40,081 nucleotides of DNA from contig JAAYTG010000107.1 in the NCBI GenBank assembly GCA_012518075.1, forward strand, positions 1 through 40,081. Reading direction: 5' to 3'. The notes beneath the pieces were generated by a model. That model had not been told where the DNA came from. It saw nothing but the letters and a program-made list of their open reading frames with translations, and searched no databases. A program made the position numbers and the translations under genes. Source of the DNA: Clostridiales bacterium. GTDB lineage: Bacteria > Bacillota > Clostridia > Caldicoprobacterales > UBA3941. Positions within the stretch are counted from its first letter, which is position 1; each line of letters opens with the position of its first letter. Positions 1 to 40,081 of this stretch are shown piece by piece.

Positions 1-2
1 CC

Positions 3-920
3 TCCCAGATCCAACTACACAAAAAATATGGTGGAGTAGTGCCAGAGATAGCTTCCCGAAAACATGTTGAGGTCATAAACCCATTAATTGATGAGACCAT
101 GAGGGAAGGAGGTATCTCCTTTGATAGATTGGATGGGGTAGCGGTAACCTATGGTCCTGGGTTAGTAGGAGCATTATTGGTGGGTGTAGCCACCGCCAAG
201 GCCCTTGCCTACGGTCTATCCCTCCCACTTATAGGAGTCCATCATATTGAAGGGCATATAAGTGCTAACTATATTGAACATCCGGAACTAGCCCCTCCCT
301 TTCTCTGCTTGGTGGTCTCCGGGGGGCATAGCCACCTAATTTGGGTTAAGGATTATGGCCAATATGAAATCTTGGGTCAAACTCTCGATGATGCTGCCGG
401 GGAGGCTTATGATAAAATCGCTAGGAGCTTGGGACTGGGCTATCCTGGTGGTCCAATTATAGACAAATTGGCTCAAAAAGGGGATCCCAACTTTGTGAAT
501 TTTCCTAGGCCCTATATGAAAGAACCCCATTATAATTTTAGTTTCAGCGGCCTAAAAACTGCTGTAATAAATCACCTTCATACAATGAAGCAGCGAGGAC
601 AAGAATATCGGGTAGAGGATATAGCAGCTAGTTTTCAGCAAGCGGTGATAGATGTACTGGTGGCTAAGACCTTAAGGGCTGCTAGGGACAAAAATGCCGA
701 CAAAGTAGTGCTGGCTGGAGGGGTAGCCGCTAATTCAGCTTTGAGAGCCCAGCTTGGAAAAGGATGTCAAGACCAAGGGATGGAGCTCTTCTATCCAAGT
801 CCACTGCTTTGTACAGATAATGGGGCTATGATAGCCAGCGCAGGATATTACAGATTGCTGGAAGGGAAGATCTCCAATCTTACCTTAAATGCCAGCCCTG
901 GACTATCCTTGACTGATTAG
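3..920 (+). CDS. tsaD: tRNA N6-threonylcarbamoyladenosine transferase TsaD (5' end outside window)
   Basis: TsaD transfers the threonylcarbamoyl group to A37 of ANN-decoding tRNAs in the cytoplasm, working with TsaB, TsaE and TsaC. The frame is open from base 3 ([21 protein letters not shown]), which matches the family N-terminal region, so the GTG at 39 is not the true start; roughly the first 30 residues lie outside the window. Visible family motifs are the metal-binding [42 protein letters not shown] and [12 protein letters not shown] near the C terminus. The 306 residues seen fit a usual length near 340. It ends at TAG 918-920 and is followed by a strong terminator. Assignment is secure; nothing looks broken. 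Confidence 0.97.
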
Positions 921-955
921 ATAAGTTTACTTGGGCAAGACGAATATGACTTAAT

Positions 956-1005
956 AAAAAAGCAGCTAGATTGAACTGACCTTTGTCAAGCTCTGGCTGC
1001 TTTTT
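956..1005. terminator. bidirectional intrinsic terminator between tsaD and the DUF378 gene
   Basis: The arms AAAAAGCAGCTAGA and TCTGGCTGCTTTTT form a 14-bp stem with one G-T wobble, with an A-tract on the left and a T-tract on the right. It can end transcription of convergent tsaD (+) and the DUF378 gene (-). Confidence 0.85.
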
Positions 1006-1046
1006 GTACACTAGTATTTTATTAACAAGAAGGGTAAGTAGGGTGT

Positions 1047-1244
1047 TTAAGTAACTCTTTCTCTATCCCTAAATAATAGGGTGATGGCATATAAGCCTGC
1101 TAATCCTACAAGAGAATATATTACTCTACTTAGCACGGCGTCCTGACCACCAAATAGTGATGCCACTAGATCAAATTGAAATAATCCAATCAAACCCCAG
1201 TTCAGTGCGCCAATTATCACAAGAATAAGGGATAAACGATCCAT
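1047..1244 (-). CDS. DUF378 family small membrane protein
   Basis: A 65-residue protein with two hydrophobic segments (about 4-28 and 36-58) separated by a short polar stretch, and a charged C-terminal tail (FRDRERVT). The N-terminal LSLILVIIGALNWGLIGLF resembles the DUF378 family of small inner-membrane proteins, which has no established function. I chose ATG at 1244 because GAGGAG lies about 8 bases upstream; a longer frame from 1289 has no ribosome site and would add a polar extension unlike the family. It is convergent with tsaD and in the same direction as, and downstream of, the large helicase, with 59 bp between them. Confidence 0.8.
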   Translation of the reverse strand: MDRLSLILVIIGALNWGLIGLFQFDLVASLFGGQDAVLSRVIYSLVGLAGLYAITLLFRDRERVT

Positions 1245-1303
1245 TTGACCAACTCCTCTATATTGTTTATAGCTATAGTATAACCACAATAAGAGGATTG
1301 ATT

Positions 1304-4300
1304 CTATATAACGATTTTTTGTTCCCTTTCAGTATTTTTTATTTTGCTAAAGATATATTGTACTTTCATATTATCGGATTTTGTTAAGGTTTCAAAATCA
1401 CCTATTAATATGAGTCTCTTTCTACTACGAGACAGGGCTACATTGGTTCTACGATAATCCTTGAGAAATCCTGTGCGGGTAGAAGAACCGGGGGAGATAT
1501 AGTTACTCCGAACCCAATTGATTATTACATTATCCTGCTCCCTACCTTGAAATGAGTCTATGGTATAGATATTTTGTTCTATAAACTCGGATAACCCCTG
1601 GCGATTATCATAGAAATACTGAGAGTGATCTTGGAATACCTCCTTAAGCTTTTCTGAATGAGCCTTATAAGGCGTTATTATACAAATATCACTTAAAGCT
1701 TCCCCTTCTTTTAGTAGATCCATAACCTTGTTAACAGACAACATAGCCTCGGTCAAGTTATAAAAGGTGGAGTTGAGCTCGGTTTCCATTCGTTCTTTTG
1801 GATCTAAAAACTCTGAAGTATCGATAATCTCGATGGGGTTGGCAGGAAATTTCCTTTTTCTTTGTGCAGGAGGAAGCTGATAGTATTCCGACTCTAGGTT
1901 GGTAGAAAGCTTGCCGTCATAGATCAAGTCTGATATAAAGGAAACCATTAGAGGATCCTGAGTACGGTAGTTTATATCCAAGAAAACGCTATTATAGCGA
2001 TTGATATCGGTTATTAGGTATTCAAACATACTTCTTTGCAATTTGTCTCGAGTGCTTAAATCAATCTGAGGATTATATTCTAGAAACACCTCATTCTGTA
2101 TTGGGAAGGGGGGGATCTGCATATGATCTCCAATTATTAAGCATTTATCGGAAAATTGCAAACTAAAAAGGGTCTCTGGTACATCCATCTGGGAAGCTTC
2201 ATCGATAATTACTATATCAAATTGGGTTCTTGAAATATTTCTGTCAAGATAATATCCAAAAGGGGTTCCCAGAACAATACTGTTTTTGCCAGCTAGTAGG
2301 GATGTATAGGCTGGATTAGATGTAGAAATCGTATAGGCATAGGGCAAATCCGACTTCGCCTCTATATTATTCCCAGTCCTTAATGCCCTTACATTGTCAT
2401 CTATGAGTTTTTCCAGGATATTATCTACAGCTATGTTGGTCTTGGCAAGAATCAAGACATCTTTGCCCTCGTGATAGTACTGAAGAGCTATCTCTTTGAT
2501 GAGGGTGGTCTTTCCGGTCCCAGGAGGACCTTGAACCAGGGTCAAGGCATTATTTACACCATCCATAGTCCGCACTAGGGATACAGCCTGTTTCTGGGCT
2601 GGATTGCCCAGCAGTTCCTTGTTGTAGTATGCATTATCGGGTAAGATTTTTATATCTTTGACTTCAAGCTGCTTTTCCTTCCTTAGCCCTAGAGCTATTG
2701 CTTGTAAAAAGGGGAGATTATCATTCTCTATAGACCTGATTAGTCTATTGAAATAGGCCATCAATATGGTGTTGTTGGAGTCTTGAGTAAGAGTAGTAAT
2801 TTGGGCAACCTGGTTTTCAGAAAGATCATTTAAAGCTCTTAACTCAACTATATAACCATCACCACTTTTCTTGTCCCGACATTCTATGACCTCAAATTCC
2901 CAATCATTGGTGGAGGTCAAGATCTCGCCAGGGAAAAAGGATATAGGCATGTTAAAGATATAGGTACCCTTATAGAAGACTAAAAAGTCACATTGGATCT
3001 CATGAAACTTTTTAATCTTTATATCAAGGATCTCCATGTAGGTCTGCAGCTCACGTATTACTTCCTGCTTATCTCTAACATTGACTAAGTCTAGGTTGGC
3101 TAGCTCCACTCTGAGCTCTTCATCTTCTTCTTGCTCTTCAAGTTCTGCCAGCTTATAGAGATCGGATTTAAGTAGACGGTAGTCTCCCCGACCCCTAGGC
3201 TTTCGAAGCCCGAATTTATCTCTGGGAGTATTCTTTAGTATGTCATAGACAAAGTCAACGTATAGCCTCCGGTTTAAAGGAGCCAGTATTGTAACCAAAC
3301 CCTTGCGATAGATGCCTGCCCGCTTGGCATTTTTTAGCATGACGTGCTTTCTGCAAAGACTCTTAAGATCAAAGTGCTTTAAATAGGTATTAAAAAATTC
3401 TTTTATATTGGCCCTACTATCGAAATACTTTCGATGATCCATACTATCCATGGTAGATAGACGGCCAGTCTTGGGGTTGATATCGATGGGAGGTATACTT
3501 AAGCTATCCAAAATAAGCTCACTAATCCTAATATCTTCATCTTTTACCTTGGCACTGTAATGATAGTATAGGCCAGCCAGGGTTTTCCCCTTTAAGAATT
3601 TTAGTTTTACTGAATCGAACTCCTTTGTACCCATCAATCGAGGATGAAAGATACCCATTTCCACAGCAGCTCTTATTACGACTTCCCGTTGTACCTTTAG
3701 GGGAATGCTTTCCCAATGGCATATGGTAGAGTTGGCTATCATGGCTATCCATTCATTCATGGTTAACTCATCTATACCCAAATCATCACATATAAATTGG
3801 ACTACCGGCATCTCTTCATTTTCAATGCTGGAAGCATAATGATAGTATAGGCCTCCCAGGGTCTTATTGTTTAAAAATTTGAATCTGGTATTACAAAACT
3901 CCTTATAGCCCATAAATCTAGGATTATCGAAGTTCAATTCCTTGGCTGCGGATAAAACTATCTCCTTTTTTACTTCATTAGGCATAGACTCCCAAGGAAT
4001 TTTTGTGTCAGGCTCCCGCACCAGGTTATACCATTCTTCCATAGACAAGGGGACAATGCCGCAAATACCACATAGATAGGTTATGGTATCCATCCCTGCT
4101 TTTGTAGCTCTTTGGGCATAGGCAGCATGTAAACTAGTTAAAGTCTTGTTGTTTATTAGGCTTGTGGGAGTGTTCAAGTCTTCATGTTTAAGAAGTCGGG
4201 GATTGCTCTTACCCATCTCTTTTGCCTTTTCCTGTAGTATACGGCCAATATAGGGTACAGGAACCGCTTCCCACTTGAAATTCTTTTGGTAGGAGATAAC

Positions 4301-5209
4301 ACTTATCCATTCCTCAAAGCTAAGCCCGGGTACACCGTATACATCACATATATAATCAATGCTACGGACCCCTCCCCGGTCTAGCTTAAAAAACCTGGAG
4401 GCAAAGCTGTAAAGGCTCATGCCCTTCAAAAAAGGGATACTAACCCTTAGATCGTCCGTTGACATCATTCTTGGATTATTGTAACCCAGCATCTTTGCAA
4501 CCTGAAACAAAATGTTTCGGATGATATGATGGGGAATGACGTCCCAAAAGACACTAATTGAAGAATCAGTTATATAGGCTATCCAGTCATCTTGTGTAAT
4601 CTCTATATCCAGATCATTGCACATATTTATTATGGCACTGCCTCTGATATCATCATATTTGTTCTTATAATAGTTGTAAAACCCTGTGAGAGTGCGGCCA
4701 TTTAAGAAGGTGAACTTTACGGAAAAATCCTCATTTTTGAAGAATATAGGATGATCATAACCTAACTCCTGACATGCCCTTAGCAAGATTTCTCGTTTAG
4801 CAGCACTAGGGATATTTTTCCACGAGAAAATATTGTTATTACTGATAAATTCGATCCACTCATTAACGCTGACTTGGGGTACTCCTAGATGATTGCAGAC
4901 ATTAGTTAATATATGAACGCCCTTCTCTCTGGGGAAACCAGTCTTATAATAGGAATAAAGTCCATTTAAAGGGGCCTCATTTAAGAACTTAAAGCGATGC
5001 TTTTCCAAATCCTTGGATGCAATAAACCTGGGATTAGGTAGATTTAGCTCTTTTGCTATCATATCAAGCAAAAGGCGGTGCACCTTATTGCTAACCTTGC
5101 TCCAAACAAAAGCAGAGGGTCGTGAGGACCTATCCTTTCTGGATAATATATTTATAACTTCATCTATGTCATCGAAGATTTTGTCTTGGTCAATTGATGT
5201 AGTATTCAA
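1304..5209 (-). CDS. large SF1 (Upf1/Dna2-like) helicase with six N-terminal tandem repeats
   Basis: A 1,301-residue protein. Residues about 750-1,301 are a superfamily 1B helicase of the AAA_11/AAA_12 type: Walker A GPPGTGKTT (894-902), Walker B IIDEASQ (DEAS at 1003-1006), GDHMQIPP, NYRTQDPL, TIDSFQGREQD and motif VI NVALSRSRKR (from 1256). A beta-rich stretch before Walker A resembles the 1B-type insertion of Upf1-like enzymes. The N-terminal half holds six repeats of about 92 residues, listed separately. An acidic, coiled-coil-prone stretch (LAELEEQEEDEEL) lies between the parts. I prefer TTG at 5209 because AAAGGAG is 8 bases upstream; ATG at 5227 has only a poor site. It should unwind RNA or DNA 5' to 3'; substrate and biology are unknown. 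It appears monocistronic, divergent from purL. No nuclease domain is recognisable. Confidence 0.9.
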   Translation of the reverse strand: MNTTSIDQDKIFDDIDEVINILSRKDRSSRPSAFVWSKVSNKVHRLLLDMIAKELNLPNPRFIASKDLEKHRFKFLNEAPLNGLYSYYKTGFPREKGVHILTNVCNHLGVPQVSVNEWIEFISNNNIFSWKNIPSAAKREILLRACQELGYDHPIFFKNEDFSVKFTFLNGRTLTGFYNYYKNKYDDIRGSAIINMCNDLDIEITQDDWIAYITDSSISVFWDVIPHHIIRNILFQVAKMLGYNNPRMMSTDDLRVSIPFLKGMSLYSFASRFFKLDRGGVRSIDYICDVYGVPGLSFEEWISVISYQKNFKWEAVPVPYIGRILQEKAKEMGKSNPRLLKHEDLNTPTSLINNKTLTSLHAAYAQRATKAGMDTITYLCGICGIVPLSMEEWYNLVREPDTKIPWESMPNEVKKEIVLSAAKELNFDNPRFMGYKEFCNTRFKFLNNKTLGGLYYHYASSIENEEMPVVQFICDDLGIDELTMNEWIAMIANSTICHWESIPLKVQREVVIRAAVEMGIFHPRLMGTKEFDSVKLKFLKGKTLAGLYYHYSAKVKDEDIRISELILDSLSIPPIDINPKTGRLSTMDSMDHRKYFDSRANIKEFFNTYLKHFDLKSLCRKHVMLKNAKRAGIYRKGLVTILAPLNRRLYVDFVYDILKNTPRDKFGLRKPRGRGDYRLLKSDLYKLAELEEQEEDEELRVELANLDLVNVRDKQEVIRELQTYMEILDIKIKKFHEIQCDFLVFYKGTYIFNMPISFFPGEILTSTNDWEFEVIECRDKKSGDGYIVELRALNDLSENQVAQITTLTQDSNNTILMAYFNRLIRSIENDNLPFLQAIALGLRKEKQLEVKDIKILPDNAYYNKELLGNPAQKQAVSLVRTMDGVNNALTLVQGPPGTGKTTLIKEIALQYYHEGKDVLILAKTNIAVDNILEKLIDDNVRALRTGNNIEAKSDLPYAYTISTSNPAYTSLLAGKNSIVLGTPFGYYLDRNISRTQFDIVIIDEASQMDVPETLFSLQFSDKCLIIGDHMQIPPFPIQNEVFLEYNPQIDLSTRDKLQRSMFEYLITDINRYNSVFLDINYRTQDPLMVSFISDLIYDGKLSTNLESEYYQLPPAQRKRKFPANPIEIIDTSEFLDPKERMETELNSTFYNLTEAMLSVNKVMDLLKEGEALSDICIITPYKAHSEKLKEVFQDHSQYFYDNRQGLSEFIEQNIYTIDSFQGREQDNVIINWVRSNYISPGSSTRTGFLKDYRRTNVALSRSRKRLILIGDFETLTKSDNMKVQYIFSKIKNTEREQKIVI
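3437..5104 (-). repeat. six tandem ~92-residue protein repeats within the helicase gene
   Basis: Each unit starts with a tryptophan followed by IP or similar (W at residues 36, 130, 222, 313, 406 and 499, spaced 94, 92, 91, 93 and 93). The common pattern is W..IP...KREI...A.ELG..NPRFM...DF...FLNGKTL.GLY.YY, then about 10 variable residues, then I..ICN.LGI..L...EWI..I. Repeats 5 and 6 are the most alike; repeats 3 and 4 have lost the aromatic YYHY element. The helix pattern (A.ELG..P....) loosely recalls homing-endonuclease-associated repeats, but I cannot assign a family. A nucleic-acid- or protein-binding solenoid is an inference. Confidence 0.85.
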
Positions 5210-5423
5210 GTAAGTTTCTCCTTTCATTGTCCAACTATATTAGCAGCCTCATATCGCCTTATCCAACTCTGTTAGCCATATCATAAAATTAGATGACTTT
5301 TATTTAATATAAATATTCCTATTAAACATTATACACCTTATAGAATCCTTTTAAAATTCAAAGAATGAATAAAAATTTATTGATTTTTTGTGGAATTTAT
5401 CAAAAATACAGTTGATACTGATC

Positions 5424-5451
5424 TTGTCAAGGTCCATTATAAGAATATATA
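5424..5451 (+). promoter_or_regulatory. possible purL promoter
   Basis: TTGTCA and TATATA are separated by 16 bp, about 170 bp ahead of purL. The 416-bp region between the helicase and purL (5210-5625) is very AT-rich and holds no gene or riboswitch I recognise; the long 5' leader after this promoter is unexplained. Tentative. Confidence 0.3.
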
Positions 5452-5625
5452 GATATTTACCATGAAATATGATATTCTATGGAAGAGTATTGCAGTTTCA
5501 TTTAGATGATTTTGTAGTAGAAAGAGGCAGCATTTCCAAAGGAGTTCTAAGTCTATAACAGTGATGACTTCACAGCTTTGTTTTCCGGAAATCATGCTGT
5601 TGGCTATAAACTAGGGAGGGTTATT

Positions 5626-8600
5626 ATGCCTAATCAAGTAAGACGTGTTTTTGTGGAAAAGAAGGATCAATTTAATGTAGAGGCTGAAAATTTATATAGG
5701 GACTTGACAAAGAATCTAGGGATAGAAGCCTTGGATAAGGTACGAGTAGCCTATGCCTATGATATTATGGGACTAACTAATGATGAGTATAGGCAGGTCT
5801 GTAAGATTATTTTTAAACCATCCTATTCGGATATAATCCACCATGAAAATCTGCCCATAGATGATGGTGACAGAATACTGGCAAGTCAATTTATTGAGGG
5901 GCAGTATGATCAGAGGGCTGATGCTACAGCAAAGACTATTCAGTCCATTACTTTGGGGGCTTTACCCCAGGTAAGGTGTGTGAAGGTGATGGTACTTAAG
6001 GGGGTTCTAAGTGATGCTGACTATGAACTGATTAAGAGTTACATAATCAATCCGGTGGAATCGATATGGACATCTATGGAGAAAGCTAAGACCTTGGTAA
6101 AGGATACGGATAGCCCTCATGAAGTTGCGGTGGTGGATGGTTTTATTAAGGCCTCTAGTCAGGAGTTAGAGGATCTTATTGAAAGACTGGGTTTTGCAAT
6201 GGATATGGACGACATATTATTATGCCAGCAATACTTTAGGGATGATGAAAAAAGGAATCCTACCATAACCGAAATGCGTATGATCGATACCTATTGGTCA
6301 GACCACTGCCGGCATACTACCTTCTTAACCAGTCTAACTAATGTGGATTTTGAGGACGGATTTGCTAATAGAGTAGTAAAGAAGGCATATGAGGATTATA
6401 AAGAATCCAGAAGGTTTGTGTATGGGGATAAAGACAGAGATATTTGCCTCATGGATATAGCCACCATTGCCATGAAAGAGATGAGAAAACGGGGCAAGTT
6501 AAAAGATTTGGATGAATCTGAAGAGATAAATGCATGTAGTATTGTTGTAACCGCTAATATAGACGGTCAAGACCAGGAATGGTTGGTAATGTTTAAAAAT
6601 GAGACTCACAATCATCCGACGGAGATTGAGCCTTTTGGTGGAGCCGCCACATGCTTGGGGGGCGCCATCCGGGATCCCCTGTCCGGCAGGTCCTATGTAT
6701 ATCAAGCTATGAGGATAACAGGAAGCGGAGATCCTAGGGCTGATGTAAGGGAGACCATAGAAGGGAAGCTGCCTCAGCTTAAGATAACCAACACTGCAGC
6801 CGCGGGCTATAGCTCTTATGGGAATCAAATTGGACTGGCCACAGGTCAGGTGGCAGAGATCTATGATCCCGATTATATAGCAAAGAGGATGGAGTTGGGG
6901 GCTGTAGTTGCAGCAGCACCTAGGGAAAATGTTGTCCGAGATATCCCGCAACCCGGGGATTTAGTTATATTGGTGGGAGGAAGGACGGGAAGGGACGGCT
7001 GTGGAGGAGCTACCGGATCTTCCAAGGGGCATACCGAGGAATCCATGGAGACTAGTGGTGCCGAGGTGCAAAAAGGGAATCCTGCAGAAGAAAGGAAGAT
7101 TCAGCGTCTCTTTCGAAACCCACAGGTAAGTACCATGATAAAAAGGTGTAATGATTTTGGCGCTGGGGGAGTCTCAGTTGCAATAGGGGAACTTGCTGAT
7201 GGGCTTACTATAAACTTGGATGCAGTCCCACAAAAATATAAGGGCTTGGATGGTACCGAAATTGCTATATCTGAATCCCAAGAGAGGATGGCAGTAGTAG
7301 TAGATAAGGAAAATGAAGAGAGCTTTATCGCTGCCGCAAAGAAGGAAAACTTAGAAGCTACTACCGTTGCAGTTGTTACCCAAGAGGCTAGATTAAAAAT
7401 GCATTGGAGAGGTAATACCATTGTCGATATAAGTAGGGAATTTCTTGATACCAATGGAGCGCCTAAAAGTAATGATGTCAAAGTATTATCTCCTGATGAG
7501 GAAGACAACTTCTTCACTAAGTCAAGTGAGGCTTGGGAAAAGGATGCACAAACTAAAGGAAATGTTAAAGATATATGGTTTAGTATGCTAGAAGATTTGA
7601 ATATATGTAGCCAGAAAGGCCTGGTCCAGCGCTTTGATAGCACCATTGGGGCGGGCACTGTACTGATGCCCCTAGGTGGTAAGTATCAATTGACCCCAGC
7701 TGAGGGAATGGTAGCCAAACTACCTGTCTTTAAAGGAGATACCACCACTGGAACCATTATGGCCTTCGGATACAATCCCAATATAGCCAAATGGAGTCCC
7801 TTCCATGGAGGGGTATATGCCATTGTAGAGGCTATAGCCAAGATAACGGCAATAGGTGGAGATTTTAGAAGAGTCAGATTATCCCTTCAGGAATACTTTG
7901 AACGATTGGAGAAAGATGCCAAGAAGTGGGGCAAGCCTTTTAGTGCCTTGCTTGGAGCCCTTATGGTTCAGACTAAACTTGAAATTCCCGCCATAGGCGG
8001 TAAGGACAGTATGTCTGGTACCTTCAATGATCTATCGGTGCCTCCCACTTTGGTAGCCTTTGGAGTCACCACTTTGGATGTAAGGAATGTTATTTCACCA
8101 GAGTTTAAGAAGAGGGGTAGCCAAGTGGTCTTGATACCACTGGCCAGGGATAAATGGGACTTGCCAAACTTTGATGAACTTAAGACCAACTATACAAGGG
8201 TTCATGACCTAATAAATGATAAGAAAATATTGTCAGCTCATAGTGTTAGGTCAGGGGGAGTAGCCGAAGCTATAAGCAAGATGGCCTTTGGAAATAAAAT
8301 AGGTTTTAGGTTCGGTGATGGGGTTAAATGGGAAAGCCTCTTTAGTCCAGACTATGGCTCTATAGTATTGGAGATCGACGAAGGACAGGATATTAAAGAG
8401 CTTTTCAGAGAAATTTCATATATAGAGCTAGGGATGACTATAGAGCAAGCTACTATAGAGATAGAAGGCCATAGCCTCGACCTTGAAGAGGCTGTTAGAA
8501 GATGGGAAGAGCCCCTCGAGGAGGTTTTTCCTAGCAGAGCTTCTTCGAAAGCTCAAAGTGGACCCAAATATCACTATAAAGAAGGTATAAAGATAAAACC

Positions 8601-9357
8601 AAGGATTAAGGTAGCAAAGCCTAGAGTTTTTATCCCCATATTCCCGGGTACTGCTTCAGAGTATGATTTGATAAAGGCCTTTGAAAGAGCTGGTGGGCTA
8701 GTAGAAAGCTTGGTTTTCAGGAACCTAAGACCCGGTGAAATAGAGGAGTCTATAGAGAGAATAGCTCAAGAGATAGAGAGATCCCAAATAGTAGTTATAC
8801 CTGAGGGTATAAGTATAGGGGAAGAAGTGGAGCGAACCGGCCAATTCCCCGCTGCTATACTAAGGAATCCAAGGGTTTTTGATGCCATTATGGAGCATCT
8901 CAAGGAGAGGGACGGACTTGTCCTTGGCTTAGGTGGAGGATTTGAAGCCCTCTTAAAGCTTGGCCTTATCTCCAGCTATGATATAGATCTAACCCTTAAT
9001 CCAACGGGCTTTCATATATCATCTATAGGAGAGGTAGAGATAACCTCCAATCTCTCGCCCTGGTTTAGCGAGGCAGAAGTAGGGGACAACTACACAGTGG
9101 CAGTATCACAAAGGCAAGGACAGCTGGTGGCAGATCCCAAGGACATTGAAGCCATGGGTAAGAGTGGACAGATTGCCACCCGGTTTGCAGATTTGAATGA
9201 TGGTTCTATCTATGGAATAGAGGGCCTTACAAGTCCTGATGGAAGGATATTGGGTAGGTTGGGCCGTCCAGAACGCTTAGATAGCCATGTGGCAGTAAAT
9301 ATACCCAGTAAAAAAACCTATAATATATTTGAATCGGGAGTTGCCTATTATAGATAA
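5626..9357 (+). CDS. purL: single-chain phosphoribosylformylglycinamidine (FGAM) synthase with degenerate glutaminase domain
   Basis: A 1,243-residue clostridial-type PurL, which converts FGAR, ATP and glutamine to FGAM in purine synthesis. The synthetase part looks intact: SDHCRHTTF (225-233), KNETHNHPTEIEPFGGAATC, GGRTGRDGCGGATGSS, CNDFGAGGVSVAIGELADG and PAIGGKDSMSGTF (K793). The C-terminal class I glutaminase domain (about 1,000-1,243) is full length but abnormal. The expected GICNGFQ reads GLGGGFE (nucleophile Cys replaced by Gly1103), GH(P/S)ER reads GRPER (His replaced by Arg1214, Glu1216 kept), PGGFS reads PEGIS, SHGEGRF reads SQRQGQL and GTNCEYD reads GTASEYD. Start ATG 5626 has AGGGAGGG upstream; an earlier in-frame start at 5578 lacks one. 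No other pur gene is nearby. Inference: the enzyme uses free ammonia or another glutaminase, or the domain is only structural. Confidence 0.95.
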   Translation: MPNQVRRVFVEKKDQFNVEAENLYRDLTKNLGIEALDKVRVAYAYDIMGLTNDEYRQVCKIIFKPSYSDIIHHENLPIDDGDRILASQFIEGQYDQRADATAKTIQSITLGALPQVRCVKVMVLKGVLSDADYELIKSYIINPVESIWTSMEKAKTLVKDTDSPHEVAVVDGFIKASSQELEDLIERLGFAMDMDDILLCQQYFRDDEKRNPTITEMRMIDTYWSDHCRHTTFLTSLTNVDFEDGFANRVVKKAYEDYKESRRFVYGDKDRDICLMDIATIAMKEMRKRGKLKDLDESEEINACSIVVTANIDGQDQEWLVMFKNETHNHPTEIEPFGGAATCLGGAIRDPLSGRSYVYQAMRITGSGDPRADVRETIEGKLPQLKITNTAAAGYSSYGNQIGLATGQVAEIYDPDYIAKRMELGAVVAAAPRENVVRDIPQPGDLVILVGGRTGRDGCGGATGSSKGHTEESMETSGAEVQKGNPAEERKIQRLFRNPQVSTMIKRCNDFGAGGVSVAIGELADGLTINLDAVPQKYKGLDGTEIAISESQERMAVVVDKENEESFIAAAKKENLEATTVAVVTQEARLKMHWRGNTIVDISREFLDTNGAPKSNDVKVLSPDEEDNFFTKSSEAWEKDAQTKGNVKDIWFSMLEDLNICSQKGLVQRFDSTIGAGTVLMPLGGKYQLTPAEGMVAKLPVFKGDTTTGTIMAFGYNPNIAKWSPFHGGVYAIVEAIAKITAIGGDFRRVRLSLQEYFERLEKDAKKWGKPFSALLGALMVQTKLEIPAIGGKDSMSGTFNDLSVPPTLVAFGVTTLDVRNVISPEFKKRGSQVVLIPLARDKWDLPNFDELKTNYTRVHDLINDKKILSAHSVRSGGVAEAISKMAFGNKIGFRFGDGVKWESLFSPDYGSIVLEIDEGQDIKELFREISYIELGMTIEQATIEIEGHSLDLEEAVRRWEEPLEEVFPSRASSKAQSGPKYHYKEGIKIKPRIKVAKPRVFIPIFPGTASEYDLIKAFERAGGLVESLVFRNLRPGEIEESIERIAQEIERSQIVVIPEGISIGEEVERTGQFPAAILRNPRVFDAIMEHLKERDGLVLGLGGGFEALLKLGLISSYDIDLTLNPTGFHISSIGEVEITSNLSPWFSEAEVGDNYTVAVSQRQGQLVADPKDIEAMGKSGQIATRFADLNDGSIYGIEGLTSPDGRILGRLGRPERLDSHVAVNIPSKKTYNIFESGVAYYR

Positions 9358-9376
9358 AGAGATAAAGAATTTTATA

Positions 9377-9416
9377 AATAAAGATCGGGGATGCTTAAAC
9401 ATACCCGATCTTTATT
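9377..9416. terminator. bidirectional terminator between purL and the chemoreceptor
   Basis: AATAAAGATCGGG pairs perfectly with CCCGATCTTTATT over 13 bp, with A-rich and T-rich flanks. It serves convergent purL (+) and the chemoreceptor gene (-). Confidence 0.85.
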
Positions 9417-9476
9417 ATACTTTATATACTTTTACATATCTATATCTACTATACTTTATTTACTACTAGATATCTA

Positions 9477-10745
9477 CTACACTCTATAGACTTCTACATA
9501 TCTGCGAAGTTCTAGAGCAAGTTTGTTCAAATTCCTAGAGGAGGCAGCCATCTCTGCCATAAAGTTCTTTTGCTCTTGGGTAGTAGCTGCAATCTCTTGG
9601 CTAGCAGCAGCTGCTTCTTCCGAAACAGCAGATATATTTTGTATGGCATTTGTAACTTCATTTTTGTCCTGTTCCATAACAGCAATGGAATTACTAACTT
9701 CATTTATGCTATTTATAATATTTTCTATACCATTAGCTATAACATTAAAAGAGTTGGTGGTATGATCCACTGCTTCTGTTTGACGTTCTACAACCCCACC
9801 CATATTTTCTATCATATCGGATGCATTATCTGCTTCACTGATAATGTCCATCATCATTTCCTCTACCTGCTCCGTGGCTTGTTTACTGCTATCAGCAAGC
9901 TTTCGGACCTCATCGGCTACTACGGCGAATCCTCTTCCTGCCTCACCAGCCCTAGCTGCCTCAATAGCAGCGTTTAATGCCAACAGATTGGTCTGTTCTG
10001 CAATAGTATTTATGGTAGTAACAAATTCCCCTATGTTTTTAGATTTTTCAACGAAAGAGTGGATAAACTGAAATACATCTTCTGCGGTGCTAGCACTTTG
10101 TTCATTGGCTAACTTTAGAGTTTCAACAGCTGCCAGTCCTCGGGAGTTCAATTCCCTCATTTCTTCTGAGTCATTAGCAACTACTGTCGCGTTTTTTAAT
10201 AGAAGGTCGATTTGGCTGGATAGATTATTGATAAGGTTAACCCCTTTTTCAGCTTCGCTAGCCTGCTCAGAAGCGCCGTGAGCTATATCATCCATGGTGC
10301 TGGACATATCATCCATGGAAAGATTAATTCTCTCTGAATTAGTGTTTAATAGATCTGAAGCTTGTACCAATTCTTGAGATATGGTCTTAAGAGAGCTCAT
10401 AATGGATCTAAGGTCTTCAATCATGTTGTTAAAACCCATAGAGACAGATTCTAATCCATCAAACTGGTCAAGATCCAAGCTTTGGTTGAGATCCTTATTT
10501 TTTATACGTTGCATTATGTAGGCTACCGACTCTAGTTTGCTATTAGCTTCCATGACTAAGATATAAGTCATTATCTCGATGGCAACAATTATTAGAATAG
10601 CCATGGCTATGAACTGATATAATTTTAGATTTAGTATTAACATTATTATAAGGCTAATGATTAGTGCAAAAATTCCAGCTGAAAGGAAAGGGTATTTTAT
10701 AGCAAATCTTAATCTCTTTTGTATAAACTCATTTATTGACTCCAC
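9477..10745 (-). CDS. methyl-accepting chemotaxis protein without extracellular sensor domain
   Basis: A 422-residue transducer. Two transmembrane helices (about 19-39 and 44-64) are separated by only about five residues, so there is no periplasmic-type ligand domain. A HAMP-like stretch follows (about 70-125), then a long coiled-coil signalling domain with the conserved hairpin tip region [20 protein letters not shown] and [12 protein letters not shown], which contacts CheA and CheW. It should relay a cytoplasmic, membrane or redox signal to the flagellar motor or another Che output. I prefer GTG at 10745 because GGGGGG lies 7 bases upstream; ATG at 10751 is only one base from that run. It is a single gene ending at the terminator shared with purL. 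No che or flagellar genes are in the window, so the signal is unknown. Confidence 0.92.
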
Positions 10746-10889
10746 ACACATTCCCCCCAAAAATAATAATATTTACCATATTATATCATAATTTTTCTAG
10801 CTTGCAAGCAAAATTCAAATATGTCGAATAATAGTGTATAATGATATGAGAGATGATTCTAATTATATACAGTAAACTTCGGTATATTG

Positions 10890-10918
10890 TTGACACCAGC
10901 TGACTTGTTGTATACAAT
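10890..10918 (+). promoter_or_regulatory. sigma-A promoter of the aconitase gene, with palindrome over the -10
   Basis: TTGACA, 17 bp, TACAAT: a near-perfect promoter about 70 bp upstream of the start codon. The perfect 10-bp palindrome TTGTATACAA overlaps the -10 and could be an operator. Confidence 0.75.
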
Positions 10919-10989
10919 AAAACAAAAACAATATAGCCTTTAACTTTACGTTATTGTATATTTATCAGATTATAAGTAGGAGGTTAATC

Positions 10990-12924
10990 ATGGGTAAAAA
11001 TATAGTACAAAAAATTATAGGAAGCCACTTGATATCAGGAGAAATGGTGCCAGGGCAGGAAATTGCTATTTCTATCGACCAGACCTTAACTCAGGATTCC
11101 ACTGGAACTATGGCTTATCTACAATTTGAAGCCATGGGTATTCCAAGGGTAAAGACTAAAAAATCTGTAGCTTATATTGACCATAACACTTTACAAGCTG
11201 GATATGAAAACGCTGATGACCATAAATATATTCAAACCGTTGCCTCAAAATATGGGGTTTACTTTTCCAGACCGGGAAATGGCATATGCCATCAGGTCCA
11301 TCTTGAAAGGTTTAGCAGGCCTGGTTGGACCCTATTGGGTTCAGACAGCCATACCCCCACCTGTGGTGGAGCCGGAATGCTGGCAATAGGTGCCGGTGGT
11401 CTGGACGTGGCTGTTGCTATGGCTGGTGGTCCATACTATCTTACCATGCCTAAGGTATGCAGGGTAGTGCTTAAAGGGAAACTCAAGCCTTGGGCTTCCG
11501 CCAAGGATATAATTTTGGAAGTATTGAGACTTCTATCGGTAAAAGGTGGAGTAGGCAAGGTAATGGAGTATGCAGGTGAAGGGGTAAAGACCCTAACGGT
11601 TCCTGAGAGGGCAACCATTACCAATATGGGGGCTGAGCTAGGGGCTACTACTTCCATTTTTCCCAGTGATGAGCTAACCAGGGAATACTTTAAAGCACAG
11701 GGTAGAGAAGAGGATTGGATTGAGCTGATAGCTGATAGTGACGCACAATATGATGAGGAAATCGAGGTTGATTTAAGTCAGATAGAGCCTATGGTGGCCA
11801 AACCCCATAGTCCCGATAATGTTGATACTGTACAGAATGTGGGATCCATCAAGGTGGATCAGGTAGCCATAGGAAGCTGTACCAATTCTTCCTATTTAGA
11901 TCTTATGAAGGTTGCTAGGATATTAAAAGGCAGAACCGTGCATCCTGACGTTAGCTTGGTTATAGCACCTGGCTCTAAGCAGGTATATACTATGTTAGCA
12001 CAAAATGGAGCTATGGGAGACATGGTAGATGCGGGAGCGCGAATATTAGAAAGTGCCTGTGGTCCCTGCATCGGTATGGGACAGGCCCCTGCTTCCAACG
12101 CTGTATCCGTTAGAAGCTTTAATCGAAACTTCCCCGGACGAAGTGGGACAGCTAGTGCTCAGGTGTATCTAACCAGTCCAGAGGTAGCTGCTGTAACCGC
12201 CTTGACAGGGTATTTAGCCGATCCTAGGGATGTAGCAAAATATGAGGATATTGAGGATATTGTACTTCCTAAGGAGTTTCTTGTAAATGATAACTCTATT
12301 ATTCCGCCGGTTGAAGATGGTAGTGAGGTGGAGGTAGTTAGAGGGCCCAATATAAAGCCTTTCCCCATTAACACCCCATTGTCCGACAAGGAGGAAGGCG
12401 TGGCACTATTGAAGATGGAGGATAATATAACCACCGATCATATTATGCCATCCAATGCAAAACTGCTACCCTATAGATCCAACATACCTCACCTATCGGA
12501 TTATTGTCTGGCTCCAATAGATCCAGACTTTCCCGCCCGAGCCAAAGAGGCAGGTGGAGGTTTCTTAATAGCTGGACATAACTATGGTCAAGGTTCCAGT
12601 CGGGAGCATGCAGCTCTAGTACCTTTGTATCTAGGAATCAAAGGGGTTATAGCCAAGTCCTTTGCAAGGATTCATATGTCTAACCTTATAAATTCCGGGA
12701 TATTACCCTTAACCTTTGTCAATGAAGAGGATTATGATGGTATTGATGAGGGGGATCAATTGGTAATTGAGGATGCTATCTCCCAGGTAAAAGCTGGAGA
12801 TAAGCTTATAGTCCGAAATGTAACCAAGGGAAAGGATATAAAGGTCATGCTATCTCTTTCCCCGAGGCTAAAGAATATTATATTGGCAGGCGGAATGCTA
12901 AACTATACAAAGGCAAACTCATAG
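10990..12924 (+). CDS. aconitate hydratase (Aquifex-type, ~640 residues)
   Basis: A 644-residue aconitase that interconverts citrate and isocitrate through cis-aconitate, using a [4Fe-4S] cluster in the cytoplasm. Cluster ligands are visible as Cys297 in IGSCTNSS and Cys357/Cys360 in SACGPCIGMGQAP. Other family signatures are LLGSDSHTPTCGGAGMLA, DNITTDHIMPSNAK and the swivel-domain NYGQGSSREHAAL near the C terminus. The length is that of the shorter Aquifex/clostridial class rather than the ~900-residue AcnA or AcnB. Start ATG 10990 has AGGAGG 7 bases upstream; an in-frame start at 10954 lacks a site. No citrate synthase or isocitrate dehydrogenase gene is adjacent, so it appears to be transcribed alone, probably for glutamate synthesis. 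Confidence 0.93.
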   Translation: MGKNIVQKIIGSHLISGEMVPGQEIAISIDQTLTQDSTGTMAYLQFEAMGIPRVKTKKSVAYIDHNTLQAGYENADDHKYIQTVASKYGVYFSRPGNGICHQVHLERFSRPGWTLLGSDSHTPTCGGAGMLAIGAGGLDVAVAMAGGPYYLTMPKVCRVVLKGKLKPWASAKDIILEVLRLLSVKGGVGKVMEYAGEGVKTLTVPERATITNMGAELGATTSIFPSDELTREYFKAQGREEDWIELIADSDAQYDEEIEVDLSQIEPMVAKPHSPDNVDTVQNVGSIKVDQVAIGSCTNSSYLDLMKVARILKGRTVHPDVSLVIAPGSKQVYTMLAQNGAMGDMVDAGARILESACGPCIGMGQAPASNAVSVRSFNRNFPGRSGTASAQVYLTSPEVAAVTALTGYLADPRDVAKYEDIEDIVLPKEFLVNDNSIIPPVEDGSEVEVVRGPNIKPFPINTPLSDKEEGVALLKMEDNITTDHIMPSNAKLLPYRSNIPHLSDYCLAPIDPDFPARAKEAGGGFLIAGHNYGQGSSREHAALVPLYLGIKGVIAKSFARIHMSNLINSGILPLTFVNEEDYDGIDEGDQLVIEDAISQVKAGDKLIVRNVTKGKDIKVMLSLSPRLKNIILAGGMLNYTKANS

Positions 12925-12940
12925 AATAAGTGGACTAAAC

Positions 12941-12980
12941 AAAAGCCCGGTACTAGAATATTTTTTAGTACCGGGCTTTT
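12941..12980. terminator. bidirectional terminator between aconitase and the ABC-F gene
   Basis: A perfect 15-bp stem, AAAAGCCCGGTACTA with TAGTACCGGGCTTTT, with a 10-base loop. It is A-rich on the left and T-rich on the right, between convergent genes. Confidence 0.9.
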
Positions 12981-12981
12981 A

Positions 12982-14892
12982 TTATGCTAGATCCATCCAT
13001 TCAAGGTAAAGACCTTCGAGTCTATTCTTATTATTATCATACTCTTGCTGAACATCAAGCATCTTATCTGTATTTTCATATAATGTAGGATCGGCCATCT
13101 TAAGTTCTAAAAGTTTAATCTTCTCCTCCAAATCATGAATCTCCTGTTCCAAAGCTTTTAGCCTTTCCTTTTGCTTTTTCTCGTTTTCCCTTTCCAAGCG
13201 CTGACGACGGCGTTGCTCCTTCAGGGCTGTCCGAGTAAGATGGGATGTCTCCTGGTTTTCATTGGCCAAAGCTTCCAAGGCTTTTCTCTTGTTTATGTAA
13301 TCCTGATAATTACCTAGATACTCTGTAATCCCTCCTGATTCCAGAAGAATTATACGGTTAGCAATTTTATTCAAAAAATACCGATCATGGGACACCATAA
13401 GAATGGTTCCAGGATACTCTGATAGGGCTCTTTCCAATTCTTCACGGGATTCCGTGTCTAGATGGTTGGTAGGCTCGTCCAACATAAGGAAATTATTATT
13501 AGCCAAGACTAGCTTAGTAAGAACTAGATGTCCCTTCTCCCCGCCGCTAAGGGAGGAAACTGGCTTATAGACATCATCTCCCTTAAATAGCCTGGCTGCG
13601 AGGGCATTGCGTATTTGGGTTTCTGTCATATGGGGGAAACTGTCCCACAGCTCATCTATTATAGTATTTTTGGGATTAAGACTGGTCAATTCTTGATCAT
13701 AATAGCCAATCTCAACTCCAGCCCCTATTTTGACGGAACCGGCCGTTGGGGCTATTTTATCTAGGATAATCTTAAATAGGGTAGACTTTCCACAGCCATT
13801 CGGTCCAATTATAGCCACCCGATCACCAAGACGAAGGTTAAAGCTGATATCTTTAAATAAGAGATTACTGCCAAAAGCTTTTGACAATGAATCAACCATC
13901 AGAACATCCTGACCGCTCTGTCTATTTATTTGGAAGGAAAAATGTATTTCATCAGCCTGGTATACCTTGTCCACCCTTTCTATCTTATCAAGCATCTTTT
14001 GGCGACTTTGGGCAGCTCTAATGCTCTTCTCACGGTTAAATGAGCGATAGCGTTCTATTATTCTCTCTTGTCGGGCGATTTCCTTCTGCTGGACTTCATA
14101 TTCTTTTTCATGCTGTGCTATCCACAGGCTTTTTTGCTGCTGATAGGAAGTATAGTTTCCATTATATAATCGGCATCTGGTATTTTCTATCTCCAAGATA
14201 TTATCGCAGAGGGCATCCAGGAAATATCTGTCATGAGAGATTATCATGATAGTACCAGGATATGATGTAAGATAGTCCTCTAGCCACTGCATTGCATCCA
14301 AATCCAAATGATTGGTAGGCTCATCCAGGAGCAGTAGATTTGGCTTTTCCAATAATACCTTTGCCAGGGCTACTCGGGTTTTTTGGCCACCGCTTAGGTG
14401 TTCGATTGGCATATGAAACTCTTCAGGTGAAAATCCGAGACCGGTAAGTACACCTTTTATATAGCTTTTATAGCTATATCCATCTTGTTCCTCAAAGGAT
14501 TCCTGAAGTTTTGAATATTCATCAAGGAGCCGGGCATATTCTTCCTTGTCCATGGAGTCATAATGGGCCATTTGCTGCTCCATTTTCCTTAAGGTCTCTT
14601 CTAGTTCCAATAAAGGCATAAATAAATGTATAAGCTCATCCCAAATGGTTTTATCGGATTCCAATACGGTGTTTTGAGGTAGATAGGATAGGCTTGTATC
14701 CTTAGCTTTATATATTTCACCGCTGTCCGCATCCAGGAGCCCTGCAATTATCTTGAAAAGAGTTGACTTTCCGGCACCATTTCCTCCTATGATGCCCATA
14801 CAGCGGCCAGCTTTGACGCTAAAGGTTATTTGATTTAGTATTATATCAACCCCAAAGGATTTGGTGACCTGATCACAGGCAAGGATTATCAT
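12982..14892 (-). CDS. ABC-F family ATPase (ribosome-associated, YdiF/Uup-like)
   Basis: A 636-residue soluble protein with two ABC ATPase domains and no membrane segment. Domain 1 has GGNGAGKST (36-44), LSGGQKTRVALAKVLL and LLLLDEPTNHLD. Domain 2 has GPNGCGKST (363-371), LSGGEKGHLVLTKLVL and FLMLDEPTNHLD. A charged linker (the P-site tRNA-interacting region of the family) lies between them, and a coiled coil closes the protein (about 540-636, rich in KEQRRRQRLERENEKKQKE). ABC-F proteins act on the ribosomal E site; some give resistance to ribosome-targeting antibiotics. I cannot say whether this one is a housekeeping or a resistance factor. Start ATG 14892 is 11 bases after AGGAGG. A broken copy of the beginning of a related gene lies 1.2 kb upstream. 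The 231 bases to the next gene (14893-15123) show no clear attenuator. Confidence 0.93.
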   Translation of the reverse strand: MIILACDQVTKSFGVDIILNQITFSVKAGRCMGIIGGNGAGKSTLFKIIAGLLDADSGEIYKAKDTSLSYLPQNTVLESDKTIWDELIHLFMPLLELEETLRKMEQQMAHYDSMDKEEYARLLDEYSKLQESFEEQDGYSYKSYIKGVLTGLGFSPEEFHMPIEHLSGGQKTRVALAKVLLEKPNLLLLDEPTNHLDLDAMQWLEDYLTSYPGTIMIISHDRYFLDALCDNILEIENTRCRLYNGNYTSYQQQKSLWIAQHEKEYEVQQKEIARQERIIERYRSFNREKSIRAAQSRQKMLDKIERVDKVYQADEIHFSFQINRQSGQDVLMVDSLSKAFGSNLLFKDISFNLRLGDRVAIIGPNGCGKSTLFKIILDKIAPTAGSVKIGAGVEIGYYDQELTSLNPKNTIIDELWDSFPHMTETQIRNALAARLFKGDDVYKPVSSLSGGEKGHLVLTKLVLANNNFLMLDEPTNHLDTESREELERALSEYPGTILMVSHDRYFLNKIANRIILLESGGITEYLGNYQDYINKRKALEALANENQETSHLTRTALKEQRRRQRLERENEKKQKERLKALEQEIHDLEEKIKLLELKMADPTLYENTDKMLDVQQEYDNNKNRLEGLYLEWMDLA

Positions 14893-15123
14893 TTGCTTTT
14901 CAGCCTCCTAATTAATGGCATAATTTATACTAGATCACAAAACTTAGTCTATGTAATAGACTCCAGTCCTATAGTCATACTAGTCATAGATTAATTATCT
15001 TTAGTTTCAATACAATACAAATAATAATAACAGAAAACCGCAAAAAATAAAAGCCACTCACAGATAGAGGCAAAGGCATCTGGAAAGGTTGTGCTGTGAA
15101 ATAGACTGTAGGAGGGCTATTGG

Positions 15124-15879
15124 TTAATCTAATTCTCGGTATTCCTTAGGGGACATATTGGTTATTTTTCTAAAATTCCGGTGGAAGGTTCTTAAGTTAC
15201 TGTAGCCACAATCAAGTGCAATTTCACCGATAGGCTGATAGCTATTTTTTAACAGGTAGCATGCCTGGGAGATCCGATAATTATTTAAATACTGGGTAAA
15301 GGTCATGTTCATCTGATCAACGAAAAGCTTTGATAAATAGGGATAATCGTATTTTAGATGCTTTGCAATAGTTTTTAAGGTGCAATCAGTAGAATAATTT
15401 TGCTCTATATAAAGCAGGATTTTGTAAAGTGCCTTGGTTTGAGGCGACTGATTAACTGGAGAAAATGATTTTTGACTTATCAATTCAGCAGAAAGAGCAT
15501 ATAGAAAGCTTTTTTGGCTATAGATGCAATTAAGCTTTTCAAGATCCGGCTTTTCCTTTAAATGCAATATATTGTCGTCGGGAATAAGGCCCTTGTAGTT
15601 AATGTAAAAATCTCCGATTAATTCAGGGGAGAATAGGATGATTATAACCTGAGAACAATCAGCAACTTTGAATTCATGGATCTGATTTGTAAATATAAAG
15701 GCTAAATCATTTTCTTCCAATTGATATTCTTTCTGATCAATAGATACGTATAACTCACCGCTGTTTACATAAATTAGTTCATAGGCTCGATGAAAATGAA
15801 AGGGAAACTGATGACTTTGTAGTAAGAAATATCGAAACAATTCCTTTTCGTTCACTCCATGTTGTTCAAAAATCACCAT
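15124..15879 (-). CDS. AraC-family transcriptional regulator
   Basis: A 251-residue regulator. The N-terminal half is a cupin-like effector domain with FPFHFHRAYELIYVNSGEL and a second His motif, NQIHEF. The C-terminal ~100 residues form the paired helix-turn-helix DNA-binding domain: TLKTIAKHLKYDYPYLSKLF, then IGEIALDCGYSNLRTFHRNF, ending in the family signature ITNMSPKEYREL. Regulators of this layout usually sense small molecules such as sugars. The gene stands alone between the ABC-F gene and rex, so there is no neighbouring transport or catabolic operon to suggest its target. Start ATG 15879 has GGGGG about 8 bases upstream. Length and both domains look complete. Confidence 0.9.
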   Translation of the reverse strand: MVIFEQHGVNEKELFRYFLLQSHQFPFHFHRAYELIYVNSGELYVSIDQKEYQLEENDLAFIFTNQIHEFKVADCSQVIIILFSPELIGDFYINYKGLIPDDNILHLKEKPDLEKLNCIYSQKSFLYALSAELISQKSFSPVNQSPQTKALYKILLYIEQNYSTDCTLKTIAKHLKYDYPYLSKLFVDQMNMTFTQYLNNYRISQACYLLKNSYQPIGEIALDCGYSNLRTFHRNFRKITNMSPKEYRELD

Positions 15880-16098
15880 AATAGATCCCCCCTATTAAAA
15901 GTCTAAAGAACACTAATATTGTCTTAAAGTATACTACTTTAACATAGAATTGACAAGCTGGATATATCAACAGGAAAGGTCCCAAATCCAGAAAACTCCT
16001 TAAAGCAAGCCAGGTATTGCAAATGAAGAAGGCAAGTGTAGTGGATAGAAAACTTATCTTAAAGTCCTATTCTTCTATTACAAAAGAGACAGGCGGCT

Positions 16099-16191
16099 TT
16101 AGACGATTGGATTGACACCAAAAGCTATTTGATTTAATATTACATTAACACCATAAAATTTGGTGACTTGATTACCCATAAAAATTATCAT
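16099..16191 (-). pseudogene. remnant of an ABC-F gene start (about 30 codons)
   Basis: Read on the minus strand, an ATG at 16191 preceded by GGGAGGTGACA opens MIIFMGNQVTKFYGVNVILN and then QIAFGVNPIV, stop. About 16 of the first 27 residues equal the start of the nearby ABC-F protein (MIILACDQVTKSFGVDIILN, QITFSVK). Homology stops after about 27 codons, before the Walker A motif. It therefore looks like the truncated 5' end of a duplicated ABC-F gene. The rest of the gap 15880-16462 shows only the rex promoter region and nothing else I recognise. Confidence 0.75.
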
Positions 16192-16330
16192 TGTCACCTC
16201 CCGAAGAAAAAACTATGTGCGATTTAGTAAAAAACCTATCCCATGCTTACAGGGCGATAATTGTTTAACTGGTATAATAAGAATAAGAATGGGATTAGAT
16301 TCATAATTGAATAATTGAAGATTTGATCAA

Positions 16331-16359
16331 TTGACAATACTTATAGGAATATGTAAAAT
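16331..16359 (+). promoter_or_regulatory. sigma-A promoter of rex
   Basis: TTGACA, 17 bp, TAAAAT, about 100 bp upstream of the rex start. A second candidate, an extended -10 (TGGTATAAT at 16270-16278), lies further upstream. Confidence 0.7.
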
Positions 16360-16368
16360 GAATATATA

Positions 16369-16386
16369 TCGTTAAAAAAATAACAA
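16369..16386. promoter_or_regulatory. Rex operator (probable autoregulation)
   Basis: TCGTTAAAAAAATAACAA matches the clostridial Rex consensus TTGTTAANNNNTTAACAA at all but two fixed positions. It sits just downstream of the rex -10, over the expected transcription start, where a repressor would block initiation. Confidence 0.6.
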
Positions 16387-16462
16387 TAATTCAAGAGACA
16401 TGAGAATCCTAAAATTCAATCAGCCTATTAAAAATAAGGGACAAATTTAGGGAGGTAAAATC

Positions 16463-17092
16463 ATGCAAAAGAGTAGTAGAGTTTCAGAAGCAGTTATTAG
16501 AAGATTACCTAAATATTATAGGTATTTAAAAGATATGCAAAAGAGCGGTGTGGAAAGAATTTCATCGAAAGAACTGAGCAAGAAGATGGGATTGACGGCT
16601 TCTCAGATTCGCCAGGACTTCAACTGTTTTGGTGGCTTTGGCCAGCAAGGATATGGATATCATGTAAGCGAGTTGTGCGATGAAATCAGAAAGATCCTAG
16701 GGCTGGACAAGGAATATAATGTAATTATTGCAGGTGCAGGCAATTTGGGCCAGGCCCTGGCCAACTACGTAGGCTTTGAAAAAGAAGGCTTTAATATTAG
16801 GGCTATGTTTGATGTGAATCCTCGTTTAGTAGGTCTATCCATAAGAGGAGTTCAAATATTGGATATAGACTCTATGGGTGATTACATTGTTAATAATGAA
16901 ATTCAGGTTGGAATAGTATGTGTTCCAAAGGCTAAGGCTCAAGAGGTAACCGATGAGATGGTAAAGCGAGGCATAAAAAGCATATGGAATTTTGCACCTG
17001 TAGATGTGGAAATTCCTGAAAATGTTGCAGTGGAAAATGTTCATTTAAGCGATACTCTATATACTCTATCATATAAAATGAACGAAGATTAA
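16463..17092 (+). CDS. rex: redox-sensing transcriptional repressor Rex
   Basis: A 209-residue Rex protein, which binds DNA when the NADH/NAD+ ratio is low and releases it when NADH rises, controlling fermentation genes. The N-terminal winged helix is visible in VIRRLPKYYRYL and ISSKELSKKMGLTASQIRQD followed by FNCFGGFGQQGYGY. The Rossmann domain has IIAGAGNLGQALANY (NAD-binding glycines at 91-96), then FDVNPRLVG and the GIKSIWNFAPV element near the C terminus. Start ATG 16463 has GGGAGG 8 bases upstream. A Rex-like operator overlaps its promoter. The next gene, a PRC-barrel protein, follows after 58 bp and may be cotranscribed. The ldh and gap genes of the window are plausible targets, although I found no good operator upstream of either. 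Confidence 0.96.
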   Translation: MQKSSRVSEAVIRRLPKYYRYLKDMQKSGVERISSKELSKKMGLTASQIRQDFNCFGGFGQQGYGYHVSELCDEIRKILGLDKEYNVIIAGAGNLGQALANYVGFEKEGFNIRAMFDVNPRLVGLSIRGVQILDIDSMGDYIVNNEIQVGIVCVPKAKAQEVTDEMVKRGIKSIWNFAPVDVEIPENVAVENVHLSDTLYTLSYKMNED

Positions 17093-17150
17093 ATTAAATG
17101 AAGCAGGACAAAGACTCCTTGTCAAAATAATAATGGACGGTGAGGGTTAT

Positions 17151-17855
17151 ATGAAAAAGGCACAGGACATTATAGGACTTCCTATAATTAGCATTGATAA
17201 GGCCGTTGTATTAGGAGAGGTAAAGGGCTTCCTAATAGAACCTAATGAGGGAAAGATTAAATATTTACTTATAATGGATGACAAGTGGTACTTAGGAGGC
17301 AAATTAATAGCCTTTGATAGCATTCTTTCAATAGGTCGAGATGCCATTACCATTCATAAGGAAGAGGACCTTCAACAATTCTCAGAAGTTCAAGATGCTA
17401 TTGAGCTTGCTGAAAAGAGCATTACAATAGTTGGCGCTAAGGTATTTACTGAAAAAGGCCAATATATGGGCACTGTAACCGAGTATTTTATTAATGGAAG
17501 AGATGGCAAGATTTCCAGATACCAGCTGGATGACGGGCGTGGATCTATTCTAATAGAGCATCCCAAGATAATATCCTTTGGCAGCAAAGCATTGGTTGTC
17601 GAAGAGGAATTAGTAGAAGAAAAATTAATAGAAGAAGACCAGATTATAAAGAAAACTGAGCCAACTATTCCAAGCAGCACACAACTATTTGAGGAAAAGC
17701 AAAGGCAGTTTTTGCTAGGGCGAAAGGCCAAAAAAAGGGTCTTGGATCAATCAGGAAATATTTTGTTGGAGGAAGGTCAAGTAATAAGCAAGGAGATATT
17801 GGATAGGATTAAGGATAAGAACAAGATAATTGAACTGACCATAAATACCATGTAA
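17151..17855 (+). CDS. PRC-barrel domain protein
   Basis: A 234-residue protein with two PRC-barrel-like domains. The first (about 5-75) contains DIIGLPIISIDKAVVLGEVKG and ends near LIAFDSILSIG; the second (about 95-165) contains GAKVFTEKGQYMGTVTEYFI and ISRYQLDD. An acidic linker (VVEEELVEEKLIEEDQ) and a C-terminal region (KRVLDQSGNILLEEGQVISKEIL) of the kind seen in Firmicutes PRC-barrel proteins follow. PRC barrels occur in RimM and in photosynthetic reaction-centre H subunits; the role of this Firmicutes type is not known. I chose ATG 17151, with GAGGG 5 bases upstream, over ATG 17133, which lacks a site. It lies 58 bp after rex and is closed by a hairpin. Confidence 0.8.
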   Translation: MKKAQDIIGLPIISIDKAVVLGEVKGFLIEPNEGKIKYLLIMDDKWYLGGKLIAFDSILSIGRDAITIHKEEDLQQFSEVQDAIELAEKSITIVGAKVFTEKGQYMGTVTEYFINGRDGKISRYQLDDGRGSILIEHPKIISFGSKALVVEEELVEEKLIEEDQIIKKTEPTIPSSTQLFEEKQRQFLLGRKAKKRVLDQSGNILLEEGQVISKEILDRIKDKNKIIELTINTM

Positions 17856-17860
17856 AATTG

Positions 17861-17894
17861 AGAAGAACCCACCTGTAAAATGGTGGGTTCTTCT
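17861..17894 (+). terminator. terminator-like hairpin after the PRC-barrel gene
   Basis: AGAAGAACCCACC pairs with GGTGGGTTCTTCT (13 bp, 8-base loop). The following T-tract (ATTTATG) is short, so efficiency is uncertain. Confidence 0.65.
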
Positions 17895-18073
17895 ATTTAT
17901 GCAGGAAAAAAGTTGTTACAATATATTAAACTAGAGTTAAGTAAATATTAATAAAATTAAATATATGCTTCAAGCTATTAACTTTTTGGTCTTTTCCAAA
18001 TAAGTCTATTTACTTTTTAAGCCACATATCTTATGATAAATATGCAAATAAAGTGCCGATGGAGGGAACTTAA

Positions 18074-19570
18074 ATGGAAGCAGGAACAAAGACTGGGAAA
18101 AATGTATGGGGCAAGGCTCTTCTGGCCTTCTTATTGATAGTTTTGATTGTAGCTGTCGGGGGCATAGCTACATACATTTACCAGACATTAAATATAGATA
18201 CCTTCTATGAAGGTGTAGAGGTGGATGGCCTTGCTTTAGGAGGTATGACCAGAGAGGAAGCTCTATCTGCAGTACAGGATCTTAATCAGCTGGATTTGGA
18301 TAAGATTAAGATAGTGCTAACCCATGGTGATATGAAATGGGAGTACGGCTATGAGGACGTCAATGCCCAAATAGATATTGAAGAGGTTGTTGATGAGGCT
18401 TATTTAGTCGGGAGGCAGGGGACTTTTCTTGAGAGGATTAAGGAAATCTACAATACTTCTCAAGAACCTGTAAGTTTTGAAACTACACTGACTTATGATG
18501 TTTCCCAATTAAGAGATGAGGTAGAGGCCATAGCCACCCAAATAAACGAAGAACCAGTAGATGCAACTATAGAATTCCATCCTGACAAAGAGGAAAAATT
18601 TACTTTAACACCAGAGAAAATAGGAAAAGGAATGCTAGTGGATAAAACCATGGAGGATTTAATAGCTCGAGTTGATGCTGGAGATTTTTCAATCTATGAG
18701 ATACCTACACAAGAGCTGGAACCTCAATATACTGTGGATGAGATGCAGACTTGGACCAGCAGAATAGCCTACTACTCAACCAAATTGACAGATAATAGCT
18801 ATAGAAACCATAATATTAAGCTTTCGTCAAGCGCATATTATAATGTTCGATTAGACCCGGGCGAGGTATATTCCTTTAATGATGCCACAGGTCCTAGGGG
18901 AGCGGCTCAAGGATATAAGGCGGCACCGGTAATAAAGGAAGGTAAAAGATTTGAAGACGAACCTGGAGGAGGAAACTGTCAATCATCCACTACCATCTAT
19001 GGTGCAGCTCTCAGAGCAGATTTGGAGATAGTGGAAAGGGCACCCCATTCTATACCCTCTACTTATACAGACATTGGGACTGATGCTACGGTGAATTATC
19101 CCTATGCTGACATAAAGTTTAAGAATAATAAGGATACACCGATTTTCATTACTAGATATATTTCCGGGGGTAGGCTCCATGTAGAGATTTACGGCAAGCA
19201 ATCTGATGAATACGATAAGATAGAAGTAATAGGTGTAAAGACCAGTGAGTCAGCGGTACCAGAATATAAGATAGTAGAGGATCCGACCCTATATGAAGGC
19301 CAGGAAATTATAGAATTTAAATCTCGACCGGAAATCAAAGCCGTATCCTATAAGATATACTATAAAGATGGTAAAGAGATAGAACGGGTTAAGGTGGCAA
19401 ACTCCCGTTATCCAAAGGTTGTGGGGCAAAAGAGGGTAGGCACCAAGGAGAGGCCTGTAGACCCTGCTGACAAGGAAGCCCAAGAAGAGAAAGAGAATAA
19501 ACAGGATGAGACTTCGACTAAACAACCTAAAGAAGAGAGGGATGAAGAACCACCTGCTCCAGAAGACTAA
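18074..19570 (+). CDS. VanW/G5 domain cell-envelope protein
   Basis: A 498-residue membrane-anchored protein. Residues 15-38 form a single transmembrane segment (ALLAFLLIVLIVAVGGIATY), leaving the rest outside the cell. Residues about 45-210 resemble the putative peptidoglycan-binding domain often paired with VanW (EVDGLALGGMTREEAL). Residues about 225-375 are the VanW domain, with EVYSFNDATGPRGAAQGY and PGGGNCQSSTTIYGAAL. A G5-type beta domain follows (about 405-455), then a charged Pro/Glu/Lys tail. VanW is named from vancomycin clusters but does not itself prove resistance; this architecture is common in clostridia and points to cell-wall binding or remodelling. Start ATG 18074 has GGAGGG 7 bases upstream. 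The gene is flanked by terminators, so it is likely monocistronic. Confidence 0.9.
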   Translation: MEAGTKTGKNVWGKALLAFLLIVLIVAVGGIATYIYQTLNIDTFYEGVEVDGLALGGMTREEALSAVQDLNQLDLDKIKIVLTHGDMKWEYGYEDVNAQIDIEEVVDEAYLVGRQGTFLERIKEIYNTSQEPVSFETTLTYDVSQLRDEVEAIATQINEEPVDATIEFHPDKEEKFTLTPEKIGKGMLVDKTMEDLIARVDAGDFSIYEIPTQELEPQYTVDEMQTWTSRIAYYSTKLTDNSYRNHNIKLSSSAYYNVRLDPGEVYSFNDATGPRGAAQGYKAAPVIKEGKRFEDEPGGGNCQSSTTIYGAALRADLEIVERAPHSIPSTYTDIGTDATVNYPYADIKFKNNKDTPIFITRYISGGRLHVEIYGKQSDEYDKIEVIGVKTSESAVPEYKIVEDPTLYEGQEIIEFKSRPEIKAVSYKIYYKDGKEIERVKVANSRYPKVVGQKRVGTKERPVDPADKEAQEEKENKQDETSTKQPKEERDEEPPAPED

Positions 19571-19590
19571 TTAAATAATTGCTGTATATT

Positions 19591-19622
19591 ACTCCCGCTT
19601 CTATGCGGGAGTTTAATTTTTA
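19591..19622 (+). terminator. intrinsic terminator after the VanW gene
   Basis: ACTCCCGC, loop TTCTAT, GCGGGAGT, then TTAATTTTT. A perfect 8-bp GC-rich stem with a T-rich tail. Confidence 0.85.
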
Positions 19623-19638
19623 TCCTTTTAATTTGGGA

Positions 19639-19677
19639 ATTATTCCTTTATAATGTTATGATAATCATAGGAATAAT
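19639..19677. promoter_or_regulatory. nested dyads around the -10 upstream of the rhomboid gene
   Basis: A TATAAT (19649-19654) is followed by the perfect palindrome TATGATAATCATA (19657-19669). Both lie inside an 8-bp inverted repeat, ATTATTCC (19639-19646) and GGAATAAT (19670-19677). This looks like a regulated promoter with an operator over the start site, but I cannot name the regulator and the -35 is poor. Confidence 0.4.
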
Positions 19678-19758
19678 AGTTAAGGGTACCCATAAGCATA
19701 AAAAAGAGCTGGTATCTTCTTATTCTGGTCTATTTTATATGAAAGGATAGAGTAATGG

Positions 19759-21006
19759 ATGAATCATGAATGGGGGCGTGAAGGCGACATCATAGAAGGC
19801 GAATACGAAATAATAGAGGAAAGATATGCAGAAGATGTATATACCGATCCAAAAGGGCAGTTTGTAGAGACCGATAATAGGACTCCCTATGTAACCTATA
19901 TAATCCTTGGGATAAATATTGTTCTTTGGTTACTGATGTCCTTTATCGGATTGATAATGGGCTGGAATCAAAGTCTACAACTTTTTTATTTTGGTGCTAA
20001 GGTAAATGAACTGGTGGTTCAGGGAGAGTATTGGCGATTGTTTACAGCCATGTTCTTACACATAGGATTGTTGCATCTATTTTTCAACTCCTATGCTCTA
20101 TATTTATATGGACCAGCAGTAGAGAAGCTGTTTGGTAAGGTGAAGTTTCTAGTAATATATATAGTTTCGGGTTTAATGGGTAGTTTACTGAGCTATCTAT
20201 TTAGTCCCAATCCTGCGGCGGGAGCTTCGGGAGCCATCTTTGGACTTATGGGCTCCTTGTTATACTTTAGAAAGGAAAAGAGGAATCTCTTTCAGAGGAT
20301 ATTTGGTCCAGGATTGCTTATGATTATAGGTATCAACCTAATGTATGGTTTTATCCAACCAGGGATAGACAATTGGGGTCATATAGGTGGCCTATTAGGG
20401 GGCTTTCTAACAGGTAACGCTCTAGGACTATATCGTGTCAGGGATAAGGAATATGGCAAAAAGATTCTTATATGGCTGCTTATCCTGCTGATATTCACTT
20501 TAGGGCTGGGGTATGGTAAGTTTAAGTACAGCAAGAGCATCTACCTAAGTCAGGCTTATGAGGCCGCCCAAAGAGGGGATATAGGTACAGCAAAGGCTTA
20601 TATAGAGAACCTTTCTAGTAGAGACTATAAAGATCCTCAGGTGCAGAAAATCATAGAAGCTGTCTATATTGAGGATATCAATAATAAGCTGAGTCAAGGA
20701 CAATTGGATGAAGCCTTAGGGTCTGTCAATACTTTGATAGATTATTATCCTAATGAAGCCAATTATTATTACTATAGGGGTCAAGTTTACGAAGTCTTAG
20801 AAGATTATGAAAAGGCCCTAGAAGATTATATTTATGTCACTGAAACAATAAAGGACGTTGAGGAAATATGGTACAGGGCAGGGAAAGCTGCATATAATAG
20901 TGGAAATATAGCCGAGTCCAGGGAGTATATGGAAGAAGCATTAAAAATAAATCCCAATTACGAGGATGCTAAGGAGTTCTTGGATAGTATTGTGGATATG
21001 GTCTAG
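19759..21006 (+). CDS. rhomboid intramembrane serine protease with C-terminal TPR domain
   Basis: A 415-residue protein. After an acidic cytoplasmic N-terminal region (1-42) comes a six- or seven-helix rhomboid core (about 44-250). Catalytic residues are visible as Ser157 in GASGAIFG and His208 in NWGHIGG; the helix-2 motif HIGLLHLFFNSYALY is also present. Residues about 260-415 form TPR-like helical repeats (ANYYYYRGQVYEVLEDYEKALEDY; WYRAGKAAYNSGNIAESREY), a fusion found in Firmicutes GluP-type rhomboids. It should cleave membrane proteins within the bilayer. Start ATG 19759 is 11 bases after AAAGGA. An ATG four bases earlier has better spacing but opens only four codons. The following DUF362 gene starts 23 bp downstream, suggesting an operon. 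Confidence 0.93.
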   Translation: MNHEWGREGDIIEGEYEIIEERYAEDVYTDPKGQFVETDNRTPYVTYIILGINIVLWLLMSFIGLIMGWNQSLQLFYFGAKVNELVVQGEYWRLFTAMFLHIGLLHLFFNSYALYLYGPAVEKLFGKVKFLVIYIVSGLMGSLLSYLFSPNPAAGASGAIFGLMGSLLYFRKEKRNLFQRIFGPGLLMIIGINLMYGFIQPGIDNWGHIGGLLGGFLTGNALGLYRVRDKEYGKKILIWLLILLIFTLGLGYGKFKYSKSIYLSQAYEAAQRGDIGTAKAYIENLSSRDYKDPQVQKIIEAVYIEDINNKLSQGQLDEALGSVNTLIDYYPNEANYYYYRGQVYEVLEDYEKALEDYIYVTETIKDVEEIWYRAGKAAYNSGNIAESREYMEEALKINPNYEDAKEFLDSIVDMV

Positions 21007-21028
21007 AAAGGAAATAGGTGGTGGGGGA

Positions 21029-22177
21029 ATGGACAAGGTATCATTAATAAAGTGTAATAGCTATGAACTGGATGAGGTAGAAGATGCCCTTGAGAAAAGT
21101 CTTAGGCTAATTGGGGGCATAGACAGCTATATAAAACCTGGAATGAAGGTTCTGGTAAAATGTAATCTCCTCATGAAGAAGAAGCCAGAGGAATGCACTA
21201 CCACTCATCCCACAGTAGTGGAAGCTTTGGTGAAGAGGCTACAGGCCATAAATGCTATACCCATAATAGGGGATAGTCCAGGAGGGTTATTTACTCCAAG
21301 GCTTCTAAGTGGCATATATACCGCCAGTGGTATGGCGGATGTGGCTCAGCGTACAGGAGCAGAGTTAAACTATAACACCAATTCCATGGAAGTTAGTTAT
21401 CCAGAAGGTAGAGTAGTGAAGAAACTCACTGTTATGGAGCTTTTAAAAGAGGTAGATGCAGTTATAAGCGTGGCCAAGCTTAAAACCCATGGAATGACCC
21501 TATATACAGGGGCTGTGAAAAATCTATTTGGTGTTATTCCAGGCATGACAAAAGCCGAATACCATCTTCGAATGAAAAAGGTTGAAGACTTTACTGGAGC
21601 TTTGGTCGATATATGTGGATATGTAAAGCCTGTATTATCTATAATGGACGGAGTCATGGGTATGGAGGGAGATGGGCCATCAGCAGGGACTCCTAGAAAG
21701 ATAGGGGCGATACTGGCTAGCGATAGTCCTTATGCTCTAGACCTGGTCTGTGCATCCCTTGTGGGTATTGACCCTGAAAGAGTACCCACTGTTCAGAGGG
21801 CCGTTGAAAGGGGATTGTCTAGCTATGACTTAGATGATATTGAGCTCTTGGGAGACTCCTTTGATGAGCTTCTTATTGAGGACTTTAAGCTTCCAGTAAC
21901 AGGGGAAATTAGTTTTCTCCATAGGGCATTTGGTAGCAATAGTCAATTGGCGTCCTTTCTAAATCATCATCTGGGGCCTAAGCCCTACTTTAACTATGAT
22001 GAATGCATCGGATGTGGGGACTGCCAGCGCTATTGCCCTCCTAAGGCCATTGAAATGGTCAATAGAAAGCCGGTAGTAGATCTTAAAGAGTGTATACGCT
22101 GCTACTGCTGCCAAGAGCTTTGCCCCAAGAAGGCAGTGGATATAAGAAGAAGTTGGTTTTTTAAGGCCTTCAATTAA
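21029..22177 (+). CDS. DUF362 protein with two [4Fe-4S] ferredoxin motifs
   Basis: A 382-residue protein. The DUF362 domain (about 1-300) shows KPGMKVLVKCNLL, TTTHPTVVEALVKRL, SVAKLKTHGMTLYTGAVKNL and DGVMGMEGDGPSAGTPR. The C terminus (about 320-372) is a bacterial ferredoxin domain with two CxxCxxCxxxC clusters: Cys326/329/332/336 and Cys355/358/361/365. It is probably a cytoplasmic iron-sulfur electron carrier or oxidoreductase; the true reaction of the family is not established. I chose ATG 21029, preceded by AGGTGGTGGGGG; an earlier frame start at 20966 would overlap the rhomboid gene and lacks a site. It is likely cotranscribed with the rhomboid gene. Confidence 0.9.
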   Translation: MDKVSLIKCNSYELDEVEDALEKSLRLIGGIDSYIKPGMKVLVKCNLLMKKKPEECTTTHPTVVEALVKRLQAINAIPIIGDSPGGLFTPRLLSGIYTASGMADVAQRTGAELNYNTNSMEVSYPEGRVVKKLTVMELLKEVDAVISVAKLKTHGMTLYTGAVKNLFGVIPGMTKAEYHLRMKKVEDFTGALVDICGYVKPVLSIMDGVMGMEGDGPSAGTPRKIGAILASDSPYALDLVCASLVGIDPERVPTVQRAVERGLSSYDLDDIELLGDSFDELLIEDFKLPVTGEISFLHRAFGSNSQLASFLNHHLGPKPYFNYDECIGCGDCQRYCPPKAIEMVNRKPVVDLKECIRCYCCQELCPKKAVDIRRSWFFKAFN

Positions 22178-22305
22178 TATCTTTTGATTGTTCAATAACA
22201 TCTGACTTCTAGGTTCTAATTCTTAAATCGGCAAAGCTATTCACTTATGAATAGCCCATTATGCTCAATAGATGTTACCTAAAATACCTTACTTAGAAAG
22301 AGCAA

Positions 22306-22331
22306 ACCCCGGATACTTTGTATTCCGGGGT
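22306..22331. terminator. terminator hairpin between the DUF362 gene and galT
   Basis: ACCCCGGATAC pairs with GTATTCCGGGGT apart from one bulged base. It lies between convergent genes. T-tracts are short on both sides. Confidence 0.6.
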
Positions 22332-22341
22332 CTAGTTCTAC

Positions 22342-23919
22342 CTAAATGATAAATCCTGCACTAGCTAAGAATTTATTAAAGGCATGTCTGCCTCCCTCAT
22401 CACATTTAAATACGCCGGCATCCTTTAACACTTGCTCGCATTTCTGGCCTACAGCATTTTGAATTATAGTTTGAGCTTCTTCCTCATTATTATGAGATCC
22501 ATGTTTATCAAGCAAATCTTTGATCCACCTGCTGTGTATGTGTAGGGGGTGGTCCTTGGATGAAAGCATCTCCCTATCTAGAGTCGCTTTGCCTGTCAGA
22601 AATTCTATAATTTGAGATAGCTCCTTTTGTAGTCGGCCAGGAAGTATGAAAAGTCCCATTACCTCAATTAAACCAATATTCTCTTTTTTGATATGATGAA
22701 TTTCGGGGTGAGGATGGAAAATACCCAGGGGATATTGGGAGCTAGTTCTATTATTTCTAAAAACCAGGTCAAGTTCATAAAGCCCGTTTTCATTTTTTCG
22801 TGCAATAGGGGTTATGGTATTGTGGGGGATAACTTGTCCCTCTTTATCTAAGGATTGGCATAGTATATCCACTTCAGGGTCTGAATAGTCTCTCCAGAGA
22901 TCCAGTATTTGGTCAGCTAGATCTACTAATACATGAGAATCATGGGAGACTAGGCGTAGGGTGGACATAGGCCAATTTAAGACTCCTGCCTTGACCTTGG
23001 AATATTTCTTGGAGGTCAAGTTGTATTCAATAGGAGCTTTTTCCATAGGAAAGGTATAAGAACCCCCTTGAAAATGGTCATGATTAAGGATAGAGCCTCC
23101 TACGATGGGCAAATCGGCATTTGAACCAATGAAGTAGTGGGGAAAGCTCTCTATAAAGTCAAAGAGTCTTTGGAAGGTTTTGCGGTTTAACTTCATAGGG
23201 ACATGAGCTTCATTTAGTACAATGCAGTGTTCATTGTAGTAAACATAGGGTGAATATTGGAAATACCACTTTTCCCCTGCCAGCTCAACCGGGAGAATGC
23301 GATGGTTTTGACGTGCAGGATGATTTACTCTGCCTGCATATCCCACATTCTCAGGGCAAAGGGCACACTGAGGATAGCCTATTTGAGGAGCCTTCTTCTC
23401 TGCTGCAATGTCCCTAGGGTCCTTTTCAGGCTTAGTCAAGTTGATGGTTATTTTGAAAGTACCATAGTTACTATCAAAGGACCATTCTTTATTTTTTATA
23501 ATTCGGTTGACTCTTATATAGTCGGATTTTTGACATAGATTATAAAAATAATCAGTAGCCTCTTTTATGCCTTGGCTTTCCTTTATTTTATTGAACCTAT
23601 CAATTACCTGTGAAGGCCAGGGGGTAATAATGCCCATGATCTTAGAATCCAACAAATCTCGGTAAACCAAGCTGTTATCAGGAATTATTCCTTCTTCTGC
23701 TGCGTAATCCAGAATCTTTTCTAAAATAGGAGTAGCAGTACCAGGAATATCATGATCAAGGGGAATATGCCTGTCTCCCCAAGGTTGGGGAATATCTAGC
23801 AGATCCATCAGTTGATTCCGCAAGTAAATAATATCTTCAACACCTATCATTTGGTTCTTAAGACCATAAGCTAAGAGCTTCTCTATTAGCTTAGCTACTT
23901 CTTTCTTACTGTAGGTCAT
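22342..23919 (-). CDS. galT: galactose-1-phosphate uridylyltransferase, class II (Firmicutes type)
   Basis: A 525-residue class II GalT, which exchanges UMP between UDP-glucose and galactose-1-phosphate in the Leloir pathway. Signatures are CALCPENVGYAGRVNHPARQNH, the YFQYSPYVYYNEHCIVLNEAH block and the active-site region GGSILNHDHFQGG. The C-terminal IHSRWIKDLLDKHG is also typical. This class is unrelated in length to the ~350-residue class I enzyme. I chose ATG 23919, which has AAGGAAGGG about 9 bases upstream; a longer frame from 23976 lacks a site. It is divergent from galE-galK across a 298-bp region with a clear galE promoter; the galT promoter is not obvious. Confidence 0.94.
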   Translation of the reverse strand: MTYSKKEVAKLIEKLLAYGLKNQMIGVEDIIYLRNQLMDLLDIPQPWGDRHIPLDHDIPGTATPILEKILDYAAEEGIIPDNSLVYRDLLDSKIMGIITPWPSQVIDRFNKIKESQGIKEATDYFYNLCQKSDYIRVNRIIKNKEWSFDSNYGTFKITINLTKPEKDPRDIAAEKKAPQIGYPQCALCPENVGYAGRVNHPARQNHRILPVELAGEKWYFQYSPYVYYNEHCIVLNEAHVPMKLNRKTFQRLFDFIESFPHYFIGSNADLPIVGGSILNHDHFQGGSYTFPMEKAPIEYNLTSKKYSKVKAGVLNWPMSTLRLVSHDSHVLVDLADQILDLWRDYSDPEVDILCQSLDKEGQVIPHNTITPIARKNENGLYELDLVFRNNRTSSQYPLGIFHPHPEIHHIKKENIGLIEVMGLFILPGRLQKELSQIIEFLTGKATLDREMLSSKDHPLHIHSRWIKDLLDKHGSHNNEEEAQTIIQNAVGQKCEQVLKDAGVFKCDEGGRHAFNKFLASAGFII

Positions 23920-24084
23920 AGGATAACCCTTCCTTTCAAAACTATATCTATATTTTCTCAAAATCACACAAGGCACCCAAATAATTAATTCAATGTCAAT
24001 TCAATTATATAGAGTAATAAATTCTTATTCAACTACTTGGCATATGAATAGCTAGGTTACTGGAGTAAGACTTCTGTCTATGGA

Positions 24085-24113
24085 TTGTATTAATAAGGAG
24101 CTGGCGATATAAT
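24085..24113 (+). promoter_or_regulatory. galE-galK promoter
   Basis: TTGTAT, 17 bp, TATAAT, about 105 bp upstream of the galE start. A second overlapping TATAAT follows at 24114-24119. I saw nothing else clear in 23920-24217. Confidence 0.6.
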
Positions 24114-24217
24114 TATAATAGAAAGAAGGTAGACAGCGATTTAATCATCAGATGAGCTTAAATAATGCAATAAGAATGTGAAATAGCATGGACGGTATAG
24201 AAGAAGGGAGAAATTTC

Positions 24218-25204
24218 ATGTCTATATTAATTACCGGCGGTGCCGGATATATAGGAAGTCATACTGCTTGGGAACTTAAGGCTCAGGGCAGGGATATAGT
24301 AATATACGACAACCTTAGTAGGGGGCATAGAGAGGCAGTTAAGGGTATGCCTCTAGTAGTGGGGGATTTGATGGACACTTCCCTCTTGGAGAAAACCATG
24401 GATGAATATAAGGTTGATTCAGTTATTCATTTTGCAGCAGAGAGTCAAGTTGGAGAATCCATGACTGACCCACAAAAGTACTATATCAACAATGTGTCAG
24501 GAACACTAAGCTTGCTAAAAGCAATGAAGGAAAAGAGTGTTAATAAAATCGTCTTCTCCTCTACAGCAGCAACTTATGGGGAGCCGGAAAGGATTCCCAT
24601 TGATGAAGCAAGCAGGAAGAATCCTACCAGTGTGTATGGACGAAGCAAGCTTATTATGGAGCAAATCTTGACGGATTTTGATATGGCCTATGGCTTAAGA
24701 TATGTAGCTCTTCGCTATTTCAATGCTGCGGGAGCCCATATTTCTGGAGAAATAGGGGAATGTCATAACCCAGAAACCCATCTTATTCCTATAATCATGC
24801 AGGTATTGTTGGGACAGCGGGATGAGATTAGTATCTTTGGAACTGATTATCCAACGCCTGATGGAACCTGTATACGAGATTATATACACGTAACGGATTT
24901 GGCTCATGCACATATTCTAGCCCTAGATGCTCTCTACCAGGGAATGAAGTCCAAAGTATATAATCTAGGTAATGGTAACGGTTTCTCGGTCAAGGAAGTA
25001 ATAGATACGGTGGAGAAGGTAACGGGTAAAAAGATAAAAAGAGTTGAAAAGGATAGAAGGGAAGGGGATCCCGCCATACTAATTGCCAGCTCAGATAGAA
25101 TAATTAAGGAGTTAGGATGGGAACCAGGCTACAATACTCTGGAGGAGATTATCCAAACTGCTTGGAATTGGCATAGTAATCATCCCGATGGATTTAAGCA
25201 ATAA
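24218..25204 (+). CDS. galE: UDP-glucose 4-epimerase
   Basis: A 328-residue short-chain dehydrogenase-type epimerase that interconverts UDP-galactose and UDP-glucose with bound NAD. The NAD-binding ITGGAGYIGSH is at the N terminus, followed by YDNLSRGHREAV. The catalytic Ser/Thr region reads VFSSTAATYGEP and the Tyr-Lys pair is in SVYGRSK. LRYFNAAGAH and CIRDYIHVTDLAHAH are family blocks. I chose ATG 24218, which has GGGAG 8 bases upstream; an upstream ATG at 24188 lacks a site. galK follows after 65 bp without a terminator, so the two form an operon. Confidence 0.96.
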   Translation: MSILITGGAGYIGSHTAWELKAQGRDIVIYDNLSRGHREAVKGMPLVVGDLMDTSLLEKTMDEYKVDSVIHFAAESQVGESMTDPQKYYINNVSGTLSLLKAMKEKSVNKIVFSSTAATYGEPERIPIDEASRKNPTSVYGRSKLIMEQILTDFDMAYGLRYVALRYFNAAGAHISGEIGECHNPETHLIPIIMQVLLGQRDEISIFGTDYPTPDGTCIRDYIHVTDLAHAHILALDALYQGMKSKVYNLGNGNGFSVKEVIDTVEKVTGKKIKRVEKDRREGDPAILIASSDRIIKELGWEPGYNTLEEIIQTAWNWHSNHPDGFKQ

Positions 25205-25269
25205 AGGTTAATTTTTGATTACGGTGGACAAAAGGATATTTACTAAGGTATGGGAGGAAAAAGAGGAAA

Positions 25270-26541
25270 ATGGGTAATTTATTTGTCAAGCTCTATGGCG
25301 ATGATGATAAAATGATTGAATATCAAGAAAGACGCTACAAAGAAATATTAGTCAAGTATCAAGAGCTATTTCCCCATAGCTCAGATGAGATTCAGGTCTT
25401 TAGTACCCCGGGTCGCACTGAAGTGGGAGGCAACCATACCGACCACAATCATGGGCAGGTACTGGCAGCAGGAGTTAATTTAGATACAGTAGCGGCAGCG
25501 TCCAGGTCAGGGGACTCTATTATAACCCTGTATTCAAAAGGGTATGAGGAAGCTTTTATAGTGGATACCAAGGATCTGGTAGTCCGTGATGAGGAGAAGG
25601 AAACTACCCTTGCCTTGATTAGGGGTATTGCGGCTAGATTTAAAGAACTGGGCTATGATATTGGGGGGTTCAATGCCTATATTTCAAGCGATGTCTTGGT
25701 CGGATCCGGCCTTAGCTCCTCCGCCTCCATTGAGGTGCTATTGGGAACCATTTTAAACTACCTATATAACCATGGGAAGATAGACCCAAAGCTATTAGCC
25801 ATGGTAGGACAGTATGCGGAGAATGTATACTTTGGCAAGCCATCGGGTTTAATGGATCAAATGGCTTGTGCTGTAGGCGGTTTTGTTACCATAGATTTTA
25901 AAGATCCTAGCAATCCCCTGGTTAGGAAAATTGACTTTGATTTTGGAAGCCAGAATTACAGTCTACTGGTGGTGGATACAGGGGGTAGCCATGCGGATCT
26001 TACCGAGGACTATGCAGCTATACCTGGAGAGATGAAGGCAGTTGCCAAGGAGCTAGAGGCGGAGGTATGTCGGGAGCTTACCAAGAAGAAGATTCTAGAG
26101 AATATCCCTCTGCTTCGTCAGAAAGTAAACGATAGGGCGGTATTAAGGGCACTACATTTTTTAAATGAAAACCATAGGGTAACCCAGCAGGTAAAAGCTC
26201 TGGAGGAGGATAATTTTGAGGAGTTTTTGAAACTGGTCAAGGAGTCGGGGAATAGCTCATGGAAGTGGCTGCAAAACTGTTATACAAGCCATAATCCCCT
26301 GGAGCAGGGTGTAACCCTGGCCTTAGCTATTACGGAGGATTTTATCCATAAGGCAGGGGTGGGGGCGTGTAGAGTTCATGGTGGAGGTTTTGCAGGAACG
26401 ATACAGGTATTCTTGCCTTCAGAAAAAGTTCAAGAGTATATTGAGACAATAGAGCCCATGCTTGGTCAGGGAGCTGTAACCCTACTTAACATTAGGCCTT
26501 TTGGCAGTATGAAGGTAGACTTAAATAGTCTTGAATTATAA
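25270..26541 (+). CDS. galK: galactokinase
   Basis: A 423-residue GHMP-family kinase that phosphorylates galactose at C1 with ATP. The galactokinase signature PGRTEVGGNHTDHNHG lies near residue 50, the ATP-binding loop VGSGLSSSASIEVL near 150, the catalytic region GLMDQMACAVGG near 200, and the third GHMP motif GACRVHGGGFAGTI near 370. It is slightly longer than the ~390 usual, with an N-terminal extension (VKLYGDDDKMIEYQERRYKEI) seen in Firmicutes enzymes. Start ATG 25270 has AGAGGA about 6 bases upstream. It is the second gene of the galE-galK operon, which ends in a terminator. Confidence 0.94.
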   Translation: MGNLFVKLYGDDDKMIEYQERRYKEILVKYQELFPHSSDEIQVFSTPGRTEVGGNHTDHNHGQVLAAGVNLDTVAAASRSGDSIITLYSKGYEEAFIVDTKDLVVRDEEKETTLALIRGIAARFKELGYDIGGFNAYISSDVLVGSGLSSSASIEVLLGTILNYLYNHGKIDPKLLAMVGQYAENVYFGKPSGLMDQMACAVGGFVTIDFKDPSNPLVRKIDFDFGSQNYSLLVVDTGGSHADLTEDYAAIPGEMKAVAKELEAEVCRELTKKKILENIPLLRQKVNDRAVLRALHFLNENHRVTQQVKALEEDNFEEFLKLVKESGNSSWKWLQNCYTSHNPLEQGVTLALAITEDFIHKAGVGACRVHGGGFAGTIQVFLPSEKVQEYIETIEPMLGQGAVTLLNIRPFGSMKVDLNSLEL

Positions 26542-26583
26542 AGAATAATCTAGAAATATTTAGAAAACGCAAGTTATTTTCCT

Positions 26584-26618
26584 GGGATAGGCAATAAAGC
26601 TACCTATCCAATCTTTTT
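26584..26618 (+). terminator. intrinsic terminator after galK
   Basis: GGATAGG pairs with CCTATCC across an 11-base loop, followed by AATCTTTTT. It separates the galactose operon from hsp20. Confidence 0.7.
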
Positions 26619-26632
26619 GAAAAAGTACTAAC

Positions 26633-26649
26633 TTTGACTTACTTTGACC
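26633..26649 (-). promoter_or_regulatory. CtsR operator upstream of hsp20
   Basis: On the minus strand it reads GGTCAAAGTAAGTCAAA: two RGTCAAA heptads in direct repeat with a 3-base spacer, the arrangement of the CtsR consensus. It covers the hsp20 -35 element (TTGACT 26634-26639) and part of the spacer, so a bound repressor would block RNA polymerase. Confidence 0.7.
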
Positions 26650-26662
26650 TTTGCAATATAAT
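26634..26662 (+). promoter_or_regulatory. sigma-A promoter of hsp20
   Basis: TTGACT, 17 bp, TATAAT, about 58 bp upstream of the start codon and overlapping the CtsR-like direct repeat. There is no CIRCE inverted repeat (the HrcA site). Confidence 0.8.
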
Positions 26663-26720
26663 ATAAACAAATGAAAGAGGATACAATAAAAATAAAGTAT
26701 TAGCGAAAGGAGAGTTTTCT

Positions 26721-27170
26721 ATGAGAGATCTTACCCCTTTTAGGAGAAGGAATGGATTATCCACAATGGATTTTTTTAGGGACTTTTTTGGAAGAGATTT
26801 GGTTGATGACTTTTTTGCCAGCAGTACGTTACCCGTAGGAATGGCTGGGGGCTTTAGAGCTGATATAAAGGAAAACGATAAGGAATATATAGTGGAGGCA
26901 GAGCTTCCCGGCTATGATAAAGATGATATAGAAATCAATCTGGTTGATGACCGATTGACTATCTCGGCGCAAAAGAGTGAAGAGGTAAAGGAAGAGAGGG
27001 ACAATTACATTAGGAGAGAGAGGCAAGTAGGACGGATATCCAGGTCCTTCATGGTAGCCAATATCAAAAACAAAGATGTAAAAGCAGAATACGTAGATGG
27101 CCTACTCAGGATAGTCCTTCCCAAGGATGAAGAAGGCAGACGGCGCAGCACAAGAATTGACATACACTAA
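26721..27170 (+). CDS. small heat shock protein, Hsp20/alpha-crystallin family
   Basis: A 149-residue ATP-independent chaperone that holds unfolding proteins. After a short Phe- and Arg-rich N-terminal arm (PFRRRNGLSTMDFFRDFFGRD), the alpha-crystallin domain spans about 45-135, with EAELPGYDKDDIEINLVDDRLTI and the conserved GLLRIVLPK. The tail carries an I-x-I motif (IDI), which mediates oligomer assembly. Start ATG 26721 has AAAGGAGAG about 8 bases upstream. It is a single gene between two terminators with a CtsR-like operator at its promoter, so heat and protein-stress induction is likely. Confidence 0.94.
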   Translation: MRDLTPFRRRNGLSTMDFFRDFFGRDLVDDFFASSTLPVGMAGGFRADIKENDKEYIVEAELPGYDKDDIEINLVDDRLTISAQKSEEVKEERDNYIRRERQVGRISRSFMVANIKNKDVKAEYVDGLLRIVLPKDEEGRRRSTRIDIH

Positions 27171-27180
27171 TGGATTGTGA

Positions 27181-27214
27181 AACAGACCCTGAAAATGATG
27201 GGTCTGTTTTTTGT
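27181..27214 (+). terminator. intrinsic terminator after hsp20
   Basis: AACAGACCC, 10-base loop, GGGTCTGTT, then TTTTTG. A strong 9-bp stem. Confidence 0.85.
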
Positions 27215-27302
27215 TTAACATTCTTTTAGACGGGTATTAATTGTTCACTAGAGAAGGAACTCCAAGGAGAAGGAATACTCTTGGAAGTCCAGTTATCAAA
27301 GC

Positions 27303-27332
27303 TTGAATTTATTCTATAGAATTTGATAAAAT
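27303..27332 (+). promoter_or_regulatory. ldh promoter with palindromic spacer
   Basis: TTGAAT, 18 bp, TAAAAT, about 25 bp upstream of the ldh start. The spacer contains the perfect 12-bp palindrome ATTCTATAGAAT (27311-27322), a possible operator. It does not match the Rex consensus. Confidence 0.55.
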
Positions 27333-27356
27333 AGATAGAAGGAAGGATGGTGCTAG

Positions 27357-28310
27357 ATGAGACAAAACCTGGTTTTTGATAAGGTGACTATAATCGGTGC
27401 AGGATACGTTGGGGCTACTACAGCTTATGCTTTGATGATGGGAGGTACTACGTCTGAGATTGCTATGATTGACTTAGACCAAGAGAGACTGGCCGGCGAA
27501 GTCATGGATCTTAATCATGGTGTGGTGTTCGTTCCTCCTGTTAAAGTCTATGCGGGAACCTATGAGGATTGCAAGGATTCCAATATTGTTATAATTACTG
27601 CTGGGGTAGGTCAGAAACCTGGAGAAACTAGGATAGACCTACTGAAAAGAAATATAGAAGTCTTTAAAGATATTGTACCTAAGGTAGTGGAAAAAAACAA
27701 CAAATGTATTATACTAGTGGTTACCAACCCTGTGGATGTTTTGACCTATGCTAGCTTAAAGATATCCGGCCTGCCACCAAGCCAGGTTATAGGCTCAGGT
27801 ACCGTACTGGATAGTGCTAGATTTAAATATCTTATTAGTGAGCACTGTAATGTAGCTGCTAGTAATGTGCACGCATATATAATAGGGGAGCATGGAGATA
27901 CAGAGGTGCCTGCATGGAGCATAAGCAATATAGCAAGCATGCCCATAGAGAAGTATTGCATACAATGCGGTAGAGGATGCGAGAGGGAATGTAAGGAGGC
28001 TATATTTAATGATGTCAAAAATGCAGCATATCGAATTATAGATGGCAAGGGAGCAACCTACTATGCCATTGGTTTAGCAGTTCGTAGAATAGTAGAAGCC
28101 ATATTAAGAGATGAGAACTCTGTACTATCTGTATCTTCATTGATGGAAGGCTATTATGGGGTAAATGATGTATGCATTAGTCTACCAACCATTGTTAATG
28201 AACATGGAATCGCTAAGGTACTAGAACTACCCTTAAGCGATCAAGAGATTAAAGGTTTCCAACATTCCGCAAAGACCATTAGGGAACTATTGGACCAGGT
28301 AGGTTTTTAG
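27357..28310 (+). CDS. ldh: L-lactate dehydrogenase
   Basis: A 317-residue NAD-dependent dehydrogenase that reduces pyruvate to lactate, regenerating NAD+. The NAD-binding loop is VTIIGAGYVGATTAYAL, with an Asp at the end of strand 2 (MIDLD). Substrate and catalytic residues are Arg91 (GETR), Asp152 and Arg155 (LDSARF) and His179 in IGEHGDTEVPAWS. These fit lactate rather than malate dehydrogenase, as does the GQKPGETR loop. Residues 201-212 hold four cysteines (CIQCGRGCEREC), a Cys-rich loop that some clostridial enzymes share in part. Start ATG 27357 has GGAAGG upstream. trmL follows after 90 bp in the same direction. Confidence 0.94.
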   Translation: MRQNLVFDKVTIIGAGYVGATTAYALMMGGTTSEIAMIDLDQERLAGEVMDLNHGVVFVPPVKVYAGTYEDCKDSNIVIITAGVGQKPGETRIDLLKRNIEVFKDIVPKVVEKNNKCIILVVTNPVDVLTYASLKISGLPPSQVIGSGTVLDSARFKYLISEHCNVAASNVHAYIIGEHGDTEVPAWSISNIASMPIEKYCIQCGRGCERECKEAIFNDVKNAAYRIIDGKGATYYAIGLAVRRIVEAILRDENSVLSVSSLMEGYYGVNDVCISLPTIVNEHGIAKVLELPLSDQEIKGFQHSAKTIRELLDQVGF

Positions 28311-28400
28311 CCCATCTTATAAGAGATAGGCTGTGATCTGTCCAGTTTGAGTTGTCAAAACTTGTTGTGTAGATAAAGATAGAGGGGAAGTAAAAGGATA

Positions 28401-28859
28401 ATGCCGTTACATGTTGTGTTAGTAGAGCCGGAGATTCCGCAAAATACTGGAAATATTTCTCGAACCTGTGCTGTTACAGGCTCAGTACTGCATCTGGTAA
28501 AGCCATTGGGTTTCTCCCTAGATGACAGATACTTAAAAAGGGCGGGTTTAGATTACTGGCACCTGCTGGATATTCGTTATCATGAATCTGTGGATGACTT
28601 TTTTAGGGAGTATCCGGAAGGTGATTTTTATTTCTCAACTACCAAGGGCCAGAGAGTTTATACTGATGTAGAATATACAAATGATAGTTTCATATTTTTT
28701 GGCAAGGAAACAGCTGGCCTACCAGAGGCATTGTTAAATAAATATCAAGATCGATGTGTCCGCATCCCTATGGATAGGAATGCCAGATCCCTAAACCTCT
28801 CTAATTCTGTGGCTATTGTTCTCTATGAGGCCTTGAGACAGCTAAATTTTCCGTTATAA
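28401..28859 (+). CDS. trmL: tRNA (cytidine/uridine-34-2'-O)-methyltransferase TrmL
   Basis: A 152-residue SPOUT-class methyltransferase that methylates the wobble ribose of some leucine tRNAs. Motifs are the N-terminal HVVLVEPEIPQNTGNISRTC, then LVKPLGFSLDD, LKRAGLDYW, FFGKETAGLP and the trefoil-knot C terminus RIPMDRNARSLNLSNSVAIV. The length equals that of the family. Start ATG 28401 follows GAGGGGAAGTAAAAGGATA. It lies downstream of ldh and may be cotranscribed. The next 507 bases hold no intact gene: a weak hairpin (28863-28882), a cggR-like remnant and a large hairpin before gap. Confidence 0.95.
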   Translation: MPLHVVLVEPEIPQNTGNISRTCAVTGSVLHLVKPLGFSLDDRYLKRAGLDYWHLLDIRYHESVDDFFREYPEGDFYFSTTKGQRVYTDVEYTNDSFIFFGKETAGLPEALLNKYQDRCVRIPMDRNARSLNLSNSVAIVLYEALRQLNFPL

Positions 28860-29000
28860 AGCACTTTTTCTCTTGAAAAAGTATGTGATTTAATATACAA
28901 TTAATATTGATGTTTACCCCTCCTTTTTATGGGAAAGGGTGGGTCAAATTGTGCTCCAATGGATAAAAATAGTCCAGAATAGAGTGAATTGAGGCTTGAC

Positions 29001-29197
29001 GTTTTCCAAGGCTTACATAAAAAAATGTATTAGAACTCATAGAACTCTTTAAAAAGCGCTATACTATATTTCGAGGTATTTATTCTACGAGGACTTTGGA
29101 AGGGACTCTTGTTTTAACTGAAGAAGAGCTAGGGAAGATAAGCATAAGACCATATCTTTTATGGCAACTGTTGCAAACTAGCCAGGGAGTATCTTGA
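29001..29197 (+). pseudogene. probable remnant of cggR (central glycolytic gene regulator)
   Basis: The frame from 29027 to a TGA at 29195-29197 reads VLELIELFKKRYTIFRGIY, then ...LTEEELGKISIRPYLLWQLL and QTSQG. This resembles the CggR N-terminal winged-helix region (PEL.ELLEKRY.ILR.IY, then L...LGI.ER.VR....L..QGL). Just upstream, in a different frame (29001-29024), VFQGLHKK resembles the preceding LQKK, so at least one frameshift is implied. Only about 65 of some 340 residues remain. cggR normally stands directly ahead of gap, which is where this lies. The similarity is weak and judged by eye. Confidence 0.45.
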
Positions 29198-29260
29198 TTT
29201 TGGACCAAGGGATTGCCTATGGGAGTATAATTTTACTTAGGTAAAATGCAAAATGGTTTG

Positions 29261-29311
29261 AACAAAGGCTTTAAATTATCTAACTAAGTGATTAGAGTCT
29301 AAGCCTTTGTT
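29261..29311 (+). promoter_or_regulatory. long hairpin in the gap leader
   Basis: AACAAAGGCTT pairs perfectly with AAGCCTTTGTT over 11 bp, and CTAA/TTAG can pair inside the loop. The right arm runs into TTATATATTT. It ends 55 bp before gap, with TATAAT sequences on both sides (29226-29231 and 29323-29328). It may be an upstream terminator or a leader structure. Confidence 0.5.
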
Positions 29312-29333
29312 TATATATTTACTATAATGCTGA

Positions 29334-30380
<1,047 letters not shown>

Positions 30381-30399
30381 TTGTAAAAATATATTTACT

Positions 30400-30482
30400 G
30401 TTGGAAGCTAGAAGCTGGAAGCTGGGATTTAGATAATATTTTATCTATCTTTAGCATTCCAGTGTCTAGTCTCTAATGCTAA
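30400..30482. repeat. repeat-rich intergenic segment between gap and pgk
   Basis: It holds a triple GAAGCT repeat (GGAAGCTAGAAGCTGGAAGCT), the stem TAGATAA/TTATCTA, and TTAGCATT (30451-30458) pairing perfectly with AATGCTAA (30475-30482). CTGGGAT and ATTCCAG allow a larger imperfect hairpin. It has the look of a mobile palindromic intergenic repeat and would fold in the gap-pgk transcript. Confidence 0.5.
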
Positions 30483-30497
30483 AAGGAGTGATTCCCC

Positions 30498-31682
30498 ATG
30501 AATAAAAAGACTATTGAAGATATCAATGTAAAAAATAAAAGAGTATTGGTTCGTGTAGACTTTAACCTGCCACTTGATGGAGATGGAAATATCACCGATG
30601 ACACCAGGGTTCGAGCTGCTCTTCCAACCATTAAATATCTTTTAGGTCAACAGGCTAAGCTAATCTTAATGTCACATTTGGGAAGGCCTAAAGGTGAGTT
30701 TAAGCCAGAATTCAGCCTTAAACCAGCAGCCAAAAGATTGAGTGAGCTACTGGGCCAAAGTGTAACCATGGCTGAAGATGTTATTGGTGAGAGTGCTCAG
30801 AAAGCCGTAGCCGAGCTTGAAGATGGACAAGTGGTACTTCTGGAAAATCTACGTTTCCATAAGGAAGAGACTGAAAATGATCCGGAGTTTGCAAAGGCTC
30901 TAGCCAGCTTCGGCGATGTCTATGTAAATGACGCTTTTGGAACTGCACATAGAGCCCATGCATCTACAGAGGGTGTTGCCCACTATCTACCGGCTGTAGC
31001 AGGATATCTAATCAAAAAGGAATTAGATGTTATGGGTAAGGCCTTAAGCAATCCAGAAAAGCCTTTTGTAGCCATATTGGGTGGAGCAAAAGTTTCTGAC
31101 AAAATAGGGGTTATTGAGAATCTAATTGAAAAAGTAGATACCCTAATTATTGGAGGAGGCATGGCTTATACCTTCTTTAAAGCCAGGGGCTATGAGATAG
31201 GAAATTCATTACTGGAAGCTGATAAGGTGGAACTGGCTAAATCCTTGGAGGAAAAGGCAAGAGCCAAAGGAGTTAAGTTCTTGCTTCCTGTAGATAATGT
31301 TGTTGCTCAGGAATTCAAAGCTGACGCAGACAACAAAATTGTAGACAGCGATAAGATGCCTGCTGATTGGCAAGGCCTGGATATTGGCCCTAAAACTCGC
31401 GAACTCTTTGGAGCTGAGATAAAGAAGGCCAAGACCGTAGTCTGGAATGGACCTATGGGCGTATTCGAAATGCCTGCCTTTGCAAAAGGAACACAGGATA
31501 TAGCAAAATATATGAGTGAGTGCGAGGGGACTACAATCATAGGTGGTGGCGATTCTGCAGCGGCAGTACAGCAGATGGGCTACTCAGATAAAATGACCCA
31601 CATATCTACTGGTGGAGGAGCTTCCTTGGAGTTTTTAGAGGGGAAGGTACTCCCAGGGGTAGCTGCACTTAACGATAATTAG
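30498..31682 (+). CDS. pgk: phosphoglycerate kinase
   Basis: A 394-residue enzyme that transfers phosphate from 1,3-bisphosphoglycerate to ADP. Family motifs in order are [86 protein letters not shown] and the nucleotide-binding GGGDSAAAV with [13 protein letters not shown] at the C terminus. Length is normal. Start ATG 30498 has AAAGGAG 8 bases upstream. It lies between gap and tpiA in the glycolytic cluster and is separated from tpiA by a 13-bp inverted repeat. Confidence 0.98.
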
Positions 31683-31698
31683 TATTTATATAGAATTA

Positions 31699-31736
31699 TT
31701 AACTATACCGCCCGGATTTCCGAGCGGTATAGTTAA
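31699..31736. repeat. perfect 13-bp inverted repeat between pgk and tpiA
   Basis: TTAACTATACCGC (31699-31711) pairs perfectly with GCGGTATAGTTAA (31724-31736); the loop can add a CGG/CCG pair. No T-tract follows, only GATGTGAGGAG, so it is not a standard terminator. It ends a few bases before the tpiA ribosome site and may set transcript stability or processing. Confidence 0.75.
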
Positions 31737-31755
31737 GATGTGAGGAGAATAAAAG

Positions 31756-32505
31756 ATGAGAAAACCCATTATTGCAGGAAACTGGAAGATGAACAAGACA
31801 CCTTCCGAGGCGGTAGATTTGATAAATCAGCTTAAACCTCTAGTAGAAGATGCAGAAGCTGATGTGGTAGTCTGCCCACCATATGTTTGTCTGGCAGCGG
31901 CAGCTCAGGCTTTGGAAGGATCAAATATAGCCTTGGGAGCTCAAAATATGCACTATGAGGAAAGTGGTGCTTTTACAGGTGAGATAGCACCTAACATGCT
32001 TAAGGAACTTGGGGTAAAATATGTTATCATTGGACACTCTGAGAGAAGACAGTATTTTGCTGAAACTGATGAAACTGTAAACAAAAAGGTTATAACAGCT
32101 TTTGCTCATGGCCTTATACCCATTGTATGCGTAGGCGAAACTCTAGAAGAGAGAGAGCAAGGAGTTACTGAGAAGGTGGTAGAGGAGCAAACCAGAAAGG
32201 CTCTGGCTGGGTTAGATAGTGCCGACGCTGAGAAGGTAGTTATTGCCTATGAACCTGTTTGGGCCATTGGGACGGGTAAAACAGCAACCAGCCAACAGGC
32301 TAACGATGTGATCTCCTTTATTCGCAGTATAGTAGCAGATATGTTTGGAGAAGATGTAGCCGATAAGGTAAGAATACAGTATGGTGGTAGTATGAATGCC
32401 GGTAATGCCTCTGAACTTATGGCTATGTCAGATATAGACGGTGGGTTAATAGGGGGAGCCAGTCTAAAAGCTGAGGATTTTGCAAAAGTTGTAGAACATA
32501 AATAG
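31756..32505 (+). CDS. tpiA: triosephosphate isomerase
   Basis: A 249-residue TIM-barrel enzyme that interconverts dihydroxyacetone phosphate and glyceraldehyde-3-phosphate. Catalytic residues are visible: Asn9 and Lys11 in AGNWKMNK, His95 in IIGHSERR and Glu167 in [11 protein letters not shown]. The phosphate-binding [10 protein letters not shown] and GGLIGGASL lie near the C terminus. Start ATG 31756 has GAGGAG about 9 bases upstream. It is the third gene of the glycolytic cluster; gpmI follows after 138 bp with no clear promoter. Confidence 0.98.
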
Positions 32506-32643
32506 ATAATTGATGACTGTCTAGGTAAATAGGTTCTTTTATAATTTATAGGGCATAAGAATACGGTTAATATCTGGGTTCTTATAAGCTGTAATGAAGT
32601 TTACCTGGTGTTTATCTATACAGGACTTGTTAAGGAGGAACTT

Positions 32644-34188
32644 ATGGCCAAAAAGTTAACTGCCCTAGTCATTATGGATGGGTTTGGATTAAGCGATGCA
32701 AAAGAAGGAAATGCAGTAGATCAAGCACGTACACCTAACTTTGATAAATATTGGAATGAATACCCTCATGGACAGATTCATGCTAGCGGGTTGGATGTTG
32801 GACTCCCAGAAGGGCAGATGGGCAATTCTGAGGTAGGACATCTTAATTTAGGTGCTGGTAGAATAGTGTATCAGGATTATACCCGTGTTAGTAAAGCCAT
32901 AGAAGACGGTATATTCTTTAACAACCAAGCATTCCTAAAGGCCATAGATAACGTTAAAGCGAATAATTCCAGATTACATCTTATGGGTTTGGTATCTGAT
33001 GGAGGCGTTCATAGCCATATAGAGCATCTATATGCTTTGGTGGAATTGGCAAAGCAGAAGGGATTGGATCAGGTCTATATCCACTGTTTTATGGATGGTA
33101 GAGATGTGCCACCAGCTAGCGGTAAGGATTATATTATTGCTTTAGAAGAAAAGCTAAGACAATACGAATTTGGGAAGATAGCAACTGTTATGGGTCGTTA
33201 TTATGCCATGGACAGGGACAACCGTTGGGATCGGGTAAAGATGGCTTACGATGCTCTGGTGGAAGGACAGGGGGTATTTGCACAAAGCGGGGCTGAGGCC
33301 ATGGATAAATCCTACAATGCCCAAGAGACCGATGAGTTCGTCAAACCTAGCGTGGTTCTAGAAAATGGTAAGCCAGTCACTACCATTGGGGAGAATGATT
33401 CTATAATATTCTTTAACTTTAGACCTGATCGGGCTCGTGAACTTACCAGAAGTTTTATTGACCAGGATTTTGATGGTTTTTCTAGGGGAAAAGGATACTT
33501 CCCGGTAACCTTTGTAACCATGACTCAATACGATGCTACCTTTGAAAATGTTCATATAGCCTTTTTACCTGATGAGCTGACTAACACATTTGGAGAGTAT
33601 ATAAGTAGACAGGGCAAAACACAGCTACGCATGGCTGAAACAGAAAAATATGCTCATGTAACATTTTTCTTCAATGGAGGGGTTGAAGTTCCAAACCAAG
33701 GAGAGGATCGGGTACTAATTCCATCGCCCCAAGTTTCTACTTATGATAAGAAGCCTTCTATGAGTGCTTTTGAAGTGACGGATGAGGCTGAGAAGCGGAT
33801 AGCATCGGAAGAATATGATGTAATCATCTTAAACTTTGCTAATTGCGATATGGTAGGACATACTGGGATAATAGAGGCTGCTGTTGAAGCAGTAGAAACA
33901 GTGGATTACTGTATGGGAAGGATAGTAGAGGCTATTCGAAAGGTTGGAGGTAGCGTTATTGTTACTGCAGATCACGGCAACTCTGAGAAGATGCTGGATC
34001 ATGCTACTGGTGAGCCACATACAGCCCATACCAGCAATCCTGTACCTTTCATCTTTATTGATGATAGCTTAAAGCATGCCACTATAAGGGAAGACGGAAG
34101 GCTATCCGATGTGGCACCCACCCTTTTAGATTTGATGGGGCTAGATAAGCCCGCTGAAATGACAGGGAAAAGCCTTATCGTAAGATAG
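32644..34188 (+). CDS. gpmI: 2,3-bisphosphoglycerate-independent phosphoglycerate mutase
   Basis: A 514-residue metal-dependent mutase of the alkaline-phosphatase superfamily that interconverts 3- and 2-phosphoglycerate. The metal-binding Asp12 is in LVIMDGFG and the phosphorylated Ser62 is in QMGNSEVGH. Other blocks are HCFMDGRDVPPASG, GRYYAMDRDNRW, FFNFRPDRARELT, NFANCDMVGHTG and VTADHGNSEKM with HTAHTSNPVPF. I chose ATG 32644, which has AAGGAGG 6 bases upstream; an in-frame start at 32608 lacks a site. It precedes eno by 53 bp. Confidence 0.97.
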   Translation: MAKKLTALVIMDGFGLSDAKEGNAVDQARTPNFDKYWNEYPHGQIHASGLDVGLPEGQMGNSEVGHLNLGAGRIVYQDYTRVSKAIEDGIFFNNQAFLKAIDNVKANNSRLHLMGLVSDGGVHSHIEHLYALVELAKQKGLDQVYIHCFMDGRDVPPASGKDYIIALEEKLRQYEFGKIATVMGRYYAMDRDNRWDRVKMAYDALVEGQGVFAQSGAEAMDKSYNAQETDEFVKPSVVLENGKPVTTIGENDSIIFFNFRPDRARELTRSFIDQDFDGFSRGKGYFPVTFVTMTQYDATFENVHIAFLPDELTNTFGEYISRQGKTQLRMAETEKYAHVTFFFNGGVEVPNQGEDRVLIPSPQVSTYDKKPSMSAFEVTDEAEKRIASEEYDVIILNFANCDMVGHTGIIEAAVEAVETVDYCMGRIVEAIRKVGGSVIVTADHGNSEKMLDHATGEPHTAHTSNPVPFIFIDDSLKHATIREDGRLSDVAPTLLDLMGLDKPAEMTGKSLIVR

Positions 34189-34223
34189 GGTCAAATAAAT
34201 TATTAATGGTTTAACTGGTTTAA

Positions 34224-35534
<1,311 letters not shown>

Positions 35535-35568
35535 TTTAGATTAGGATTAAGTTAAATTAAAAATATAG

Positions 35569-35612
35569 ACAGAAGGAGGAGCTAAGTCCTCTCCTTCTGT
35601 ATTTTGTTTTCT
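35569..35612 (+). terminator. intrinsic terminator after eno
   Basis: ACAGAAGGAG pairs perfectly with CTCCTTCTGT, with a 12-base loop, then ATTTTGTTTT. It ends the glycolytic operon. Confidence 0.8.
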
Positions 35613-35640
35613 TGATTTTGGTATAACCCTGTGATACAAT
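35612..35640 (+). promoter_or_regulatory. secG promoter
   Basis: TTGATT, 17 bp, TACAAT, directly after the eno terminator and about 50 bp before the secG start. Confidence 0.65.
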
Positions 35641-35691
35641 ATTCCTATTATGATATATTGTTATCTTGTCCACAAAGGGAGGGATATTAGA

Positions 35692-35931
35692 ATGGATGCA
35701 CTTAAAATAGCTGCCACCATTTTACTAGTCTTATTTGAACTGTTTTTGATTATTGTGGTACTGCTTCAATCAGGAAAATCTGCTGGTTTATCAGCCTCCC
35801 TAGGCGGGGGGTCAGAAACCTTTTTTGGGAAGAACAAGGCGCGGAGTTTGGAGGGTAGGCTGCAAAGGCTTACAACCATATCAGCCGCTGGTTTTATTAT
35901 TTTATCAATATTGCTGGCAATCCTAAGTTAA
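35692..35931 (+). CDS. secG: preprotein translocase subunit SecG
   Basis: A 79-residue membrane protein of the SecYEG channel. It has two transmembrane helices (about 4-24 and 55-78) joined by a cytoplasmic loop with the family pattern LLQSGKSAGLSASLGGGSETFFGKNKARSLEGRL. I chose ATG 35692, which has AGGGAGGG 8 bases upstream; a longer frame from 35650 lacks a site and would cover the promoter region. It stands between eno and rnr, the usual Firmicutes order, with its own promoter and terminator. Confidence 0.94.
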   Translation: MDALKIAATILLVLFELFLIIVVLLQSGKSAGLSASLGGGSETFFGKNKARSLEGRLQRLTTISAAGFIILSILLAILS

Positions 35932-35936
35932 GTTTC

Positions 35937-35964
35937 AAAAAGCGACCCTAGTAGGTCGTTTTTT
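35937..35964 (+). terminator. intrinsic terminator after secG
   Basis: AAAAAG-CGACC, loop CTAGTA, GGTCG followed by TTTTTT. The 219 bases from here to rnr (35965-36183) hold nothing else I recognise. Confidence 0.75.
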
Positions 35965-36183
35965 GTGTTTAGGGGAATAAATACATGAAACCTGCCAAGC
36001 ATATGAGAAGTTAATTCTTGTTTAAAACTGATTGATTATATAGACGAGCAATGGTTAAAATAAATACAAAATAGTAATGAATTTAATTATGAAAGTAGTA
36101 GTGTAAAATTAGCACAAGAGGGTATTTATATAAGAATAAATAAAAAAGCATATGGAAAAACTGAGATACTAGGAGGAATGATA

Positions 36184-38307
36184 TTGGATATTAAAACAAG
36201 AATATTAGAGATCTTAAAAGAAAGAAATACACCACCCCTATTCCCTGACCAACTGATGGAAATACTGGATATTACAAGGGAAGAGAGGGGAGTTTTTCTC
36301 GATATATTAAATGATATGGTAGAAGATGGACAACTGGTCATGACCCGAAAGAAGAAATATGCACTTCCGCAGACTCTGGGCTTATTGGTGGGTCGTTTAC
36401 AAGGGAATGCCAGAGGATTTGCATTTTTTATTCCTGATGCAGAAGATGAAGAAGATGTATTTATTCCGGCTGAGAATCTAAATGGCGCTATGCATAATGA
36501 TAGGGTTATGATTCGAGCCTTTAGGAATGGGCGTAGCAGTGCACGTTCTAGGGAAGGAGAAGTCTACAAGGTACTGGTTAGAGCTAACAAAACTGTGGTT
36601 GGAACTTTTGAAAGGGATAGGAACTTCGGTTTTGTAATACCTGATGATGCTAGGATCAGTAACGATATATTCATTTCAAAGGACAATATGCAAAATGCTG
36701 AGACAGACTATAAGGTAGTGGTAGAGATACTCAGATGGCCAGACTTGAGAAGAAATCCAGAAGGTAGGATTATCGAGATATTAGGCCACAAGGATGAGGC
36801 TGGTACCGATGTATTGTCGATTATCCGTCAATATAATCTTCCTGAGGAGTTTCCAGAGGAAATAATAAAAGTTGCAAATAAGATACCCCAAAAAGTATCC
36901 CAAGAGGATATAGCCAAGAGACGAGACCTTAGGAGTTTAAAAACCTTTACAATGGACGGTGCAGATGCTAAGGATCTGGACGATGCCATATCCATAGAGA
37001 AAGTGAAGAATGGCAATTTCAAATTAGGCGTTCATATTGCCGATGTAAGCCATTACATTTTTGCTGGCAGCCCTTTGGATAAAGAATCTCTAGCAAGGGG
37101 TACCAGTGTTTACCTGGTGGATCGTGTAGTACCTATGCTTCCTAAAGAACTATCAAATGGGATTTGTAGCCTTAATCCAGGGGAGGACCGTCTAACTATA
37201 TCGGTTTTTATGGAAATAAACAGGCAGGGAAAAGTAGTAAACCATGAGATAGCTGAAACCGTTATTAGAAGTCATAAGAGGATGATATACGAGGATGTTA
37301 CCAGGATACTGGTTGAAAGAGATCCGGAGCTCATGGCCGAATATGAAGGATTTATTGAGGAATTAGAAAATGCCAGAGAACTGTGCCAAATTCTGAGCGG
37401 CCGAAGGGCAAAAAGAGGTAGCATAGACTTTAACCTGGCTGAGACTCAAATAATATTGGATGATAATGGGAAGCCTGTTGATATAAGGCCTCTGGAGCGG
37501 GGAATATCCAATAGAATGATAGAGGAATTTATGGTAGTCTGTAATGAAACCATAGCAGAGCATATCCATTGGCAGGAAACTCCCTTTATATACAGGGTTC
37601 ATGAAGATCCAGATATAGAAAAAATGCTGGACTTTAATGAGTTTATTCATAACTTTGGATATCATTTAAAGGGGATTGGGGAAGGAATTCACCCCAAGGT
37701 ACTTCATAACCTATTAAAGGACATCAAGGATAAGCCAGAGGAAGGGATTATTAGCGCTGTTATGCTTAGATCCTTGCAAAAGGCAAAGTATAGTCACCAG
37801 AATCTAGGACATTTCGGACTAGCCTCCAAGAATTATTGCCACTTTACTGCTCCTATCCGCAGGTATCCTGATTTGATGATCCATCGGATTATTAAGGAAT
37901 CCATACACGGTAAGTTGAACAAAAAAAGGCTGAAACAGTTAGAAGATATGCTTCCAGGCATGGCAATGCATTGCTCCAACCGAGAAAGAGTTGCCGAGGA
38001 AGCCGAACGAGATACCGATGATCTGAAAAAAGCGGAGTTTATGCTTGATAAAATAGGCGAGGAATTTGATGGTATTATCTCTGGAGTTACAAGCTTTGGA
38101 CTATATGTTCAGCTACCAAATACCGTTGAAGGATTGGTACGTATAAGTTCCATAGAAGATGATTATTACAATTATAATGAAAAGCATTATTGCCTAATAG
38201 GAGAAAGAACAAGAAGGATATTCAGACTAGGAGATTCAGTCAAAGTCAGAGTAGTGAAAGTGGACATGGTCATGAGGAATATTGATTTTCTACTAGTTGA
38301 ACCATAA
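36184..38307 (+). CDS. rnr: ribonuclease R (3'-5' exoribonuclease)
   Basis: A 707-residue RNase II-family exonuclease that degrades structured RNA and assists tmRNA-mediated mRNA decay. An N-terminal winged-helix region (1-60) is followed by OB/cold-shock domains (about 65-225: GRLQGNARGFAFFIPD and GTFERDRNFGFVIPDD). The RNB catalytic domain has TMDGADAKDLDDAIS (metal-binding Asp cluster), GVHIADVSHY and APIRRYPDLMIHR. The C-terminal S1 domain contains EFDGIISGVTSFGLYVQL. It lacks the long basic tail of some homologues. I prefer TTG at 36184, 7 bases after AGGAGG; ATG 36178 is only one base from that site. It precedes smpB and ssrA. Confidence 0.95.
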   Translation: MDIKTRILEILKERNTPPLFPDQLMEILDITREERGVFLDILNDMVEDGQLVMTRKKKYALPQTLGLLVGRLQGNARGFAFFIPDAEDEEDVFIPAENLNGAMHNDRVMIRAFRNGRSSARSREGEVYKVLVRANKTVVGTFERDRNFGFVIPDDARISNDIFISKDNMQNAETDYKVVVEILRWPDLRRNPEGRIIEILGHKDEAGTDVLSIIRQYNLPEEFPEEIIKVANKIPQKVSQEDIAKRRDLRSLKTFTMDGADAKDLDDAISIEKVKNGNFKLGVHIADVSHYIFAGSPLDKESLARGTSVYLVDRVVPMLPKELSNGICSLNPGEDRLTISVFMEINRQGKVVNHEIAETVIRSHKRMIYEDVTRILVERDPELMAEYEGFIEELENARELCQILSGRRAKRGSIDFNLAETQIILDDNGKPVDIRPLERGISNRMIEEFMVVCNETIAEHIHWQETPFIYRVHEDPDIEKMLDFNEFIHNFGYHLKGIGEGIHPKVLHNLLKDIKDKPEEGIISAVMLRSLQKAKYSHQNLGHFGLASKNYCHFTAPIRRYPDLMIHRIIKESIHGKLNKKRLKQLEDMLPGMAMHCSNRERVAEEAERDTDDLKKAEFMLDKIGEEFDGIISGVTSFGLYVQLPNTVEGLVRISSIEDDYYNYNEKHYCLIGERTRRIFRLGDSVKVRVVKVDMVMRNIDFLLVEP

Positions 38308-38378
38308 AAATGGAAGGTGCCCATCCTTGACAGCATACCACCATTATGTTAATATTATTAAGCAACTAGTAATAATGC

Positions 38379-38413
38379 CCCTATTTGTTGACTACAACAG
38401 ATAGGGTTATTTT
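38379..38413 (+). terminator. terminator-like hairpin between rnr and smpB
   Basis: CCCTATTTGTTG, loop ACTA, CAACAGATAGGG (12 bp, one G-T pair), followed by TTATTTT. It ends only 20 bases before the smpB start, so smpB transcription must read through it or begin inside it. Confidence 0.65.
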
Positions 38414-38432
38414 ATCGAAGTAGGTGTATAAG

Positions 38433-38900
38433 TTGGCTAGCGATGGCATTAAAGTTATTGCTCAAAACCGAAAAGCACGACATGATTATTTTATAGAGGA
38501 AACTATAGAGACAGGTATAGTACTTGCAGGTACTGAAGTTAAATCTATCCGCTTAGGTAGGGTAAATCTTAGAGATAGTTATGCCGATATAAGAAATGGT
38601 GAGGTTTTTGTTCATAACATGCATATAAGCCCTTATGAAATGGGGAATATAACAAATAAAGACCCAATTCGCAGCCGTAAGCTATTGCTCCATAAGAGGG
38701 AAATAAGGAGGCTTATTGGGTATGTACAGCAAAAAGGACTTACTTTAATTCCCACAAGGATATACCTAAAAAGAGGCTTAGTGAAACTGGAACTGGCTAT
38801 AGCCCGGGGTAAGAAGCAATATGACAAACGCCAAGATATTGCTAGACGGGATGCCAAACGTGCTATGGATAGGGCTTTTAGGGAAAGCCAAAAAATATAA
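38433..38900 (+). CDS. smpB: SsrA-binding protein SmpB
   Basis: A 155-residue protein that binds tmRNA and brings it to stalled ribosomes. The N terminus ([20 protein letters not shown]) and the blocks [39 protein letters not shown] and [20 protein letters not shown] are typical, followed by the basic tail [13 protein letters not shown] chose TTG 38433, which gives a start like MAS/MAKEGIK in homologues and has GTAGGTG 6 bases upstream; GTG 38424 would overlap that site. It lies about 50 bp upstream of ssrA, its partner. Confidence 0.95.
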
Positions 38901-38951
38901 TCAACTAGATGCTTATTAGTACTACCTACTTTTTGAACTCATATATTATAT

Positions 38952-39306
38952 GGGGGCGTATTGGTTTCGACGGGGATAATAGAGGTGAGAGAAGCGAGCT
39001 GCGGATTCTGGGGCCGCATCAACAACCTGGAACTTAAATTAATCGCAAACAACGATAATTACGCTTTAGCTGCTGCTTAAAGCAGCTACGTTTCTCCTGT
39101 AGTACCCGCACTATAGGAAGAGGCGACAAATTAGCGGGGAACGAACCTAACAAAGCTTTGAGTTAGGCCGGAATTTATGAAGCTACTGAAGCCGGAATCC
39201 TGTCGGTGGGAGTCCGGTGGAGGGAATGAAAATACACTGACTGCGCTCGGAGATGCTTTCGCTGATATATCTTCGGACAGGGGTTCGACTCCCCTCGCCT
39301 CCACCA
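38952..39306 (+). ncRNA. ssrA: transfer-messenger RNA (tmRNA)
   Basis: A tmRNA of about 355 bases. The 5' end GGGGGCG (38952-38958) pairs with CGCCTCC (39296-39302), followed by A and an encoded CCA. The conserved start GCGTATTGGTTTCGACGGGG and the T-arm GGGGTTCGACTCCCC are present. The tag frame runs from GCA 39045 to TAA 39078-39080 and encodes ANNDNYALAAA, so the full tag with the charged Ala is AANNDNYALAAA. A hairpin (AGCTGCTGCTTAAAGCAGCT region) covers the tag stop, as usual. It rescues stalled ribosomes with SmpB. One-piece, not permuted. Confidence 0.97.
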
Positions 39307-39322
39307 AATTGATAATAAAAAT

Positions 39323-39343
39323 GGCAATTCATACCCAATTGCC
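39323..39343 (+). repeat. small hairpin just after tmRNA
   Basis: GGCAATT, loop CATACCC, AATTGCC: a perfect 7-bp stem 17 bases after the tmRNA CCA end, without a T-tract. It could be a 3'-processing or weak terminator element. Confidence 0.5.
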
Positions 39344-39353
39344 AAAGAAAGTG

Positions 39354-39396
39354 AAGTAGCTGTACCCGTTGCGATAATCGGTACAGCTACTTTTCT
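39354..39396 (+). terminator. ssrA terminator
   Basis: AAGTAGCTGTACC pairs perfectly with GGTACAGCTACTT (13 bp, 13-base loop), followed by TTCTCTATT. It is the most likely end of the ssrA transcript. Confidence 0.8.
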
Positions 39397-39423
39397 CTAT
39401 TCTAAGGGACAATAGACGAAGAG

Positions 39424-39597
39424 CTATAATCGTGGTATGATTTTGTTGGGGAGTCTCAACGATTCAGTGTATTCATCCTTTACTTTCCCAAATTCATTGA
39501 ATTGTTGAATACTATTATGCGTAGAAGATGTCATACCATCGTTAACTATTTGTTTTAGCCGATAATATATTAATAGGATGCCATCTTTTCTTTGCAA
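39424..39597 (-). pseudogene. possible gene fragment downstream of tmRNA (57 codons)
   Basis: An open frame from a TTG at 39597 reads QRKDGILLIYYRLKQIVND, then ...HNSIQQFNEFGKVKDEYTES and ends NKIIPRL. It has protein-like composition but no ribosome site and no family I recognise. It may be the C-terminal end of a lost gene, possibly from an island once inserted at ssrA. Confidence 0.25.
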
Positions 39598-39683
39598 TTT
39601 TTAATTATATTGATAGTTAATCAATATAAGATCTTACAGCAATTTTACACAGATTAGGGCAATATTTACTGAAAGCGTGGCTT

Positions 39684-39926
39684 TCATTTTGAGTTGGATA
39701 GTTTACTAAGTTGTATATTAACCATTTCGTTTGTTTCGTTTATTCTTTCAGTTATTTCTAAATAATCTTGCTCTAAGTTATTCAAGTCATCTAAATCGCC
39801 CATTCCATGGTCAAATATTAAAGAGAATTCACTCATTAGCGATTTTATCCAATATGAATATGAGGCTTTATGTATAGTGGCATAACTTGCTTTGAGTTTG
39901 TCACCTTCGGGTGATGGTAGTGTTAA
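39684..39926 (-). pseudogene. possible gene fragment, C-terminal part only (80 codons)
   Basis: The frame is open from a stop at 39927-39929 to TGA at 39684 and reads LTLPSPEGDKLKASYATIHK, then ...SYWIKSLMSEFSLIFDHGMG and a helical DDLNNLEQDYLEITERINE stretch. The first ATG (39836) is internal and has no ribosome site, so it looks like a C-terminal fragment of an unrecognised protein. Confidence 0.3.
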
Positions 39927-40081
39927 CTAGGCTATGAAAACACAAAAACAAAAGAATGAACCTTGAAAAGAGAAAAATATACCGGCTTGACAATGTGCGT
40001 TAGCATACATTTGCATTTATTCCACGGTCTGCTTGACAACGAGTCTCTTACGGCATGTTTTTAGGCATCAAAGGGCACCAC
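39927..40081. other. terminal non-coding segment with GCTTGACAA direct repeats
   Basis: No gene is visible. GCTTGACAA occurs at 39985-39993 and 40031-40039, each in a more GC-rich context (CGGCTTGACAATGTGCGTTAGC and CTGCTTGACAACGAGTCTC) than the flanking DNA. The window ends inside it. It may be the edge of a repeat or mobile element. Confidence 0.3.

Follow-up and report, generated by a model that had tools for sequence, protein, structure and literature searches.

The PurL protein encoded in the window (the whole stretch of 40,081 nucleotides analysed here, contig C193 of a draft genome, G000, of 2.11 Mb in 217 contigs that is 92.8% complete) is probably an ammonia-dependent FGAM synthase. 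It appears to take part in a concerted switch of PurF, PurL and GuaA from glutamine to ammonia, a reading to which we assign a probability of about 0.78. The enzyme would convert FGAR, ATP and free ammonia to FGAM without hydrolysis of glutamine, with free ammonia entering the synthetase site directly. The glutaminase domain would be a folded remnant, retained for the sake of the large PurL fold, and might also shape the entry of ammonia. PurF, PurL and GuaA are the three glutamine-using steps toward GMP, and the purine nitrogen of this lineage would come from ammonia. We infer both this structural role of the remnant and a driver of the switch, namely high intracellular ammonia, which would most likely stem from an ammonia-rich habitat.

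The window PurL is a typical member of its family in all but the glutaminase site. It matches the NCBIfam model TIGR01857 (clostridial-type FGAM synthase) over residues 6–1242, scoring 1612 bits where the model's cut-off is 1057. Length, domain order and synthetase residues are like those of other large PurLs of this family; what sets it apart is the loss of the glutaminase Cys and His. Salmonella PurL structures are its top PDB matches (E 9e-68), in keeping with a PurL fold. The AlphaFold2 model shows a confident full-length fold with a pTM of 0.91, and in it a strand and a helix flank the former nucleophile position, one on each side. The coordinates of the gene, its domains and the altered residues and motifs are summarized in Table 1. 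No other pur genes adjoin purL in the window. A gene on the opposite strand (window 1304–5227) encodes a superfamily 1 helicase-like protein of 1307 aa, the initial 600 residues of which are diverged repeats of ~93 residues each.

Table 1. Features of the window purL gene (window positions) and altered amidotransferase genes at other loci (positions within each locus)
Feature	Position	Strand	Description
purL	5626..9357	+	Large clostridial-type FGAM synthase, 1243 aa; uninterrupted from ATG start to stop, AGGGAGG before the start
PurL N-terminal part, linker and synthetase part	5626..8616	+	178/179 near-invariant positions retained
Pfam GATase_5 glutaminase domain	8617..9348	+	PurL residues 998–1241; full length, without Cys
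GTASEYD	8647..8667	+	Replaces GTNCEYD
PEGIS	8800..8814	+	Replaces PGGFS (oxyanion strand)
Gly1103 (GGT)	8932..8934	+	In nucleophile Cys column; from alignment, codon read directly
SQRQGQL	9106..9126	+	Replaces SHGEGRF
Arg1214 (CGT)	9265..9267	+	In catalytic His column; from alignment, codon read directly
Glu1216 (GAA)	9271..9273	+	Sole triad residue retained
GMP synthetase, locus L178 (G000:C136)	4838..6094		Shortened glutaminase domain; NCBIfam name 'glutamine-hydrolyzing'
TrpG, locus L196 (G034)	1480..2070		GIGLGHQ, Gly for Cys; normal operon
CarA, locus L202 (G034)	901..2055		GISLGHQ, Ser for Cys; QFCPE for QFHPE, Cys for His; normal operon

The initial annotation had placed Gly1103 and Arg1214 at the catalytic Cys and His positions, with Glu1216 retained, and had listed three further substituted motifs. 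An alignment of 159 large PurLs bears out these residue assignments, and the three motifs are altered exactly as first noted (Table 1). Instead of the Cys-His-Glu triad of a glutamine-dependent class-I amidotransferase, the window PurL has Gly-Arg-Glu. The whole glutaminase domain contains no Cys, so a rearranged Cys triad is impossible. The loss is selective. Near-invariant columns were taken to be those conserved to at least 98% in a set of 112 full-length intact PurLs. Within the glutaminase domain, the window protein retains only 42 of 62 such positions, a departure of 32%, versus 0.6% in its own synthetase part. The mean departure of intact PurLs is 0.5% within the domain and 0.7% before it, and the departures in the window domain exceed chance. 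Among the positions lost are the nucleophile, the oxyanion-strand motif and the SHGEG loop, and the glutamine-site motifs PGGFS, SHGEGRF and NGFQ are likewise gone. Those retained include many Gly and Pro residues, which are probably structural. From its sequence, it is near certain that the window PurL has lost glutaminase chemistry.

It is scarcely conceivable that assembly or sequencing error produced the Cys and His changes, even in a draft of 217 contigs, as every change is a single codon within an open frame and Cys-less PurLs number 34 sequences from many assemblies. For the Cys, error is excluded because the motif GLGGGFE of the window PurL recurs in two independent assemblies from its family, G001 and G004; these close relatives have Tyr at the His position. 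Simple gene decay had been discounted at the outset from the open frame and the intact synthetase motifs. Both observations stand, and selection points the same way. The dN/dS of the glutaminase domain is 0.09–0.13 for close Cys-less pairs and 0.04–0.09 for intact pairs, while that of the synthetase part is 0.06–0.12 for Cys-less pairs. These low values indicate that the Cys-less domain is still under selection.

Conservation of the synthetase, together with the pathway context, makes it very likely that the window PurL is a functional FGAM synthase. Its sequence is of the ammonia type, with the glutaminase nucleophile absent and the synthetase intact. In amidotransferases of the PurL kind, the synthetase site takes ammonia, and loss of the nucleophile spares that reaction. 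E. coli PurF with Cys changed to Ala or Ser has no glutamine activity and still uses ammonia (PMC3261824), and the C89A mutant of P. falciparum GMP synthetase (PfGMPS), inactive with glutamine, remains active with ammonia (PMC4673825). By analogy with these nucleophile mutants, FGAM formation from ammonia would be expected of the window PurL, and ammonia is likely its in vivo donor.

The initial annotation had offered three suggestions, an ammonia-dependent enzyme, a separate glutaminase partner, and a domain kept only for structure or regulation. The first is the best supported. Retention for structure fits as well, with dN/dS of ~0.1 in Cys-less domains and the confident full-length fold of the model. 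It is unlikely that the domain has instead taken on a regulatory role, such as sensing glutamine or a nucleotide, with the synthetase running on ammonia. Full length and strong purifying selection (dN/dS ~0.09–0.13) would suit a regulator, and glutamine still binds PfGMPS C89A, slowing its ammonia reaction (PMC4673825). However, the glutamine-site motifs are gone in the window PurL, and GuaA of the same genome has most of its domain deleted, so regulation is no general reason for keeping the domain.

The suggestion of a separate partner found no candidate in the genome searches. PurQ and PurS were not found in the five family members that have PurL (G000, G001, G002, G004 and G005). The arrangement differs from the PurSQL complex, in which synthetase and glutaminase reside on separate proteins. 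In G000, there is no match to PurS (PF02700), no second match to PF13507 and no second PurL, and a search with PF00117 matches only the truncated GuaA. At 92.8% completeness, a single gene may be missing from any one genome, but the failure to find PurQ, PurS or a second PurL in five family members makes a trans donor unlikely. The flanks of purL were also compared for a conserved partner against pur and gua genes, and these are present in some genomes only. An unrecognised glutaminase that gives the window PurL ammonia in trans would follow the usual design of a channelled donor, free ammonia being low in most bacteria (PMC3376133), and in some relatives a PuuD-like class-I hydrolase with an intact Cys does adjoin glutamine synthetase. 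This hydrolase, however, is nearest to gamma-glutamyl-GABA hydrolase and was rejected as a partner, and a single partner would be needed for PurF, PurL, GuaA, TrpG and CarA. We consider such a donor slightly less likely than a regulatory role of the domain.

It is highly improbable that the window purL is a redundant or decaying paralog, with purines made or imported another way. Searches of G000 and of at least 10 relatives with a Cys-less PurL revealed no further FGAM synthase, the synthetase residues are conserved as well as in intact enzymes, and dN/dS is low in both parts of the protein. Four other genomes with a Cys-less large PurL do have an intact FGAM synthase as well, which is PurSQL in G019, G027 and G039 and a second large PurL in G227. 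G019 and G039 have an intact cluster purC-purB-purA-purS-purQ-purL-purF and an intact GuaA, and each also encodes a large PurL without the Cys and a second GuaA that is truncated; the second PurF of G019 is Cys-less too. G027 combines PurSQ and a small PurL with a Cys-less large PurL and PurF, and G227 encodes two large PurLs, one intact and the other Cys-less. Judging by these sequences, the four genomes look as if they hold glutamine-type and ammonia-type sets side by side.

The substitution described for PurL is real, but it is not confined to PurL, since PurF and GuaA are changed too in G000, as are TrpG and CarA in relatives. A stretch of G000 (C136:12000-24173) carries guaB-guaA-purE-purF-purM-purN-purH and the start of purD. 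PurF begins with Met-Ser-Gly-Ile-Ile-Gly, with Ser in place of Cys, and SLDGS replaces the oxyanion motif AHNGN; this altered copy is the sole PurF found in the genome. GuaA has 418 aa, and its GATase domain is reduced to the first third (profile positions 1–74 of 190). PurF and PurH are present in G000, as are the other genes of the pathway that were sought, while genomes without large PurL (among them G003, G008, G011 and G024) lack PurH and full PurF alike, so PurL tracks the pathway. Glutamine synthetase is present in G000 and most relatives. Glutamine itself is therefore made by the cell, and loss of this enzyme was rejected as a common cause. CTP synthase (PF06418) was not found in G000 or five family members (G000–G005); most other relatives have it. 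The purF-model search, which detects the GlmS N-terminal domain in many relatives, finds none in G000, where the route to glucosamine-6-phosphate may be an alternative one.

Relatives have lost amidotransferase nucleophiles in several ways. In the purF of G014, G019 and G025, a stop (TGA or TAG) has replaced the Cys codon, with translation probably starting at a GTG two codons downstream; the Cys is lost along a different path than in G000. The nucleophile is absent from PurL, GuaA, CarA and TrpG of G034 (Table 1) and retained in its PurF and GatD subunit, and in G002 TrpG, PurL, PurF and GuaA are all altered. PurF keeps its Cys despite a Cys-less PurL in G010, G013, G016, G021, G034 and G048, suggesting that the switch is often partial. 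As a count, the association of loss in PurL with loss in GuaA is strong (12/1/1/21; Fisher p 2e-7, in a test that ignores relatedness), but supported branches of the tree yield just 3 independent pairs, too few for a tree-corrected test.

Cys-less large PurLs recur across Clostridia. Of 391 genomes drawn evenly from the class, 336 encode a glutaminase domain of PurL or PurQ. A Cys-less large PurL occurs in at least 23 of the 336; this count is a minimum, as sequences were read only from relatives and low-scoring genomes. At the Cys position, the 34 Cys-less proteins examined have Gly (26), Ser (7) or Asn (1). Most of them retain the His, which suggests that the nucleophile was lost first. On the tree of the synthetase part, the state must change 12 times, and strongly supported branches force at least 7 of these changes. 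The pur operons of G002 and G005 include the Cys-less purL, with purC on one side and purE on the other. A genome of another family, G339, has the cluster purL-purE-purF-purM-purN-purH-purD, in which a Cys-less PurL adjoins a Cys-less PurF that starts with Met-Gly-Gly. We lean towards the view that several Clostridia lineages independently dropped glutamine for most amidotransferases (PurF, PurL, GuaA, TrpG and CarA) and use free ammonia, some of them holding paired sets, although we hold this less firmly than the reading of the window PurL. At one locus (L335; G136:C37:13800-18200), the PurL glutaminase domain is interrupted by several in-frame stops, apparently in a decaying gene. An enrichment of biogas-plant MAGs among the Cys-less forms was considered and dropped; AS-type isolate names occur on 3 of 4 named Cys-less loci, and on several intact ones too.

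A similar case is mammalian carbamoyl phosphate synthetase I, which has kept a glutaminase-like domain, lost the nucleophile Cys and uses free ammonia. The window PurL has the same two features of the domain, whereas ammonia use is known for carbamoyl phosphate synthetase I. However, that is a different enzyme, and in the present case several pathways of one genome have lost glutaminase activity together. Short NadE is ammonia-only, with ammonia as the in vivo donor and no glutaminase partner (PMC3376133), but it has no glutaminase domain, while the window PurL retains one at full length. In ~700 genomes each, the same 2012 survey listed neither a PurL nor a GuaA that lacks a glutaminase component, and it listed no such PyrG, AsnB or CarAB either (PMC3376133). 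The PurF' of Crenarchaeota has no N-terminal Cys, as in the PurF of G000, and was proposed to be ammonia dependent (PMC3261824). Crenarchaeota carry PurF' in addition to an intact PurF, however, whereas the altered PurF of G000 is the only one found, and PurL and GuaA are changed too. Ammonia-only relatives of glutamine enzymes are thus already known. In a literature search of open-licence papers, we found no description of an ammonia-dependent PurL or of joint loss across several pathways, and both are apparently new.

In the textbook view, glutamine is the in vivo donor of these enzymes and free ammonia is scarce in cells. Annotation models label the altered GuaA and CarA as 'glutamine-hydrolyzing', and the pattern is therefore hidden in databases. 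If ammonia is indeed the donor, these cells would live with free ammonia sufficient for nucleotide synthesis. Such lineages would then serve as natural experiments, both on the reason for which a dead glutaminase domain persists in PurL and is cut down in GuaA and on the way ammonia enters PurL.
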